Assembly (NCBI RefSeq): GCF_000970205.1
Contig: NZ_CP009512.1
Coordinates: 558,001 to 622,000, forward strand
Reading direction: 5' to 3'
DNA: 64,000 nucleotides
Origin: Methanosarcina mazei S-6
Lineage (GTDB): Archaea; Halobacteriota; Methanosarcinia; Methanosarcinales; Methanosarcinaceae
The position numbers and the translations under genes were made by a program. The notes under the pieces are model-generated. The model searched no databases, was not told where the DNA came from, and saw only the letters and a list, made by a program, of their open reading frames with translations. Of the stretch, positions 1 to 64,000 are shown piece after piece. Within the stretch, counting starts at the first letter, position 1. Each line of letters opens with the position of its first letter.

Positions 1-2
1 CT

Positions 3-128
3 GTCCTGAGTGCTCTTCTCGAGGAACGCAAGGTCCTTACCCAGAAGGACCTGCTTGACGCGGTTAATTCCTTTGACGAACGGGCAGACTTAAAGTCCGA
101 TGAGTACGCAGGGAAGAAATCCTCATGA
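3..128 (+). CDS. C-terminal end of a truncated upstream gene
   Basis: An open frame runs in from the window edge and ends in TGA at 126-128. It encodes 41 residues, rich in charged residues, ending in GKKSS. Its stop overlaps the ATG of the next gene (ATGA), so the two are almost certainly translationally coupled. Too little is present to name the protein. Confidence 0.6.
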   Translation, partial: VLSALLEERKVLTQKDLLDAVNSFDERADLKSDEYAGKKSS

Positions 129-865
129 GACTGACTCTGCTCGGAACCGGGGACGCGGTAGGTACGCCCAAAATCGGGTGTAACTGCCCCGCATGCACTG
201 ATGCTCGTGAAGGTGGAAAGAGCCAGCGCCTTCGTTTTTCTATCCTTGTGGAGTCCGGGCAGGGCAAAATTCTTATTGATACAAGCCCCGACCTCAGGCA
301 GCAGTTTCTCAGGCAAAAGCTTTCGGGTATAGATGCCGTAATCTGGACACACGGGCACTATGACCACTATGCAGGTTTCGGAGAGTTTTACCGGGTTCAA
401 AATAAAGTCGATGTATATGGTGTTTGCGAAACTCTGGATTACATAGACCAGTATGTTTCTTTCCTGAAACCCAGGTATCACTACGTAAAACTCTATGAAC
501 CTTTTGAATTAATCGGGCTTGAGTTTACACTTTTCAAGGTTCACCATCCTCCTGTAGAAGTCCCTGCCGGAGTTGTTATTCGGGATGGGGATACAAAGGT
601 TGTTGTTACAGGAGATACGAGCCCCGATATTCCTGAAAATAGCCTGGAGTTAATGAAAGACCCTGACCTCCTTATTGCAGATGCCATCGTTCCTCCGCAC
701 ATTCATATCAAAAAACACATGAACTCGGAAGAGGCTATGGCACTCGCACAGAAGCTAAATGCAAAAGAAGTGGTCCTGACTCATCTCAGCCACCTCTTTC
801 GCCCGCACCATATTGAATCAATGTTTTTACCGCTGGGGTATGACGGGCAGGTCTTTGAGTTTTAA
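125..865 (+). CDS. PhnP-like metallo-beta-lactamase fold hydrolase
   Basis: Protein of 246 residues with the metal-binding motif HGHYDH (H76, H78, D80, H81), a later GDTSPD segment and a C-terminal LTHLSH histidine motif, all typical of the metallo-beta-lactamase fold. The cysteines C19, C21 and C24 (CNCPAC) resemble the structural zinc site of PhnP, the phosphodiesterase that opens cyclic ribosyl phosphates in phosphonate breakdown. No phosphonate genes are visible, so the true substrate is open; a cyclic phosphodiester is the family-based guess. It starts inside the stop of the preceding gene, which points to an operon. Probably cytoplasmic, as no signal peptide is seen. Confidence 0.85.
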   Translation: MRLTLLGTGDAVGTPKIGCNCPACTDAREGGKSQRLRFSILVESGQGKILIDTSPDLRQQFLRQKLSGIDAVIWTHGHYDHYAGFGEFYRVQNKVDVYGVCETLDYIDQYVSFLKPRYHYVKLYEPFELIGLEFTLFKVHHPPVEVPAGVVIRDGDTKVVVTGDTSPDIPENSLELMKDPDLLIADAIVPPHIHIKKHMNSEEAMALAQKLNAKEVVLTHLSHLFRPHHIESMFLPLGYDGQVFEF

Positions 866-964
866 CCTTTTTTTAAATATTAGCCTGCGCTTCATACAGG
901 AGCTTTGGATCTCTCAGCCAGTTTTACTGTTCCAGGCATTTTTTGCCCGGTATTGAAAGAGCGT

Positions 965-1112
965 TATTCAGTTTAAGTCTCGGTTTCAGTTTCAGTTTAA
1001 TTTTCAGTTTAATTTTCAGTTTAATTTTTAGTCTAATTTTTAGTCTAATTTTTCATTTTTACAGTTCAGGTGTTAGTTCTATATTTACAGTTCAGGTGTT
1101 AGTTCTATATCT
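965..1112. repeat. Two tandem repeat arrays upstream of photolyase
   Basis: The first array (about 969-1052) repeats a 12-bp unit close to cagtttaatttt five to six times with drift to agtctaattttt. It is followed by two near-perfect 26-bp copies beginning acagttcaggtgtt at 1061-1086 and 1087-1112. Each 26-bp copy ends in a TATA-like tctatat. The array lies directly before the photolyase start. A 72-codon frame through the array encodes only FSLI-type repeats and is not a credible gene. Confidence 0.85.
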
Positions 1113-1117
1113 CCTAA

Positions 1118-2521
<1,404 letters not shown>

Positions 2522-2827
2522 AATTCCCTGAGTTTATCCAGAGAGCCTTCATAACTTTTTTATTCGCAGTATACCATCAGATTTCAACTTTTATCTATAT
2601 GTCTCCAGGCTTACAAAAGTTTCAACCTGCGTTTTTTCTGAACATTGAAGTGCTTAGCCTGCAATCATAAACAGGGCTCAAGGTGGATATATTTCTCTCA
2701 ATAGTCTGACCTTAAAACCTTCCAGGCAGCATCTGGATAAAATTCGCATAAAAGCATTAAATTAATATTTATCTTAATGTTTTAATATTTACTAAAATTA
2801 CTAAAGGATTTTCTACGGTGTACAGGC
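2522..2827. other. Intergenic region, probable promoter for 2828 gene
   Basis: A 306-bp spacer with no convincing ORF. The last 70 bases are very AT-rich, with tttaatatttact-like runs that could hold the TATA element of the following gene. I see no strong inverted repeat. Confidence 0.4.
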
Positions 2828-3193
2828 ATGAATCAGCATTCTTTTTCTTTGGACGATTATTATAAATCCCTCATAAATCTTGACGGCATGAATGATTATT
2901 ACAGGTATTTCATAGGTCTTAACGGCATTATATTTCCCCTCTTACTGATAATGAGTTATCCATCGGTTATTAACCTGGCAACAAAAGCCAGCTTTCTTAT
3001 TATGTTAGTAGGAGCATGCTGTGTTTTAATTGATAATTGGAATCGAAAATCAATAGCATACAGATTATATGTTGAGCTGTATGAAAATGAATACCTGGCT
3101 AATTCCGACTATAAAGCTGGTAAAGTATTTGTGAACTTAATTTTTTATGTAGTCTCCATATATTTAATATCCGGTGTGTTTGGTGTTCTCTAA
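2828..3193 (+). CDS. Small membrane protein, three predicted TM helices
   Basis: Protein of 121 residues, not recognised. Hydrophobic stretches at about 27-46, 50-68 and 98-119 suggest three membrane helices; the soluble N-terminus (about 25 residues) is rich in Asp and Tyr, and a loop at 70-97 is polar (DNWNRKS, ELYENEY). It stands alone between an AT-rich promoter region and a strong hairpin terminator 40 bp after the stop. Amino-acid composition and codon use look like genuine coding DNA. Function unknown. Confidence 0.65.
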   Translation: MNQHSFSLDDYYKSLINLDGMNDYYRYFIGLNGIIFPLLLIMSYPSVINLATKASFLIMLVGACCVLIDNWNRKSIAYRLYVELYENEYLANSDYKAGKVFVNLIFYVVSIYLISGVFGVL

Positions 3194-3232
3194 CACACTT
3201 CCGCAGGCGTTTCTGGAAAATTGTTTAATGCA

Positions 3233-3258
3233 GGCGGGAGAGGTTCTAACCTCCCGCC
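3233..3258 (+). terminator. GC-rich hairpin after the 121-residue gene
   Basis: GGCGGGAG at 3233-3240 pairs perfectly with CTCCCGCC at 3251-3258, and an alternative pairing with a two-base bulge extends it towards the loop. It lies 40 bp past the stop at 3193. No long T run follows directly, so it may be an RNA-stabilising 3' hairpin as much as a terminator. Confidence 0.5.
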
Positions 3259-3512
3259 ATGTCTGAAGAGAGCTAATAAATAACTCTGGTTCTTTTTCTG
3301 GATTCCCTTAAAATCTTCTTTTAATGAATGCCTGGAAAATAAAGGGTTCCTGTGCCGGAATAACAATAAATTTCTCGTTTTTCTATTTCCTTAAATGGCT
3401 TTAATTTTTATGTTAGTCACATATAAATACAAGTACATCCAATTTTAATATTGGATTTTTATATTTTTCCGCACTATAAAATATAAAATACCAAAAATAG
3501 GGAGTGATATCT

Positions 3513-3746
3513 ATGGCAGTAAGAAACCCGATAGATTTGATAGCACTTATACTTGTCATCGTGGGCGGATTAAACTGGGGGCTTGTAGGGCTTCTGAATT
3601 TTAATCTTGTATCTGCTATCTTTGGAGAAGGAAGTGCTCTGTCGAGAATCATCTACATACTTGTTGGTCTTGCAGCGCTTTATACGATTTATTTCGCCGT
3701 AAGAGCTGATACGTATCACGCTGGAGATACCACGGTACGCCACTGA
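3513..3746 (+). CDS. DUF378 family small membrane protein
   Basis: Protein of 77 residues starting at ATG 3513, preceded by GGAGTGAT at 3501-3508. An upstream in-frame GTG (3504) lies inside that ribosome binding site and is less likely. Residues about 5-27 (ALILVIVGGLNWGLVGL) carry the GGLNWG signature of DUF378 (YuzA-like) proteins, and a second helix spans about 47-63. These are small two-helix membrane proteins without known function. Monocistronic by spacing. Confidence 0.85.
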   Translation: MAVRNPIDLIALILVIVGGLNWGLVGLLNFNLVSAIFGEGSALSRIIYILVGLAALYTIYFAVRADTYHAGDTTVRH

Positions 3747-4008
3747 GTAAAAAGAGATTGAAAAACTCCTTTCCGGTGTAATACTGTAAAAGGAGCTTTA
3801 ACCAGCTATTATTTTTTTAGAAAGCTGGATATAATATTAATATAAAATTATTTTTCTTATGAATTCTGTTCTTATATATTTCATCTTTCTTTTTATTCTA
3901 ATTTGTTGATTGCCAGGAATATCAGGTTTTGAACACATTCAAAAATCATTCTATGTGTATCTCTCCTGATGCACCTCTTCTGATATTTCTGTCATAATTT
4001 ATTTTCGC

Positions 4009-4491
4009 TTACTTTCCTTTCAGGGTTTTCAATTCAGAAAGCACTTTTTCGGCATGTCCTGCAGCTTTAACGTTATTCCACACTTTTTCAATTTTTCCTT
4101 CCGGATTGATAAGGAAAGTTGTTCGGACAGTGCTTATAACCTCGTTACCTCTGAAATTTTTAGGGTGCATGACATCATATTTTTCATGGATTTCCGCTTT
4201 TTCGTCGGAAAGCAGTGTTATTTTAAGCTCTTTTTTCTCTATGAACTTTCTATGGGATTCTTTGCCATCCCTGCTGACTCCCAGAATTATCGCATTTTCG
4301 GCTTCGAAATCTTTTTTCAGGTCGCTGAAACTTCTGGCTTCCAGGCTGCAGCCCGGAGTATTGTCCCTGGGATAAAAGAACAGGACTGCCCATTGTCCTT
4401 TAAAGTTTTCAAGGCATATCTGATTTCCTTCCTGGTTCGGAAGGCAAAAGTCTGGTGAAACCTGCCCTGATTCAAGTGATGTTTTTGGCAT
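4009..4491 (-). CDS. bcp: Bcp/PrxQ-type peroxiredoxin
   Basis: Thiol peroxidase of 160 residues that reduces hydrogen and organic peroxides. The thioredoxin fold and the catalytic segment YPRDNTPGCSLEA are clear; C48 is the peroxidatic cysteine. In E. coli-type Bcp a resolving cysteine sits five residues later, but here that position is Arg, so the enzyme is either 1-Cys or uses C16 or C26 to resolve. A start at 4491 gives MPKTSLESGQ, normal for the family. Probably supports oxygen tolerance in this strict anaerobe, together with the second peroxiredoxin at 46.2 kb. Confidence 0.93.
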   Translation of the reverse strand: MPKTSLESGQVSPDFCLPNQEGNQICLENFKGQWAVLFFYPRDNTPGCSLEARSFSDLKKDFEAENAIILGVSRDGKESHRKFIEKKELKITLLSDEKAEIHEKYDVMHPKNFRGNEVISTVRTTFLINPEGKIEKVWNNVKAAGHAEKVLSELKTLKGK

Positions 4492-4654
4492 ATTTTTTAC
4501 TCCTGGTAAGTCCGTACCGCAATATTATTTCTTTTAAGTGAATAATTAAAAGTTATATCACTTAATCCTATCATACAAATTATATTTCCTATGTATCATT
4601 TTTTCTGTCACTTCCCGTTCCCTATTCATTTCTCGCTGATCTCCAGTTCCTGTT

Positions 4655-5716
4655 TCATCCTTTTCTTTTCCAGGGCAGGACCGCCGCTTCAAATGCAAGG
4701 ATAGGGCCCAGGATCCAGCCTGCCCAGAATAAAAGCCCTGCAAGCCCGAGGACGAAAAAGTAAAGTCTTTTCTGCGTTGATTTTTCACCATACCTTTCAT
4801 CTTTCATGCTCAGGACCAGGGCTATAACTCCAAATCCTGAGCTTGCAAGAGCCAGAAAAACAGTAATTATGACTTCTGGAGAATATGAGCTCCTGCTAAG
4901 TGAATAAAGCATCTGGAATATTAAAGAAAACCCGGTGCCCAGGAAAAAAAGCCCTGAAAATAACCCTGCCCAGCGTGCCGGGTTGAACCCTGCTGCAGCT
5001 TCCTTTTTATGTAAAATTACCAGAATTCCGGCTGCAAGTGTTATTCCCAGTGGGAGGAATATAAAGGGCAGGCTCTGTCCTTCCCAGCGGTAGGTCTTTA
5101 TCTGTTTCAGAGGAATTGACAGCCATTCTGAGAGGGAAAATCTTTCTCTGTATCCCAGAACAACTCCATAATTTCCCTCTCCTACGGCAGAACTTACCGC
5201 TGCATAGTACGTGCCGCTTTCCGGAGCCTGGAAGTCTTCAAGGGCAAGGGAATAAAAGGCACTGGGCGAGAACCCTTCGTATATGGCACTTCCGGTTCTT
5301 TTTCCCGGAAATACTTTTACTCCGTAACCCTCAGGAATTTTAGTGTTTTCAGGCACTTCTCCTTCACTCGAAAGCCCGGGACCCATAAGGATAAGGTCCG
5401 GAGTAAAGAATTCAGCTCCTGTAATGTCCACCTCGGGGACATAAATCCGGCCCTCCAGCCCGGCTGGGACTATAAGCCCGAGTAATATTCTTTCCCCTTT
5501 TTCCACCTCAAAACTATAATAATGAATATTTTCTTCTGAAAGCTGACCATAAAGGACTCTGGATTTTTCAGGGTTTTCTACATGAGTTGCTGTCTCAGGG
5601 CTCTTGCCTCCTCCTTCAAAGACCGGAATATGGGCAAACGCAGGAGTAAGCAAAAAGTACGTCCCAGCTATTAGTATACATAAAAGGACGAAATATCCTG
5701 ACCTTGATCTTTTCAT
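4655..5716 (-). CDS. Exported membrane protein of unknown function
   Basis: Protein of 353 residues with a signal peptide (basic start MKRSRS, hydrophobic 9-27, cleavage probably after AFA), an extracytoplasmic domain to about residue 210 with Gly/Pro-rich beta-type sequence, and four C-terminal membrane helices between about 212 and 345. I do not recognise a family. The 5' end of this gene plus 55 bp of leader is duplicated 1.94 kb away at 7548-7708, where the coding part has decayed. Confidence 0.7.
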   Translation of the reverse strand: MKRSRSGYFVLLCILIAGTYFLLTPAFAHIPVFEGGGKSPETATHVENPEKSRVLYGQLSEENIHYYSFEVEKGERILLGLIVPAGLEGRIYVPEVDITGAEFFTPDLILMGPGLSSEGEVPENTKIPEGYGVKVFPGKRTGSAIYEGFSPSAFYSLALEDFQAPESGTYYAAVSSAVGEGNYGVVLGYRERFSLSEWLSIPLKQIKTYRWEGQSLPFIFLPLGITLAAGILVILHKKEAAAGFNPARWAGLFSGLFFLGTGFSLIFQMLYSLSRSSYSPEVIITVFLALASSGFGVIALVLSMKDERYGEKSTQKRLYFFVLGLAGLLFWAGWILGPILAFEAAVLPWKRKG

Positions 5717-5771
5717 AGACTATATTCTCATTTGCTGCCAGTAAATAGGTATCAGAACCTGGGATCAGAAA
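5611..5771. repeat. Direct repeat copy A (gene start plus leader)
   Basis: 161 bp covering the first codons and upstream leader of the 353-residue gene. The partner is 7548-7708. The 63 bp from just inside the start codon through the leader are identical in both copies, whereas the coding part differs at roughly one base in five. Confidence 0.9.
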
Positions 5772-6215
5772 CAGTCGTTTGGAATTAATAAGTTCAGGAT
5801 ACTAAACATTAGTTTAAAAATGGTTCATTGCTTATATATCTCGTAAGATTTGTGCCATATGTTAACCGATTTTAAACTTTACGCATATTTGAATTATGTT
5901 TGAAAAACGTTATCAACAAAAATTCTCAAAATTTAATGTCGAACTGCCGAACATAGGGTTTATAGTTACCATTGTTTGTGCCGTAACATCATTACATAAT
6001 TACATAATTATACAATTATAATTTTGTATAGTGATGTTACATTTATTTTTATCACTAGATTTTGGAACTGAGTCAAAAAAAGAGAAAAAAGATAAAACTG
6101 CTTTTTCTCATCTGTTTCAAAATTAAACAAGTCGTGAAAAAACGAAAGTGGGAAAAATATACGTTCCCTGCCTTCAAAAGGAAAACAAATCGTCATCTGC
6201 TCAATAACATCATTA

Positions 6216-6250
6216 CAATGAGCCCAATATAAAAAAACATGAGCTCATTG
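6216..6250. other. Inverted repeat CAATGAGC/GCTCATTG
   Basis: Perfect 8-bp arms at 6216-6223 and 6243-6250 around a 19-bp A-rich centre. It lies 28 bp before a TATA-like box at 6278 and may be an operator or a hairpin. No gene overlaps it. Confidence 0.4.
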
Positions 6251-6304
6251 GGTACATCTGCTTCAAAGAAAAGACCTTTATATATGCCGAATCTAAAGTA
6301 CATG

Positions 6305-6380
6305 TGTTACACATCCTTACTTAGGGGATGTAATCTTGGCAGGTACATCCCCTGAATTACTTTTCTCCTATCATTTTTTT
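6305..6380 (+). ncRNA. Candidate small RNA with hairpin and T-run end
   Basis: A TATA-like tttatata at 6278-6285 is followed about 25 bp later by this segment. It contains a perfect 9-bp hairpin, GGGGATGTA at 6324-6332 with TACATCCCC at 6344-6352, and ends in seven T residues at 6374-6380, a typical archaeal terminator. No ORF of useful size is present. Promoter, fold and terminator fit a small RNA of about 75 nt; expression is not shown by sequence alone. Confidence 0.45.
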
Positions 6381-6511
6381 GCTAAGATTTAACTGCTTTT
6401 AATTTTCCATTTTCATCCTATATTTCTCAGTAGATATAAAGTTCTCTTTTGACTGTCCCGAGGGGAAAGAGGGAGAAAAGATAATAAAACCACTGCTTTT
6501 TCGGTGGTCAT

Positions 6512-6661
6512 GTGGTTATTTCAGCGTTTAAAGGCTTCTCCATCCTTATTTTCAAATGGATTGTTGTTTATGTTGGGGGAATTACTGCGTTTATGGCTGC
6601 AATGGTCGGTTTTTTTCCTGATTTTCCCCTGCATCCACCAGTATCGACAAATGGAAAGTGA
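6512..6661 (+). CDS. Candidate small membrane protein, 49 residues
   Basis: A GTG-initiated frame of 49 codons, beginning VVISAFKGFSILIF and containing a likely membrane helix at about 10-34 (KWIVVYVGGITAFMAAMVGFF). Its codons follow Methanosarcina habits. The overlapping 61-codon frame from 6504 uses many TTA/TTG Leu codons and looks like a shadow. No strong ribosome binding site is visible, so this stays tentative. M. mazei is known to make many proteins of this size. Confidence 0.35.
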   Translation: MVISAFKGFSILIFKWIVVYVGGITAFMAAMVGFFPDFPLHPPVSTNGK

Positions 6662-6770
6662 ATTAAAAAAGCGAAAAAGAAGTGACTGAAAAAACGTATT
6701 TTTATACATATGGTTTCATAAAATCTCATTTATAAGACAAAAACAAACATCGGCAAAAACACGATTTTTG

Positions 6771-6803
6771 TTGCGTGCAAAACACATATAGTTTTGCACG
6801 CAA
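6771..6803. promoter_or_regulatory. Perfect 13-bp inverted repeat
   Basis: TTGCGTGCAAAAC at 6771-6783 and GTTTTGCACGCAA at 6791-6803 pair perfectly around a 7-bp centre. The dyad sits 135 bp upstream of the small ORF at 6938 and about 35 bp upstream of its TATA-like attatatatg (6839-6849). It could be an operator for a dimeric regulator or the hairpin of a short transcript. Confidence 0.5.
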
Positions 6804-6937
6804 AAACCGCTATCAGTCGAACGCACTACATGGAAAATATTATATATGTTCACTCACATTACTAATAACCGGAGAAACTTAAAGAAATATTCTTAAACTT
6901 AAGGTTAAGTAAAACGCTACCGGTGAAAAGGGTTGGT

Positions 6938-7057
6938 ATGAAACCATATATACCCTCATTAACATCAATTAGATTTAACGATAACGATGATGATAACGGT
7001 AACGGGAGGCTACATCTGAAGTATGAGTATATACCTAATCGCCCATATCATTTATAA
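6938..7057 (+). CDS. Candidate small protein, 39 residues
   Basis: ATG 6938 to TAA 7055-7057 encodes 39 residues with an Asp/Asn-rich centre (RFNDNDDDNGNG) and an aromatic end (YEYIPNRPYHL). An in-frame GTG five codons upstream (6923) is an alternative start. A TATA-like element at 6839-6849 lies about 90 bp upstream, with ggagaaact just after it. Balanced composition and no internal stop suggest a real small gene, but I know no homologue. Confidence 0.4.
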   Translation: MKPYIPSLTSIRFNDNDDDNGNGRLHLKYEYIPNRPYHL

Positions 7058-7086
7058 AAAATCAAATTTGATGTGCATAAAGCAGA

Positions 7087-7109
7087 TAGACCCCTGTCGG
7101 GGGGGTCTA
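7087..7109 (+). terminator. Hairpin after the 39-residue ORF
   Basis: TAGACCCC at 7087-7094 pairs perfectly with GGGGTCTA at 7102-7109 around tgtcggg. It lies 30 bp past the TAA of the 39-residue ORF and is the natural 3' hairpin of that transcript. No T run follows. Confidence 0.4.
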
Positions 7110-7288
7110 GCCGAACAAAATTCGAAAGTTGATTTACGATGATAAAAATACTGACCATCTTATATAAAAAGGTTGCAGATGGTTTCATCCTTATTATCGG
7201 ATGGAATCACCACTTAATGACCGATTTACTTGCCCCATTAATGAGCATTTACGGGCTGCTCTCTCAGTATCTTCCCAAGTAAAAACTT

Positions 7289-7468
7289 TTAAATTATTTT
7301 CTTTTTCTTCTCATTGCGGAAATTTTCACTGTGTTCTGGGCTGCAATACTCTTTCTGGATATTGTCAGTATAGAACGTCTTGCCGCAATACTTACATGTT
7401 TTCTGAATCTCTTCCTTCTTTTTCTGTCCCTCTATGTCTTCTCTCAGGCTCTCCTCTGGCTCTCTCAC
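7289..7468 (-). CDS. Small CxxC...CxxxH zinc-finger protein, possibly 5'-truncated
   Basis: A minus-strand frame ending at TAA 7289-7291 encodes a Glu/Lys/Arg-rich stretch, then TCKYCGKTFYTD and EYCSPEHSENFR. This is a single zinc finger with two CxxC-type ligands, then Cys and His. With GTG at 7468 as start the protein has 59 residues. The frame stays open 21 codons further upstream (to TGA at 7532-7534) with the same Arg/Glu-rich character but no ATG, and it meets the duplicated segment at 7548. The native N-terminus may therefore have been cut off by the duplication. The opposite-strand frame through this DNA is compositionally odd and rejected. Confidence 0.55.
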   Translation of the reverse strand: MREPEESLREDIEGQKKKEEIQKTCKYCGKTFYTDNIQKEYCSPEHSENFRNEKKKKII

Positions 7469-7547
7469 GGTTTCCTTTTGTTCTTGTTCCCTCGCTTCTC
7501 TGCTCTTGTGGTCTCCTACGTTCCCTGTGATTCAATCCGCTTGAATT

Positions 7548-7708
7548 CTCCTTCAAAGACCGGAATATGCACAAACGCAAGAATAAGCGAAAAGTAAGTT
7601 TCAGCTATTAATGTACTTAAAAGGAAGAACTATATTTACTTCTACCTTTTCATAGACTATATTCTCATTTGCTGCCAGTAAATAGGTATCAGAACCTGGG
7701 ATCAGAAA
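7548..7708 (-). pseudogene. Decayed duplicate of the 353-residue gene's 5' end
   Basis: Direct repeat of 5611-5771. Read on the minus strand it has the same leader and ATG, but the fourth codon is TAG; further on, the reading AFVHIPVFEG of the signal-peptide end is still visible before similarity stops at 7548. Gene, leader and orientation match the intact copy. The leader (63 bp) is unchanged while the coding remnant has many substitutions. Confidence 0.8.
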
Positions 7709-7809
7709 TAAACTGCTGGTATTAAGTTAAGGCTCAAATATAATTTCAGGTTTAAAATAGTAAAATTCCTGCCGAAAGTCCTTTCTGAGATGCGTTCAAA
7801 GTTCATCTT

Positions 7810-8139
7810 ATGCGAATCTGGGATATCCCTCCTGAGAAAATGTGCCGGAACCACCTTTTAGGGGAGCACCGTGAATTGCACGCCCTGTGGTCCATAATAA
7901 CTAATAACAAGAAAGCTTATGCCCACCACCCCGAGACCCTGCGCTGGAGAGGAAAACTGAAAGCTCTCTACCTGCGGCATGAAGCCCTTGTAAGGGAAAT
8001 GACTGAAAGGGGGTATAAGCACCATACCCCGCTCGACCCTGTTCTGGCAACAGGAAAAGCTGTTCAGGATGAGTTTGTAAATACATATGAAGAACAGGTC
8101 CGGATCCTGAAAGAAAGAGGATGTGAGTGCAGGGTTTGA
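7810..8139 (+). CDS. Pyrimidine dimer DNA glycosylase family protein (PF03013)
   Basis: Protein of 109 residues related to T4 endonuclease V, which removes cyclobutane pyrimidine dimers by glycosylase/AP-lyase action. The segment HLLGEHRELHALW aligns with T4 HLMAEYRELPRVF, placing E22 at the catalytic Glu23 position of the phage enzyme; HHPETLRWRGK and LYLRHEALV are further family motifs. T4 uses the amine of Thr2 as nucleophile; here residue 2 is Arg, so the Met1 amine would have to serve, or activity differs. Complements the photolyase at 1.1 kb. It has its own promoter region. Confidence 0.8.
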   Translation: MRIWDIPPEKMCRNHLLGEHRELHALWSIITNNKKAYAHHPETLRWRGKLKALYLRHEALVREMTERGYKHHTPLDPVLATGKAVQDEFVNTYEEQVRILKERGCECRV

Positions 8140-8366
8140 TTTTTTCTTTTTCAATCCTTTTCATTTTGTCCTGGTTTAATATTTATATTTATAATTATCG
8201 ATAATTTTTTATAGTTTTATGGCAATTTATAGAGAGACAGATGTGAAATCTGAGAAAGCCGTTCAGAACACACGCTAAATTAAGAAAATTAAGCAGGCAT
8301 GAGTTTTTGAGACGTGTCTTGCTCAGAAACTGTTTCACTGCTGGTCAGGAATTTCAAGGGACTTAA

Positions 8367-8963
8367 ATGAAAATCGTGCTGGATGAAGAGGAAATTGGGG
8401 TTCTTGAATGCATAAAAGAAGCCCATATGGATAGAGGCTTTCATATTCGGGATATTATCAAAAAAGCAAAAGCCGGATACGGATTATCAAGGTCAACAGT
8501 TTATGAAATCGTAGGCTATCTCGAATTCCACGGTCTTCTAAAAACGAACGAACACGGTAACCGGGAACTTGACCTGAACATCAGCTATTTTGTAACCTGC
8601 ACGGGCTGCGGGAAAGATATCCCTGGAAACGAATATTTTAAAGAAAACGGGAAAGCGGTGTGTGAAGACTGTTATCTGGAGGAGCACCAGAGAATCAAGT
8701 TTGCGGACCCTGTGGCAGTGCGTTCCAAAAAGCTTTTCAGAAAACAGCACGGGTTTGAAGGGACTGAAGGCCTGACAGAGCTGCAAAAAGAAATCTACAG
8801 TTTCATCATTGAGGAAGGAGGGTCTACCCCTGAAATGATTTCGAAGCTCTTCAAGTTGACCCTTCAGGAGACCAGGAACCAGCTTGCGATACTGAGGCAC
8901 TGTGAGCTTTTAAAGTGGAGAAAAATGGGAGACGAAATGTATATGGTGCCTTTTGATTCCTGA
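8367..8963 (+). CDS. Winged-helix regulator with zinc-binding module
   Basis: Protein of 198 residues. Residues 1-70 resemble a winged-helix DNA-binding domain (LSRSTVYEIVGYLEFHGLLK). C78, C81, C99 and C102 form a four-cysteine zinc site (CTGCGKDI...CEDCYLEE). Residues 130-195 look like a second winged helix ending in LRHCELLKWRK. It begins a three-gene run with an AhpD-like protein (38 bp later) and a shorter paralogue (9350). The C-terminal two thirds are closely related to that paralogue, so one arose by local duplication. Probably a thiol- or zinc-responsive regulator of the cassette; the signal is inferred. Confidence 0.75.
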   Translation: MKIVLDEEEIGVLECIKEAHMDRGFHIRDIIKKAKAGYGLSRSTVYEIVGYLEFHGLLKTNEHGNRELDLNISYFVTCTGCGKDIPGNEYFKENGKAVCEDCYLEEHQRIKFADPVAVRSKKLFRKQHGFEGTEGLTELQKEIYSFIIEEGGSTPEMISKLFKLTLQETRNQLAILRHCELLKWRKMGDEMYMVPFDS

Positions 8964-9001
8964 ACCATCCATAATAACCGGCATGTTTAGAGGGTGAAAG
9001 T

Positions 9002-9331
9002 TTGACTGAAAAAATTGATATGGACGAAAGAGCGAAAGCAATGGCAGAAGAAATCCCCGGAGTGATGAAAGCTCTCATGGGACTTCATTCTGAAGTCGTT
9101 AAGGACGGGGCTTTAAGCGCCAAGACAAAAGAACTGATGATGGTAGGGATTGCAGTTGCCATTCGCTGTGAGTACTGTCTCTGGAAACATGTCCCTGAGG
9201 CTGTGAAAATGGGGGCTACCAGGGAAGAGATTCTTGAAGCTGTAAGCACTGCAATAATGATGTCAGGAGGGCCTGGAGTAGCTTACGGGTCAGTGGTCGT
9301 CCTTAAAATCCTTGATGAACTTAACGTCTGA
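9002..9331 (+). CDS. AhpD-like carboxymuconolactone decarboxylase family protein
   Basis: Protein of 109 residues, all helical, with the AhpD-type redox motif CEYCLWKH (C56, C59, H63) and the upstream Glu of KTKEL. Members reduce disulfides or act in peroxide defence. TTG at 9002 is the likely start, preceded by GGTGAAAG at 8994-9001; M7 is the next option. It sits between two zinc-binding winged-helix genes with short gaps (38 and 18 bp), so co-transcription is likely. Confidence 0.88.
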   Translation: MTEKIDMDERAKAMAEEIPGVMKALMGLHSEVVKDGALSAKTKELMMVGIAVAIRCEYCLWKHVPEAVKMGATREEILEAVSTAIMMSGGPGVAYGSVVVLKILDELNV

Positions 9332-9349
9332 ATTCTGGAGTGGTAAAAG

Positions 9350-9745
9350 ATGGCAGGAGAAAAATCCAGCTCATCCGTATGTGCGGCATGTGGATGTCAA
9401 TTGTCTGCAGAAGACATTATCGAAGAAGGCGGAGAGACCTTTTGCGAAGACTGTTATATTGAGAGCCGCCATAAGATCCAGGCATGTGACCCCTGGGCTG
9501 TCCGTTCTAAAAAAATCTTCCGGGAAGAAGCAGGGCTTGAGGGGACTGAAGGCCTGACAGAACTGCAAAAAGCTATTTATGATTTCATAGTCTCCAGGGG
9601 AGGAGCAAAAAAAGAAGAAATTGCAGAAAAGTTTGGAATATCTGCAAGGGAGACTGAAAACCAGTTTGCTCTTCTAAGGCACTGTGAGCTGTTAAAAGGG
9701 CAAAAGAGGGCAGATGGAGTGTATCTGGTGTCTTTTGATGCATGA
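9350..9745 (+). CDS. Zinc-binding winged-helix protein, short paralogue of 8367 gene
   Basis: Protein of 131 residues with a four-cysteine zinc site (C11, C14, C32, C35; CAACGCQL...FCEDCYIE) followed by the segment DPWAVRSKKIFREEAGLEGTEG and a C-terminal winged helix ending LRHCELLK. The same order and many identical residues appear in residues 75-198 of the 8367 gene, which additionally has an N-terminal winged helix. The conserved Cys in RHCELLK (C112) could take part in redox sensing. Gap of 18 bp to the AhpD-like gene. Role inferred from context. Confidence 0.75.
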   Translation: MAGEKSSSSVCAACGCQLSAEDIIEEGGETFCEDCYIESRHKIQACDPWAVRSKKIFREEAGLEGTEGLTELQKAIYDFIVSRGGAKKEEIAEKFGISARETENQFALLRHCELLKGQKRADGVYLVSFDA

Positions 9746-9800
9746 TAGTTCTGAAAAATCAGCTATTTTTTTACTTTTTTCCTTTTAAGCAGAAGGAGAC

Positions 9801-9892
9801 CTGAATAATTATTTCTCAATACAAAATCCACCTGAAGTATTATTCTCAATACAAAATCCACCTGAATAATTATTTCTCAATACAAAATCCAC
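9801..9892. repeat. Three tandem 30-31 bp repeats
   Basis: Units at 9801-9831, 9832-9861 and 9862-9892, each starting ctgaa and ending caatacaaaatccac. They are adjacent with no unique spacers, so this is not a CRISPR. They lie in the 301-bp gap between the regulator cassette and the ligase gene; the rest of the gap is AT-rich without an ORF. Confidence 0.85.
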
Positions 9893-10046
9893 CTGAAGAA
9901 TTCTGAAAGTTAGTCCCCTGTTATCTCTCTTTACCACCCAAAACTGTTTCATAATTGAAGATTAATAATTAAAGGTTAATTTATCCTCGAAGGTAAGAAA
10001 TACAGATTTTTTACATGGTTAGTGGCTTTAGCCGGGGTGTTAAGAG

Positions 10047-11405
10047 TTGGACAGCTCAGATCTTTATTTTAATTTCGAAATTGAAACAATGGACAGGGGA
10101 GAACTCGATGCTCTTGTCGAGGAACGGGTGCGGTATACAGTAAGATATGCGGCTGAGAATTCCCCTTTTTACAGGAAATGGTTTGAAAAGCATGGGGTAA
10201 ACCCGGGAGATATCAAAGCCCATGAAGACCTCCTCGAACTCCCGATTATCTCCGGGGAAACAATCCGGGAAAACCAGCCCCCTGAAACAAAGGAGTTTAT
10301 GTTCAGGAGTGCTGGCTGGGAAGATGTTTTTACGATTCACGAGACCAGCGGGACGAGCGGGACTCCAAAGAGCTTTTTCCTTACATGGGAAGACTGGGAA
10401 CGTTACGCGGAAAAATACGCCCGGATTTTCAGGTCCCAGGGCTTCGGAAAAGGAGACAGGGTAGTTGTCTGTGCCTCTTACGGCATGAATGTGGGGGCAA
10501 ACACAATGACTCTTGCTGCCAGGCAGGTGGGCATGAGCATTATCCCTGAAGGTAAATGCACCTTTCCCCTCCGTGTTATTGAAACCTACAAACCGACAGG
10601 CATAGTAGGAAGCGTATTCAAACTCCTGAACCTTGCCCGCAGAATGAAGGCTGAAGGAATTGACCCCCAGAATTCAGGCGTAAACAAGCTTGTTGTGGGA
10701 GGCGAATCCTTTGCTGAAGAATCAAGAAACTATCTCTCTGAGATTTGGGGCTGCCCCGTATACAATACCTATGGAAGCACGGAAGGGACCATGTGTGGAG
10801 AATGCAGTGAAATATCAGGGCTTCACGTCCCCGAAGATTTTGTTCATCTTGATGTTTACGACCCGCATGTAAAGGAATTCGTGCCTGAAGGAGAATGCGG
10901 AAGAGTTGTCCTGAGCACACTTCTTCCTGTGGGGGCAAAAGCAGGAAACCTGCTTTTAAATTACGATACTGAAGATACTACAGTTGTTCTTACGCGCAAA
11001 AAATGTGCCTGTGGAAGGACTCACATGAAAATCCTTACCCCGCAGAGAGAGGCAGAAACAGTCTGGGTTGAAGGCGCTCCTTTTAACCGTGTGGATGTGG
11101 AAAAAGGAGTCTTTCAGAGTGGAAATATGGAATACCTTACAGGAGAATACGAGGCTTTTCTTTACGGCACGGAGGACGAGGGCGAAACCGTACTCAGGGT
11201 CAGTATGGAATGCAAAAATCCTGATGCCTGCGACAGAGACCTCATACAGGAAAATTTTGTTCGCTCTTTCCTTAAATATAAACCTCCCCTTTCCAGGGCT
11301 TATGAAGATGGCAGTTTCAGGATTCTCTTCAATTTTGCAGGTCCAGGAGAACTTGAGCTGTATAAAATTAAAGGAAGACCAAAAAGGCTAGTAGACAGAA
11401 GGTAA
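10047..11405 (+). CDS. Phenylacetate-CoA ligase / coenzyme F390 synthetase-like adenylating enzyme
   Basis: Protein of 452 residues of the PaaK branch of adenylate-forming enzymes. The ATP-binding loop SGTSGTPK is at 101-108, and NTYGSTEG near 250 is the A5-type motif. The end (LELYKIKGRPKRLVDRR) is typical of these archaeal proteins. In methanogens this family includes coenzyme F390 synthetase, which adenylylates F420 when oxygen enters the cell; aryl-CoA ligase activity is the alternative. Frame starts at TTG 10047; ATG 10089 (MDRGELD) is a second option. Placement after the redox-type regulator cassette is suggestive only. Confidence 0.8.
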   Translation: MDSSDLYFNFEIETMDRGELDALVEERVRYTVRYAAENSPFYRKWFEKHGVNPGDIKAHEDLLELPIISGETIRENQPPETKEFMFRSAGWEDVFTIHETSGTSGTPKSFFLTWEDWERYAEKYARIFRSQGFGKGDRVVVCASYGMNVGANTMTLAARQVGMSIIPEGKCTFPLRVIETYKPTGIVGSVFKLLNLARRMKAEGIDPQNSGVNKLVVGGESFAEESRNYLSEIWGCPVYNTYGSTEGTMCGECSEISGLHVPEDFVHLDVYDPHVKEFVPEGECGRVVLSTLLPVGAKAGNLLLNYDTEDTTVVLTRKKCACGRTHMKILTPQREAETVWVEGAPFNRVDVEKGVFQSGNMEYLTGEYEAFLYGTEDEGETVLRVSMECKNPDACDRDLIQENFVRSFLKYKPPLSRAYEDGSFRILFNFAGPGELELYKIKGRPKRLVDRR

Positions 11406-11523
11406 TTTTTAATCCTGTGACTATTTTTATTTTTTGTTTATTTTTTAATTTTTTATTTTCTTTTCAATATCCTGCTTATTTATTTGTTTTACATCCTTCT
11501 TTTTGATTTTATTTTGTAACTGC

Positions 11524-12957
11524 TCAGAGTATAGTTAACGGCGCTCCTATGAGCGCCGCACGAATACCCTCTAAAACAGGTAAACCGTTCTTTTTTCCTG
11601 TAGAAATGTACGCCCTAATTCTGCAGAAAGCTTGCGCTCCCATTGCTTTTCTGAAAGTTCCCGATATTTTCTGCTGTAGTTTCATCATCCTGATATCTCT
11701 TTCTGCCTGATTATTATCAAATGGAACTTTCAAATCTGTCAGGAATCTCAGAATCTTTTCTTTGTGTTCTATAAACCTATCCAGCAGATTCCTTGATTTT
11801 GTTTTTGGATTTTTACCGCGTTTTCCCTGTTTTTCAGGATTTAGAGAATGCGGATTTTCTTCAAGCGCTCTAATGATAATTGCATCAAACCTTTCTTCCA
11901 ATGCTTTAATTTGCTCAAAATCAGGTTCTCTTAATTGCTCTTTACACTCATCAGTGTATTTCTTCATCTCAGTGAGCAGTTCATTCATCTCTTTAGCCCA
12001 TGTCTGTTTATAGTTCTCTTCAATTCCTGTAAGTTCTCTCTGTAAATGAGCGTTACACAGAGCATGATCACAATCATAAACGTTGTAAGGTTTCCATCCA
12101 TCATGAACTGCTACTCCCTTAAACTTCGGAAGAATTCCCATAGCATCTATTGCTTCTGCTCCTCTTTTTGTATGAGCAAAATAACATGTGTATTTTTCAT
12201 TAGAAGCTACATGAAGCCAGTGTCTTTTTCCTTCAATCTTCATACCAGTTTCATCAAAATTGATTACAGGCGAGGCTAATAACTTCTCTCTAATAACGTT
12301 TTCAAATTCCTCTAAATTCTGGAAACATTCTCTTTCTGCTCTAATTATCGTAGCAGGACAGATTTTTATTCCCATAATGTCTTCAAATAACTCAGAAATT
12401 CTATCATAAGGAACAAACTGGTAATTTTTACAGTAAATAGCTGAAGCTAAAATATTAGGGCCATACTGAACCGGATATTTCACTGATTCGGGAAAAACGG
12501 CTTTATTCAACTTTCCACAACAAGGACAGGTTTTAATCTGACTTTTATGTTCTGTAACAATTAGATTTACGGGAGGAATGTCAAAGACCTGTCTTCTCTC
12601 ATAAGCTTCAACTTCAACATTCTCAAGGGTAGATCCGCATTCTTTGCAGCAGGTCAAAGAATGTTCTATTACCTACTCAGGATGATCAACCATATCAAGA
12701 GTCGTGCCTGGATGACCTTCCTGACCTCCAGGTTTCTTCCCGCTTGGTTTACGCAGACTCTTGGGATTAGGTTTCTCTTTGACAAAATAATCAGTAGAAG
12801 GAGGTCGACTGCTGTTACGACTGTTTTGATTTAAACGAGATTCTAAGGCTACAAGTCTTTCAGTGAGTTCTTTAACTTGAGATTCTAAACTCTCAATGTA
12901 AGCTACAATAATTTCAGGATTTGAAGCACAGTAAGAAAGAATCTCATCACGTTTCAT
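11524..12957 (-). CDS. IS66 transposase with in-frame UAG (probable pyrrolysine)
   Basis: One continuous frame of 477 residues if the TAG at 12673-12675 (codon 95) is read as an amino acid. Part 1 (residues 1-94) is the IS66 N-terminal coiled-coil region with the NQNSRNSSRPPS and GGQEGHPG motifs. After the TAG come the zinc-finger domain (CCKECG...TCPCCG) and the DDE domain (NFDETGMKI, VHDGW, NNQAERDIR). The residues around the TAG, VDHPE-TAG-VIEHSL, match the linker P-x-x-VxEH of other IS66 transposases, where a sense codon occupies this site. The stop at 11524 lies inside the left terminal repeat. Translation as two pieces is the alternative; the second would need a TTG start at 12657. Confidence 0.88.
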
Positions 12958-12986
12958 AAAGCTAAAAAGGAATCATTTTATATCCA

Positions 12987-13032
12987 ATTTTTCCTCGGAA
13001 CGAGGAAAAATGTGTAGCCTCGTTAAGGCTAC
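12987..13032 (-). promoter_or_regulatory. Double hairpin in the IS leader, copy 1
   Basis: An 11-bp stem (12987-12997 with 13001-13011) closed by GAA, and a 7-bp stem GTAGCCT (13014-13020) with AGGCTAC (13026-13032). Both lie between the terminal repeat and the transposase ATG, so they are in the mRNA leader or promoter. Copy 2 keeps the long stem with a different loop. Confidence 0.6.
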
Positions 13033-13208
13033 CTGAATAGTTACTTTATTTTTTCGATATCTTTTTCATTTTTTATTTTTTATTGACGTCTTATCCTTTT
13101 AATCTATATCGAATTTGACAATTCCCAAACATTAATATACTGAAGGATGAATTTACATACCGACACAACTCTTTTATATTAATGATCAAGTGAAAAAAAC
13201 ATATATAG

Positions 13209-13235
13209 TATTACATACAATAAGTTTATGTAATA
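13209..13235. promoter_or_regulatory. Candidate NikR operator
   Basis: A perfect inverted repeat, TATTACATA at 13209-13217 and TATGTAATA at 13227-13235, separated by 9 bp. It ends 35 bp before the nikR ATG. NikR proteins bind widely spaced dyads and often control their own genes, so self-regulation is a reasonable inference. Confidence 0.55.
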
Positions 13236-13270
13236 TCATTCGGATAAATTACAAATTACTTGGTGATACG

Positions 13271-13693
13271 ATGGAAACAGAACTTATGAGGATAGGAGTC
13301 TCCCTACCCGACACACTTCTTAGTAAATTTGATGAGATTATTGAAAAAAGAGGTTACTCTTCCCGTTCGGAAGGCATAAGGGACGCCATCAGGAGTTATA
13401 TTTCTTATTACGAGTGGATGGGTGACATTAAAGGTCACCGTGTAGGTACTGTTGCCGTTATTTACGACCACACCAAGCGCGGGCTTTCCAATGCACTTGC
13501 AGATATACAGCACCACTACTCTCACCTGATTAAGTCTTCCGTACACATCCACCTTGACCACGATAATTGTTTTGAGGTTGTTGTTCTTGATGGTGATGGC
13601 GAGGAAATCAAAGAACTTGCCGAAGCCATTATGTCACTCAAAGGCGTAAAATTCTCAAAACTTACTACTGTAGCCTCAAATGAAAAGATTTAA
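13271..13693 (+). CDS. nikR: Nickel-responsive regulator NikR
   Basis: Protein of 140 residues. Residues 5-45 form the ribbon-helix-helix DNA-binding domain ([29 protein letters not shown]), and 55-135 form the nickel-binding regulatory domain. All four ligands of E. coli NikR are present: H81, H92, H94 and C100 (QHHYSH and [10 protein letters not shown]). In nickel-rich conditions it represses transport or nickel-enzyme genes, important for methanogens that need F430 and hydrogenases. ATG 13271 with GGTGAT just upstream gives the family length; an in-frame extension upstream would run through the candidate operator and is rejected. Confidence 0.95.
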
Positions 13694-13790
13694 TTTTATC
13701 TTTCAGGGATGAAAATCTCTGAAAAGATAGTATTGCTCAGGAAGAGGGACATAAATCTTTTTTAACGGGTAAAAGTCCCTCAATTCCTTA

Positions 13791-14156
13791 TTAGTTTTTC
13801 TCAAAATGCCTTTCTATATGCCTCAAAAGCAGGTTTCCGAATTCTGTCAGCTCATAAATCTGGAAGCTGCGCTCTCTTCTTGAATCGACCAGCCCTGCTT
13901 CCTTTAAAAGCTTCAGATGATAGGAAAGTGCGGAATGCTTCTGGTCTGTAGCTTCAACAAGGACACAGACGCAAAGGCTCTGGACTTCAAGAGCTTTAAG
14001 TATCCTCAGGCGGGTCGGGTCTGCAAGGACCTTGAATAAACTTACTATTTCTTCAACATCCTCATTCAGAGCCGTATGAACAGCTTCCAGCACATCTTCA
14101 GGAAGGGAATAAGCATCCCGGACTTCGATTATCTTCTTCTCAGACATTTCTTCCAC
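13791..14156 (-). CDS. ArsR/SmtB-family transcriptional regulator
   Basis: Protein of 121 residues with an ArsR-type winged helix: LFKVLADPTRLRILKAL at 40-56, then the recognition segment SALSYHLKLLKEAGLV. C62 and C64 (SLCVCVLVE) occupy the ELCVCDL position where ArsR and CadC bind metals through cysteines, so a metal or metalloid signal is plausible. Convergent with nikR and not followed by a transporter, so its target is unclear. Start at 14156 (MEEMSEKK) or the internal ATG three codons later. Confidence 0.9.
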   Translation of the reverse strand: MEEMSEKKIIEVRDAYSLPEDVLEAVHTALNEDVEEIVSLFKVLADPTRLRILKALEVQSLCVCVLVEATDQKHSALSYHLKLLKEAGLVDSRRERSFQIYELTEFGNLLLRHIERHFEKN

Positions 14157-14403
14157 TCAGACCTTTTTTCTACCCGGACATAATTGGGGCAAAGCAGACG
14201 GTCGCTAATTTAACTTTTAAAGTTTCCAGTCATTATTCTGACTTAAACGCTTCTCTTTAGTTTCTGAGTTCCCTTATATTTATTGCTGCTTCCTCTTTAA
14301 ACCTTCAGAACCTCTTAGCACCATTCATTCTTTCAAGCCTGAAGAGTCTTTTTTCGGCTATCCGGCTCCAGTCCGGTAGTTTTTTACGACTCCCTTTGTG
14401 ACC

Positions 14404-16155
14404 TCACATTCCTTTCAGGGTATCGGTATTTGTTGAAAGGACTTCCCTCCATCTGAATCCCAGTTCAGATAAGGCAAGCCCGCCTCCCAGAAGTGTGATT
14501 GAATTCTTTATTATGTGGTCAATCACGGCGACAGTAAATGCGAGTTCAGGCTTGATCCCCCCTAGTACGAATACTGCAGTAAGGGCAACTTCATATGTCC
14601 CTATGGCTCCGGGAGTAATTGGAAAAGTTTTCGCAATGTTTCCGAGAGCTACTGCAAGGAAAACCAGGGATATGCTGAAAGTTGAAGTCATGTCCACTCC
14701 AGCCGCCGGAAAGGCTTTCAAAACCAGAAAGCAGGTAAAGATATCCATTCCCCATATAAGGAGGGAAGATGCGACCACTGCAAGAAAAGCCCCGGGCCTG
14801 ACTGCAACAACGCTCATCTGACGGATAAAGGTGGAAGCGAATTCTTTTATTTTACTCAGAGGCTCGCCTGATATATTTTTATGAACTTTTTCTTTTCCTT
14901 TCTTTTTATTACGGCTCTCTCTATAAGATAATATAAAGAGAGCAGCGAAGAAAAGAAGGACTGCAACCCCTGAGAATTTAATCAGGGACTCCATCCAGGG
15001 AGTAAGCTCTAATCTGGAAGCCACGCCTGAAGATGCAAGTATGGCAATGAAGGTAATTGCAATTATGTCAAAGACTCTTTCTACGGTCAGAGAGGAGAAG
15101 CTGGTTGTAAAGGCAAGGTCTTTACTTTTTTTCAGGATATACATCCTGCTGAGGTCTCCTATTCTTGCAGGAAGGATAACGTTTGCAGACTGGCTGATGA
15201 AAATGCTCCCGGTAAGAAATCCAATTCCATAATGGTTTCCAAGCCTGTTAAGGATCTGCTGGAAACGCATCCCTCTCAGGGGCCAGGAAGCGCAATAAAC
15301 AAAAGATGCAAGAGCCAGTGTTCCGGGTGAGACATGTTTTATATTTTCCAGAACCTCGGATGCGCCCAGAAAGGTTGCAGCAAGTGCAAGAATCAGAATT
15401 GCAAGAAAGGCTGTCAGGAATATTTTGCCCTTTCCTGAAAATAAGCCCGGAAAAAACAGTTCCCACCAGAGGCGGAAGACCTCCGAACCCATTCCAACGA
15501 TATCCTTTGCGAAATTGACCTTGCTTGACCCTCCATGCCTCCAGTAAACAGGGAACTCAAGGACCCTGTAGCCCCGGTGCTGGGCCCTGACAAGCAGTTC
15601 AGTGTCCCAGAACCAGTGCTGGTTCTCAATTTCATCGAGCAGTTCCAAGAGAGGGCCTCTCCTGAAAGCCTTGAAACCGCACTGGTGGTCATAAAGTTTT
15701 GAGTGCAGAAAGAGCCTCACCATGGAATTATATCCTCTGCTCGCAAACTCGCGCTTGAAAGGCCTTTTTGCATCGCTTTCGGGCATTATTCGCGAACCGG
15801 TGGCAAAATCATAGCCATCAGTACTTATAGCCCTTATCAGTTTTTCCAGGTAACTCATATCCGTTGCAAGATCAACATCAATATAGCAGAGTACCTCCCC
15901 TGAGGCTGCCTTAAAAGCCCTGTTCAGAGCCTTTCCTCTCCCCTGCCGTTCATCGGAATGCAGGTGCTTTACATAAGGGTACTTTTCCGAAAGTTCTGAA
16001 GCTATTCGGTCAGTACCGTCCTTGCTCCCGTCCTCTGCTATTATGATCTCAAAAGAATGAGTTATTTTCGAAAGGGTCTCTGCCGTTATCGAGACCGTAT
16101 TTTCTATTCTGGCTGCTTCGTTGTAAGCGGGCAGAACTACTGAAACGCTGGTTAT
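14404..16155 (-). CDS. GT2 glycosyltransferase fused to a UPF0104/LPG-synthase-type membrane domain
   Basis: Full reading gives about 583 residues. Residues 1-220 are a family 2 glycosyltransferase (VSVVLPAYNEA at the start, EDGSKDGT near 41, DVD at 93-95, HQCGFKAF later) of the dolichol-phosphate sugar type. Residues 240-570 form a multi-helix domain of the lysylphosphatidylglycerol synthase/UPF0104 type. The first ATG (15858) is at residue 100 and would remove half the catalytic domain. No ATG, GTG or TTG lies between the upstream in-frame stop and the conserved start; AUA at 16153-16155, about 8 nt after AGAGG, is exactly where a start is expected. Probably makes or uses a polyprenyl-linked sugar at the membrane. 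Confidence 0.85.
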   Translation of the reverse strand: MTSVSVVLPAYNEAARIENTVSITAETLSKITHSFEIIIAEDGSKDGTDRIASELSEKYPYVKHLHSDERQGRGKALNRAFKAASGEVLCYIDVDLATDMSYLEKLIRAISTDGYDFATGSRIMPESDAKRPFKREFASRGYNSMVRLFLHSKLYDHQCGFKAFRRGPLLELLDEIENQHWFWDTELLVRAQHRGYRVLEFPVYWRHGGSSKVNFAKDIVGMGSEVFRLWWELFFPGLFSGKGKIFLTAFLAILILALAATFLGASEVLENIKHVSPGTLALASFVYCASWPLRGMRFQQILNRLGNHYGIGFLTGSIFISQSANVILPARIGDLSRMYILKKSKDLAFTTSFSSLTVERVFDIIAITFIAILASSGVASRLELTPWMESLIKFSGVAVLLFFAALFILSYRESRNKKKGKEKVHKNISGEPLSKIKEFASTFIRQMSVVAVRPGAFLAVVASSLLIWGMDIFTCFLVLKAFPAAGVDMTSTFSISLVFLAVALGNIAKTFPITPGAIGTYEVALTAVFVLGGIKPELAFTVAVIDHIIKNSITLLGGGLALSELGFRWREVLSTNTDTLKGM

Positions 16156-16403
16156 ACGAACAACCTCTTGATGTTTATAATATTAATTGAGCTTTTATGC
16201 TAACCGTATTTCCTGTAAAACTCTGAAAATTTGTATAATTCTATATTTATAATATATATTTGCGAAATCTGTTTTGAAGCGTATTTATGAAAAGTATTTA
16301 TGAAACAATGTTCAGATATTGAAATTAATGATACATTTATCTAAAATTCGTTTTTTATCTTAGCCGTATTTTTTTCTAAAAGTGGAAATTCATAACATCT
16401 TTT

Positions 16404-18566
16404 TTACGGTTTTTTTTTCAATTTATATATTGTGGCTGAACCCTCGTAAACAGGTTCGAAATAGGCTTTATTTTCGAATTTTTTCGTATTTACGTCATAT
16501 ACCTGCCTTTCAAGAGTTCCGATATATACATAGGTTACGTTATATTTTTCTATAAGCTCAATTGCTTCCTCTTCACTGCCCGTTGAATAAATCAGGCTGA
16601 CGTCTCCTATCCTCTTTTTCACTTCTTCATGGTCTCTTCCCCAGAACCTCTCATGCCTTGCCCATCCTATGACCGCAGGAATCCCCGTGTTTGAAGAGAC
16701 GCGGCAGGCATAACTGTAGCTGCTGTCATCTTCCGAGGTTTCGAGAATTACAGGCGAGCCTTTGATATTCGCCTGCATCCACCTTATGGCGTTGTAGTCT
16801 CCCCTGTCCAGTTCCCGCATGTACTCCATCCCGTCAAGGGAAGGTTCGGCATTCATCTCTTTTATTCTTGTAACGGTCGATACTGCAGGAAAAATGGCGC
16901 AGCAGATTATCAGGATCACAAGAATAACTGACCATCCTTTTTTTACAAACTGCTTCAAAGTTTTTCTGTTTCCGGATCTGGCCGCGTAATGGGAATTAAG
17001 GTCATAATATGAATAAGCAGCTGAAATAGCAAGAAAGATCCACAGGTGCATATAAAATTTGAAAACCGTGTTCATACGGGCAAACTCCCCGGAAATGGGG
17101 TCGTCAAGGAAAATAACCTCGCAGAGGAGAGCGATAAAGCTAGCTGCTGATATCAGGAGATATACAAACCCTGACGCGCTCCGCTCAGGAATATCCTTAA
17201 GGAATAGAAGCAGGGAAAAAACAAACACAGGCAAAAGGACTGCAAGCAGGGGAATAGACCATGCTTTTGAAAGCAATGCTGAAACCCCTGCAAGCAGGAC
17301 AAAAAATACTATTTTCCTTCTGGAGTCCAGGCGGGTGATAAGGAATGAAAATACCAGGAAGAGAAAAAGCCCGAAAAGAATCAGGAATCTATCAGTCTCC
17401 GTCCTTAACTCAGGCAGGACGAAATCAAACCCTCCTGCTGCCTGAGGATTAAAATCCAGGTAAAAAAGCAAATAGGGAAGGAAACTGAAAATGGAAATAA
17501 AGATCATCGAATTGGAAAATTTTGCAACAGCAGCGAATAAATTTCTATTATGGACATAATCCCCGCAGTAGAATGCAAAAATAACAAGAAATGCCAGACC
17601 GAAGTATACAGGAAAGTCCCAGGAGTTGAATGGGAATAAAAAACCCAGAGACATTGAAAACATAAGAAGTGCAAGGCTGTTTTCAAATATTGAGTCCTCA
17701 TTTTTCCTGAAATGCATATTCAGGAGAAACGCAAGTACAAGAAGCTGAAAAGGGATTGCAAGCATATGGGAGTGAAGGTCGCCGTGTATGAAGCTGAAGT
17801 ACGGGAATTCGTTTATTGTAAAAGGGATGACTCTTGAGCTGCTCCAGTAGTATCCTCCCAGGGCCTGCTCATGCCTGATGTACACCGATACAAATTCTAT
17901 GAGCCCCTGCAGGTTTCCAAGAAGCATCCCAAAAACTGCAGTCAATATTCCATACCTGATTTTTCCACGTGTAAGGTTATATCCCATGCCGAAAAATGCG
18001 TTCAGGGACAGGGCAAAAGTCAGCGCGACTGCCAGGTTAAAAAGAATGGAAGGTTTTACTGCACTGAGTTTTCCAAATACGGCTACTGAGAGATACCCGA
18101 AATAGTAATAAAAATCCATGAGCCCGCCTGCAAACCATGGGTCCTGAGGGGGAAAGGAGCTGGCCCTTATTACTGCATTTAAAAATGCAAAGTCCATGAA
18201 TTTTTCATGTCTATATATCTCGGGCAGATAAGTGCGTACAAGCAGAAAAAAAAAGAAGCCTGATGCAAATACCAGTTCGTTTACTACAAGAACTTTCCTG
18301 CCCGGAAAAAATTTCTGTTTCCTGTAAAGGAAAATGGATACGGAGCAGAGAAGGAAAAATGCAATCAGGACAGCTGTAAAGCTGAAACCCAGTATATACG
18401 AAAAAATCCAGGAAAGATAGGTAACAAGCATAATTCCGAGGGCTCTGGAAACAGAATATCCTCCGTCAGCAAGCCGGTTTCCTGCACTTCTTATGAATGG
18501 AACCGAAATAAAGCTCAGGGCTTCTATAAGAAAAAACCATATAATTATATGCAGATATTCTGACAC
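16404..18566 (-). CDS. DUF2298 (YYY-type) polytopic membrane protein
   Basis: Protein of 720 residues with about fourteen membrane helices and the DUF2298 segment AFLNAVIRASSFPPQDPWFAGGLMDFYYYFGY near residue 130. A soluble region near 590-700 precedes the end. The family is related to membrane glycosyltransferases of the GT-C type and is common in archaea and Chloroflexi; a role in surface glycan assembly fits the neighbouring GT2 gene on the same strand. GTG start at 18566 follows GGGGAGGGG. Exact reaction unknown. Confidence 0.88.
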   Translation of the reverse strand: MSEYLHIIIWFFLIEALSFISVPFIRSAGNRLADGGYSVSRALGIMLVTYLSWIFSYILGFSFTAVLIAFFLLCSVSIFLYRKQKFFPGRKVLVVNELVFASGFFFFLLVRTYLPEIYRHEKFMDFAFLNAVIRASSFPPQDPWFAGGLMDFYYYFGYLSVAVFGKLSAVKPSILFNLAVALTFALSLNAFFGMGYNLTRGKIRYGILTAVFGMLLGNLQGLIEFVSVYIRHEQALGGYYWSSSRVIPFTINEFPYFSFIHGDLHSHMLAIPFQLLVLAFLLNMHFRKNEDSIFENSLALLMFSMSLGFLFPFNSWDFPVYFGLAFLVIFAFYCGDYVHNRNLFAAVAKFSNSMIFISIFSFLPYLLFYLDFNPQAAGGFDFVLPELRTETDRFLILFGLFLFLVFSFLITRLDSRRKIVFFVLLAGVSALLSKAWSIPLLAVLLPVFVFSLLLFLKDIPERSASGFVYLLISAASFIALLCEVIFLDDPISGEFARMNTVFKFYMHLWIFLAISAAYSYYDLNSHYAARSGNRKTLKQFVKKGWSVILVILIICCAIFPAVSTVTRIKEMNAEPSLDGMEYMRELDRGDYNAIRWMQANIKGSPVILETSEDDSSYSYACRVSSNTGIPAVIGWARHERFWGRDHEEVKKRIGDVSLIYSTGSEEEAIELIEKYNVTYVYIGTLERQVYDVNTKKFENKAYFEPVYEGSATIYKLKKKP

Positions 18567-19107
18567 TGTCCCCTCCCCTGCATGTAAAAAGAAGCCTTTC
18601 AGTTGAAGCCCACCTTCAGTTTACTGGCAAATTCAGTTCTTATTTCTGCTTTATTCTGAAGCCCCAAACTTCAAATCTGAAGTACTCTTTTCAAGACATG
18701 GTTGTTATAACGTACCCACTTCAAATTACATCGTTGAAAATTTCATTTAATTGCGGTACTGGCATATTTTCCGTATGTGTATTCTGCAAAATCACATTCC
18801 TGAGCTTTTCTGTAAAAAACGTATCTGGAGCCCCCAAACTTATCCAGTATAGTATTTACGAGCCGGTATAGCCTCAGGATATCCCTTAAAATGTCCTCAC
18901 AAATCTCGTTTTCATTTTTTTAAATCCATAAGGACCTGCATATATTGATAATATATATTTTGTTAATATACTTATCTTTCCGTAAAGGGAACTTGTTTTT
19001 CTTTTCCTTCCTGTATTATTCTTTAAAATTATCTTTAAAATTATTTGAACAAATTTGCAACGAATTTACTGCGGTATTTGTTATCTTAAAATAGGCCTTT
19101 GTAAATA
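18567..19107. other. Long intergenic region before aldehyde dehydrogenase
   Basis: A 541-bp divergent spacer. It contains AT-rich TATA-like stretches (for example gataatatatatttt near 18950) and shared promoter space for the minus-strand membrane gene and the plus-strand dehydrogenase. No ORF or strong hairpin is evident. Confidence 0.4.
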
Positions 19108-20547
19108 ATGGTAGCCATGAAAATGCAGATTAATGGAAAAGCGGCAGGATCATGTGGCGGCGAGTGCTTTGACGTTAGAAATCCTGCAACATGCGAACTT
19201 CTTGAGCAGGTCCCGAGAGGCACGGAAGAGGATGTTGCCCTTGCGGTAGAAGCCGCTTTATCAGCTTTTGAAGGCTGGGCTTCTATCTCTCCACAGCAGA
19301 GAGGCATGGTTTTTTACAGGGCTGCCGGGCTTGTAAGGCAGAGGAAGGAGGAGCTTGCTGCCCTGCTCACACAGGAACAGGGGAAGCCTCTTGCAGAAGC
19401 CAGAAACGAACTGGAAGGCTTCTCGCATGTGCTTGAATACTACTGCGGGCTTGCAGGCAGTTTGAGGGGTGACTTTATCCCTGTTACGGGAAATGGCTAT
19501 TCTTTTACCGTAAAAAAACCTCTGGGTGTCTGTGCAGCCATCATCCCCTGGAACATGCCTGCCCTGATTATGGGGTGGAAAATTGCACCTGCCCTTATTT
19601 CAGGCAACACTTTTGTGCTAAAACCTGCAAGCAGCACTCCCCTCACAAACCTCACCCTGGCTTCTATCCTGAATGAAGCCGGTCTTCCAGCAGGAGTCCT
19701 GAACGTTGTCACAGGCTCTGGAGAGATTGCAGGAGAAAGCCTTGTCCGCAGCCCTGATGTAAGAAAAATTTCTTTTACAGGGGAATCCGGGACAGGAAAA
19801 AGGATATCCGAGCTTGCAGCCAGCGGGATGAAAAGGGTTACTCTTGAGCTGGGCGGAAGCGACCCCATGATTGTATGTGATGATGCCAATCTCGAAAGTG
19901 CAGTTGCAGGAGCCATCAGGGGGAGATTTTACAATTGCGGCCAGACCTGTACTGCTGTCAAAAGGCTGTATGTTTTTGAATCCGTTGCCAGGGAGTTCAT
20001 AAGAAAACTCGAAGAAGGAGTTAAGAGATTAAAAGTCGGAAACGGACTGGATAAGGATACGGATATGGGGCCTCTCAATAACCACAGCCAGTTTGAATAC
20101 ATAAAAGAGCTGGTAGCAGGAATTGAGGAGAAGGGTGAAGGCAGAATAATTGCAGGGGGAAAAGCCCCTTCATTCAAAGGCATGGGTAAAGGATATTTCT
20201 TTGAGCCGACTCTCGTTTCAGATGTCCCCGGAGATTCCAGGCTCCTTAAGGAGGAGGTGTTCGGACCTTTGCTGCCCATAGTTACAGTAAGGAATCTCGA
20301 TGAGGCTATAGAAGAGGCAAACAGGAGCATTTATGGTCTTGGAGCATCCATCTGGACAAAAGACCTGGACAGGATAAGGATGGGATGCGAGCAGTTGAAT
20401 GCGGGAATTATATGGGTTAACCAGCACCTTAAGGTAGCCCCGGAAGTTCCTTTCGGAGGAGTTAAAGAGAGCGGGTTTGGAAGAGAAAACGGGCCTGACA
20501 TCCTTTCCGAATACCTCGAAACCAGGACCATAATGTTAAAAACCTGA
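19108..20547 (+). CDS. NAD(P)-dependent aldehyde dehydrogenase
   Basis: Protein of 479 residues of the aldehyde dehydrogenase superfamily, oxidising an aldehyde to the acid. Catalytic C281 (NCGQTCTA) and general base E247 (LELGGSD) are present, with IIPWNMP near 150 and the cofactor loop FTGESGTGK near 225. The C-terminal VPFGGVKESGFGREN is typical. Substrate unclear; lactaldehyde or succinate-semialdehyde type enzymes are closest in feel. Start at ATG 19108; ATG 19117 is nearly equivalent. Single gene by spacing. Confidence 0.93.
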   Translation: MVAMKMQINGKAAGSCGGECFDVRNPATCELLEQVPRGTEEDVALAVEAALSAFEGWASISPQQRGMVFYRAAGLVRQRKEELAALLTQEQGKPLAEARNELEGFSHVLEYYCGLAGSLRGDFIPVTGNGYSFTVKKPLGVCAAIIPWNMPALIMGWKIAPALISGNTFVLKPASSTPLTNLTLASILNEAGLPAGVLNVVTGSGEIAGESLVRSPDVRKISFTGESGTGKRISELAASGMKRVTLELGGSDPMIVCDDANLESAVAGAIRGRFYNCGQTCTAVKRLYVFESVAREFIRKLEEGVKRLKVGNGLDKDTDMGPLNNHSQFEYIKELVAGIEEKGEGRIIAGGKAPSFKGMGKGYFFEPTLVSDVPGDSRLLKEEVFGPLLPIVTVRNLDEAIEEANRSIYGLGASIWTKDLDRIRMGCEQLNAGIIWVNQHLKVAPEVPFGGVKESGFGRENGPDILSEYLETRTIMLKT

Positions 20548-20708
20548 ATTTAATAACACGGAAACCGGTAAACAGAATTTGTAAAATCGGGTTTTTAATG
20601 CTGATCTGTCTGGAAGGAAAAATAAAGATTTTAAATAAAGGTTTTCGATGAGCCTTGATCAGCCGGCTCACCGAGCTTCTTCATTATACCGATTTTAACT
20701 TCCTTATC

Positions 20709-20978
20709 TTATTTTTTGTACTTGGGAAGGAGCTGCATGAATTCTGAAGCTTCCATTACGGGGACGCTGTCAATCACGCAGATATCAGACCAGGGCAGGT
20801 TGAATGCTCCGTAAGCTTCGGCACTTTCTGCTTCGTAGAGAATGTAATAGCGGTTTCCGGAAAGGTCAACCCACTGGTTGATTATATCAATTCCTTCGGG
20901 AACTTCCAGTTTCTTGAAGTGCTCAAGAATCTTGTCGCGATTCGAAGGGTCCCAGGTACTAACGTCCATGAATAACAT
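20709..20978 (-). CDS. DUF3303 family small protein
   Basis: Protein of 89 residues with the DUF3303 pattern MLFMDVSTWDPSNRD at the start and YYILYEAESAEAY in the middle, a small ferredoxin-like alpha/beta fold common in methanogens. No catalytic residues are known. Preceded by GAGGAGTGG, a good ribosome binding site. Stands alone. Confidence 0.8.
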   Translation of the reverse strand: MLFMDVSTWDPSNRDKILEHFKKLEVPEGIDIINQWVDLSGNRYYILYEAESAEAYGAFNLPWSDICVIDSVPVMEASEFMQLLPKYKK

Positions 20979-21144
20979 CTTTTACCACTCCTCATATTTT
21001 TTTTACGCCGCCCATACCCCTTCCCGGAAGCCTGGCAGCTTCTATTTAGCATCCGGGTTATTTTTTGGAAATTCAGCCTTAAAATAAATTTTTTCTTATC
21101 TTTCTTTCATGTTATGGCTGTGTACTCCCAAAAAGCCGGTTCAC

Positions 21145-21256
21145 GGCAGAAATTCAGAACATTTTTTGTTTTTCTGCCTCCCCTCGCTTTGGCACTCTCA
21201 ATTCCCCGTGGGTGACAAATTAGGCAAGGCAGGCAGCCTTGCAGAAGAGATTCTGC
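21145..21256. ncRNA. Candidate structured RNA, three hairpins
   Basis: Three perfect stems in 112 bp: GGCAGAAA 21145-21152 with TTTCTGCC 21171-21178; GCAAGGC 21224-21230 with GCCTTGC 21236-21242; GCAGAA 21241-21246 with TTCTGC 21251-21256. The last two share a GC and so are mutually exclusive at that point, a switch-like layout. It lies in a 461-bp gene-free gap. The strand is uncertain; a weak TATA-like ttaaaataaat lies near 21080 for a plus-strand transcript. Confidence 0.4.
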
Positions 21257-21439
21257 AGGCACAGACATTATAATATCATCACTTAGGATATATAATAGTT
21301 CGTCCGAAAGGATTGTTTTGAGTTAAACGTCCTTATTTATATATTCAACTTTATTTTTTAAATTTTATATTTACTTTTGAATAGCCCCCGGCAATTAGCT
21401 TATATTATTCGATATAACCGAAATATTTTTCCAGTTATT

Positions 21440-22771
21440 TTACTTCTCATCGTATCCTGTCTTTTCTTTTTCTTTCCTCAATAACTCCACTGATTGAAAT
21501 CCTGCTTTTACCGAGCCGTTCATGCTCCTTTCCGGGTAATTGCTTGAGGAAAACATGCCTGCAAGGTAGAGCCCTGAAGGACCTGCAGCAAAAGGAAGCA
21601 CCTTTTCCAGATAACCCTGTTCGTATACTGGAGCAGTATCCATCCTGCGGTATAGCCTTGTCCAGCGCACATCTTTTCTTGATAATTTGGGAAACATTTT
21701 TTCGAGCCCTTTTAAATAGGAATCTATAACATCTGTGTCTTTTTGCGTCCAGAGGGGACTTTTTCTGTCCTGGAAATAAGACGTTACATACACAAGGTTT
21801 TCTCCGTAATCGTCAAAAGGCAAAAAATTAGTGTGCTCGATTACGGCTCCAAAGGGCACATCTGCTTTTATGTTTAGCCAGTAATTTCCGTCTTCCATAA
21901 GGCTCCTGTCAAGCCCTATCAGAGCACATGCAGTCCCCTGATAACGTATACTCTTCAGGGTCTCGTGAAGGTCTCCCAGTTTACCTCCGGTAATCGCATC
22001 AAGCACCGCTGGTTCTGCAGTCGAGATCACTGCGTCGCAGGGTATGAAATCCCCGTTAACCTTCACGCCCTGCACTGCATTGGCTTTAATTACGATTTCT
22101 GTTACTTCCCTGTCTGTTCTGATTTCCCCTCCGTTTGCTGTTATCTCTCCTGCCAGGGCTTCTATAAGGGAGTTAAACCCTCCTCTCATGTAACCCAGTT
22201 TCTCTCCTTCTGCTCCCCTGTCCGACCTTATTTTTACCCTTCCGATAACCCAGGCAGCTGAAACATTTTCTGCATTATCCCCGAATTTGCTTTTCATCAG
22301 GGGGGCAAAAAAATTCTCGTACACGGATTTCCCTGCAGTATCAAGAATCCACTCTTTTGCTTTTATCCTGTCATAGGGAGCCGTGTCTTTTATCAGCTTT
22401 ATTCTCAGGACCAGCATGCCCAGTTTTGCCAGGTCAAGAATGGAAAGGGGGCTGAAGTGTAAGATCTCAACAGGCGTATTCATTGGATAATTTTTACCGT
22501 CCACGAAATAAGCGTTTTTTCCTTTAAGCCACAGCATTTGCTTTTCAAGCCCGAGTTCTTTTATAAGGGCGAGGAGTTCGGAATCACTCCTGAATATATG
22601 GTGGTAATATTTTTCGATAAAGTATTTTTTTCCTTCATTCTCAATAGAGTAACTTGCAGACATCCCCCCAATATCAGGATCTTTTTCAAAAATTATTACT
22701 TCATCAGATTTACAGAGCCTGTAACCAGCAGACAAACCGGCAAGTCCGCTTCCGATTATCACTATTTTCAT
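21440..22771 (-). CDS. FAD-dependent amine-oxidase-like oxidoreductase
   Basis: Protein of 443 residues beginning with the dinucleotide-binding motif MKIVIIGSGLAGLSAG and followed by IFEKDPDIGGMS (FAD ribose and diphosphate binding). The C-terminal GLYLAGMFSSSNYPERSMNGSVKAG is the second FAD motif of the protoporphyrinogen oxidase/UDP-galactopyranose mutase/phytoene desaturase group. In archaea such proteins often lie near glycan genes, but no partner is adjacent here. Substrate unknown. Confidence 0.88.
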   Translation of the reverse strand: MKIVIIGSGLAGLSAGYRLCKSDEVIIFEKDPDIGGMSASYSIENEGKKYFIEKYYHHIFRSDSELLALIKELGLEKQMLWLKGKNAYFVDGKNYPMNTPVEILHFSPLSILDLAKLGMLVLRIKLIKDTAPYDRIKAKEWILDTAGKSVYENFFAPLMKSKFGDNAENVSAAWVIGRVKIRSDRGAEGEKLGYMRGGFNSLIEALAGEITANGGEIRTDREVTEIVIKANAVQGVKVNGDFIPCDAVISTAEPAVLDAITGGKLGDLHETLKSIRYQGTACALIGLDRSLMEDGNYWLNIKADVPFGAVIEHTNFLPFDDYGENLVYVTSYFQDRKSPLWTQKDTDVIDSYLKGLEKMFPKLSRKDVRWTRLYRRMDTAPVYEQGYLEKVLPFAAGPSGLYLAGMFSSSNYPERSMNGSVKAGFQSVELLRKEKEKTGYDEK

Positions 22772-23056
22772 GTTTATTTTTTCCTTCTATTCATTAAATT
22801 TTTAAACTAATTTTGATAGTTGATTTTTATGATTATAAAACTCCCGCATACAAAAATAGATGGATTCTATGTATCAAATAGATGGATTCTGAGTATTATC
22901 TTCTCGTAGAGTGATTTTCTAGAATGACAGCTTCTTAAAAGCCATTTTGCATATCGCTCTGTCTAACCGATATATATACGTTAAACTAATTTATATCATA
23001 GTACACGACATATTGAATTCAGTGTTATCCCGTTTTTAATTTAACGAGGTCCAGGG

Positions 23057-25789
23057 TTGTACTACGATCAGGATATCAGCTCGGTTTTTGGGGAACTGAG
23101 GACATCAGTAAAGGGGCTGAGCCCCGAAGATGCCGAAAAGAGACTGGAAGAATACGGAAAAAACGAGCTTAAAGAAAAAGAAAAAGTCTCTGTTTTCAGG
23201 CTCTTTCTCTCGCAATTTAAAAGCATTCTAATTCTCATCCTTGTAATTGCTGCCATCGTTTCGGCTCTTCTTGGCGAAGCCATTGATGCTGCTGTGATTT
23301 TATTTACCGTTTTTCTTGCCGGAATCCTCGGTTTTGTTCAAGAGTACAGGGCTGAAAAAGCAATCGAGCTCCTTAAATCTCTTACATCCCCGGAAGCAAC
23401 TGTAGTACGAAATGGCAGTGAAAAAAAAATCCCCTCAACCTATCTGGTTCCCGGAGACATTATTTTGCTCCAGACCGGGGACCGTATTCCTGCAGATGCC
23501 AGGATAATTGAAGAGTTTAACCTCAAAGTCGATGAATCCTCCCTTACCGGGGAATCCGTACCTGCCCAGAAGGTTACCGATGCCCTGCCGGCAGGCACTT
23601 CCGAGGCTGACAGGAATAATATGGTCTATGCAGGGACTGCGGTTGCTTATGGGAGAGGGAAAGCCGTTATTACGGCAACAGGCATGAAAACCTCTTTTGG
23701 AGAACTTGCCGGGCTTCTGGGGACAATAGAAAGGTCAAGGACTCCTCTCCAGGAAAGCCTTGACAAATTCGGCAGGTGGATCGGCGGGGCGACCATAGTA
23801 ATCGTAGCTTTTGTTGCAGTTCTGGGTGTTTTTTTAGGCTTTCCACCTCTTGATATGTTTCTCTGGGGGGTTGCGCTTGCAGTTGCTGCCATACCTGAAG
23901 CTCTGCCTGCGGTTGTCACTGTGGGGCTCGGGCTTGGAGTAAGGCGCATGGTCAAAAGGCATGCCCTTGTAAGAAAACTTCCTTCCGTAGAAACCCTTGG
24001 TGCTACCAATGTCATATGTTCGGATAAAACAGGCACGCTTACCCAGAATAAAATGACAGTTGAGAGGATTTATGTTGACAGGCAGATTCTCAGGGTCACG
24101 GGAGGCGGATATGACCCGGATGGGAAATTCCTGAAAGGAGATTCGGAGAAAGAAGACCCTGAGGTCTCCGGGGACGATATTCACCTTAGGGTCCTGCTGC
24201 TCTCGGCTGCTTTATGTAACGATTCAAACCTCTATAAAGAAGAAGACGGGTGGAAAATCAGGGGAGACCCGACAGAAGCAGCTCTTGTGGTCGCTGCGGC
24301 AAAGGCTGGTTTTGAAAAATCCGAACTTGACAGTAAATATCCCAGGCTTGCGGAAATTCCTTTTTCTTCCGAAAGCAAGAGAATGACCACTTTTAATAAA
24401 CTGGATGATTTTCCCGGGGATGTACTTGATTCCGAACTGGTAGCTTTTTCGAAAGGGGCTCCTGAGGTTATTCTCGGTTCATGCACGAAGATTTTCCTTG
24501 ACGGCGAAATAAAAACTTTAACCCATGGGCAGAAGCAGGAGATCTTAGAGGAAGTAAAAGAGCTTGCTGACCAGGCTCTGAGAGTCATGGCTTTTTCTTT
24601 CCGCCCGTTTGAAGAGGGATTCTCTCCCGAAAAAATCTCTTCCGGGAAAATCCCTGTGGAACGGGCCGAAGAAGATATGGTTTTTTCAGGTTTAACTGGC
24701 ATGAGAGACCCTCCCAGAGAAGAGGTAAAGGCTGCGATCAGAACCTGCGAGGATGCCGGAATCAAGACCGTGATGATAACCGGGGACCATAAGGTTACAG
24801 CGGCTGCAATCGCCCGGGAACTCGGTATTCTGAAAGAGAACGACCTGACACTTACAGGTTCGGAACTTGACAGCCTTGAAGAAAAAGAATTTGAGGACAG
24901 GGTTGAGAGGGTCTCGGTTTATGCACGTGTCTACCCTGCCCACAAATTGAGGGTTGTGGAAGCCCTTAAAAAGAAAGGCTATGTTGTGGCAATGACAGGT
25001 GACGGGGTAAACGATGCCCCTGCCCTTAAAGCTGCGGACATGGGCATAGCCATGGGTATCACGGGCACGGACGTCAGTAAAGAAGCTTCAAGCATGATCC
25101 TTACCGATGATAATTTTGCGTCAATCGTCTCGGCAGTTGAAGAAGGCCGGAATATCTTTAAAAATATTAGAAACTTCATCACATACGGGCTTACCTGCCA
25201 CATAGGGGAGGTACTGATCGTTCTCATAGCAATCCTGGGCTGGCAGATACTTCCTCTTATGGCTGTACAGATCCTGTGGATTAACCTCATTACAGACGGG
25301 CTTCCTCCTATGGCTCTTTCAGTTGAGCCTCCTGATAGGGGGCTTATGAGGCAGAAGCCCAGGAACGTTGAAGAAGGGCTTATTACACGCCGTGAGATAA
25401 CTGCCGGGCTCGGAATAGGGATCCTTGTCACTTTGCAGGCACTGATAGTTTTAGTCTGGTCTCTGGAGAGCGGCTTTTCCCTTTCCAAACTGCAGACAAT
25501 GGTTTTTACACTTGTAGTATTTTCAGAGATGTTTAATGCCTTTAACTGGCGGTCTGACAGGTATTCGGTCTTTTCTCTGGGGCTGTTTACAAACAAAGCC
25601 CTGATTTACGCAGTCCTTACCACGGTGGTCCTGCAGTTGATGGTTATTTATGTCCCGTTCCTTCAACTTGCTTTCAGTACAGTTCCCCTTTCCCTTCCGG
25701 AATGGGGGATCATACTCGCTTTAGCCTCCACCACCCTCATTTCCATGGAAATTGTAAAGCACATAAATAACGGGAAAAGGGCTGATTAA
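23057..25789 (+). CDS. P2A-type cation-transporting ATPase (Ca2+-type)
   Basis: Membrane pump of 910 residues. The actuator motif TGES is at 164-167, the phosphorylation site D323 in DKTGTLTQN, and the hinge TGDGVNDAP at 647-655. Helix 4 contains PEALPAVVTVGL and helix 6 NLITDG, which match Ca2+ site residues (Glu; Asn, Thr, Asp) of SERCA/PMR1-type pumps, so calcium export is the best guess, with Mn2+ possible. TTG start at 23057 follows GAGGT; no upstream ATG is available. The last codons belong to a 28-bp unit that is repeated three more times downstream. Confidence 0.94.
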   Translation: MYYDQDISSVFGELRTSVKGLSPEDAEKRLEEYGKNELKEKEKVSVFRLFLSQFKSILILILVIAAIVSALLGEAIDAAVILFTVFLAGILGFVQEYRAEKAIELLKSLTSPEATVVRNGSEKKIPSTYLVPGDIILLQTGDRIPADARIIEEFNLKVDESSLTGESVPAQKVTDALPAGTSEADRNNMVYAGTAVAYGRGKAVITATGMKTSFGELAGLLGTIERSRTPLQESLDKFGRWIGGATIVIVAFVAVLGVFLGFPPLDMFLWGVALAVAAIPEALPAVVTVGLGLGVRRMVKRHALVRKLPSVETLGATNVICSDKTGTLTQNKMTVERIYVDRQILRVTGGGYDPDGKFLKGDSEKEDPEVSGDDIHLRVLLLSAALCNDSNLYKEEDGWKIRGDPTEAALVVAAAKAGFEKSELDSKYPRLAEIPFSSESKRMTTFNKLDDFPGDVLDSELVAFSKGAPEVILGSCTKIFLDGEIKTLTHGQKQEILEEVKELADQALRVMAFSFRPFEEGFSPEKISSGKIPVERAEEDMVFSGLTGMRDPPREEVKAAIRTCEDAGIKTVMITGDHKVTAAAIARELGILKENDLTLTGSELDSLEEKEFEDRVERVSVYARVYPAHKLRVVEALKKKGYVVAMTGDGVNDAPALKAADMGIAMGITGTDVSKEASSMILTDDNFASIVSAVEEGRNIFKNIRNFITYGLTCHIGEVLIVLIAILGWQILPLMAVQILWINLITDGLPPMALSVEPPDRGLMRQKPRNVEEGLITRREITAGLGIGILVTLQALIVLVWSLESGFSLSKLQTMVFTLVVFSEMFNAFNWRSDRYSVFSLGLFTNKALIYAVLTTVVLQLMVIYVPFLQLAFSTVPLSLPEWGIILALASTTLISMEIVKHINNGKRAD

Positions 25790-25874
25790 CGTAAATAACG
25801 GGGAAAAGTCTGATTAGCATAAATAATGGGGAAAAGTCTGATTAGCATAAATAGTGGGGAAAAGTCTGATTAAA
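25763..25874. repeat. Four tandem 28-bp units spanning the ATPase stop codon
   Basis: Units at 25763-25790, 25791-25818, 25819-25846 and 25847-25874, all of the form ataaataaNgggGaaaag...tgatta. The first unit holds the last eight codons and stop of the ATPase gene, so the array clearly grew out of the coding end. Confidence 0.93.
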
Positions 25875-25965
25875 GGGAACCTTATAAGCGGTGCAGGGGT
25901 ATTTTTTCGTGCCCTATTCTTAAAACTCATGCTCCTGCTCTTTTCAACTTCCGGGTTGTTCACTC

Positions 25966-27150
25966 TTATCCAACCTTTAATTCATTGCCTGTTTTGTTTT
26001 TTCTTTCTGCCTGGATCGCAAATTTCAAAGCCGAAGGTGAAATCAGAATGGACACAATAACCATAAACACCATGGCTGAGAATATTTCTTCGCCTATAAT
26101 TCCGATCCCTCTTCCTATTGTCAGCATCACAAGCTCTATTCCTGCCCTGGGCATGACCCCTGCCCCAAATGCGAGGCTTTCGCAAAAATTGAACCCTATG
26201 GCTTTTGACCCTATGAATCCCCCTATCAGCTTTCCTGAGAGGGCCAGGAGGGTGACCACAGGGACGAAAATACCTGCTTTTACCAGGGCGTAAAGATCAA
26301 TTGAATATCCTATGAACGCGAAAAAAAGTGGGATTAAAATCCCGTAAGCCAGTCCCTCTACTTTGCTCTGCACGTCAGGAATCTTTGCAAGGGGAATTTC
26401 AGAAATTAACATCCCTCCTATGAATGCTCCTATTGTTGCATGAAGCTCAAATAACTCTGCAAGATAGGAAGAAAAAAGGGCTGTCATAACCACAAGGGAA
26501 AATACTGCTTCTTTTGCGTGCATTTTCTGGGCATGGACAAAAAGCCTGGGAAAGAAATATTTTCCGAGGATGTACATAATCAGCAGGAAAAGCAGGATCT
26601 TTCCTGAGATTGTAAGAACTGCCAGGGCAGAAGGTGCGCGGTTAAAACGGGCAAAGGTAACAATCAGGGAGAGAAGGGATATTGCTATAATATCGTCCAG
26701 AACCGCCGAAGAAAGCATTACTAGGCCAGGTCTGCTGGACAGGTAGTTAAGGTCTATAAGAATTCTGATAACCACTCCTATGGCTGTCGGGCTGAGAGCA
26801 ACCGCCATAAAAAGGCTTTGAAGAAATGTAAAATTAAAGATTTTCCCAAGCATGAACCCGAATGCAAAGGCAAAAACCAGCTGGGTGAGAGTAGGGATAA
26901 AGGCAACCAGTACTGCGGGTCTCAGGTCCCTCAGGCTCACTTCTTTATATCCTGCGGTAAAAAGCAGGAAAATGGACCCTAGCTGAGCAAAAAAAGTTAT
27001 TATCCCGGTTTCCACATCCAGAAAAAGTGCTCCAAACAGAATCCCAGCCAGAATTTCTCCCATAACTGAGGGGACTCCGGCCCTTTCTGCTATCTCACCA
27101 AAAAATTTCACGCTGAAAATGAGAAACAGTACCTGAAACAGAGCACTTAT
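25966..27150 (-). CDS. CPA2-family cation:proton antiporter (KefB/NapA-like)
   Basis: Membrane protein with about eleven to twelve helices and family motifs GEIAERAGVPSVMGEILAGILFG near the start, LSPTAIGVVIRIL, and VMLSSAVLDDIIAI carrying the Asp-Asp pair of electrogenic Na+/H+ antiporters. The GTG at 27111 starts in the middle of the first helix; the frame extends 13 codons up (ISALFQVLFLIFS) to AUA at 27148-27150, which stands 6 nt after GGGGGGT. No ATG, GTG or TTG lies between that point and the in-frame stop. Without the extension the first helix is cut, so AUA initiation or a mutated start is suggested. Convergent with the cation ATPase. Confidence 0.85.
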   Translation of the reverse strand: MSALFQVLFLIFSVKFFGEIAERAGVPSVMGEILAGILFGALFLDVETGIITFFAQLGSIFLLFTAGYKEVSLRDLRPAVLVAFIPTLTQLVFAFAFGFMLGKIFNFTFLQSLFMAVALSPTAIGVVIRILIDLNYLSSRPGLVMLSSAVLDDIIAISLLSLIVTFARFNRAPSALAVLTISGKILLFLLIMYILGKYFFPRLFVHAQKMHAKEAVFSLVVMTALFSSYLAELFELHATIGAFIGGMLISEIPLAKIPDVQSKVEGLAYGILIPLFFAFIGYSIDLYALVKAGIFVPVVTLLALSGKLIGGFIGSKAIGFNFCESLAFGAGVMPRAGIELVMLTIGRGIGIIGEEIFSAMVFMVIVSILISPSALKFAIQAERKNKTGNELKVG

Positions 27151-27195
27151 TGCTTTACCCCCCGGTTCTTATTTACACGTTTGTTTTTATTTTTT

Positions 27196-27316
27196 AATTT
27201 CCTTTTATACCCTCTTTTTAAATTTTCTTTTATACCCTCTTTTTAAATTCCTTTTTACAGCTCCTTTTTAAATTTCCTTTTTAGCCTCCTTTTTTAATTT
27301 TGCTTTATTGCCCATC
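27196..27316. repeat. T-rich tandem repeats, about 26-bp unit
   Basis: About four to five diverged copies of a unit like aattttcttttataccctct followed by tttta, between the antiporter start and the end of the CBS gene. No coding potential. Confidence 0.75.
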
Positions 27317-27336
27317 TTTTTCTTAAGAATTCTTTT

Positions 27337-27933
27337 TCATGCATCCATTTTTCTCCGTCTGCATATCTCTTTCACAAGGTCTCTTTTTGATATGATCCCC
27401 ACGAGTTTTCCATTCTCGCTCACATAAACGCGGTCAAACCTGTTTTTCATCATAAGGTCAGAAACATCTTTCAACGTGGAATTTAATGAGATTGTCACAG
27501 GGTGCGTAATCATAATTTCTTTTGCGTTTTCTCCGAGCGACCTTCTGGCTGCAAGGGGCGTATATTTAGCTCTGGGCATCAGGCATAAAAGCAGGATCTC
27601 AAGAACAATGTCAAGGTCAATAACCCCTGCGAGCTCTCCTTTTTTGTTAACTACGGGCAGGGTATGGTAGGGATTTTTTGCAAAAAGTGAAAAAACTTCT
27701 TCAACAGGTGCATCTTCATTTACCGTTACAAGGTCCCGGGTCATAAGCTCTTCAATAGTCATCCAGAGGCAGCCTTCGGATCCCCTGACAATTGATTCAA
27801 AAAACGCCTCTGCTTCCCTGGGATTATCCTTCTGAGAGGGCTCTTTCATAGATTCAGAAAATTCTTCTTCTTTTCTGGAGTTTTTCTCCGTTTCTGCATT
27901 ATCATCTTTTTTCCCGGAGGTTTTTTTCTGCAT
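27337..27933 (-). CDS. Two-CBS-domain protein with charged N-terminal tail
   Basis: Protein of 198 residues. Residues 1-50 are Lys/Glu/Ser-rich and probably disordered; residues 58-112 and 140-195 are CBS domains (ELMTRDLVTVNEDAPVEEVF and EIMITHPVTISLNSTLKDVS). CBS pairs bind adenine nucleotides and regulate partner enzymes or channels. It lies directly upstream of the antiporter gene on the same strand, with a 186-bp gap of repeats, so control of the antiporter is possible but unproved. Confidence 0.85.
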   Translation of the reverse strand: MQKKTSGKKDDNAETEKNSRKEEEFSESMKEPSQKDNPREAEAFFESIVRGSEGCLWMTIEELMTRDLVTVNEDAPVEEVFSLFAKNPYHTLPVVNKKGELAGVIDLDIVLEILLLCLMPRAKYTPLAARRSLGENAKEIMITHPVTISLNSTLKDVSDLMMKNRFDRVYVSENGKLVGIISKRDLVKEICRRRKMDA

Positions 27934-28089
27934 AAAGCTCTCTGCCAGAATGATACCCCTCCACGGCTATTTTTATACCTTCCTTACTGTTTTCCAATCT
28001 ATAGTATCCACTACTATTTGTTTCTGGATTTATATAAAAAAACAGGAATCTCAGTTTCACTGTAGAGAATGGGTTATCTGATTTTTTCA

Positions 28090-28195
28090 GGTTTGTTGCT
28101 TTTCAATATTGGTACTTTTCAAATTTGTTGCTGTTCGGGTTTGTTGTTTTTCAGGTTTGTTTCTGTTCAAGTTTATTGCTGTTCAAGTTTGTTGT
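28090..28195. repeat. 16-17 bp tandem repeats at the Agl23-like gene end
   Basis: About six diverged copies of gtttgttgctgttcaa. The first lies over the final codons (Lys-Leu-Glu-Gln-Gln) and stop of the minus-strand gene, and the rest run past its 3' end. Confidence 0.8.
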
Positions 28196-29759
28196 TATAA
28201 TAAAGAGTGAAATCCCTTCCAGGGCGCAGGGTGAAATTGTAGGAAGAATATTCTTCTTCTGAAAGTTCCCTGTACATATCACAGGATATGGGGACGATTA
28301 TAGCATCGTATTTGCTGCTCGACGGTGGTTTTGAAGAGTATGCCGCTCTTTCATAGTCCCGCAGGTACCAGGGAAGGGGCCAGTAGAGTTGATACTGGTC
28401 AATCACGTAAATTCTAAGGGTATCAGGGCTTTCATTGAATCCCTCTATCTTCTCCATCAGTATCCTGATATCAGGAGATGCCTGCGTGTATGTTATCAGT
28501 TCCTCGTCTTCCATACTTCTATAATAATTTACCGAGATGCACTGGCTAATGAAGACAAGCAGAGTAAGCACAAGAATTACTGTAAGTAGAGCACGGATTT
28601 TACCAGGGTAATCAGGCTTTTTCGGCTGTCCGTCTTTATTCTTTTTAGAAAATACTTCTCCAAGAAAGGCTCCCGCCAGAAGTCCGAAAGGCAAAACTAT
28701 GTGAACGACAAGCCAGGGGACTTTTTCCTGAATATATGAATATAGCAGCAAGCTTGTAAGCGCCCAGTAGCAAAGGAAAAGGAAAAATGAATAATTCTGC
28801 CCTTTATTTCTCACTCTATTAAACAGGAAATAAAAAAAGCCAGCAGCCCCAAAGAGTACAACCGGAATCTCATATCTGAGGAGAATAGGGATATAATAGT
28901 AAAAGGGACCTCCAATCCTCTCTATCCTGTGCATTTCCATCCAGTGATTAAAGGCCCTTTCCACTATTGAAAAAAGAGATACATCGTACCTGAAAGCACT
29001 GGAGTAAAAAAACATTATAATCAAAACAGAGAGTGCCCCTGAAAGGATGATCTCAGGAAGATAGGGCAAAAGAGCCGAAGTCTTACTGCGCAGGGTCTTC
29101 TTTAATCCCATATTCTCTTTTTTCCAGTCTGAACAAATCCAGTAAAGAAAGCCCAATCCGGCATAAGCCCCGAAGACGGCAAGAATTATGTAAGCATTTT
29201 CTTTTGATGACACTGCAACGGCAAGGGATGAGGCCACCAGGATGAGGTAAGGGTACCGCTTTAAGCTGTGTATGCTGTCAAGATATCGGAATGTGCCTGT
29301 CACTGCGGCCAGGGTGCAGAATATAATTATCATATCATTTCTGAAGAACCTGGAAAAATACACCATACTCGGAGAAAAAGCAAGCAGAAACATCGACCAG
29401 AGAACACCGTTCTTTCCCAGTTCTTTTCTCAGCAAAAAAAGTAAAAGGATTGTTGCAACTCCGAACAGGACCGGGACAAGGCGGGATGTCGTGTCAGTTA
29501 TTCCGAGAAAATGAAAAACAGCTGCAGTAGAATGGAATAGGAACGGGCCGTGGTAGGCTGGATCGTAACTGTACTCGCCGTGTTCAAGAAGTTTGAGGGT
29601 AAAACTGGCATGTATGCTTTCATCGTGGTGGAGAACCCTCTCTCCCAGCTCGAATAATCTGAAGGCAAGGGCAAAAAACACAATCATAAGCCCGTAAAGC
29701 CAGTATTTTTTATCCGGAACCTCCGAATTTGTGTTTTCATAACCTGGAATTTTCCGCAT
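28173..29759 (-). CDS. Agl23-like (TIGR03663) membrane protein of the GT-C type
   Basis: Polytopic membrane protein of 528 residues. The early motif GERVLHHDESIHASF followed by YDPAYHGPFLFHSTA near residue 62 is characteristic of TIGR03663, called flippase activity-associated protein Agl23 in haloarchaeal N-glycosylation. About eleven helices are followed by an extracytoplasmic C-terminal part. It probably acts at the outer membrane face on dolichol-linked sugars. Divergent from the MoaD-like gene with an 80-bp shared promoter region. Confidence 0.85.
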   Translation of the reverse strand: MRKIPGYENTNSEVPDKKYWLYGLMIVFFALAFRLFELGERVLHHDESIHASFTLKLLEHGEYSYDPAYHGPFLFHSTAAVFHFLGITDTTSRLVPVLFGVATILLLFLLRKELGKNGVLWSMFLLAFSPSMVYFSRFFRNDMIIIFCTLAAVTGTFRYLDSIHSLKRYPYLILVASSLAVAVSSKENAYIILAVFGAYAGLGFLYWICSDWKKENMGLKKTLRSKTSALLPYLPEIILSGALSVLIIMFFYSSAFRYDVSLFSIVERAFNHWMEMHRIERIGGPFYYYIPILLRYEIPVVLFGAAGFFYFLFNRVRNKGQNYSFFLFLCYWALTSLLLYSYIQEKVPWLVVHIVLPFGLLAGAFLGEVFSKKNKDGQPKKPDYPGKIRALLTVILVLTLLVFISQCISVNYYRSMEDEELITYTQASPDIRILMEKIEGFNESPDTLRIYVIDQYQLYWPLPWYLRDYERAAYSSKPPSSSKYDAIIVPISCDMYRELSEEEYSSYNFTLRPGRDFTLYYNNKLEQQ

Positions 29760-29839
29760 TGTTTCCCGAACCTTCCGGTAATGGATGCTTCTTATAAGGC
29801 ATAGGTATATTTAAGGAGTAGGATGAAATAGTCTTCCTC

Positions 29840-30133
29840 ATGGCTGAAGTAAAAGTTAAGTTATTTGCAAATCTGCGTGAGGGAGCAGGCACACCGGAAC
29901 TCCTTCTTTCCGGAGAAAAGGTTATTGATGTCCTTCTGTCTCTTACAGAAAAACATCCCGCTTTAAAGGAACTCATTTTTGAAAAGAACGATGGAGAAGA
30001 TGAAAGCCCGGTTCTTTGTGCTTCCATTAACGTCCTGATAAACGGGAATAATGTCAGGCACCTTGAAGGGCTTGACACTGACCTTAAAGATTCGGATGAA
30101 ATTGGGGTTCTTCCTCCTGTCTCCGGAGGATAA
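29840..30133 (+). CDS. MoaD/ThiS-family ubiquitin-like sulfur carrier
   Basis: Protein of 97 residues with a beta-grasp fold and the required C-terminal Gly-Gly (LPPVSGG). It is a sulfur carrier for molybdopterin synthesis or, in archaea, also a SAMP-type protein modifier. Only 20 bp separate it from moeA, which favours the molybdopterin role. An insertion of about ten acidic residues (FEKNDGEDESP) is longer than in bacterial MoaD. Confidence 0.9.
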   Translation: MAEVKVKLFANLREGAGTPELLLSGEKVIDVLLSLTEKHPALKELIFEKNDGEDESPVLCASINVLINGNNVRHLEGLDTDLKDSDEIGVLPPVSGG

Positions 30134-30153
30134 GTTTTCAGGGGGCCAGGAGT

Positions 30154-31344
30154 ATGGGCAGGATATTCAAAGAACGTACTTCCATTGACGAGGCTTTGGA
30201 GCTTTTCCTTGAGAGCTTTTCTTCTCTGAGTCACACTGAAGAAGTACCGCTTGAAGCCTGTGCAGGCAGGGTACTTGCAGAGCCTGTAATTTCCGGAAGG
30301 GATGTCCCTCACTACAGGCGCGCTGCAATGGATGGATATGCTGTCAGGTCATCTGATACTTCGGGCGCTTCTCCTTCAAATCCCGTGTTTTTGCAGCTTT
30401 CGGATTGCGTAGAGGAAGGAACTGCTATGTGGGTTCATACGGGAGCTGTTCTGCCTGAAGGGGCTGATGCTGTTGTGGTGGTTGAGGACACCGTTACAGC
30501 CGGAAACATGGTTGAAATCAGGGCTCAGGTCCATCCGGGAAAGAATGTGGGACAGGCTGGAGAGGATATCAAAAAAGAAGATCTGGTTTTTAAGGAAGGG
30601 CACCTCCTTCGCCCCTGTGATGCTGCAGTTCTTGCCTCTCTCGGACTGGATATGGCGAAAGTTTTCAGAAAACCTGTGGTTGCGGTCATCCCTACAGGAG
30701 ATGAACTGGTAAGCCGTGAAAAGGCCGGGCAAGTTCCTCCCCCCGGAATGGTGCTCGAAACGAACGGGCTTATGACTGCTCTTTATGTGGAAAAGTGGGG
30801 TGGAGTTCCCAGATATACAGGTATTGTGCCTGACCGTCCTGAGAGTATAAAGGAAGCCATAGAAGCAAACCTTGACGCTGACATGATTCTCCTATCAGGA
30901 GGGACTTCGGTCGGCAAAAGAGACCATGCTCCCGAAGTTGTGGAATCTCTGGGAAAACTGCTTGTCCATGGGGTGGCGGTCAGTCCTGGAAAGCCTGCAG
31001 CGCTTGGGGTTATAGGTAAAACTCCTCTGGTTTGCCTTCCAGGCTACCCGGTTGCCGGGCTTGTTGCCCTGTATTTCTTTGTCCGCCCCGGGATAAGGAA
31101 GCTGGGGTCGATACCCAAAGCGCCGGAATTTGTCTTCAGAAAACGGCTGGCTGCAAAAATAAGTTCTAAAATAGGATATGTTAATTTCGTTCGGGTTGTT
31201 TTTGATGGGGATAAAGTACGCCCTCTTACGGGAAAGGCAGGAGTTCTGAGCTCGGTTGCAAAGGCTGACGGTTATGTGCTGGTGCCTGAAAATATAGAAG
31301 GTTATGAAGATGGGCAGGAAGTTGATGTTTTTTTAATTGAGTGA
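30154..31344 (+). CDS. moeA: Molybdopterin molybdenumtransferase MoeA
   Basis: Protein of 396 residues that inserts molybdate (or tungstate) into adenylylated molybdopterin. It has the MoeA order: SRDVPHYRRAAMDGYAVRS near 47 (AMDGYA motif), the MPT-binding domain with PTGDEL near 190 and GGTSVGKRDH near 249, PGKPAALG then LPGYPVAGL, and a C-terminal beta domain. Needed for formylmethanofuran dehydrogenase and other Mo/W enzymes of methanogenesis. Operon with the MoaD-like gene. Confidence 0.95.
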   Translation: MGRIFKERTSIDEALELFLESFSSLSHTEEVPLEACAGRVLAEPVISGRDVPHYRRAAMDGYAVRSSDTSGASPSNPVFLQLSDCVEEGTAMWVHTGAVLPEGADAVVVVEDTVTAGNMVEIRAQVHPGKNVGQAGEDIKKEDLVFKEGHLLRPCDAAVLASLGLDMAKVFRKPVVAVIPTGDELVSREKAGQVPPPGMVLETNGLMTALYVEKWGGVPRYTGIVPDRPESIKEAIEANLDADMILLSGGTSVGKRDHAPEVVESLGKLLVHGVAVSPGKPAALGVIGKTPLVCLPGYPVAGLVALYFFVRPGIRKLGSIPKAPEFVFRKRLAAKISSKIGYVNFVRVVFDGDKVRPLTGKAGVLSSVAKADGYVLVPENIEGYEDGQEVDVFLIE

Positions 31345-31482
31345 AAAAAACATCAATAAGCAGCTATGGCTTACTTCCTCCACTTTTCTCTTCTTTTAAA
31401 ATAAATAGTATTTTATACTTGCAGGAGGTAATAGGAAAGAATTAACCGTCCTTTATTGCAATTTTTTAATAAAAGTGAAAAC

Positions 31483-31863
31483 ATGCCCTCCCCTGACAAA
31501 GAAATGGATAAAGTTTTATTAATAGGACTCGGCGGCTTTCTGGGAGCCGTTTGCCGATTTTTGATCTGTGAGCATGTGGATGGGCAGCTTGGCATCCTTT
31601 CTGTAAATGTACTCGGGAGTTTTATGCTGGGTATGATAATGTATGATGCTGAGTACCTGAGCTTCATAGGTCCTAAAGGAAGACTGGCATTCGGGACCGG
31701 TTTCATAGGGGCGTTCACAACCTTCTCGACGTTTGCTGTCCAGTCTTTCAGTATGGCTTTTCTTCCTGCCCTTGGAAATATCAGCGCCAACCTATTTCTT
31801 ACCCTTACAGGCGTATTCTTTGGCAGGAGCTTTATAAAAGCTCTCTCAAGCAGGGAGATTTGA
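31483..31863 (+). CDS. crcB: Fluoride channel subunit CrcB/Fluc 1
   Basis: Four-helix membrane protein of 126 residues with Fluc motifs GGFLGAVCRF, NVLGSFMLG and [14 protein letters not shown]. Exports fluoride. ATG 31483 is used, preceded by a weak AGTGA; ATG 31504 (MDKVLL) is possible, and the upstream TTG is not. Only three bases lie between its stop and the next crcB, so the two are co-translated, probably as a heterodimer. I looked for a fluoride riboswitch upstream and did not find the conserved pieces. Confidence 0.93.
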   Translation: MPSPDKEMDKVLLIGLGGFLGAVCRFLICEHVDGQLGILSVNVLGSFMLGMIMYDAEYLSFIGPKGRLAFGTGFIGAFTTFSTFAVQSFSMAFLPALGNISANLFLTLTGVFFGRSFIKALSSREI

Positions 31864-31866
31864 TCC

Positions 31867-32235
31867 ATGCTTCCTGCGGCAAACATCGGAGATCTTTTTT
31901 TGATAGGCACGGGCGGTTTTATAGGGGCGTCTCTTCGCTATACTATTTCAAGCCGAATGCCAAAAATCCGGAGTATCCCGGCAGGAACCCTTACAGTAAA
32001 TTTTCTGGGAAGCATTGTGCTTTCCCTTCTTACTTTTTCCTCTGAGCCCGAGTCCGTGGTCTATCTGGTAAATATAGGAATTCTCGGCTCCTTCACGACC
32101 TTCTCAACCTTTGCTTACGAAACCTTCAAGCTACTGGAAGACGGACAGAACGTTTCATTTTTTCTGAATATTTTCCTCAATGTTATCCTCTGTCTTCTGG
32201 GAGTAGGCATCGCATACTTTGCTCTCAGGCTTTGA
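31867..32235 (+). CDS. crcB: Fluoride channel subunit CrcB/Fluc 2
   Basis: Protein of 122 residues, four membrane helices, with [10 protein letters not shown] near 15, NFLGSIVLS near 44 and [16 protein letters not shown] near 75. Fluc works as an antiparallel dimer; separate adjacent genes usually give two oppositely oriented subunits. Positive charges at the N-terminal loops differ between the two proteins (RY..RMPKIR here), in line with that. Coupled to the preceding gene. Confidence 0.93.
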
Positions 32236-32482
32236 TTTTGAATTTTTAAAGCGTCAGCTTTTGAGAGCAGGAATCCAAAACTCCATATCGAGGATCAAAA
32301 AAGCTATTTTTAATCAAAAATATCATTTTTACTCAACAAAATTATTTTAATCAAAGAACTATTTTTTTATAGGCAGGGCTGGTGGAAATAACCTTCCAGT
32401 GATAGAAAAAGACCTGAATTGATTAAAATTCAGTGACCTAAAAAAAATTGATAATTAAAAATGGTAAAATGAAAAAGCCCGA

Positions 32483-32689
<207 letters not shown>

Positions 32690-32747
32690 CTATATTTGCT
32701 TTAATTCATTGATGATTTATTCACATACCGTATCCGCCTTCTCGCCT

Positions 32748-32788
32748 ATCGCTGCTGTTTGCCGCGGATTTTTTCCTTCAGCAGCGAT
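32748..32788. ncRNA. 10-bp hairpin with possible pseudoknot
   Basis: ATCGCTGCTG at 32748-32757 pairs perfectly with CAGCAGCGAT at 32779-32788. TTTGCC in the loop (32758-32763) can also pair with GGCAAA just outside (32791-32796), which would form a pseudoknot. A repeated aggtaatct follows. Lies in a 433-bp gap upstream of the DUF5350 gene (minus strand) and of the YkgJ gene (plus strand); could be a 5' leader element of the former. Confidence 0.4.
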
Positions 32789-33089
32789 TTGGCAAAAAGG
32801 TAATCTGATTCGATGATTATCAAATAGGTAATCTTTCAATGATCTTGATCGGAATATCTGATATTCCTTAAAAAGCCTGAAGTAAGAGACTATGGTTTAA
32901 TCAAGCCTTGAGTTTATCATAAAGAGAAATGCTACTAGTTAAATGTTACGGATATCCGGAGGAATTCAGGCATAAAAAAATGGCAGATATACGTAAGGTA
33001 TAAATAATTCCGAAGATGCGTATAAATCCGACTGAAACTGGCTTGAACCTTAAAAGCTCTTCTGAAAGCCATATTCTTTTTCTGGAGAG

Positions 33090-33809
33090 GTGATTCCCGT
33101 AAAAAATGACCCAATTGACACCAGGCTTGCCGAAATGCACGAGGAACTTCGGGATTTAAGAAATTTTCCTGACTCCGAATTTGTCGGCATAATCAGGGAA
33201 CTAGGGTTCAAATGTGAACTCTGTGCCCGCTGCTGCACCAGAGAGTTTAACGACCATGTGTTCCTGCTGGACTCGGACCTGGAACGAGTAAGAAGCATAG
33301 ACCCTGATGCCGTCACTCCTGCCCCGTATTATGAGTTTTGCGACCAGAACGGCAGGTTCTATGTATCAGGCTATGCCCTGAAAACAAAACCTGACGGCTC
33401 CTGCATTTTCCTTGAAAATAAAAGATGCAGGATTTATGAAAGCCGCCCTTCAATCTGCAGAGTATACCCACATATGCTGCACAGGGAAGCCGATGAAACC
33501 GGAAAAGTGGACTGGCGGCAGATAAGCGGCTTAAACGAGCACGGGAGTTATCACTCAGATCTCGACGATCCGGCATGTAAAGAAATTGCACTGGAGACAA
33601 GGGCTTATGAAGAAGCTTATCTCCAGCAGGTGATTGGCTTTTTCGAAGCTGTGAAGGCTCATTTCAGGACAAATGGTTTAAAACACATCCAGAGAACCTA
33701 TGACCGAAAAATGCGTGAATTTCTTAAAGGTGAATGTGACCTGGAAATTTTTGTATATTGCAAAGGCGGGTTTGAAAAACAAAAACTCGCAAAAGAGTCT
33801 GAAAGATAA
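33090..33809 (+). CDS. YkgJ-family cysteine-cluster protein
   Basis: Protein of 239 residues with the cysteine pattern CELCARCC near residue 45 and CIFLENKRCRIYESRPSICRVYP near 110, typical of the YkgJ (UPF0153) family, thought to bind zinc or an Fe-S cluster. GTG start at 33090 lies just after GGAGAG. C-terminal residues 170-239 are helical and charged. Function unknown. Confidence 0.88.
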   Translation: MIPVKNDPIDTRLAEMHEELRDLRNFPDSEFVGIIRELGFKCELCARCCTREFNDHVFLLDSDLERVRSIDPDAVTPAPYYEFCDQNGRFYVSGYALKTKPDGSCIFLENKRCRIYESRPSICRVYPHMLHREADETGKVDWRQISGLNEHGSYHSDLDDPACKEIALETRAYEEAYLQQVIGFFEAVKAHFRTNGLKHIQRTYDRKMREFLKGECDLEIFVYCKGGFEKQKLAKESER

Positions 33810-34071
33810 GGCATAACTGTTGCCGAAAAAGGCAATTTTGTAAGCATAAAAAAAGAGAATATTTTTAAAATAATGACAGTGTAACATAAGTTCTGTAAAA
33901 TCACAAATCTCAAGAAGTTCTTTGGTAGAAACTTCCATATCGGGAGATCAATTTTCCCATAATACACAAAAAATTGACTTCAAATTTACAGCAAATTAGG
34001 CACACTGCCAAAATAATTCTATGAAAATAAGAAAAGAGAGTATTTTTAAAATGATTCTATAAAAAAGGTTT

Positions 34072-34758
34072 TCAGTTCTTCTTCCCTTTGACCTTCCACT
34101 TCAGAAGTATTCCATCTTCAATTTTTTCAGCTGAAAACAGTTCAAGCCCGAGGAGTTCGTTTTCTGTAAAACCTTCCCCGTCAGTAAAGGTTGGAGCTGT
34201 TTTCCCTCCTATGATAAGGTTTCCAACAAAAGTATATACCTCATCAACAAGACCTGCGGAAAGCATGCCCCAGTTCAGGGTTGCGCCTCCCTCGACCATG
34301 AGGCTGTTTATACCCATTTCCTTTAATTTCGCTGCAAGCTCGGTAAGGTCAACTCTAAAAGCTCCTGTTTTTATGACAAGGGCTTTTTTTTCCAGCATCC
34401 TGATTTTTTCTTCAGGGGCGGAATTTGAAACAGCAATTATCCTGAGCCCTTCACCTTTTTTGAAGATATCGGCATTAAGAGGTGTCCTTGCTGAGCTGTC
34501 AACAACAACCCTTACGGGATTTTCACTCTTTCCGGCAGCTTTTCTGGCTGCCTTTCTTTCAGGGGATTTTACTGTCAGGCTGGGGTCATCGGCAAGTACG
34601 GTCCCTATTCCCACCATAATCGCATCTGCATGAGCCCTGAGTTCATCCATTCTCTCAAAATCAAGTTTTCCAGAGATCTTTACCTGCTTTCTTTCCTTTG
34701 TTGAGAGCTTGCCGTCAGCTGACATAGCAGAATTTATAAAAATAAAGGGCCTGTCCAT
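34072..34758 (-). CDS. 2,5-diamino-6-(ribosylamino)pyrimidinone 5'-phosphate reductase
   Basis: RibD C-terminal-domain protein of 228 residues that reduces the ribose side chain in archaeal riboflavin and F420 precursor synthesis using NADPH. Motifs: FIFINSAMSADGKLS at the start, VGIGTVLADDPSLTV near 50, VRVVVDSSART near 85 and VEGGATLNWGML near 155. Length and fold match the archaeal stand-alone reductase rather than bifunctional RibD. Single gene. Confidence 0.93.
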   Translation of the reverse strand: MDRPFIFINSAMSADGKLSTKERKQVKISGKLDFERMDELRAHADAIMVGIGTVLADDPSLTVKSPERKAARKAAGKSENPVRVVVDSSARTPLNADIFKKGEGLRIIAVSNSAPEEKIRMLEKKALVIKTGAFRVDLTELAAKLKEMGINSLMVEGGATLNWGMLSAGLVDEVYTFVGNLIIGGKTAPTFTDGEGFTENELLGLELFSAEKIEDGILLKWKVKGKKN

Positions 34759-34924
34759 TTTTTAGCTCCTGAAAAAAAGTATTGAATTGAGAGTCACGTA
34801 ATTGAGAATCACGTTTTTATTTTTTAGCTGTTTAATTTTTTACCATTTAATTTTTTAGCCGGGAAGGTTTGAACAGGGGAAATGATAACTCCTTCCCCGG
34901 CTCAAAACTGTCCTTTACCACTAT

Positions 34925-35776
34925 TCAGGCTTCTATAAGGGGCTTCAGCAGGTCGTGGTCTCTTAAGAGCCCCTGAAGCTTGCGGTTTGAATTAATTATC
35001 GGTATCTGGTCGATCCTGTTACGCTTCATTTTTCTTGCACAGTCGCTTATAGAGGCAATATAAGTAGCAGTGATCGGTTCCCGGATCATAATGTCGCTTC
35101 CTATCAGATTGGGGACTTTGATTCTGGATACGCTGTAGTAAATACTCATGGTATCTCTCATGGACTCCCATGTCCAGGCATCGTCGTCCTGACCTGCGGA
35201 CATGTCTGACATCTCAACGCTGTCCTCAATAACGCTGGCAGAAATAATGTCACGGTCCGAGATAATTCCTATGAGTTCAAGGGCAGCATCAAGTACAGGT
35301 ACAGCCTTGACACAAGCCAGTTCCATGATCCTGGCTACTACAGGCAAAGGCGTTTCACTGAATATTGCCACCACTTCCTTTTCCACATAGTCTTTGATAG
35401 GAGTGTCTATATTCATATCCGCAATTGCGCCCACAACATCAGCAACCGTTACAAGCCCCACGAGCTTTCCATCGTCTACTACCGGAAGCCTTCTGATGCC
35501 GTGCTGAAGGAGCAGGCGGGCAGCGGACTGCAGGTCCGATCCAGGGGATATGGTTATCGGGTCCCGTGTCATAAGAAGGGCAAGCTGTTCTTCTTCGGGG
35601 TTCTGCAAGAGGTTTGTCCTTGTCACTATCCCGACCACTTTGGAATCTTTGAGTACAGGAACCCCCGAGATGTGTTTGTTCTTAAGGATTTTAAGAACCT
35701 CGTCCCTGGAACCAGGCAGGGTTGCGCATGCGACGTCCCTTACCATGATATCTTCTATGAAGATGTTTTTTGGCAT
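34925..35776 (-). CDS. Four-CBS-domain protein
   Basis: Protein of 283 residues made of four consecutive CBS motifs: IMVRDVACATLPGSRDEVLK at about 8, LMTRDPITISPGSDLQSAARLL at 68, YVEKEVVAIFSETPLPVVARIM at 130 and IMIREPITATYIASISDCARKM at 228, with an acidic linker (SDMSAGQDDD) before the last. Such proteins sense ATP, AMP or SAM. It is 70 bp upstream of uspA on the same strand, which suggests a stress or energy-sensing unit. Confidence 0.9.
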   Translation of the reverse strand: MPKNIFIEDIMVRDVACATLPGSRDEVLKILKNKHISGVPVLKDSKVVGIVTRTNLLQNPEEEQLALLMTRDPITISPGSDLQSAARLLLQHGIRRLPVVDDGKLVGLVTVADVVGAIADMNIDTPIKDYVEKEVVAIFSETPLPVVARIMELACVKAVPVLDAALELIGIISDRDIISASVIEDSVEMSDMSAGQDDDAWTWESMRDTMSIYYSVSRIKVPNLIGSDIMIREPITATYIASISDCARKMKRNRIDQIPIINSNRKLQGLLRDHDLLKPLIEA

Positions 35777-35846
35777 ATGATCTACACCTGTGTTATCCTC
35801 TGAATCCTGGATTTTCTTTTATTATTTCTCTACGGAGGGCTTCAGC

Positions 35847-36305
35847 TCAGCTCTCTTCTCCACTCCGAACGACCATTACCGGAACCTTTGAGCCCCTGGC
35901 AACTTTTTCTGCAACGCTTCCGAGAAGGAACCTGTCAAGTCCGGTTTTTCCAAGTGTTCCCATAATTATCAGGTCAACATTGTTATTTTCTGCGAATTCG
36001 ATAATTGCACTGCTCGGGTTTCCTTCAAGGACAACTTCTCTTACTTCTACCCCTGCTGCTTCTCCCTGGCTCTTTACGGCAGAAACTGCTTTTTCACCCT
36101 CGGACTTCAGGATCTCGTACATCGCTTCCCAGCCGACTTCCGAGCTCATAGGTATTGATGAAAAAGAAGATATGTCCACCACATAAAGTGCGTGAACCGT
36201 AGCCCCGCTGAGTTTTGCAATCTCAATTCCGTGAGATATTGCCTTCTGGGTATTCTCGGATCCATCTGTTGCAATTACTATGTTCCGGTAAAATTCGCTA
36301 TTCAT
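35847..36305 (-). CDS. Universal stress protein UspA family
   Basis: Protein of 152 residues with the ATP-binding form motif IIMGTLGKTGLDRFLLGSVAEKV (G-x2-G-x9-G-S) near 115 and the N-terminal VIATDGSENTQKA. Forms cytoplasmic dimers; role in stress survival. Followed on the same strand by the four-CBS protein and preceded by an amidohydrolase gene 19 bp upstream. Confidence 0.94.
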   Translation of the reverse strand: MNSEFYRNIVIATDGSENTQKAISHGIEIAKLSGATVHALYVVDISSFSSIPMSSEVGWEAMYEILKSEGEKAVSAVKSQGEAAGVEVREVVLEGNPSSAIIEFAENNNVDLIIMGTLGKTGLDRFLLGSVAEKVARGSKVPVMVVRSGEES

Positions 36306-36324
36306 GTTTCGTTCTCCATTTGAT

Positions 36325-37434
36325 TTACGAATGAAGTACCGCTAATATATCATCGGGCCTTGCCCGTTTTGTAATTCCACCTACAGGGTCCTGTATACCT
36401 GCAAGATTATTAGAATCCCCGTTCAGGATCATTAAATTGGCTTTATTCCCCTTTTCGATAGAACACATGGAATCTGGTCCCATTACAAAAGAACCATTAA
36501 GTGTGCAAATTTTAAATACTTGCCTATCATCTATAGAAAATATTTTTGACATAAATTCCATTTCAGCAAACATATTTACAGAATTTAACATTACATTATC
36601 TGTCCCGGCTGCTACCCGAATACCCGCTTCAAGCATTTCAGCTATTGGAGCCATCCCTGCCCCTGTTACAAAGTTTGACCTCGGGCAGACAACAACCGGA
36701 ATTTTTGCCTGAGCAATTTCATCGAGGTCTTTTTTTCCTGCATGTGTTAAATGAATTAAAAGGTCCGGCTCAAGAGAAAGGGCTTTTTCAATGTCGCTTC
36801 TATTCTTTTCACCTGCATGGATTGCAAAAAGTTTTTTTCTTTCCCGGGTGCAGGCTGTAATCTCCTGAAGGAGGTTCATGTCGAGGTCATTTGCTCCACT
36901 CATTCCGAGCCCATCGGAACGAAGTAAAATCCTTCTTACTTCGGAAAGTACCACTTGCAGAGGTAGATCCGGTTCTGCAGGTCTTCCGAATATCAATGAA
37001 CGCAGCTCAAGTCCTTCAAGGGCTTTATTCAGAGCTGCAACCCCCAAAAACCCTCCTTCCCTGAAATCAGCAAAAGCACAGGTCCCGGTATCTATCATGT
37101 CCAGTAAAGACCTTTTTATGTGCCCTACAAGGGTTTTATAGGGAGTTTCCCTGAGAATCCTGTGTTTTAATCCGTCAGGCGGCTTTACAAGAGAGTCAAG
37201 GTCTCTCTGGACCCGAAAACCGGAAGTTTTTCCAAGTACAGGGTCTTTACAAACGGAGTCCCCAAGATGAGTGTGAGCATTGACAAAACAGGGAGCTATT
37301 ATATTTTTTGAATTTGTACGTTCTTCTCCAATTTCCGTAATTATTCCATTTTTTACACAGATGTACCCCTCTATGGGCAAAATCTCGGGACCTGCAATAA
37401 TTGTTCCGGAAATTATTTGTTCAGTGCCGTACAT
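36325..37434 (-). CDS. Metal-dependent amidohydrolase (deaminase-like)
   Basis: Protein of 369 residues with the amidohydrolase metal ligands H54 and H56 (NAHTHLGD), a later His in AIHAGEK, LTHAGK and the Asp of GTDN near 276. N-terminal and C-terminal beta pieces form the usual composite domain. The pattern resembles cytosine/adenosine or S-adenosylhomocysteine deaminases, but it is shorter than those and the substrate is not clear. The 19-bp gap to uspA suggests one transcript. Confidence 0.85.
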   Translation of the reverse strand: MYGTEQIISGTIIAGPEILPIEGYICVKNGIITEIGEERTNSKNIIAPCFVNAHTHLGDSVCKDPVLGKTSGFRVQRDLDSLVKPPDGLKHRILRETPYKTLVGHIKRSLLDMIDTGTCAFADFREGGFLGVAALNKALEGLELRSLIFGRPAEPDLPLQVVLSEVRRILLRSDGLGMSGANDLDMNLLQEITACTRERKKLFAIHAGEKNRSDIEKALSLEPDLLIHLTHAGKKDLDEIAQAKIPVVVCPRSNFVTGAGMAPIAEMLEAGIRVAAGTDNVMLNSVNMFAEMEFMSKIFSIDDRQVFKICTLNGSFVMGPDSMCSIEKGNKANLMILNGDSNNLAGIQDPVGGITKRARPDDILAVLHS

Positions 37435-38077
37435 CTATAAGCACCTCTGCTGTTTATCAACCTTCTGTGCTCAGCTTATGGAGACCAAACATATACATCA
37501 TATATAATCTTTCCTTAAGCCTTTTTATATTATTCAGGCATTTTTTCTTCTATTCTGGGCACGCTGGAGTATTTTTTTCGTCTTTTTGGTTAGAAGTTTC
37601 TGAATATATATACAAAACAAAAATTCTTTTCACCGACATATTTATTAATTATCAAATATATATATGGGTTTCAGTCGCATTGTATAGGTCCTTGCACGAG
37701 ATAATGGAAAATCCTGACTGTGAGTGTACAGACAACCCCAATGCGATACATCGATAGTGTGATATTGCCCGGCACGAGGGTAACTGAAAGGGACTGCGGA
37801 AAACCAGAGTATGATCTTTCGGAGTTAGTGCGTCCGGGTTACAGCACTATTTTATGTTAATTTATTTTTATAACTCGAGTTTATAATTTATTTCATACCT
37901 GGTGTTTTTATATATGGAAAAATTCAGTACCTGCCCAGCCGTCCAGGGTTCGCCATTCCATGCGTGGTTATAACTTATTCATTTCGGCTGCTTTTTATTT
38001 ATCCTCTGCCTTTTGCTAATGGCTCTTATTACAAATTCCCAGGTTTCGTCACTAATTTATATAATATATTTTAAAAG
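37435..38077. other. Intergenic region holding a candidate RNA gene
   Basis: A 643-bp gap. TATA-like tatatatat near 37655-37670 could start a transcript at about 37690. It contains the structured segment 37754-37850 described separately and a 17-codon frame (MENPDCECTDNPNAIHR, 37705-37758) just ahead of it. Confidence 0.4.
37754..37850 (+). ncRNA. Candidate H/ACA-type guide RNA
   Basis: Lower stem CCCGG 37768-37772 with CCGGG 37834-37838; two bases later comes ACA (37841-37843). An upper stem is formed by AACT(..)GAAAG near 37782 and CTTTC(gg)AGTT near 37816-37826. The distance from the base of the upper stem to ACA is 14 nt, the known spacing in archaeal H/ACA guides. Outer ATAGTG 37754-37759 and CACTAT 37845-37850 also pair. 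A T-rich stretch follows. The pocket strands are cacgagggt and agtgcgt; the target is not identified. Confidence 0.45.
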
Positions 38078-38404
38078 ATGAGATCCATGTCCTTTGAAGA
38101 GGCAATAAAATCTTTGGATTCCGGTATTATTGTGGATATCGAAGTCACTCCGGGTTCCAGATCGCTTTCTGTCCCGAGCGGCTATAATGAATGGCGAAAG
38201 AGAATTGAAGTAAAGCTGACCAGAAATGCCCAGAAAGGAAAGGCAAATGAGCAGCTTATTGAAAGCCTTGCAGAGCTTTTTGGCATATGCAGTTCTGATA
38301 TCTTTATAAGTAGCGGAGCCACAAGCAGCAAGAAGTCCTTGCTGATAAAAGGGGTATCCTATCAGCAAGCTGTTCTGGTTTTCGGGAAACACTTAAAGGG
38401 TTGA
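38078..38404 (+). CDS. DUF167 (YggU) family protein
   Basis: Protein of 108 residues with the family segments IVDIEVTPGSRSLSVPSGYNEWRKRIEVKLT and GKANEQLIESLAELFGI, ending ATSSKKSLLIKGVS. A small alpha/beta protein of unknown function found across life. ATG 38078 or 38087 could start it. 70 bp before the toprim gene. Confidence 0.88.
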   Translation: MRSMSFEEAIKSLDSGIIVDIEVTPGSRSLSVPSGYNEWRKRIEVKLTRNAQKGKANEQLIESLAELFGICSSDIFISSGATSSKKSLLIKGVSYQQAVLVFGKHLKG

Positions 38405-38474
38405 AGCCAGGAGTTTTAGACAGTTTTCCTGACTGGCAGGCTTTCTTACCACACTTCCTGTTTAACGAAAAAGG

Positions 38475-38939
38475 TTGAAGAATAACGTGACTGATGTTGA
38501 TGTCTACAGAAAAAGGCTGGAAAGGATTGAAGAACTGCTTCTGGAACTTTCAGAATCTGCGGAAAGAGGGGCAGTAATTATCGTAGAAGGAAAAAGAGAT
38601 ATTCTTTCCATGAAAAAGCTCGGTATTAAAGGCAGCTTCGAGCTTGCAACCCGGTATTCTCTTTTTAATTTCTCAGAGAGGATAGCCAGCCTCGGCTGTG
38701 AGGTTATCATACTCACGGATTGGGACAGGAGAGGTGACCTGCTTGCAGCCAAACTCTCGGAATATTTTGAAAATTTCGGGGTAAAACCTGACCTTCAGAT
38801 CCGAAATAAGTTGAAACTGATTTCCCAGAAAGAAATCAAAGATATAGAAAGCCTGTATACTTATGTTTCCAAACTCAGGGTAAAAACAGGTTCTTCTCTA
38901 AACTCCGAATATGAAACGAATCTGGAATTTGAAAGATAG
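38475..38939 (+). CDS. Toprim-domain protein
   Basis: Protein of 154 residues with the toprim catalytic Glu in [10 protein letters not shown] near 37 and the DxD-like LTDWDRRGD near 82. Small archaeal toprim proteins of this type resemble primase/RNase M5 catalytic cores; the reaction in archaea is not known. TTG 38475 is the furthest start, GTG 38487 an alternative. C-terminal tail past residue 125 is charged. Probably follows DUF167 in the same transcript. Confidence 0.85.
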
Positions 38940-39045
38940 TAACGTTACTATCCGATAAAGTGCCCTTATTCTCAATATATTTTAAAAAAGAAAAAATGAA
39001 GATTTGAAGATTAATACTTACATCCGGTTAAAAAACTTTTATCCC

Positions 39046-39450
39046 TTATGCGTTGGATGATTCTCCTTTCTCCTGAATCATATCCAGGCCTTGAGGGCTC
39101 TTTTGATGATTGAATGTCCTGTCAAATTCCGGATATTTTGGAAATTTGCCAGCCAGTTCTTCAAACATTTTATGTCTTGGACTGATAATTATTATATGCG
39201 CAGGGGGGTGGATCTTCTTCAACCTGCTTATCGCCGCTCCCGCGTGGTTATTTAACTCTACAAGGGCTGCAGAGTTGCATTTTGACTTGAGTGATACGCC
39301 CATTACACTCACAAGAAGTTCATCAGCATAATTTGGCTCAATACATTTAGGAGTCGCTGAAAATTGAATATGTCCGTATCTTTCTAGGTCATGTAATGCT
39401 ATTTTTACTTTATCCGAGTCGTCTGCCCGGACTAACGCGAATGATTTCAT
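39046..39450 (-). CDS. DUF356 family protein
   Basis: Protein of 134 residues beginning MKSFALVRADDSDKVKIALHDLERYG and containing HPPAHIIIISPRHKMFEEL, which I recognise as DUF356, a family restricted to methanogens. A small alpha/beta protein with no known reaction. Single gene; the 887-bp gap upstream holds its promoter. Confidence 0.82.
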   Translation of the reverse strand: MKSFALVRADDSDKVKIALHDLERYGHIQFSATPKCIEPNYADELLVSVMGVSLKSKCNSAALVELNNHAGAAISRLKKIHPPAHIIIISPRHKMFEELAGKFPKYPEFDRTFNHQKSPQGLDMIQEKGESSNA

Positions 39451-40337
39451 TTTTTACACACCACCAATCTATAAAGTTATCCCCATTTCGATATGGATTT
39501 ACCCCTATAATAAACTTTGTGTATGAAATGGCTTAGCAGGCGACCATTATTCCCTTGCGAATGCGGCGTCCTCATCATATTATTTTAACTAAAAATGGTC
39601 ATTTACGGAGTCGTAATATATTGTACGCCTTTCTCCTATACTCAAAAATTACAGGGCTATTCCATAATTGTCTTTTTTCAAGATTTAGTATGCGTCTCCA
39701 TGATATGAAGCTGCGTATTCTATACTTATATGCATCGTATATATATTCGTTTTGAAATAATATTTCTTCTCAAGAAAACTTTACTTAAAGTTTTTTAAGT
39801 TGCGTTTTTTTAAAAAATTACTTTTTTTCTTTTATTAATATATTATTATTTTTTATCCCTCTTTGTCTATTTTAATATGTCCTGATTCTGCATGATGAAT
39901 TTTTCACAAAATCAATCACTGACCAGAGAATTTTTTTATCCTCAATTTATTTTATTGACTTATTAAATATCATCTATAATTAAATAAATACTTTAATATA
40001 TTATTTTTCCAGCCTGATGTTACTACAGGACCGGGATATACTTCCTCAAATGGTATCTTTTATTTAGGACCTTACCATATCATATACCGAAACAGTATAC
40101 AAAAATATTTATCCCAGGACTCCCTGTGTCCTTTTTTCACCTCCATGTATGAAAAAGCTCAAATGTTTCGGGACTGAGTCCTTACCCTTAATTCAGTTAA
40201 ACTCCTGTGGTTCAGTTAATTATATCTTATATAGCCCTTTGATTTTCAGGTCTGAATAGATAATTGAATCTGGTCCAGAACCTGTTTCAGGCTTATGTGG
40301 GCAAAGCCCTCGCAATTATTGCAAAGACGGTGAGTAT
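39451..40337. other. Long AT-rich intergenic region before proA
   Basis: An 887-bp gap with long T and A runs. An 8-bp hairpin AAAACTTT/AAAGTTTT lies at 39775-39794 followed by T residues, terminator-like. Short frames here lack good codon use and starts. The last 120 bp before proA hold its ribosome binding site GGTGAG at 40330. Confidence 0.4.
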
Positions 40338-41681
40338 ATGGCTAATGATATTGAATCTAAAGTAATTAAAGCAAAAAAAGCTTCAATTGAGCTTGCCAGT
40401 GTAAGCTCCGAGGTAAAAAACAGGGCTCTTGAAGCTATGGCGGAAGCCCTTGATAAAGAGAGAAAAATCATCCTTGAAGCGAATTTAAAGGATCTTGAAT
40501 ATGCAGCCCAACTGAAAAAAGCCGGAAAGCTTACTCAGGCTCTTGTAGACCGGCTTAAGGTTACGGACTCAAAAGTTGACGGGATGATTGCAGGAATCAG
40601 GGACGTAATAAAACTTAAAGACCCTGTGGGAGAAACCCTTTCCACTCTTGAACTCGATGACGACCTGATCCTCTACCAGGTCAGCTGCCCTATAGGTCTT
40701 ATAGGGGTAATTTTTGAGTCCAGGCCTGACGTGGTGCCCCAGGTAATGTCTCTCTGCCTGAAAAGTGGCAATGCAACCATTTTCAAAGGGGGAAGCGAAG
40801 CCAGGGAGTCTAACCGTACTATTTTCGATATTCTTGTAAGAGCCATAGAGTCCACCGGGGGCATGCCTGAAGGGGCGTTCCAGCTTATGGAAACCAGGGA
40901 AGAAATCATGAGCCTTCTGAGCCTTGATGCGTATGTCGACCTCCTTATCCCCAGAGGGTCCAATGAATTTGTCAAATTTATCCAGGACAATACAAAAATC
41001 CCTGTACTCGGGCATACAAGCGGCATCTGCCACATCTATGTGGACGAATTTGCAGACCCTGATACAGCCTGGCAGGTCTGTTTTGATGCCAAAGTCCAGT
41101 ACCCCGCAGTTTGCAATGCCATAGAAACCCTTCTTGTGAACCGCAATATTGCAGAAGTTTTCCTGCCCAAAATGGCTGAAATGTATCTAAAGGCAGGGGT
41201 TGAACTGCGCTGCGATGAAGGTAGTTATTCTCTGCTCTCAGAAAAAGGGCTATCTCCCCTTTCAAGAGCAACTGATGAGGACTGGAGCCTTGAATACAAT
41301 GACCTTATCCTCTCAATAAAACTCGTAGATACCATTAAGGAAGCAGTTGACCACATAAACACCTTTGGTTCCCATCACACAGACGGGATAATCACGGAAA
41401 ACGCTTCCCGCAGGAAGGAGTTCATAGGGCTTGTTGACTCTTCAAGCGTTATGGTGAACGCTTCAACACGTTTTGCTGACGGTTACAGATATGGAAAAGG
41501 TGCCGAAGTCGGGATCAGCACAAATAAGATCCATTCGCGCGGGCCTGTCGGTATGGAAGGGCTGTTAATTTACAAGTATATCCTCATGGGTAAAGGGCAG
41601 GTTGTTGCAGACTATGCAGGAAAAAATGCAAAACCCTATACTCACAGGAAGCTTGACCTTAAGTTCGAGGATGTGAATTAA
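40338..41681 (+). CDS. proA: Gamma-glutamyl phosphate reductase
   Basis: Enzyme of 447 residues making glutamate-5-semialdehyde from glutamyl phosphate with NADPH, second step of proline synthesis. Motifs: IGVIFESRPDVVPQVMSLCLKSGNA near 120, FKGGSEARESN near 150, catalytic Cys in QYPAVCNAIETLL near 262, and STRFADGYRYGKGAEVGIST near 380. First gene of a proA-proB-proC cluster on the plus strand; 137 bp to proB. Confidence 0.97.
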   Translation: MANDIESKVIKAKKASIELASVSSEVKNRALEAMAEALDKERKIILEANLKDLEYAAQLKKAGKLTQALVDRLKVTDSKVDGMIAGIRDVIKLKDPVGETLSTLELDDDLILYQVSCPIGLIGVIFESRPDVVPQVMSLCLKSGNATIFKGGSEARESNRTIFDILVRAIESTGGMPEGAFQLMETREEIMSLLSLDAYVDLLIPRGSNEFVKFIQDNTKIPVLGHTSGICHIYVDEFADPDTAWQVCFDAKVQYPAVCNAIETLLVNRNIAEVFLPKMAEMYLKAGVELRCDEGSYSLLSEKGLSPLSRATDEDWSLEYNDLILSIKLVDTIKEAVDHINTFGSHHTDGIITENASRRKEFIGLVDSSSVMVNASTRFADGYRYGKGAEVGISTNKIHSRGPVGMEGLLIYKYILMGKGQVVADYAGKNAKPYTHRKLDLKFEDVN

Positions 41682-41818
41682 CACATCCCTGATAATTTCT
41701 GATATGTTTATATATTTGAATCGAAATACCAGCGCAGGTTAAGTGCAAAAACCGGAAACCCGGCTATTATAGAAATCAAGCGCAGCCGCTTTCCAAATAA
41801 CTTTAAGAGGCACTTCTA

Positions 41819-42976
41819 TTGACAGAAAGAGAACAATTTTTCCGTGATGTTAATAAAATCGTCATTAAGATCGGAACTTCTTCAATTACCAGAAAGGGCT
41901 GTGACCATACCAGGGAAAACTGCAACATTGACCCGGCATTTATGGAAAGCATAGCCTTCCAGGTCTCAGAGCTCCGAAAGCAGGGGAAAGAAGTAATTAT
42001 TGTGAGTTCGGGAGCAATAGGTGTCGGGCTGAATGAGCTGGGCATAGCCCCCAAACCCCGTGAGATCCCTATCAGACAGGCAGCTGCAGCGGTCGGGCAG
42101 AGTATGCTGATGCAGGACTGGAGCAGAGCTTTTTCCAGATACGGAATGAAGGTTGCCCAGATCCTTCTTACCTATGAATTCTATTCTGATAGAGTAACTT
42201 ACCTCAACCTGAGAAACAGCATCTCAACCCTGCTGGAGTATGGTGTTGTCCCGATAATAAACGAAAACGACTGTACCTGTACAAACGAGATTGAAGCAAT
42301 CTTCGGGGACAATGACAAGCTCTCTGCAATGGTTGCGAGCAAAATCGATGCTGATCTTCTGATTATCCTTTCGGATATTGATGGGCTTTTTGACAGGAAC
42401 CCGAAAACTCACATTGACGCAAAGCTTCTGACCATTGTGAAAAAGATCACGCCTGAGATTGAAAGTTATGGGGGCGACCCTACAAGCTTCAAAGGCGTTG
42501 GCGGGATGCGGACCAAAATAAAAGCTGCAAAAATCTGCAGTATGGCAGGCTGCTATGTAGTTATTGCAAACAGCGATGTAGAGGACGTCATCCTGAAAAT
42601 AGCCTCAGGGGAAGAAATAGGGACCCTTTTCCTTGCTGAACGGCATATCCAGAAAAACCGCGCTCGCTGGATTATCCTTGCCAGGGCTTCAGGAACGGTC
42701 CGTGTAGATGCCGGAGCAAAAGCTGCTGTCCTCGGGAAAAATAGCCTTCTCCCGGCAGGCGTTGTGGATGTGGAAGGGACATTTGATAGGGGAGATGTCG
42801 TGAAACTCGAATGTGACGGCAAAATATTTGCAAAAGGGATTACCGACTATACCTCTGAAGAGTTAATTAAAATAAAAGGAGTTCATACAGACCAGATTGA
42901 AAACGTTCTGGGCTACAGTAATTACAACAACGTGATAAAAAAGGAAAATATCGGCATACTGGAAGAGTTAAATTGA
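41819..42976 (+). CDS. proB: Glutamate 5-kinase with PUA domain
   Basis: Protein of 385 residues that phosphorylates glutamate, the first committed step to proline and usual point of feedback inhibition. Amino-acid kinase domain 1-265 (VIKIGTSSI near 14, VSSGAIGVGLNELG near 62, NENDCTCTNEIEAIFGDNDKLSAMVA near 142) and a PUA domain at about 290-370. TTG start at 41819. The C-terminal DNA is followed by a short-repeat array before proC. Confidence 0.96.
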   Translation: MTEREQFFRDVNKIVIKIGTSSITRKGCDHTRENCNIDPAFMESIAFQVSELRKQGKEVIIVSSGAIGVGLNELGIAPKPREIPIRQAAAAVGQSMLMQDWSRAFSRYGMKVAQILLTYEFYSDRVTYLNLRNSISTLLEYGVVPIINENDCTCTNEIEAIFGDNDKLSAMVASKIDADLLIILSDIDGLFDRNPKTHIDAKLLTIVKKITPEIESYGGDPTSFKGVGGMRTKIKAAKICSMAGCYVVIANSDVEDVILKIASGEEIGTLFLAERHIQKNRARWIILARASGTVRVDAGAKAAVLGKNSLLPAGVVDVEGTFDRGDVVKLECDGKIFAKGITDYTSEELIKIKGVHTDQIENVLGYSNYNNVIKKENIGILEELN

Positions 42977-43017
42977 GCATCGGGTTTGTAAGAGTTTCAG
43001 GACCTTCTGGTTCTTTA

Positions 43018-43133
43018 CAGGTAATTTACGGTAATTTAAGGTTAATTTAAGGTTAATTTAAGGTTAATTTAAGTTTATTTAAGTTTATTTAAGTTTATTT
43101 AAGGTCAATTTAAGTTTATTTAAGTTTATTTTT
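43018..43133. repeat. 10-11 bp tandem array between proB and proC
   Basis: About eleven units of two kinds, ggttaatttaa and gtttatttaa, in a row. The array ends 24 bp before the proC ATG, so it forms most of the proC leader or promoter; the ribosome binding site AAGGAG lies just after it. Confidence 0.9.
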
Positions 43134-43156
43134 CTGGAAATAAGGAGATTTTATAC

Positions 43157-43969
43157 ATGATAAATCGAAAAATAGGATTCATTGGGGCAGGGAAAATGGG
43201 TTCTGCTCTCATGCAGGGCATAATTAAAGCCGGAATCGTGCAGCCTGAAAATATCGGTGCAAGCGATGTATACGAGCCTTTTTTAAAAGAGCTTCAGACA
43301 AAGCTGGGGATCAGGGTATCAACCGATAATACCGTTATTGTCCGGGAGTCGGATATCCTCATTCTTGCAGTAAAGCCCCAGACGCTTGGTTCTGTACTTG
43401 AAAACCTGAAAAATGAAATTACTTCCGAAAAACTCGTAATATCAATTGCTGCAGGAGTGCCTCTTTCAACTTACGAGGGCGCTCTTCTTGAAGGCACCAG
43501 GGTTGTCCGTGTCATGCCCAATATAGCAGCAACAGTTTCGGAGGCTGCTTCGGGAATTTCCCCCGGGAAGAACGCGACCCCTGAGGATATGAAAGATGCT
43601 CTTACTATCTTTTCTGCGGTTGGTACTGCAGTTCAGGTTCCTGAATCCCTGATGGACGCAGTTACAGGTCTTTCCGGCAGTGGGCCTGCTTTCATTTTCC
43701 CTGTCATAGAGGCTATGGCTGACGGGGCTGTACTGGAAGGCATGGACAGGAAAAGCGCTCTTACCCTCGCAGCCCAGACCGTGCTCGGAGCCGCAAAAAT
43801 GGCACTTGAAACAGGCATGCACCCCGGAGAACTCAAAGATATGGTTACATCTCCTGCCGGTACCACTATTCAGGGAGTTCATGCTCTCGAGGAAGCAGGA
43901 ATCAGGGCAGCTTTTATGAATGCAGTTATAAGAGCAAGCGAACGCTCAAGAGAACTCGGGAAGAAGTAA
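43157..43969 (+). CDS. proC: Pyrroline-5-carboxylate reductase
   Basis: Protein of 270 residues performing the last proline step with NAD(P)H. The N-terminal IGFIGAGKMGSALMQGI is the Rossmann motif, and the C-terminal helical part has GLSGSGPAFIF and DMVTSPAGTTIQGVHALEEAG, the ProC signature. Third gene of the pro cluster. Followed by a 657-bp gap that contains a structured segment and then IS66 copy 2. Confidence 0.97.
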   Translation: MINRKIGFIGAGKMGSALMQGIIKAGIVQPENIGASDVYEPFLKELQTKLGIRVSTDNTVIVRESDILILAVKPQTLGSVLENLKNEITSEKLVISIAAGVPLSTYEGALLEGTRVVRVMPNIAATVSEAASGISPGKNATPEDMKDALTIFSAVGTAVQVPESLMDAVTGLSGSGPAFIFPVIEAMADGAVLEGMDRKSALTLAAQTVLGAAKMALETGMHPGELKDMVTSPAGTTIQGVHALEEAGIRAAFMNAVIRASERSRELGKK

Positions 43970-44221
43970 TAATATCGGTTTCTTCCTTTTCTTAAATCCT
44001 CTTCCATTCATCTTTAATTCCTTTTCATCCTTTTTCTTTTTTATAAGTCTTCAATGTGTAAATTTCTTAAGACAAATTTTGCTTTCTAGATAAAAATTCC
44101 TTTCTTTTCGCTTTCTGGCGTCCTTTGTGATATTTACCTCTTATTTTCTTAGTTATAGTTCATGATTATTTGTTATAAATTTGGGTAAATTTTATATATC
44201 AGTGGAATCAATATTATTTTC

Positions 44222-44560
44222 TACCTGATAAAAGCTGAGCATGCATAAATGAGCTAGCGGGGGTCATAGTTCCTGTCCCATGCCTTACTCTCGTTTATGA
44301 GATGTTCCAGTCCGGGATATCCTGTATAAGTTCTCTAAAACTGAGAATTTTTCACCTATATTGTATTCCTCGGTGAACCCGGAAAATCATGCTTAATTTG
44401 AAAATAAGAAGCGAATAAATTACGATAAATTATGGTGGAACGGGGTACTGGACCTTCTCTGTTCGCCATGAGGGGGATCTCTTATGGGGGATACGAGATT
44501 CCTCTCCAGACTCCTCTTATTCTCGCCTGAAAGATTATTCGCTACAGGCTTTTTATCTTA
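44222..44560 (+). ncRNA. Candidate long structured RNA of about 330 nt
   Basis: A TATA box tttatatat at 44191-44199 lies about 27 bp upstream, and a T-rich end ggcttttta lies at 44548-44556. Three long-range stems: CATAAATGAG 44244-44253 with CTCGTTTATG 44290-44299 (one G-U); GCGAATAA 44411-44418 with TTATTCGC 44535-44542 (perfect); GAGGGGGATCTC 44470-44481 with GAGATTCCTCTC 44495-44506 (12 pairs, two G-U). The G-U pairs exist only in the plus-strand transcript, which fixes the strand. I could not match it to 7S, RNase P or other known RNA motifs. Confidence 0.55.
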
Positions 44561-44634
44561 AAAAATAGCAGCGTATTTTATGTCATTAATAAATAAAATA
44601 ATGTTTTTAAAAAAGTAAAATAATGTGTAACTAT

Positions 44635-46092
44635 TCAGGGTATAGTTAACGGCGCTCTCTTGAGCGCCGCTATAATACCCTCCAAAACAGGTAATCCGTT
44701 CTTTCTAATTGTAGAGATGTAAGCTCTAATTCTGCAGAAAGCTTCCGCTCCTTGTATAGTTCTGAAAGTTCCTGATATTTTCTGCTGTAATTTCATCATC
44801 CTGATATCTCTTTCTGCTTGATTATTCTCAAACGGAACTTTCAAATCTGTCAGGAATCTCAGAATATTTTCTTTGTGTTCTATAAACCTATCTAGCAGAT
44901 TCCTTGCTTTTGTTTTTGGATTTTTTCCACGTTTTCCTTTCTTTTCAGGATTTAGAGATTGTGGATTTTCTTCAATTCCTTTAATTATGATAGCATCGAA
45001 CCTTTCTTCCAATGCTTTAATTTGCTCAAAATCCAGTTCTTTGACTTGATCCTTGCATTCGTCGGTATACTTTTTCATCTCAGTGAGCAATTCATTCATT
45101 TCTTTAGCCCACTGCTGTTTATAGTTCTCTTCAATTCCAGTAAGTTCTCTCTGTAAATGAGCATTACAGAGAGCATGATCACAGTCATAAACGTTGTAAG
45201 GTTTCCATCCGTCGTGAACTGCTACTCCCTTAAACTCCGGAAGAATACCCATAGCGTCTATTGCTTCTGCTCCTCTTTTTGAGTGAGGTAAATAACAGGT
45301 GTATTTCTCATTAGAAGCTACATGAAGCCAGTGTCTTTTTCCTTCAATCTTCATACCAGTTTCATCAAAATTGATTACAGGCGAGGCTAATAACTTCTCT
45401 CTAATAACGTTTTCAAATTCCTCTAAATTCTGGAAACATTCTCTTTCTGCTCTAATTATCGTAGCAGGACAGATTTTTATTCCCATTATGTCCTCAAAAA
45501 ATTCGGAAATTCTTTCATAGGGGATAAAATGGTGATTTTTACAGTAAATAGCTGAAGCTAAAATATTTGGACCATACTGAACTGGATATTTAACTGATTC
45601 AGGAAAAACAGCTTTATTTATTTTTCCACAGTAAGGGCAGGTCTTTATCTGACTTTTGTGTTCTGTAACAATCAGATTTACAGGAGGAATATCAAAGACC
45701 TGTCTTTTCTCATAGGCTTCAACTTCAACATTCTCAAGAGTATGGCCACATTCTTTGCAGCAACTCAAAGAATGTTCTATTACCTACTCAGGATGATCAA
45801 CCATTTCAAGAGTTGTTCCTGGATGACCATCTTGACCTCCAGGTTTTTTGCCACTCTTTTTACGGAGACTCTTGGGGTTAGGTTTCTCCTTGATAAAAAA
45901 ATCAGTAGAAGGAGGGCGACTGCTGTTACGACTGTTTTGGTTTAAACGAGATTCTAATACCTTTACACGTTCTTCGAGTTCAGCAATACGAATAGATTGT
46001 TCTTCTATGATAGTCTCAAGCCTCTGGATTACAGAAATTACAGCTTCAGGACCAGCGTCATAAATGATAAGAATCTCTTCACGTGTAAGCAT
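44635..46092 (-). CDS. IS66 transposase with in-frame UAG (probable pyrrolysine)
   Basis: A single frame of 485 residues when the TAG at 45784-45786 (codon 103) is read through. Residues 1-102 form the coiled-coil and SRPPS/GGQDGHPG region; after the TAG come the zinc finger (CCKECG...TCPYCG) and DDE domain (NFDETGMKI, VHDGW, NNQAERDIR). The sequence around the codon, VDHPE-TAG-VIEHSL, equals that of copy 1, although the N-terminal regions differ considerably in the two copies (residues 5-50). The UAG has therefore survived divergence of its surroundings. Two-piece translation would need a TTG start at 45768. Confidence 0.88.
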
Positions 46093-46126
46093 AATAACGA
46101 AAGGAAATAGGATTCAATTTATATGC

Positions 46127-46173
46127 AATTTTTCCTCGAAAAGAGGAAAAATTGTAGCCTTTCAAAGGCTCTA
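46127..46173 (-). promoter_or_regulatory. Hairpins in the IS leader, copy 2
   Basis: An 11-bp stem AATTTTTCCTC 46127-46137 with GAGGAAAAATT 46143-46153 and loop GAAAA, then AGCCTTT/AAAGGCT around a single C. Copy 1 has the same stem with a GAA loop closed by a further C-G pair. Located between terminal repeat and start codon. Confidence 0.6.
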
Positions 46174-46210
46174 CCTGAATAGTTACAATAATGTTTTTAT
46201 TGTACCCAAA

Positions 46211-46870
46211 TTATTTCTGGGTATCTTTTTTCAGGCACATAAACCAGTCAAGGCAGCGCTTTCCTTCCTCTTCTTTTCCCATCCTTTCTTTTACTGCTTC
46301 CATTGAACTGGGAGGTGGAATGATAACGTCTTCTCCTGGCTGCCAGTTAGCCGGGGTTGCAACTTTTTCGGCTGCATTTTTCTGCAGGGCGACTACTATT
46401 CTCTTGATTTCCTGCATATTCCTTCCGGTTGACTGCGGATAGTAGAGTATTGTCCTTATTTTCGCCTCTGGGTCGATAATAAATACCGCTCTTACAGCCT
46501 GGGTGGTTGAGGCTTTTGGCTGGACCATGCCGTATTTCTTTGCAACATCCATCTTCAGATCTTCTATCACCGGGAATTTGATCTCCAGATTTTTCATTCC
46601 TTTATATTCTATTTTCTCTTCAATCCTCTTAAGCCAGGCGATATGGGAAAAGACGCTGTCTATGGAGAGCCCTATAAGTTCCGTGTTCATGCTCCTGAAC
46701 TCTTCCTGCATACTGGCAAAAGTCATGAATTCAGTAGTGCATACAGGTGTAAAGTCTGCAGGGTGGCTGAACAGAATAACCCATTTTCCTTTATAATCAT
46801 CCGGGAATTTGATAATTCCCTGTGTGGTTACTGCAGTAAATGAAGGGGCATCGTCTCCAATGAGAGGCAT
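46211..46870 (-). CDS. Archaeal peroxiredoxin (Prx6-type, 2-Cys)
   Basis: Protein of 219 residues reducing peroxides. Peroxidatic C44 in PADFTPVCTTEF, and two C-terminal cysteines C206 and C212 (RCLDWFMC), the arrangement of archaeal Prx6-like decameric enzymes such as those of Aeropyrum and Pyrococcus. Complete, with the usual C-terminal arm. IS66 copy 2 lies only 24 bp past its stop and may affect transcript ending. Confidence 0.95.
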   Translation of the reverse strand: MPLIGDDAPSFTAVTTQGIIKFPDDYKGKWVILFSHPADFTPVCTTEFMTFASMQEEFRSMNTELIGLSIDSVFSHIAWLKRIEEKIEYKGMKNLEIKFPVIEDLKMDVAKKYGMVQPKASTTQAVRAVFIIDPEAKIRTILYYPQSTGRNMQEIKRIVVALQKNAAEKVATPANWQPGEDVIIPPPSSMEAVKERMGKEEEGKRCLDWFMCLKKDTQK

Positions 46871-47308
46871 ATGTATCTGTTCTGACTCTGTTTCTATTAT
46901 GTTCTCACCTCATTTTAGTTTGCAATCTTTTTCCGTTATCCGAAGTACGATGTCAGGCACTGGTGCTTGAACTCTAAAAAGCACTATCCGTTCCCTCTAT
47001 CGTCCCCAACAACTACCTTACTATTATTTTCCATTGTTATAAATCATTTACTGATTACTGAAAAAAATCTTTGTTTCTGGAAATACTGCTTTTAAATTCT
47101 TTTTATTTTCTATATTTTGTTTTTTATTTTCTTATTCTTTATATCTTATTTTTTATCACTTATTTTTACATTCTTTCTATATTTTACATCCTTTCTATCT
47201 TTGCATTCTTTTTTATATTATCATCACTTATTTTTTTCAGTAAGTCGCATGATCCTTTTTGTCTGGAAAACAATTTATCCAAGTAACTCCTTTTTGTATG
47301 GGGGTTAA
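46871..47308. other. T-rich intergenic region
   Basis: A 438-bp gap. From 47085 to 47235 it is almost pure T with A and few C, containing loose repeats of tctatatttt and ttattttt. No gene seen; low-complexity frames encode only Phe, Tyr, Leu and Ser. Confidence 0.5.
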
Positions 47309-48292
47309 ATGAGAGAGTTTTCTCGACCGAAGGTTGTAATTAGCAGGTGTCTTGAGTTTGATCACTGCCGATACAATGGAGATATGATCAGCAGTCCTGT
47401 GGTGGTAAAACTCAAAAAACACGTTGATTTCCTGCCCGTTTGTCCTGAAGTGGAAATAGGGCTTGGAGTACCAAGAAACCCTGTGAGAATAGTCCTTGAT
47501 AAAGGAGATCACAGGCTTGTCCAGCCTTCAAGTGGGAAGGATGTAACTGAGGATATGAAATCTTTCTGTTCCAATTTTCTTGATTCTATATACGAAGTTG
47601 ACGGTTTTATTCTTAAATTCAGGTCTCCTTCCTGCGGTCTCAAGGACGTGAAGGTTTACCCGTCTGCAGGGAGTCATGGAGGCGCGGTTGAAAAGATTTC
47701 CGGATATTTCGGAGGTGCTGTTCTGGGAAGGTATCCTTTCCATCCTGTTGAGGACGAGGGCAGGCTCAGAAACGCCCGGATAAAAGAGCATTTCCTTACG
47801 AAACTCTTCACATTTGCAGCTTTTCGGAAAGTAAAGTCCGAGGGCAGTATAAAGGATCTGATAAATTTCCATGCGCAGAACAAGTTTCTTCTTATGGCTT
47901 ATAATCAGGCTGAACTCCAAAAATTAGGCGAAATTGCTGCAAACCGAGAAAAAAGGCCCTGGAAAGAGCTGATTTCCGATTATGAAAATCACCTGTACAG
48001 CGCCCTTTCCAGAGCTCCAAGGTACACTTCAACCATAAACGTGTTAATGCACGCTCTCGGATTTTTTTCAGACCAGCTTTCAAGCCGTGAAAAAGCCCTG
48101 TTTTTTGATTGGGTTCAGAAATACAGGGAAGGCAGGGCTTCGGTCTGTCCTGCAATAAACATGATCAGGTCATGGATTGTACGGTTTGAAGACGGCTACC
48201 TCATGAGCCAGACTTTTTTCGAACCTTATCCTGAGGATTTAATAGAAATAAATCCTGTAGAATCCCACCTGAGGGAAGATCTCTGGAAATAA
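47309..48292 (+). CDS. DUF523-DUF1722 (YbgA-like) protein
   Basis: Protein of 327 residues. DUF523 occupies 8-150 (VISRCLEFDHCRYNG, CPEVEIGLGVPRNP, FRSPSCGLKDVKVY, with conserved cysteines) and DUF1722 180-300 (FHAQNKFLLMAYNQ, LMHALGFFSDQLSSREKALF). This two-domain form is linked in bacteria to 2-thiouracil desulfuration or photoproduct-related genes, but no proven reaction is known in archaea. A 35-bp gap to the next gene on the same strand. Confidence 0.9.
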   Translation: MREFSRPKVVISRCLEFDHCRYNGDMISSPVVVKLKKHVDFLPVCPEVEIGLGVPRNPVRIVLDKGDHRLVQPSSGKDVTEDMKSFCSNFLDSIYEVDGFILKFRSPSCGLKDVKVYPSAGSHGGAVEKISGYFGGAVLGRYPFHPVEDEGRLRNARIKEHFLTKLFTFAAFRKVKSEGSIKDLINFHAQNKFLLMAYNQAELQKLGEIAANREKRPWKELISDYENHLYSALSRAPRYTSTINVLMHALGFFSDQLSSREKALFFDWVQKYREGRASVCPAINMIRSWIVRFEDGYLMSQTFFEPYPEDLIEINPVESHLREDLWK

Positions 48293-48327
48293 AGTTTTAT
48301 TAAGATATTTCTGGACGGAAGTAAACC

Positions 48328-49419
48328 ATGAAAGCTAGAATTAAACTGACTTTTATTTTCTTACTCGTATATATGGCTGCAGTTCTTTTTTTCTGGCCTT
48401 TTTCTGAGGGATCCGCAGTTTCTGGCAACAAAAAGATAGATAAAAACCTGCCTCGAGAAACGGGTGGTAATTATAACTCTTCTGAGGCTCTGGTTACGGA
48501 AGAACTCATAGAACCAGGGAAATCTTCCAGATCTTACTCATGGAATTATGAGGGATACCGGTGGCACCTTACTCTGCTGCTTGATGATAAGCTGTACAGT
48601 GCATATGAGTCAAGGACACGCAAAAGAGACTACGACCTTTTTGCTTCCGACCCTTATGATGACTGGTTAATAAAGAATATCGCAGATACGCTTGTTTCTC
48701 TTTCAAATGAATACGGGCTTGAAGAAAAAAAAATACCCGGGCTCTGTGTTTCTTTTATCCAGTCCCTTAACTATACTTCAGACCTTACAAGTTCTGGATA
48801 TGACCAGTACCCCCGTTTTCCTTATGAGACTCTCTTCGATAACGGGGGGGACTGTGAGGATACCTCCATCCTGTCGGTGGCAATTCTTCAGGAAATGGGC
48901 TATGATGTTGTCCTGCTGGAACTTCCGGAGCATATGGCTCTGGGAATAAAATGCAGCCCTGAAACCAGGGGTAGGAGCTTTGAATACAATAATAATCATT
49001 ATTACTACCTTGAAACTACAGGGAGCAACTGGGAGATCGGGGAAATGCCTGAAGAATATGAGGATGAACCGGTAGAAGTTATCCCTGTATATAGGAGGCC
49101 CCTTGTTAACCTTGATTTCAGTGCTCAGTGCGAATACTCCCAGAAAGAAGGGGTTGTGGACGTTAATGTTACTCTGAGAAATGTGGGCTCCGAGGTAGCA
49201 GAAAATACAACTGTTTATGTTGCCCTTCAGGCAGAGGACGGGAGTAAAATATGGGACCAGATCGAGAGCGACCCTGTAATAATCGAGCCTGAGGGAGCCT
49301 ATCAGTTCACCGCAAAAGGACTCAGAGTCCCTGGAGGCAGGACCTTCAGGGTATATGTGAGAGCTCTCGGGGAAAACCTGTTCTCTGAAGAAATTACGAG
49401 TGAATGGGTGAGTATCTGA
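48328..49419 (+). CDS. Membrane-anchored transglutaminase-like protein with Ig-like C-terminal domain
   Basis: Protein of 363 residues. N-terminal hydrophobic helix at 8-27 exports or anchors it. The central part has the transglutaminase-like Cys in DNGGDCEDTSIL near 179 and the His in LPEHMALGIK near 205, followed by an Asp/Glu-rich link. Residues 265-360 are beta-rich (VDVNVTLRNVGSEVAENTTVYV), like CARDB domains. Probably a surface protease or crosslinking enzyme. On the same strand as the DUF523 gene. Confidence 0.83.
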   Translation: MKARIKLTFIFLLVYMAAVLFFWPFSEGSAVSGNKKIDKNLPRETGGNYNSSEALVTEELIEPGKSSRSYSWNYEGYRWHLTLLLDDKLYSAYESRTRKRDYDLFASDPYDDWLIKNIADTLVSLSNEYGLEEKKIPGLCVSFIQSLNYTSDLTSSGYDQYPRFPYETLFDNGGDCEDTSILSVAILQEMGYDVVLLELPEHMALGIKCSPETRGRSFEYNNNHYYYLETTGSNWEIGEMPEEYEDEPVEVIPVYRRPLVNLDFSAQCEYSQKEGVVDVNVTLRNVGSEVAENTTVYVALQAEDGSKIWDQIESDPVIIEPEGAYQFTAKGLRVPGGRTFRVYVRALGENLFSEEITSEWVSI

Positions 49420-49661
49420 TGGAAATTGTGGAGTATCTAATATAAATGGGAAGTATCTGATAGAAACGTTTCCCCTTATTCATGCACAGGGCTAAGCGCA
49501 CAGGGTTAAAAACTGAAACAAACTCTGAAAAATGGAGAGTTACTTATAAATCGTATATATTTAATCAATTATATACGGGAAATCAGGCAAAATTCGGAAC
49601 AACCAAAAAATCTGATATCCTTCAGATGACTCAGGTATTTTTCTGGAGTGGAGGCACTGAT

Positions 49662-49841
49662 ATGAAGAAACTGTACAGGTCAAAAAGAAACAAGATTATT
49701 GCCGGAGTATGTGGGGGTATAGGCGAGTACCTCGGCGTGGATCCTACGCTAGTAAGGCTTTTATGGGTGCTACTTTCTTTGCAGGGAATTGGGATAATCG
49801 GTTATGTCATAGCCTGGATCATAATTCCTGAAGAGCCTTAA
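49662..49841 (+). CDS. PspC-domain small membrane protein
   Basis: Protein of 59 residues: MKKLYRSKRNKIIAGVCGGIGEYLGVDPTLVRLLW followed by a membrane helix to the end. This is the complete PspC domain, found in phage-shock and envelope stress responses. ATG 49662 has GGAG 10 bp upstream; an in-frame extension upstream lacks conservation. No PspA-like gene is adjacent. Confidence 0.92.
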   Translation: MKKLYRSKRNKIIAGVCGGIGEYLGVDPTLVRLLWVLLSLQGIGIIGYVIAWIIIPEEP

Positions 49842-49853
49842 AATCCGGAAGCT

Positions 49854-49940
49854 TTCATATTTCTGAATTTCTTCTTCCCTTTTTCATATTTCTGAATTTC
49901 TTCTTCCCTTTTTTATATTTCTGAATTTTTTCTTCCCTTT
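49854..49940. repeat. Three tandem 29-bp repeats after the PspC gene
   Basis: Units at 49854-49882, 49883-49911 and 49912-49940, each close to ttcatatttctgaatttctt plus cttcccttt. They begin 13 bp past the stop at 49841. Confidence 0.9.
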
Positions 49941-50134
49941 TTCTACTTTTGCAGTAAACCCGTAAAAAATGCTGCAATACCATTTTTGTAATTTATTCTA
50001 TTATTTTTCAGTAATTGAGTTCCCGGAAGCGGTTTCCGGGAATTTTCTTTTTACTGATATTTCCGTTTGTGACCGGTTTCAGTTTACTCATATCTATCCT
50101 GAACATTCCTCAGCACAAACCGGGTCTGGAAGAT

Positions 50135-51403
50135 TTATGACTGCCCGAAAAGCTGGTCTACAAACCATTCGGGTTCGAATTTTTTGAGGTCTTCATATCC
50201 CTGGCCTACTCCGAAAAAGAGGATCGGCTTGCCTGTGATGTAAGCAATGGATATGGCAGCTCCTCCCTTGGCATCAGCATCAATTTTTGTCAGGATGGAC
50301 CCATCGATAGGGACAGCGTCATTGAACTGGGCAGCCCTTTCCACAGCATCGTTTCCGGCTACGGCTTCGTCCACGAAAATAATAAGGTCAGGAGAGCTTA
50401 CCCTGCAGATCTTTTCCATCTGGGCCATGAGGTTCATATTTGTATGCATACGTCCTGCCGTGTCAGAGAGGACAAAATCGATATTATGCGCTTTTGCATA
50501 CTGGACAGCATCATAAATAACTGCTGCAGGGTCGGCTCCTGCCTGGTGCTTTATCATCTTTACCCCGAGCCTGTCTGCATGAATCCCCAGCTGGTCAATA
50601 GCACCTGCCCTGAACGTGTCTCCGGCAGCAAGCACCACAGAATAACCCAACTTAAGCAGTCTGTGCGTCATTTTTGAAATGGACGTCGTCTTTCCTGTCC
50701 CGTTAATCCCTACAAAAACAATATGTACTGGCTTTGGCCGGTTTTTGACATACTCATCAAAATCAAAGGTATTGGCAGATACCACATCAAGAATCGCTTT
50801 CTTCAGGGCTTCTTCAACTATATCTCCGGTATTGCTCCCAATCCTTTTTGTCGTTCCAGTGAGCTGGTTCTTCACGGACTCAACAATTGCCTCAGATACC
50901 GATACCGCAAGATCGCTTTCCAGGAGGCCCATTTCAAGTTCCCAGAGGGGTTCTTCAAGGTCTTTTTCATCCAGGTATACTTCCCTGTTAAACACAAGGG
51001 CTTTGGCTTTCTGGGTAAACCCGACTTTCGGGGCAAGCTTTTTGAAAAAAGACTTTTTCTCTTCAACGGGTTTTACTTCCTCTTTTTCCTCTTTTTTCTT
51101 CTCTGCAGCCTTTTTTCTGTCTTCAACTTTTTTCCTGTATTCAGCTTTCTTCAGGTCCTCTACCGAAACATGGGAGATTACCTCAGGAACAGCACCCTTT
51201 TCGGGAATTTCTTCTTCAAGAGCAGCCTCGATAGTCTCTTCCTCTATTATGGGCTCGATTTCCTCTTCGAGGCTTTCTTCGCTTTCAGGCACCTGCTCGA
51301 TGATTACCGGCTCGACTTCCACTGCTTTCTCATCAATCGTTTTGCTGAATGCCTTCTTAAAACTACCAAGTTTCTCTTTAAATTTATTGAACACAGGATC
51401 CAT
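50135..51403 (-). CDS. ftsY: SRP receptor FtsY
   Basis: GTPase of 422 residues that docks signal recognition particle at the membrane. An acidic, Glu-rich N-terminal A region (residues 15-130, with VEPVIIEQVPESEESLEEE) precedes the helical N domain and the G domain, with GINGTGKTT (G1), DTAGRMHTN and TKIDADAKGGA. Start chosen at ATG 51403 (MDPVFNKFKEKLG); a longer GTG frame adds an unlikely hydrophobic stretch. Last gene of the rpl39e-rpl31e-eif6-rplX-pfdA-ftsY block, a conserved archaeal order. Confidence 0.97.
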   Translation of the reverse strand: MDPVFNKFKEKLGSFKKAFSKTIDEKAVEVEPVIIEQVPESEESLEEEIEPIIEEETIEAALEEEIPEKGAVPEVISHVSVEDLKKAEYRKKVEDRKKAAEKKKEEKEEVKPVEEKKSFFKKLAPKVGFTQKAKALVFNREVYLDEKDLEEPLWELEMGLLESDLAVSVSEAIVESVKNQLTGTTKRIGSNTGDIVEEALKKAILDVVSANTFDFDEYVKNRPKPVHIVFVGINGTGKTTSISKMTHRLLKLGYSVVLAAGDTFRAGAIDQLGIHADRLGVKMIKHQAGADPAAVIYDAVQYAKAHNIDFVLSDTAGRMHTNMNLMAQMEKICRVSSPDLIIFVDEAVAGNDAVERAAQFNDAVPIDGSILTKIDADAKGGAAISIAYITGKPILFFGVGQGYEDLKKFEPEWFVDQLFGQS

Positions 51404-51574
51404 CCCGAAAAGATCAGTAAAAAATAGGTAAATAAAGTTCACGAATGATTGAAATTATCAATAATTCGAGTTAGTTAAGTTTACGAACTAATTAAAGTTA
51501 ATGATATTATTCGATCATTGAATGTGGCTTCCGGATTCCTGCAATCCGTAACCTTTTCCTGAGCCAGGGCTTAT

Positions 51575-52003
51575 TTATGCCTGGCCAGGTTGAATTTTTG
51601 CAGCTTCTGTTTCAAGGGCCTGCATTCCCTGTGCAATTTTAGTCAGTGAAGCATTCATCTGCTCAAGGATTTTTGTAAGCTGCTCCTTGCGGCGATTAAG
51701 AGTCTCAACAGCTGCCTCTGCAGTTTCTTCTGCACTGAAACCCGCTCCGAGATTTACAACAACCTTATCCGGATTCTTAACCTCAGCATAAACGTAAGAG
51801 CCAAAACCCACCGGTACCATGGTCTCTGCAGCCCTGCCAGCTTCTGAGGCTGCTTTCAGCTCATTTATCGTTGCAATGGCCTGGTCGCAGCTGGCAATGG
51901 AAGCCTGTACCATGCTCATTTCCTGCCTGAGCGCTTCAGCCTGCCTCTGGAACTCCTGATGCCTGGCTGCCAGATTCCTGATCTCTTCACTGACTTCTGC
52001 CAT
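51575..52003 (-). CDS. pfdA: Prefoldin alpha subunit
   Basis: Protein of 142 residues with two long helices flanking a central beta hairpin (VPVGFGSYVYAEVKNPDKVVVNLGAGFSAEETAE), the GimC alpha subunit that passes unfolded proteins to the thermosome. ATG 52003 follows GGAGTGA, which also contains the stop of the LX gene; a GTG at 52012 overlaps that stop and is an alternative. In the translation block. Confidence 0.96.
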   Translation of the reverse strand: MAEVSEEIRNLAARHQEFQRQAEALRQEMSMVQASIASCDQAIATINELKAASEAGRAAETMVPVGFGSYVYAEVKNPDKVVVNLGAGFSAEETAEAAVETLNRRKEQLTKILEQMNASLTKIAQGMQALETEAAKIQPGQA

Positions 52004-52008
52004 ATCCT

Positions 52009-52897
<889 letters not shown>

Positions 52898-52925
52898 ATT
52901 CTTTGATTTTCGCTTTAACGGTTAT

Positions 52926-53417
<492 letters not shown>

Positions 53418-53635
53418 TTATATCCCGTAATTAGCTGATTGTGATTTTAACCCTTATAATTGCGGCTCTCCAATGCCTGAATGGCCATGGTCTGCAAACC
53501 GTATTCTGTAAATTTATGATAGTATGTGGTTAATCTGCAGCAGTATAGGGGTTGAATATAACTCGATTCTATAAATCTTTATTCCAGAATTTTTCCCTTC
53601 AGGGAGGCTTCCGATTTTTAAACACACAGGCTTCT

Positions 53636-54238
53636 TCAGGGAAATTTCTTCCTTGAAAGTACATGGGACTGGAAATGAACAGGGAATAGTTCCCTTATCC
53701 TCTCGTCTCCCTGCCTCTGACGGATCAACTCCCTGAGTTCTGTTTCGTAATCTGCTTTCTGGGTACTCTCACTCGGCCCCTGTTCAATATTCAGGTAAGA
53801 CCTGACCAGAGAGTCCACAACCTTTTTGCCGTAGCCTTTAAGGGGGCAGAAATATTGAACTCCCAGCCTGTCTTCGATGCTTCTTATCTGTGAAATAGAA
53901 AGCACCGGGACCCTGTCATCCCTCCTGGTCCCGTCGGCAATCAGTTTAACTGCCGGGTCCAGAGCGAGGGTTTCAACAGCTCTTCCATGAATGTAATTAA
54001 TTGCGCTTCTGGGGAACCCGTCTCTAAGTAACAGCTCGTATGCCTTTTCCAGAATTTCTCTGTCAAGAGAAACAGTCCTGTGAGGAAAATGTAACTCTTT
54101 TGCAGTTTTTGCTGCAATTTCTCCTGTTGGGAGCAATCCAAAGTTACAGGTTACGAGTTCGACCTCGAAAAACGGTTCCAGTAAAAGGGCAGAGAGCGAA
54201 CTGTCTTTACCTCCACTGAAGAGGACCGAGACTTTCAT
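53636..54238 (-). CDS. PP-loop ATP pyrophosphatase family protein
   Basis: Protein of 200 residues with the PP-loop SGGKDSS at 8-14 and a conserved C-terminal region (ADGTRRDDRVPVLSISQIRSIEDRLGVQYFCPLKGYGKK). Family members activate a carbonyl with ATP, often for tRNA thiolation or amidation; this archaeal group stands next to PDCD5 and S19e genes in many genomes and its reaction is unknown. Only 5 bp from the PDCD5 gene, so co-transcribed. Confidence 0.88.
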   Translation of the reverse strand: MKVSVLFSGGKDSSLSALLLEPFFEVELVTCNFGLLPTGEIAAKTAKELHFPHRTVSLDREILEKAYELLLRDGFPRSAINYIHGRAVETLALDPAVKLIADGTRRDDRVPVLSISQIRSIEDRLGVQYFCPLKGYGKKVVDSLVRSYLNIEQGPSESTQKADYETELRELIRQRQGDERIRELFPVHFQSHVLSRKKFP

Positions 54239-54243
54239 CGTGC

Positions 54244-54597
54244 TTAAACCCGGGTTATGGACGTTTTGCGTTTCTTTGGCTGCATCCGCATCAGGAGTGT
54301 TTTCAGCTGCTCGTCGTCTATCTGAGACTGGAGCCTTCCGCTCTGGGCAAGCGAAATTAACTGCAGCTCAAGCTGTTCTCCCAGGGCTGGCCTTGACATT
54401 TTAAGGGTTGTCAGGCGTTCCCTCGCCTCCGGAGTCAGGATCTGCCTCAGTATAGACTGCTTTTGAGCTTCCATTTCAGCTCTTGCCTGCTCCTGCTGAT
54501 ATGCTGCCTGCATATCGGATGGCTGCTGCGCCTGCTGCCTCTGAATTTCTGCAAGTCGTCTCTTTCGGATTTCTTCGAGTTCGTCATCATTAGACAT
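54244..54597 (-). CDS. PDCD5-family DNA-binding protein
   Basis: Protein of 117 residues with the Gln/Arg-rich helix [20 protein letters not shown], a three-helix bundle ([29 protein letters not shown]) and a basic end. Archaeal members are called DNA-binding proteins, and the human homologue is PDCD5. ATG 54597 has GGTGATT before it. Directly after rps19e. Confidence 0.93.
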
Positions 54598-54692
54598 GGC
54601 AATCACCGAAAAAACCGGTTTTCTGGAATATGGTTATGGTATATCGAAAGGGGGTCCGGATTTTAAGGTCCCTTTCTGAAGGATTTTTCATC

Positions 54693-55151
<459 letters not shown>

Positions 55152-55431
55152 TCATGCGAATTAATTTTTTGCAGGTTCGGGCGATAGCGCCGATTCTTCC
55201 CCCCGAATCTGTCAGGAATGTAACTCTTGTTCTCGGATAGAGGTAACTCTTTTGCTCTTCCGAGTTGTCCATTGCTGGTTTATTAGCTGGCTACGGACTC
55301 TTAAAATTTGGGCACGAAGGCCCGATAATGCCGGTTAATATGAAGTTAGTCTAAACTGGAAAATGGGGTTGATAAATTTATTGGTTAATATATACATTTT
55401 TCGGTAATTTGCTGGACTGGCTTACTAAATG

Positions 55432-56709
55432 TTAGTCCTCTTTTTTAAATGTTTGTGCCCTCCCCGGTCCTACGGAAATATAATTGACAGGGACTTTCAT
55501 GAGCTCTTCCAGCTTCTCAACATAATTTCTGGCATTTTCCGGGAGCTCATTGTAGGCTTTGACCTCTGTCAGTTCTTCTTTCCATCCTGGCAAGTCTTCA
55601 TACACAGGGCTGCATGCCTGGAGGTCTTCCGTAAGTTCCGGAGGATAGTCCAGTTTTTTCCCTTTATACTCATAACCTGTGCAGATCCTTAGAGGGTCAA
55701 GCCCGGTAAGTACGTCCAGTTTCGTAAGGGAAATTTCCGTGTATCCATTGAGAGCAATAGCCTTCTTGAGGAGTGGGAGGTCAAACCAGCCGCATCTTCT
55801 TCCTCTGCCTGTAGTTGTCCCGAATTCTCCTCCGGCTTTCTGTATTCTTTCTCCAAGTTCTCCAATGAGCTCTGTCGGAAGCGGGCCTTCCCCTACTCTG
55901 GTTATATAGGCTTTTACTATGGCAATGACATTGTCCACTCTTGTTGGACCTACCCCGAGGTTTGCACATGCAGAACCTGCAATTGTAGAAGAAGAAGTTA
56001 CGAACTTCTGGGTTCCGTGAATAACGTCGAGATGTGTGCCCTGGGCAGCTTCAGCCATTACATTTTTTCCTTCGTCAAGAGCCTGGTTGATTTCCCTGGA
56101 AACATCAGTAATATAAGCAGCAAACTGCTCTCCCAGTTCCAGGTACCTCTTTATAAGTTCAGGGTCTCTTACGATCCTGGGGTCACCGCCCATTGCTTCA
56201 ATTTCTTTTTCTTTCTGGGGGGCGAGTTCTTCAAGCCTTGCAAGGAAGCGCTCTTTATCCACAAGTTCAGCCATGCGGATCTCGTCTCTTGCCACCTTGT
56301 CAATATAAGCATAACCGATTCCGCGTTTTGTGGTCCCTATTTTTGTTTCCCTTGAAGCTTCTCTGAGGCCGTCAAGCTCTATGTGGTAGGGCATAATAAT
56401 GCTTGTCTTGGCGTCCACTCCCAGCTTTTCCGAATTGACCTTTACTCCGTGCTTTTCAAACATTTCGATTTCTTCAGCTAAAACCTCAGGGTTAAGGACA
56501 ACCCCAGGCCCGATAAGGACCCTGGCATCAAGCAGGATGCCTGAAGGAATCAGGTGCAGTTTGTAGACCTCATCTCCTACCTTTACTGTATGGCCCGCGT
56601 TATTCCCTCCCTGGAAGCGGGCAACAACGTCATAGTCTTTTGCAAGAAGGTCGACAATCTTACCCTTTCCTTCGTCACCGAACTGCGCGCCTGTGATTAT
56701 CGTAAACAT
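55432..56709 (-). CDS. purA: Adenylosuccinate synthetase
   Basis: Protein of 425 residues making adenylosuccinate from IMP, GTP and aspartate in AMP synthesis. Motifs: GAQFGDEGKGKIVD near 7 (catalytic Asp), NNAGHTV near 36, GTTKRGIGYAYIDK near 127, and GTTTGRGRRCGWFDLP near 300. Complete, single gene. Confidence 0.97.
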   Translation of the reverse strand: MFTIITGAQFGDEGKGKIVDLLAKDYDVVARFQGGNNAGHTVKVGDEVYKLHLIPSGILLDARVLIGPGVVLNPEVLAEEIEMFEKHGVKVNSEKLGVDAKTSIIMPYHIELDGLREASRETKIGTTKRGIGYAYIDKVARDEIRMAELVDKERFLARLEELAPQKEKEIEAMGGDPRIVRDPELIKRYLELGEQFAAYITDVSREINQALDEGKNVMAEAAQGTHLDVIHGTQKFVTSSSTIAGSACANLGVGPTRVDNVIAIVKAYITRVGEGPLPTELIGELGERIQKAGGEFGTTTGRGRRCGWFDLPLLKKAIALNGYTEISLTKLDVLTGLDPLRICTGYEYKGKKLDYPPELTEDLQACSPVYEDLPGWKEELTEVKAYNELPENARNYVEKLEELMKVPVNYISVGPGRAQTFKKED

Positions 56710-56837
56710 AAGCCCTGAATCGGGCTTAACCTTAATAAGGTTTTGTCCGGTTTGTTTTACCTTCTTCTCAGCGTATTTTCAACCTGAAATTTCTTCTCAG
56801 TTTCTTTCGAGATCCGGTCTTTTGAACACATGCAAAT

Positions 56838-57197
56838 TTAGAAAAGCACGCCTCTGAAAATAAGCAGGCTGAGGACCATGAGGATTATCGCAAGAATTAT
56901 TGCAGTACTTGCGCTTTCTTTATCGCTTCCAAAGATGATCGGGATAGGACCGAGCATGATAACTCCTCCTCCCTTGATTTCAGGTCTGGCTTTTTCCGCA
57001 TAAGGCTCTTTTTCATTTCCTGTGTACCTGAAAGAGTTTTCCGATTCAGCTTCTTTTCCGTACTCTTTCATTCTTTTTTTGTCTTCAGTTTCACTCTCCG
57101 AACCTCTGCGCAAGCCTGTGGCTATTCCGATTATAAGCATTAAAAACCCGATAAGTATTATGAAAAATCCAGTCAGAACAAGTAAGTTTCCAATCAA
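56838..57197 (-). CDS. TIGR00304 (DUF131) membrane protein, long form
   Basis: Protein of 119 residues with helices at about 2-26 and 93-117, the TIGR00304 motif GGGVIMLGPIPIIFGSDKES near 76, and a charged central loop (RRGSESETEDKKRMKEYGKEAESE). TTG start at 57197 overlaps the stop of the partner gene, so the two are coupled. Function unknown. Confidence 0.85.
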   Translation of the reverse strand: MIGNLLVLTGFFIILIGFLMLIIGIATGLRRGSESETEDKKRMKEYGKEAESENSFRYTGNEKEPYAEKARPEIKGGGVIMLGPIPIIFGSDKESASTAIILAIILMVLSLLIFRGVLF

Positions 57198-57439
57198 CGT
57201 TTAGTCTTCCACAGGAATAGATAGAGAATTGTTACCAGTAATCCTAGCCCCAGCATATTTGTTGTAATTTCTGGTGTGGAACCGAAAACTATCGGAATGG
57301 GTCCGAGCATTATCAATCCGCCCATCTGGGCATTTGAAGGGTGCTGTAACATGGTAAGAACTATGCCTAACAATACTATAATGAAGCCAATAAATGTAAC
57401 TGTTGCGCCTACTCTTAGAAAATCTTCTGATGCACGCAT
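57194..57439 (-). CDS. TIGR00304 (DUF131) membrane protein, short form
   Basis: Protein of 81 residues with helices at about 11-31 and 58-77 and the motif MGGLIMLGPIPIVFGSTPE. Paralogue of the following gene, with which it overlaps by four bases; probably a two-subunit membrane complex. Function unknown. Confidence 0.85.
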   Translation of the reverse strand: MRASEDFLRVGATVTFIGFIIVLLGIVLTMLQHPSNAQMGGLIMLGPIPIVFGSTPEITTNMLGLGLLVTILYLFLWKTKR

Positions 57440-58329
57440 GTGGAATGATATTGTGCTTTTATTATTAAATCTATCCTTTAAATTTTTTATCTCAGTCGAG
57501 AACTTTGCTCTTCTTTTTCAAAACTATACTTCTTTTCTGGAATTTCTGGTTAATTTTTTAAAAAAACGGCGAATTAACAGGCTATTCTTGAGATTTTTAA
57601 TAAGTTAATCTTCTCTATATTTAATCGCATACATTCTTATGTATAAACGTTTATATATGGCCCTCCTCTGGCGGACATGTATGAATAATGCCGCAATTTT
57701 TATTTTTACTCAGGAGTTCCGTTTCTTTATGGAAAAATATAAGGATGCTAAAAAGCGTTAACTACTTGCCTGCAAATTGAAGGAAAAATATATGATTTGA
57801 AAGAAACATAAAAAGATGGGGCGAATACCTGCTGCAAGGTAATTTCCCGGGGTCATCAATGTAATTATTAAAGAAACTTATATGTGCCCATTTTATATTT
57901 ATAGATATATATTTATGTACCTTCCCTTAATATGTTGTATCTCAGTACCCGGCATCTTAATATATACTGTAAACACGATAAGAACCTCTTCAGTTGCATT
58001 TTAACCTTTGATATATGCAGTTCCGTATAAGGCAGGTATATAAATTGTTAAGTTGTCCTAATATAGTATACTTGAGTCAATTGCCTTTTAACCGTTATGT
58101 CTGATAAGTATGTCTGATAACTTTATCCGCAATGTTTCAGACTGCCTGTAGAGGCATCGGTAATGAGGTGCAGTACTTTGTTCGAAATAGCATTTAATCC
58201 TGTTTCGGAATAATATTACAATTCGATCAAATTAATCGAAATATACCGATATCATACCGGTTTAGAGGCCAGCTGGCTTGAAACCGAATAAGCAAAATCA
58301 ATTTTATACGATAAAACAGGTGTTTTCAA
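57440..58329. other. Long intergenic region upstream of pan
   Basis: An 890-bp AT-rich gap. Features seen: several TATA-like boxes (58044, 58301-58309) and a 13-bp direct repeat tatgtctgataag at 58096-58108 and 58109-58121. No ORF with convincing codon use. The box at 58301 is at the right place for a nearly leaderless pan mRNA. Confidence 0.45.
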
Positions 58330-59571
58330 ATGTCAGAAGACAGTGCCATAAGATCCTCTCTGGAAGATATTAAGTCCAGGGTAGAGTTTCAGCTTGAGTG
58401 CGGGGAGATCATCCCGGAGGATGTGAAAACTCTCTTAACAGAGATAGAAATACTCAAGGTCCAGAACGAAAACATGAAGGCACGGCTCCTTGAAGCGAGC
58501 GTAGCTACAGGCAGGCACCTTCAGGAGATAAACAAATTAAAAGCCCATCTGGAGCAGCTTACCGAACCGCCTCTTTTCATTGCAACCATTCTTGAAGTAA
58601 ACGGGGAGATTGCCCTTATCAGGCAGCACGGAAATAACCAGGAAGTCCTCACCCAGATCCCGGAAGAGTGCCTCGGGAAAATAGAGCCCGGGATGAGGGT
58701 TGCTGTAAACGGGGCTTACTCTATCATCTCCATAGTGAGCAGGGCTGCAGATGTGCGGGCTCAGGTTATGGAGCTTATCAACTCTCCGGGCATAGACTAC
58801 AGCATGATCGGAGGGCTGGATGATGTACTTCAGGAAGTCCGTGAAAGCGTGGAACTCCCACTCACCGAGCCCGAACTCTTCGAAGACCTGGGAATCGAGC
58901 CTCCATCCGGAGTTCTTCTCCACGGGGCTCCGGGTACCGGAAAGACCCTTATTGCAAAAGCCATAGCCTCTCAGGCAAAAGCCACCTTTATCAGGATGTC
59001 AGGCTCTGACCTCGTCCAGAAATTCGTTGGAGAAGGTTCAAGGCTTGTCAAGGATATTTTCCAGCTTGCAAGGGACAAGTCTCCAAGTATCCTTTTCATA
59101 GACGAAATCGATGCGGTGGGCAGCATGAGGACCTATGACGGGACAAGCGGCTCGGCAGAGGTAAACAGGACAATGCTCCAGCTCCTTGCCGAGATGGACG
59201 GCTTTGATCCCAAAGGCAACGTAAAGGTAGTTGCTGCAACCAACAGGATTGACCTTCTTGACCCGGCTCTCCTAAGGCCAGGCAGGTTTGACAGGTCGAT
59301 TGAAGTCCCCCTCCCTGATGACAAGGGCAGGATCGAGATCCTGAAGATCCACACCCGAAAGATGAAGCTTGCAGATGATGTGGACTTTGAGAAGCTTGCA
59401 AAGGTCATGTCAGGCAGAAGCGGTGCAGAGATCAGCGTAATTGTCAAGGAAGCCGGAATTTTCGTCCTGCGCAGGCGCGGAAAAGAGATCACCATGGCAG
59501 ATTTCATGAAAGCCTACGACAAGGTCGTAAACGTTCAGGAACCCACAATTCCGCAGGCTATGTTCGTATAA
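58330..59571 (+). CDS. pan: Proteasome-activating nucleotidase PAN
   Basis: AAA ATPase of 413 residues that unfolds substrates for the 20S proteasome. N-terminal coiled coil at about 35-78, OB domain at about 80-145, Walker A GAPGTGKT at 199-206, Walker B ILFIDEID near 257, and the arginine-finger region LLRPGRFDR. The C-terminus is AMFV: the docking HbYX motif (hydrophobic, Tyr, any) here reads Met-Phe-Val, with Phe for Tyr. Confidence 0.96.
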   Translation: MSEDSAIRSSLEDIKSRVEFQLECGEIIPEDVKTLLTEIEILKVQNENMKARLLEASVATGRHLQEINKLKAHLEQLTEPPLFIATILEVNGEIALIRQHGNNQEVLTQIPEECLGKIEPGMRVAVNGAYSIISIVSRAADVRAQVMELINSPGIDYSMIGGLDDVLQEVRESVELPLTEPELFEDLGIEPPSGVLLHGAPGTGKTLIAKAIASQAKATFIRMSGSDLVQKFVGEGSRLVKDIFQLARDKSPSILFIDEIDAVGSMRTYDGTSGSAEVNRTMLQLLAEMDGFDPKGNVKVVAATNRIDLLDPALLRPGRFDRSIEVPLPDDKGRIEILKIHTRKMKLADDVDFEKLAKVMSGRSGAEISVIVKEAGIFVLRRRGKEITMADFMKAYDKVVNVQEPTIPQAMFV

Positions 59572-59720
59572 ATTTGAGAAGCAATTCTTTTTAAACTGCC
59601 GGGAAAAGGCAAATTCCTTCCCGGCTGCTTTAAATTTTTTCTAAAATCAGTCGAAAGGTTTATATTTTATAAATCACTTGAAAGTATGCTGTCTTAGAGG
59701 CAGTGCATAATTAACAGCGT

Positions 59721-59795
59721 GCTCCGATAGTGTAGCTCGGCCAATCATTCAGGACTCTCACTCCTGCGACTGGGGTTCAAATCCCCATCGGAGCA
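59721..59795 (+). tRNA. tRNA-Glu (CUC)
   Basis: Acceptor GCTCCGA 59721-59727 pairs with TCGGAGC 59788-59794. The D-arm region TAGCTCGG follows, then the anticodon stem CAGGA/TCCTG with loop CTCTCAC (anticodon CUC), and the T-arm TGGGGTTCAAATCCCCA. Discriminator A at 59795, and CCA not encoded. A T stretch follows. It sits at the edge of the accessory island. Confidence 0.97.
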
Positions 59796-59927
59796 CTTTT
59801 CCTTTTTTACAGTTTTTTCATAATTCTTTTAGCGCCTTTTGATCTTAATTTAGATTTTGCAGCTGAACTTTAAATAAAGTGTAAATCATTAAATTGATCT
59901 CAGATAAGTAGAATTTAAGAGTGTCAA

Positions 59928-60497
59928 CTATTTGTTTTTAAATATTTTCGTGAAGATCGTTTTTGTGGAATGTATACTCTCTACCCTGACTCCATGAATT
60001 TTAAACATGTTGTCTATCCATATTGTAAGTAATTCGGCAAAAGTGAGGCCAAGGTCGTGGGTTATTGCCAGCTTATAATAACTGCCATAATCTGTATAAT
60101 CTACAGTATCAACCCAGTTAGTTATCTTGAGATTTATAACCAGACCATCTATAACTTCGTTAAGACTACATTCTTCCAGAGATTTCTGAAAGTAGAACTC
60201 GATCGTATATTCTATGATTTTGTTTCGGACAAAAAGCTCACTTAATAGTTCAATATCAGCGGTTTCTATTAATGATTTAAAGGCAGTTTTTTCGATGATA
60301 ACCAGGGATTTTGCCGGTTTAAGGCGCATCCAATATTTCTCTTCTAGGGTTAATTCTGGAATCTGCCTTGAGCCATTTTCTAGACTTTCCAGTGCAAGCT
60401 CCAGGGCTTTTTGCTGCGTTTCAAATTTTTCTGCGTGCTTTTTTAATAATTCCCAGTGTTTCTGCGAGATTGTGGTAGAAATGCGGTGTGTATTCAA
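59928..60497 (-). CDS. Hypothetical protein with possible RHH-like N-terminus
   Basis: Protein of 189 residues. The start (HRISTTISQKHWELLKKHAEKFETQQKALELALESL) resembles a ribbon-helix-helix DNA-binding segment. The rest is unrecognised, with an alpha/beta pattern (LVIIEKTAFKSLIETADIELL; LVINLKITNWVDTVDYTDYGSYYKLAI). AT-rich codons unlike the neighbouring core genes. Ends in TAG; readthrough would add only 12 residues. First gene after the tRNA. Confidence 0.65.
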   Translation of the reverse strand: MNTHRISTTISQKHWELLKKHAEKFETQQKALELALESLENGSRQIPELTLEEKYWMRLKPAKSLVIIEKTAFKSLIETADIELLSELFVRNKIIEYTIEFYFQKSLEECSLNEVIDGLVINLKITNWVDTVDYTDYGSYYKLAITHDLGLTFAELLTIWIDNMFKIHGVRVESIHSTKTIFTKIFKNK

Positions 60498-61002
60498 ATA
60501 TTACCCCCTGTAATTTCATTCTCTTTTCAAATTCTTTGATTTCTATGCGCATATCAAACGTATTCTGCGCATTTTAAACATATATTATTGTATCACCTAT
60601 TTTTACTTACGTATTTTATTCTAGTACAGTGACAGTAAAGAATTACTATGGGATTAACTCTTACTTTTCCCATCCACATATTAAACGAATCATATGCAGC
60701 CTGTACATACGTTATCTGGATAACCTATTTTTACCTGCGTATTTTATTCTAGCTTTGTTCACAGCAAAAAATTGTTGTGGGACGAACGCAGTTTAATTGA
60801 AAATCACGTAATAAACATTCATCCGTGCAAAAGCAAATAGAAAAAGAAAATGAAAAACATTAGGCAAAAGAATTGCTTAGTGGTGGGCATTGTATAGTTG
60901 TGTTAAACTGCTTAGTCTGATAAATAGTGCCAACATAACCAAAAAAGAATACTGGAATTGAATAAAACAGAATTATAAGAAAAATATTTTAGAGGAACCC
61001 AA
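60498..61002. repeat. Intergenic region with a diverged 64-bp direct repeat
   Basis: A 505-bp gap. Two related segments, 60595-60657 and 60723-60786, start acctatttttac, contain gtattttattctag and diverge after. No ORF. Ribosome binding site AGAGG of the next gene at 60991. Confidence 0.6.
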
Positions 61003-61425
61003 ATGACTATGAATGCTGTTCAATTGATTGAAGCTAATACTTATAACGTGAGTGATCCTAAAAAAGAAAACGTTATAATGTATACTCGTAAAGGTCCTAA
61101 TGGTGTGCCAGCAGTTCTTACGATCGAGTTTCCGGACTGTAAAAAGATTTTTAAAGGCGAAGAAATTACTGAAAGCGAGGTGCAAGAACTAGATATGGTA
61201 ACTGTAGATCTGTCTAAACATCAGCCTGGGGCTTCACTTGTTTGTTTATCCCTTCTAATACCGACAGTTTATCTGGAGAATCCGCAAAAAGCTGAGCCAG
61301 TAACAACGTTCTGTATTAAAACAACTAGGAAACCTGGTTCAATAGGTCCTGAATATCATATTGGACAAGATGATTCGTATGAAATAACTGAATTGAATGG
61401 TGAAGCAACATTACTGTTAAAATAA
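61003..61425 (+). CDS. Hypothetical protein, beta-rich
   Basis: Protein of 140 residues with an alternating hydrophobic pattern (NVIMYTRKGPNGVPAVLTIEF; SLVCLSLLIPTVYLE; EYHIGQDDSYEITELNGEATLLLK) suggesting an all-beta sandwich. No signal peptide. AT-rich. No family recognised. AGAGG lies 7 bp upstream of ATG 61003. Lies in the island between tRNA-Glu and the chagasin-like gene. Confidence 0.6.
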   Translation: MTMNAVQLIEANTYNVSDPKKENVIMYTRKGPNGVPAVLTIEFPDCKKIFKGEEITESEVQELDMVTVDLSKHQPGASLVCLSLLIPTVYLENPQKAEPVTTFCIKTTRKPGSIGPEYHIGQDDSYEITELNGEATLLLK

Positions 61426-61731
61426 CTTAGCTAAATGGTAAAGCAAAATCTAAGCGGAATTCATTGATCATCGGTTTAGGGAGAATCGTTCTCAACTGCA
61501 TCAATTTCCACATTTAGGTTTTTTACGTTCCAAACAGTTTCTGTGTTCAACTTTAAAAAAAGAAATGTTTATCCCTAAAAAGTTGTTATTTCGCAACTTC
61601 AAAAACCCGAGTATTTATATTTTAAGCTAAAAATTTTAATGTTTAAAAATCTATTTGAAAAGTTTTGAAGTATCTTATATTATGACATATTAACATGACA
61701 ACTCTCAATTCAGAAAATAGGTGATAAAAAG
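61426..61731. other. AT-rich intergenic region
   Basis: A 306-bp gap rich in A and T with TATA-like stretches (tatattttaagc near 61615; cttatattatgac near 61675) likely serving the 61732 gene. No hairpin or gene seen. Confidence 0.4.
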
Positions 61732-62502
61732 ATGGATCTCAAAGATTTGTTAAACAAAGCGTCAACCTCTTTGAACGGTAAACCAATGGCTGGACTTCTG
61801 TTTAAAAAAGCTCGTATCAATAATGGAAAGGGCAGAGAAGTAGGAGATATTTTAGGTTGGGATTGTATAGTCCGTGCAGAAGATGGAACTTGTTTTTCAT
61901 TTTATGTAGCTCAATCTCATATAGGGATGACAAAGCCAGTACAAATACCATGCCCTCTTGGGATAAGGATCATTTCATCTTACAAAATTGACATTGAAGA
62001 TGCAATTAAAATTCTAAATAAAAAAGATTGTGGAGATACATTTGTAGACGTTGAACTCTCTTGGCCATTGGTACCTGATTGCAATGAACCATATTGGCAC
62101 TTTAGGATGACTCTTGGGAATGAAGTTTTTATCGGTGCAAATTCCGGCACTGGTGGTTGCCACAAATTCAAGGAGCTTTTAAATAACACGCAAAAAATGG
62201 AAATGACTAATACAAAAATTAATGATATAAATATTAAAGTTGGTGAGAGGACAAAAGTTGAACTAGAAGACAATGGTGGATCAACTGGTTATTCTTGGGT
62301 TATTGGTCACAAACCAGATTCTCTCTGGCTCATAGAATCTTATTATATACCTCCTGAAGACCCGATACCGGGTAAACCTGGAACAAGAGTTTTCACATTC
62401 TATGGTGCTGAAAAATGTCAGGATTCAATTCAATTCATTCATGTGCAATTATGGAATAAAGAAAGTGCAGAGATTATAGATTGCGCAGTCAAAATAAGTT
62501 AA
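61732..62502 (+). CDS. PepSY-like plus chagasin-like (I42) protein
   Basis: Protein of 256 residues. Residues 85-140 (IDIEDAIKILNKKDCG...WHFRMTLGNEVFIGANSGTG) resemble a PepSY domain, a fold that binds or inhibits peptidases. Residues 162-245 resemble chagasin-type cysteine-protease inhibitors: GSTGYSW at 183-189 for NPTTGYxW, KPGTRVFTF at 215-223 for the GxGG-region strand, and VQLWNKE at 238-244 at the RPW position. No signal peptide, so it would act in the cytoplasm. Low GC suggests foreign origin. Inhibitor role is inferred from motifs only. Confidence 0.6.
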   Translation: MDLKDLLNKASTSLNGKPMAGLLFKKARINNGKGREVGDILGWDCIVRAEDGTCFSFYVAQSHIGMTKPVQIPCPLGIRIISSYKIDIEDAIKILNKKDCGDTFVDVELSWPLVPDCNEPYWHFRMTLGNEVFIGANSGTGGCHKFKELLNNTQKMEMTNTKINDINIKVGERTKVELEDNGGSTGYSWVIGHKPDSLWLIESYYIPPEDPIPGKPGTRVFTFYGAEKCQDSIQFIHVQLWNKESAEIIDCAVKIS

Positions 62503-62750
62503 TGAGTAAGTATTTTTACAATATTTTCAGGTCTGTTACGAAATAACCTATAAAACATATGAGCTTATTCCAAAATCCATTTTTAATCTCAATTCTCAGA
62601 ATTATTCAGGATTGTTTTCACAATCAGAAGCGCCTGGTAACTTAAAATATGAGACTTAAGAAGCAAATTTTGGGTTTTGGGATAAGCTCTATAAGTAAAC
62701 TTAATCATACATAGATAGTTGCATTTCTCTTTTGAGACGGAATTGAAATA

Positions 62751-63740
62751 ATGAATTCAGGAAATATGCAAGATACTCTGGATCTCGAAAAAAAGCTCCG
62801 CGGCTACCTTTTCGGCACAGCCTGTGCTGATGCTCTCGGCCGCCCCGTAGAACACCTGACCCTTAAGCAGATTAAAGAGAAGTATGGAGAAAAAGGAATC
62901 CTTGAGCTTCCTCCAAACTCTTCCTGGACAGATGATACTCAGTTAATGCTTGTGCTTGCCAGAGGACTTCTTCATGGAGCAGAATTTGAACTTCCTGAGC
63001 TTATGAAACATATAGCGGGAGAGCTTGTCCTTTGGCTGAAAGAGCCTGACCTCGGGGCAGGAGCAACAACAAAAGGTGCAGCTTTAAGTCTTAAGGACGG
63101 AATTCACTGGAGCGAATCCGGACTAAATTCAAAAACCTGCGGAAGCCTCATGCGGGTTGGTATTCTTGGCTTCATCTTCAGTAATGATCCTGATAAATTG
63201 ATTGAAGCTGCTTCCCTTTCCGGCAGAATAACTCATAACCATCCGACAGCAGATGCTGCATCGGTTGCAGGTGCATATGCTGTGAAACTGGCTCTTGACG
63301 GGATAGCTCCCGAAGACATGTTTTTACCTCTTCTCAGGGTAACGGAAGGAATTTCGGATGAATTTACCGAAGCCCTCAAACATTCTTATGAACTTGCTCA
63401 CAGTAACCTGAGCGACGAAGAAGCTCTTCAAAAACTCGGGCAGGGCTGGTATGCGGATGAGACTTTTGCACTTGCTTATTTCTGCATCCTGCGGTATCCT
63501 GATAACTATAAAAAAGCAGTCCAGACCGGAGTGAACATAACAGGAGATTCGGATTCAGTGGGCAGTGTTGCAGGCGGGATTCTCGGGGCAAGGCTTGGGA
63601 TTGAAGCAGTACCGGTTTCCTGGGTTGAATCTCTGAAGGAAAAAGAGATAATTGAGGAAATGGTAGAGCCCCTGATTGAGAAGTATCTTGAAGTTTCCGA
63701 AAACAAACATCAGGTCTCTGAAGACGGGTTTGGAGCCTGA
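62751..63740 (+). CDS. ADP-ribosylglycohydrolase family protein
   Basis: Protein of 329 residues. The dinuclear-metal motifs are SWTDDTQ at 58-64, ITHNHPTADAA near 160 and NITGDSDSVGSVAG near 264. The family removes ADP-ribose from proteins or small molecules; bacterial DraG reactivates nitrogenase, a possible link since Methanosarcina fixes nitrogen, but no nif gene is nearby. ATG 62751; ATG 62766 is an alternative. Back to core-like codon use. Confidence 0.93.
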   Translation: MNSGNMQDTLDLEKKLRGYLFGTACADALGRPVEHLTLKQIKEKYGEKGILELPPNSSWTDDTQLMLVLARGLLHGAEFELPELMKHIAGELVLWLKEPDLGAGATTKGAALSLKDGIHWSESGLNSKTCGSLMRVGILGFIFSNDPDKLIEAASLSGRITHNHPTADAASVAGAYAVKLALDGIAPEDMFLPLLRVTEGISDEFTEALKHSYELAHSNLSDEEALQKLGQGWYADETFALAYFCILRYPDNYKKAVQTGVNITGDSDSVGSVAGGILGARLGIEAVPVSWVESLKEKEIIEEMVEPLIEKYLEVSENKHQVSEDGFGA

Positions 63741-63755
63741 AATTGAGGTTACCAA

Positions 63756-64000
63756 ATGGATTTTTCCGAAAAAGGTGTTTACTGTCTGGTGTTTGAAAAC
63801 CGGGGCTGTGTGGTAGAGGTCGGGAAAAAAGGAACTTTTTCTTTTCCTGAGGGCTTTCATATTTATGTGGGGTCAGCTCTTGGGTCAGGGGGAATGAAGC
63901 GGGTAAAAAGGCATATTGAGCTATCTTTAAAGAAGGATAAAAACCCCAGGTGGCATGTGGATTATCTACACCTGAATCCTTCATTCAAATTGCTGGGGGC
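63756..64000 (+). CDS. DUF123 (GIY-YIG-like) protein, cut by window end
   Basis: ATG 63756 opens a frame that runs to the window edge: MDFSEKGVYCLVFENRG, FPEGFHIYVGSALGSGG and NPRWHVDYLHL are DUF123 motifs (the GSALG and WHVDYL signatures), related to the GIY-YIG nuclease fold. 15 bp after the preceding stop, so probably one operon. Confidence 0.88.
   Translation, partial: MDFSEKGVYCLVFENRGCVVEVGKKGTFSFPEGFHIYVGSALGSGGMKRVKRHIELSLKKDKNPRWHVDYLHLNPSFKLLG

Follow-up and report, generated by a model that had tools for sequence, protein, structure and literature searches.

Introduction

Methanogens are strict anaerobes. In the portions of the literature accessible to us, few redox regulators have been named for them, examples being MsvR and the sensor kinase RdmS. 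A locus of Methanosarcina mazei S-6, in which a small protein of the CMD/AhpD type (here CMD) is encoded between two related regulators (R1 and R2), raises the question of whether the three genes work together and, if they do, which of them senses, which acts, and what is controlled. The original prediction had read the set as a compact redox-sensing module. Redox sensing by R1 and R2 is possible; the reading we favor, with a probability of about 0.5, is a short self-controlled operon in which R1 would repress, CMD would do the work, and R2 would tune R1. Since genetics works in Methanosarcina, a regulator family that is unnamed in Pfam and NCBIfam and is tied to a thiol enzyme and a candidate operator makes a directly testable unit.

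Three co-directional genes

All positions given here refer to the window, the whole 64-kb stretch of DNA that was analysed, and all three genes are co-directional on its + strand. R1 (8367..8963, 198 aa) has a winged helix at residues ~1-72, a Cys4 site, and a second winged helix at residues ~134-198. CMD (9002..9331, 109 aa, with a TTG start) carries a CxxC motif, and R2 (9350..9745, 131 aa) consists of a Cys4 zinc-type site followed by a winged helix. When each of the three was compared with four relatives, dN/dS was 0.07-0.14 in all 12 comparisons; R1, CMD, and R2 are real coding genes under purifying selection, and they probably form one transcription unit. In the genome, assembled as one contig of 4,142,816 bases, R1 and R2 are the sole copies of their kind except for one weak match (E 0.0025), and a search for CMD genes gave 13 hits with E no higher than 1, this one counted. 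Residues 10-131 of R2 are 51% identical to the C-terminal part of R1. The first ~70 residues of R1 have no counterpart in R2, as had been proposed when the second regulator was said to lack the first domain of the other.

Domain plan of the regulators

The structural model of R1 (pLDDT 81, pTM 0.48, 25 sequences) shows, in order, a winged helix, hairpins with a CxxC, a helix beginning with a CxxC, and a second winged helix, and that of R2 (pLDDT 90, pTM 0.70, 17 sequences) has a single winged helix after the zinc-type part. In both models the C-terminal winged helix is closest to those of ArsR/SmtB/CzrA and MarR proteins, with Z of ~9-10 over 61-74 residues, and is, as modelled, a common fold. 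The Pfam and NCBIfam matches of R1 and R2 were weak and all below cut-off (TrmB, LIM, and ArsR, with Fur for R1). TrmB (PF01978), the family of OxsR and the best weak Pfam match of R1, reached 20.4 bits for R1 and 16.5 bits for R2 (cut-off 25.6); LIM zinc domains (PF00412) reached 18.9 and 19.9 bits, respectively (cut-off 22.9); and Fur/PerR (PF01475) reached 13.2 bits for R1 (cut-off 23.1). No V4R domain, as found in MsvR, was among the Pfam matches of either protein at E up to 10. The ECF sigma factor test gave no sigma match for R1 and a weak Sigma70_ECF match for R2 (12.3 bits, cut-off 21.1).

With the whole R1 model as query, the first Foldseek rows were SurR (PF0095) and Fur/PerR chains at TM ~0.3; SurR was at the top with E 2e-4, but with a TM of 0.27 and an rmsd of 21. 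For the N-terminal domain of R1, no solved structure matched with an E below 0.39. The structure lists gave no named fold for the zinc part of R1 and R2 because the winged helix fills them, and it is from the four cysteines that we infer zinc binding.

This fold likeness bears on one alternative, in which the signal for R1 and R2 is a metal or small ligand, detected by the Cys4 site or by the ArsR-like winged helix, and redox is incidental. The proximity of the C-terminal domain to ArsR/SmtB/CzrA and MarR winged helices is what such sensors would lead one to expect, and the four zinc-type cysteines are present in 106 of 106 regulator rows. The ArsR/SmtB model (NF033788) nonetheless scores each protein at only 17.7 bits against a cut-off of 55, which leaves the likeness to ArsR/SmtB as a resemblance of predicted folds only; treble-clef-like Cys4 zinc sites are more often structural; and the neighbors at the inspected loci are not metal transporters. 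We consider metal or ligand sensing distinctly unlikely.

CMD as a thiol enzyme

CMD scores above cut-off at the level of family and core, with 69.4 bits to PF02627 (Pfam curated cut-off 23) and 46.5 bits to the AhpD core model TIGR00778 (NCBIfam cut-off 27.8); the full-length AhpD model, TIGR00777, reached 15.3 bits against a cut-off of 191.95. The best solved relative, 5dik (E 7e-17), is annotated as AhpD. The AhpD motif is Glu-x11-Cys-x2-Cys-x3-His, and CMD has this arrangement in Glu44 (9131), Cys56 (9167), Cys59 (9176), and His63 (9188), residues that all 26 orthologues share. AhpD of Mycobacterium tuberculosis has the same spacing; it differs in size, CMD being a single unit of ~109 aa against the ~177 positions of the AhpD model.

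The CxxC is kept in 49 of 49 CMD rows, the rows without the AhpD Glu included. The latter are found in Methanotrichaceae-type genomes, where 12 R2-paired CMDs keep the CxxC and lack the catalytic Glu. The pairs therefore cannot all share a peroxidase-like chemistry, a point that weighs against the operon reading. In a tree with weak deep support, the R2-paired CMD rows fall into three separate groups. In the operon that we favor, the work would fall to CMD, as a small thiol enzyme whose CxxC serves to reduce disulfides or peroxides.

Cysteines and a possible relay

The zinc-type site is made up of Cys78, 81, 99, and 102 in R1, which has two further invariant cysteines, Cys15 and Cys179, and of Cys11, 14, 32, and 35 in R2, which has in addition Cys46 (9485) and Cys112 (9683). 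The sites named in the original prediction, CxxC...CxxC and the Cys of RHCELLK, are thus present and conserved. Its suggestion that the RHCELLK cysteine could be a thiol switch fares less well in R2: this residue (Cys112) is found in 72 of 80 R2-labelled rows and 26 of 26 R1 rows, against 78 of 80 R2-labelled rows and 0 of 26 R1 rows for Cys46. The two R2-labelled rows without Cys46, L069 and L085, are N-truncated (decayed) R1 copies, and the residue is present in 78 of 78 undecayed R2 rows of the set. Since Cys46 is near-universal in R2 and its exceptions are decayed R1 copies, it is the better switch candidate for R2 and, judging from the alignment, the best candidate overall, one that R1 has lost.

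These cysteines invite a reading closer to the original prediction, in which CMD itself detects the thiol state and hands disulfides on, to R1 or to Cys46/Cys112 of R2, the set acting as a joint sensor. Such a redox relay would account for the retention of the CxxC even where the AhpD Glu is lost, for the constancy of Cys46, and for the pairing of CMD with R2-type genes in three separate CMD groups, and regulators with thiol switches have been described in archaea (OxsR, SurR, and MsvR; PMC9426492, in the sections available to us). Yet R1 has no Cys46, R2 is often found without CMD, and the nearest tested precedent points the other way by analogy. In the bacterial ECF41-CMD pairs, no target other than the neighboring CMD was detected, and CMD was not seen to take part in signalling, according to the parts of PMC3426412 that we consulted; CMD is there a target and not a signal. 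As described in those parts, the ECF41 loci resemble ours in that a regulator lies beside a CxxC CMD, the locus has a conserved promoter motif, and there are few or no further targets; they differ in that the regulator is a sigma factor, while here two winged-helix proteins flank CMD, and in archaea. On balance we think the relay unlikely. A variant, in which R1 and R2 are twin regulators of one promoter, CMD handing disulfides to Cys46/Cys112 of a sensing R2 and R1 being a non-sensing partner that has gained a second winged helix and its own operator, seems to us more doubtful still.

Conservation of the set in Methanosarcinaceae

In a sample of 111 Methanosarcinaceae genomes, 29 had an R2/R1 match, 23 a close CMD match, and 82 no match. 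The predicted order of regulator, AhpD-type gene, and regulator, read from three ORFs of this locus, recurs in 21 of the 29 regulator-matched genomes, at 22 loci in all, a count that includes L067, with an R1 containing an in-frame TAG, and G009, with an R2 containing an in-frame TAA. The gaps at these loci are 34-74 bases between R1 and CMD and mostly 19-97 bases between CMD and R2 (183-363 in three). Given how often this order recurs, we reject a chance neighborhood of the three genes.

In the remaining eight genomes the sets are broken or partial, in some cases because of a contig end. R1 is missing beside CMD and R2 at L080 and L082, R2 is frameshifted at L070, fragments are found at L081, L084, L087, and L101, and CMD-less remnants of R1/R2 at L074 and L085. 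The only full R1 genes lacking CMD were extra copies (L068, L076, and L091) in three genomes that also hold the triad; another extra R1 copy, L069, is N-truncated and likewise without CMD.

Several loci show individual histories. In two smaller genomes (L074 and L085), R1/R2 remnants run into each other and CMD is absent, with the glycosylase gene upstream and the F390 synthetase gene downstream. L096 has a doubled set, R1-CMD-R1-CMD-R2. At L067 (6416-6418), the second R1 copy of genome G075 has its in-frame TAG where the others have Trp; Methanosarcina can read TAG as pyrrolysine. The lone R1 copy at L091 adjoins a gene with DUF2112/DUF2102 domains, which we take to be a methanogenesis marker protein.

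R2 outside the family and the origin of R1

The original prediction called for a search for the triad in other archaea, which, beyond the Methanosarcinaceae loci, returned R2 relatives and, at the 47 loci of the scan described below, no R1. Of 392 genomes of the phylum, 62 matched an R2 profile, although many of the matches were weak and confined to the zinc part. Among 20 fuller loci from this search, four have CMD beside R2 (two as CMD-R2 and two as R2-CMD), and two more have an apparent CMD remnant upstream of R2, as seen directly before the R2-type genes of L149 (1609-1698) and L150 (6407-6502). At L180, too, a piece upstream of R2 resembles, by eye, the CMD of L177.

When each species was represented by one genome, a narrower alignment (A5), which under-counts distant relatives, found 63 R2-type loci; excluding 16 Methanosarcinaceae loci (L151-L162, L191, L197, L198, and L207) leaves 47 outside the family. 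The N-terminal part of R1 is present at 0 of these 47. At 15 of them, all in Methanotrichaceae or uncultured Methanosarcinales, CMD lies directly upstream of R2 on the same strand, which we estimate to be far above chance given about a dozen CMDs among thousands of genes. The other 32 have no CMD neighbor, a count limited in part by contig ends: at L174, L203, and L213 at least, the sequence starts within R2 or no more than ~250 bases from it, and CMD is possible there. A few R2-type loci come from bins named as bacteria or Thermoplasmata, into which they may have been mis-binned. The neighbors of CMD-less R2 genes vary, and include ScpA/ScpB with an HD protein (names assigned from the sequences), an FMN reductase, a CxxCxxCC protein, and DUF3795. 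Two distant regulator copies, L069 and L204, each lie beside a DUF3795 gene.

Whether the regulators are common without an AhpD-like gene, which would speak against a module, thus has a divided answer: R2-type genes are (32/47), and R1-type genes keep CMD except in the extra copies. This bears on a further alternative, that the three genes are co-inherited without joint function while R1 and R2 control other genes. CMD-less R2-type genes beside varied partners in many genomes, and extra R1 copies away from CMD, are what it would lead one to expect; against it, CMD-R2 pairing recurs in separate groups, the set is kept or broken together across the 29 genomes, and the palindrome described below is not enriched elsewhere in the genome. 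We regard mere co-inheritance as highly unlikely.

The history of the two regulators can be read from a tree of 106 regulator domains, built from few columns and rooted at the midpoint, in which all R1 rows fall into a single clade (97/95), nested with R2s of Methanosarcinaceae and some of Methanothrix; the two R2-labelled rows within this clade are the truncated R1 copies. In 196 genomes the N-terminal domain of R1 had no full-length match outside R1, its matches being four strong ones, one remnant, and three partial ones (E 0.004-0.006). Given the nested clade and a domain that is full only in R1, R1 looks like a duplicated R2 that gained an N-terminal winged helix, and R2, which occurs without R1 at the 47 loci outside the family and has CMD directly upstream at 15 of them, is the older part of the set. 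R1 would thus show how a two-domain regulator arises, by duplication of a one-domain neighbor and addition of a winged helix.

A palindrome in front of R1

Upstream of R1 we identified a candidate operator that is new in this analysis, the perfect palindrome TTATCGATAA (8195..8204, + strand), which lies within TATAATTATCGATAATTT (8190-8207). It adjoins a TATA-like box recognized by eye, TTTTTATA (8206..8213, + strand), and a conserved element, TAGAGAGACA (8230..8239, + strand), may mark the region of the transcription start. Twenty-five upstream stretches were compared, from the 22 triads and three extra R1 copies. They come from related loci, so that the palindrome counts are not independent trials. 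The strict core TAnCGnTA is in place at 16 of the 25, with variants at seven and nothing at two; by position, it is found at 14 of 22 triad loci and two of three extra R1 copies. A count over 220 nt also gives 14 of 22, but includes an off-place match at L093 and misses the site of L086, which lies beyond 220 nt.

Against a background of 0.038 per 220-nt stretch, the core was absent from the 220 nt upstream of CMD (0/22), R2 (0/20), and the glycosylase gene (0/20). Upstream of CMD and R2 in Methanotrichaceae-type genomes, which have no R1, there was one site (L181) among 30 stretches, from which we conclude that the palindrome and the N-terminal domain of R1 go together. With up to two mismatches allowed, the pattern occurs 39 times across the genome and its reverse 40 times, and the only site without mismatch is the one upstream of R1. 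A wide regulon was thus not found, and the lack of a genome-wide excess fits a local target.

A count of TATANNTATCGATAANTT within the 64-kb window, at up to three mismatches, ran opposite to the genome-wide result, with 16 matches against a mean of 2.8 in shuffles that mixed coding and AT-rich intergenic DNA. The two best of the 16 are both strands of the R1 palindrome, and the other 14 have three mismatches.

The genes, their order and conservation, the domain plan, the phylogeny, and the conserved palindrome at this promoter are observed; a single transcript, its repression, the identity of the binder, the interplay of R1 and R2, and the signal are what we infer, as follows. In the self-controlled operon, the N-terminal winged helix that R2 lacks would let R1 bind the palindrome adjoining the TATA box, and bound R1 would block transcription of R1-CMD-R2. 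R2, the older regulator, which has the zinc and C-terminal domains of R1, would probably tune R1 by pairing or competing with it. Oxidation of regulator cysteines (Cys46/Cys112 of R2 or Cys15/Cys179 of R1) or loss of metal could lift the repression. The palindrome could instead be a core promoter element, and an activator, too, could have its site at a fixed place adjoining the TATA box. The 32 of 47 R2-type genes that have no CMD neighbor also speak against the operon.

Relation to known systems

MsvR of Methanosarcina acetivorans is the closest parallel for the promoter. In the parts of PMC3729527 available to us, it is a methanogen winged-helix regulator with an inverted repeat by its own TATA box and conserved cysteines, and is considered to act as a repressor of its own gene that covers the adjacent BRE. 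It differs in its V4R domain, for which R1 and R2 have no match, and in its boxes, TTCGTAN4TACGAA (PMC3729527, same parts); the conserved element before R1 is TTATCGATAA-like and not of this type. OxsR of Haloferax volcanii, a thiol regulator of the TrmB family, is similar in its single winged helix with a conserved Cys outside the DNA-reading helix, but has no zinc site, and the excerpts seen mention no CMD partner (PMC9426492); the TrmB match of R1 and R2 is below cut-off.

For CMD there is a relative within the genus. M. acetivorans has triad copies at 3.59 and 4.99 Mb and a CMD match at 4.61 Mb that is 37% identical; the sole CMD match near 4.61 Mb is presumably MA3736, its place being estimated from the gene number. 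MA3736 belongs to the same family as CMD, has the CxxC, and comes from Methanosarcina; it differs in being probably a distant paralogue of the triad CMD. A CxxC-dependent disulfide reductase activity of MA3736 is cited in the part of PMC3426412 that we consulted.

That no description of such a triad is known agrees with our search, in which no published account of R1-CMD-R2 was found in the open-access literature. Pairs of a regulator and CMD have been described before, but in that literature we saw no description of CMD flanked by two winged-helix paralogues that carry a zinc-type site.

Neighboring genes

The gene upstream of R1 encodes a Pyr_excise protein (7810..8139, + strand; PF03013, 98.3 bits), the glycosylase gene referred to above. 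It is upstream of R1 at 21 of 22 triad loci within the fetched stretch, at gaps of 230-2138 bases. Downstream of R2, the gene at 10047..11405 (+ strand) had been noted as F390-synthetase-like. Its identity as a coenzyme F390 synthetase is confirmed by TIGR03335 (839.8 bits, cut-off 458.7), but it is not a constant partner: it is the next gene at only 11 of 22 triad loci, and the palindrome core lies in the 220 nt before it in one of 13 cases. Membership of the unit is unsupported, and the F390 synthetase gene is a facultative neighbor.

Between R2 and the F390 synthetase gene, at 9799-9902, lies a 31-base tandem repeat of 3.4 copies. Two pairs of ORFs were noted at 11524-12957 and 44635-46092. 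One is an IS66-type transposase ORF (PF03050) with an adjoining 94-aa ORF; the other, with a 377-aa ORF of equal length and a 102-aa ORF, is perhaps a second copy.

Follow-up and report, generated by a model that had tools for sequence, protein, structure and literature searches.

A candidate structured small RNA behind proC in Methanosarcina mazei and its relatives in three genera

Archaeal small RNAs with comparative proof of structure are few. Jaeger et al. are said to have reported intergenic sRNAs for Methanosarcina mazei in 2009. The closest described systems are sRNA162 and sRNA154 of this organism. The sRNA162 is a 191-nt RNA with three stem loops, intergenic between MM2441 and MM2442; its variable single-stranded linker binds the target and masks the ribosome-binding site, and homologues of sRNA162 and sRNA171 are found in Methanosarcina only (PMC3510493). 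The sRNA154, of about 130 nt, lies between MM3337 and MM3338 and has a promoter with an NrpR operator (PMC3177094; PMC5867862) as well as target-binding loops, one with an anti-RBS sequence (PMC5867862). Here, a candidate RNA of M. mazei S-6 is described from the 3' side of the gene proC; in the literature searched, no paper was found connecting the proC-flanking locus with an sRNA.

The locus belongs to a 64,000-nt stretch (the window, to which all positions refer; plus strand unless marked) of a Methanosarcina genome of 4.14 Mb. Upstream of the candidate RNA is the gene for pyrroline-5-carboxylate reductase (43157-43969, +), which we take to be proC from the proBAC cluster and which is the 5' neighbour in all RNA-carrying genomes. 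Between proB and proC, AT-rich short direct repeats (GGTTAATTTAA / GTTTATTTAA) are present at 43030-43130. Downstream are an IS66 element and then a peroxiredoxin gene (-). The first-pass annotation had placed an IS66 insertion just behind the RNA, and the element is indeed there at 44627-46186 (-), with ends GTAACTATTCAGG...CCTGAATAGTTAC, a transposase frame and a flanking 8-bp target duplication (AATAATGT; 44619-44626 and 46187-46194). The transposase frame has one in-frame TAG (codon 103) with Rfam PYLIS_5 beside it at 45687-45786; since read-through of the TAG gives a single 485-aa protein, pyrrolysine insertion at this codon is likely. A second PYLIS_5 of the window lies at 12576-12675 (-). 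The downstream coding genes (IS66 transposase, peroxiredoxin) are on the opposite strand, as they are in relatives with peroxiredoxin next, and a cis-acting 5' leader or riboswitch was rejected on this ground.

The TATA box claimed for the RNA is present as an archaeal-type TTTTATATAT at 44190-44199. It occurs at the equivalent position in all full-length orthologues, and the block 44190-44209 has a mean pairwise identity of 85%. The distal promoter element TGATTATTTGTTATAAATTTGGGTAAA (44163-44189), kept in relatives, contains a BRE-like sequence 5' of the TATA box, and comparable sequence precedes the TATA box of the orthologues. The element is TTAATGATCATTTATTATAAAT-like in relatives and includes the partial palindrome AATGATCATT. 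Possibly a transcription factor binds this element at the candidate RNA promoter alone; a genome search allowing as many as 3 mismatches gave no second site like it. Across the orthologues, the putative promoter region TGATTATTTGTTATAAAT...GTAAATTTTATATATCAG has been retained. Given the usual archaeal spacing, transcription would be expected to start at about 44217-44224. Consensus scans, which are unsuited to archaea, gave sigma-70 promoters no better than chance and no terminator-like site in the T-rich end, so that the suggested terminator was not confirmed.

The plus strand of the 339-nt stretch folds at -104 kcal/mol with a z-score of -3.06 (0 of 100 shuffles were as good) vs an unremarkable -0.56 for the minus strand, in agreement with the plus-strand structured region proposed earlier. 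The whole-RNA z-score of the plus strand was negative in all 12 copies folded. The minus strand was equal or better in several of them (L023, L027, L044, and L071) and L038 was undecided, so fold energy alone is no proof of strand.

A BLAST search with the region gave matches in other Methanosarcina genomes, located directly 3' of proC. A covariance model (R1) was built from an alignment of eleven copies and covers a 94-position core with two hairpins, here named SL2 and SL3. Among 31 genomes of the genus, R1 found 11 strong copies; in a second genus, outside model building, it found three weaker copies with SL3 only, besides one at E 4e-13 in genome G076. Every R1 copy in both genera is located behind proC, and in a third genus the core lies behind proC in two genomes. 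At E <= 0.01, the refined model (R2; 3' half) identified 18 carriers from three genera in a search of all 112 genomes of the family. Each carrier has a single match, and proC is directly upstream of every one, including those in the two genera not used in building R1. The core of both models is at 44413-44509 in the window; R2 scores E 2.1e-21 there, a value that is not independent because the window copy was used in model building. Elsewhere, the model matches L065-L067 weakly (E about 0.04), and no further copy at strong score was found within the host genome. A strict core pattern searched over the family gave scattered one-mismatch matches outside Methanosarcina. In one clade (L060, L061, and L063), tandem peroxiredoxin genes with ~72-75% and ~87-88% identity to the window protein follow the RNA. 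Many Methanosarcina genomes are without the candidate RNA though proC is present, and this loss implies that the RNA is dispensable; three RNA-less genomes have an identical 100-nt proC-peroxiredoxin spacer. On the proC tree the RNA carriers include both outer genera; the common ancestor therefore probably had the RNA, which would have been inherited vertically and lost repeatedly.

The hairpin SL2 (44433-44468) pairs UGGUG-G-AACGGGG with CUCUGUU-CGCCA and has the loop UACUGGACCUU, which includes GACCUUC (44451-44457). The hairpin SL3 (44470-44506) has a G-rich loop, GGGGG at 44486-44490. Changes on both sides were observed at 6 of the 12 pairs of SL2 and at 3 of the 13 pairs of SL3, in which 95% of cells are paired and the sequence is conserved as well as the pairing. 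The MFE structure of the M. mazei core equals the consensus with a mean pair probability of 0.94, and over all copies the mean pair probabilities of the core range from 0.77 to 0.96. Over 14 copies in a model-based alignment, the paired share of cells was 92.5% vs a shuffle mean of 87.4%, and both-side changes affected 9 pairs and 22 cells vs shuffle means of 5.0 and 8.1. That alignment was fitted to the structure and is biased toward it, but the slid-partner controls still differ widely, with at most 61% of cells paired and 9 cells with both-side changes. Covariation in relatives had been set beforehand as the test of the proposal, and it is present, with compensatory changes in SL2 and SL3 well above both shuffles and slid controls. 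The locus shows the conserved secondary structure expected of an archaeal intergenic regulatory sRNA, and a promoter-like sequence is conserved in the intergenic region. The candidate is very probably the gene for a small folded RNA. Three genomes of the sister genus (L072, L073, and L074 of G063, G092, and G085) have lost the promoter, the 5' domain and SL2 and have kept SL3 right behind proC. These remnants hint that SL3 may have a separate role at the proC 3' end.

The same RNA had been drawn as one 330-nt transcript with three long-range stems. This layout gives way to one in which a variable linker joins a 5' domain to the two 3' hairpins; the conserved unit spans about 44163-44509, its middle part being non-conserved. 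The inverted repeats behind the three stems are all present (44244-44253/44290-44299, 10 nt; 44410-44418/44535-44543, 9 nt; 44299-44311/44447-44459, 13 nt), but only the 10-bp stem is generally kept, with 7-9 of 10 positions still paired in six relatives. The 9-nt repeat (1-5 of 9 paired in five of the six) and the 13-nt repeat (4-7 of 13 paired) were rejected as conserved stems. An end-closing stem (44228-44235/44549-44556) is kept among the six only in L022. The 5' domain (44233-44299) contains the G-rich GGGGGUC at 44259-44265 and has two alternative pairings, the hairpin SL1 (44233-44243 with 44279-44289) and the 10-bp stem. SL1 is favoured in L020, L021, L023, L027, and L071; M. mazei favours the 10-bp stem instead, and L064 the counterpart of this stem. 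The two are conserved but competing and cannot both form fully; because their arms are adjacent without linkers, a pseudoknot of full SL1 and 10-bp stem would be sterically unlikely. In seven clade sequences, SL1 is 90% paired vs at most 53% with slid partners and has four both-side-change cells, and the 10-bp stem is 85% paired vs at most 54% and has one both-side change. In a hand-made alignment the covariation of SL1 is weak (6 cells vs 2.7 expected, a result seen in 3.4% of shuffles). Covariation thus appears to give modest support to both pairings. The variable linker (44300-44409) has an identity of 0.29-0.54, with an inserted element in one relative (L082, read by eye). Conservation drops after SL3 and is at background level within the IS66 element. 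Insertions differ by genome, being in the linker in L082, in SL2 in L064, where SL2 is broken, and just behind SL3 in L020; the inserted sequences of L082 and L020 have GTAAAACCCCGA in common.

Searches of Rfam 15 over the candidate RNA gave no match at gathering score (best sub-threshold E 3.6 and 5.7), and those over seven related loci at a permissive threshold gave chance-level matches only. Archaeal RNase P RNA (RF00373) and archaeal SRP RNA (RF01857) had no match in the region and were rejected; their genome copies are at C1:3525322-3525682 (198.8 bits) and C1:454702-455016 (220 bits), respectively. Archaeal SRP (7S) RNA and RNase P RNA resemble the candidate in length and as archaeal structured RNAs, but they have their own loci elsewhere and neither model matches here. 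The first-pass annotation was therefore right to set the RNA apart from both, and its broader description of a structured RNA matching no known RNA is supported by the covariation, the synteny in three genera and the lack of an Rfam match here or in relatives. By structure, the candidate is a new family that no Rfam family covers; it is of a known kind of RNA.

On balance we lean towards an independently transcribed small structured RNA with its own TATA promoter, working in trans to regulate gene expression post-transcriptionally. The trans action is proposed from the example of sRNA162 and sRNA154, the two M. mazei sRNAs that have been studied. Transcription would proceed on the plus strand from the TATA promoter, with a start near 44220 and a 3' end after SL3 at about 44510-44560. 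The product would consist of the 5' domain, the free variable linker and the two 3' hairpins, of which SL3 would protect the 3' end. Target mRNAs would be contacted at their ribosome-binding sites by the SL2 loop, 5'-UGGACCUUCUC-3', through base pairing of the type reported for sRNA162 and sRNA154. This loop might itself be masked by pairing with the G-rich segments. The Shine-Dalgarno-like character of the G-rich loops and the (partly) anti-Shine-Dalgarno-like SL2 loop are possible leads to the mechanism. Complements of the SL2 loop within the window are at chance level (7 matches, which include the RNA gene itself, vs 4.7 expected). In roughly half of the copies, the GGGGGUC segment and GACCUUC of the SL2 loop are complementary over 7 nt, and loop-loop complementarity reaches 9 Watson-Crick pairs in L043 and, in two other genera, 10 nt (L071) and 11 nt (L082). 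This register is missing in several copies (such as L020, L022, L023, and L083), and shuffled loops of the same composition gave at least 7 pairs in 17% of draws, so loop-loop pairing is only suggestive. It is a doubtful proposal that an internal kissing of GGGGGUC with GACCUUC hides the target-binding loop and that a bistable 5' domain (SL1 vs the 10-bp stem) opens and closes this lock.

The main rival reading is a cis element of the proC mRNA, either a structured 3' UTR or a termination/stability element with SL3 as the 3'-end hairpin. The position always directly 3' of proC would suit such an element, as would three second-genus genomes in which SL3 alone lies a few tens of nt past the proC stop and is followed by a T-rich stretch. 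It is nevertheless fairly unlikely, since a conserved TATA promoter lies between proC and the structure, proC occurs without the structure in many relatives, and SL2 and the 5' domain would be superfluous for a plain terminator. The RNA might also act in trans by binding a protein or the ribosome without pairing to mRNA, its G-rich loops GGGGGU/GGGGGUGA mimicking a Shine-Dalgarno sequence. The loops of SL1 and SL3 can pair over 5-8 nt in most species with what we take to be the archaeal anti-SD (CACCUCCU), and SL3 is conserved in sequence besides its pairing. We consider this unlikely; G-rich loops pair easily by chance with C/U-rich sequence, and the G run of the SL3 loop is lost in L022 and L045.

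Were the locus an untranscribed remnant or a piece of a mobile element, neither a conserved promoter and co-varying hairpin arms nor a single copy per genome, with no strong-score match at other places, would be expected. Insertions in or beside the element in several genomes (the window, L082, L064, and L020) point towards such an origin, but their positions differ between genomes and we hold it to be very improbable. That the locus encodes a small protein is scarcely credible. Several species have a GGAGG-like sequence in the 5' arm of SL3 and then an AUG in the loop, but L022 would read AUG-AGU-UAA, L043 and L044 have AUU, and 1-nt indels shift the frame; indels in the core whose lengths are not divisible by three argue against a protein.

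The candidate RNA gene occurs in a genetically tractable methanogen as one copy with a defined promoter sequence, and natural deletion strains exist among close relatives. It has clear hairpins with testable loops and represents an unlisted RNA family for which an alignment and a covariance model are available. The candidate is thus a direct route to testing whether archaeal structured loops act via ribosome-binding sites. In Staphylococcus aureus, RNAIII, a 514-nt RNA that also encodes a peptide, uses anti-SD-type hairpin loops to bind ribosome-binding sites. The character of its loops is like that of the candidate and serves as a lead only, RNAIII being bacterial and no homology being claimed. 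The sRNA154 is, like the candidate, intergenic and conserved in Methanosarcina, and its anti-RBS loop (PMC3177094; PMC5867862) would have a counterpart in the SL2 loop; the motif GGTA-N6-TACC (cf. the sRNA154 promoter) was not seen by eye at the candidate locus. With sRNA162 and sRNA171, the candidate has in common an intergenic position, a single transcript of moderate length (predicted here), and stem loops with a variable linker (PMC3510493). The sRNA162 lies between MM2441 and MM2442, whereas the candidate lies behind proC. As compared by description, sRNA162 binds its target by the linker, whereas in the candidate the linker is non-conserved and the loops are conserved.
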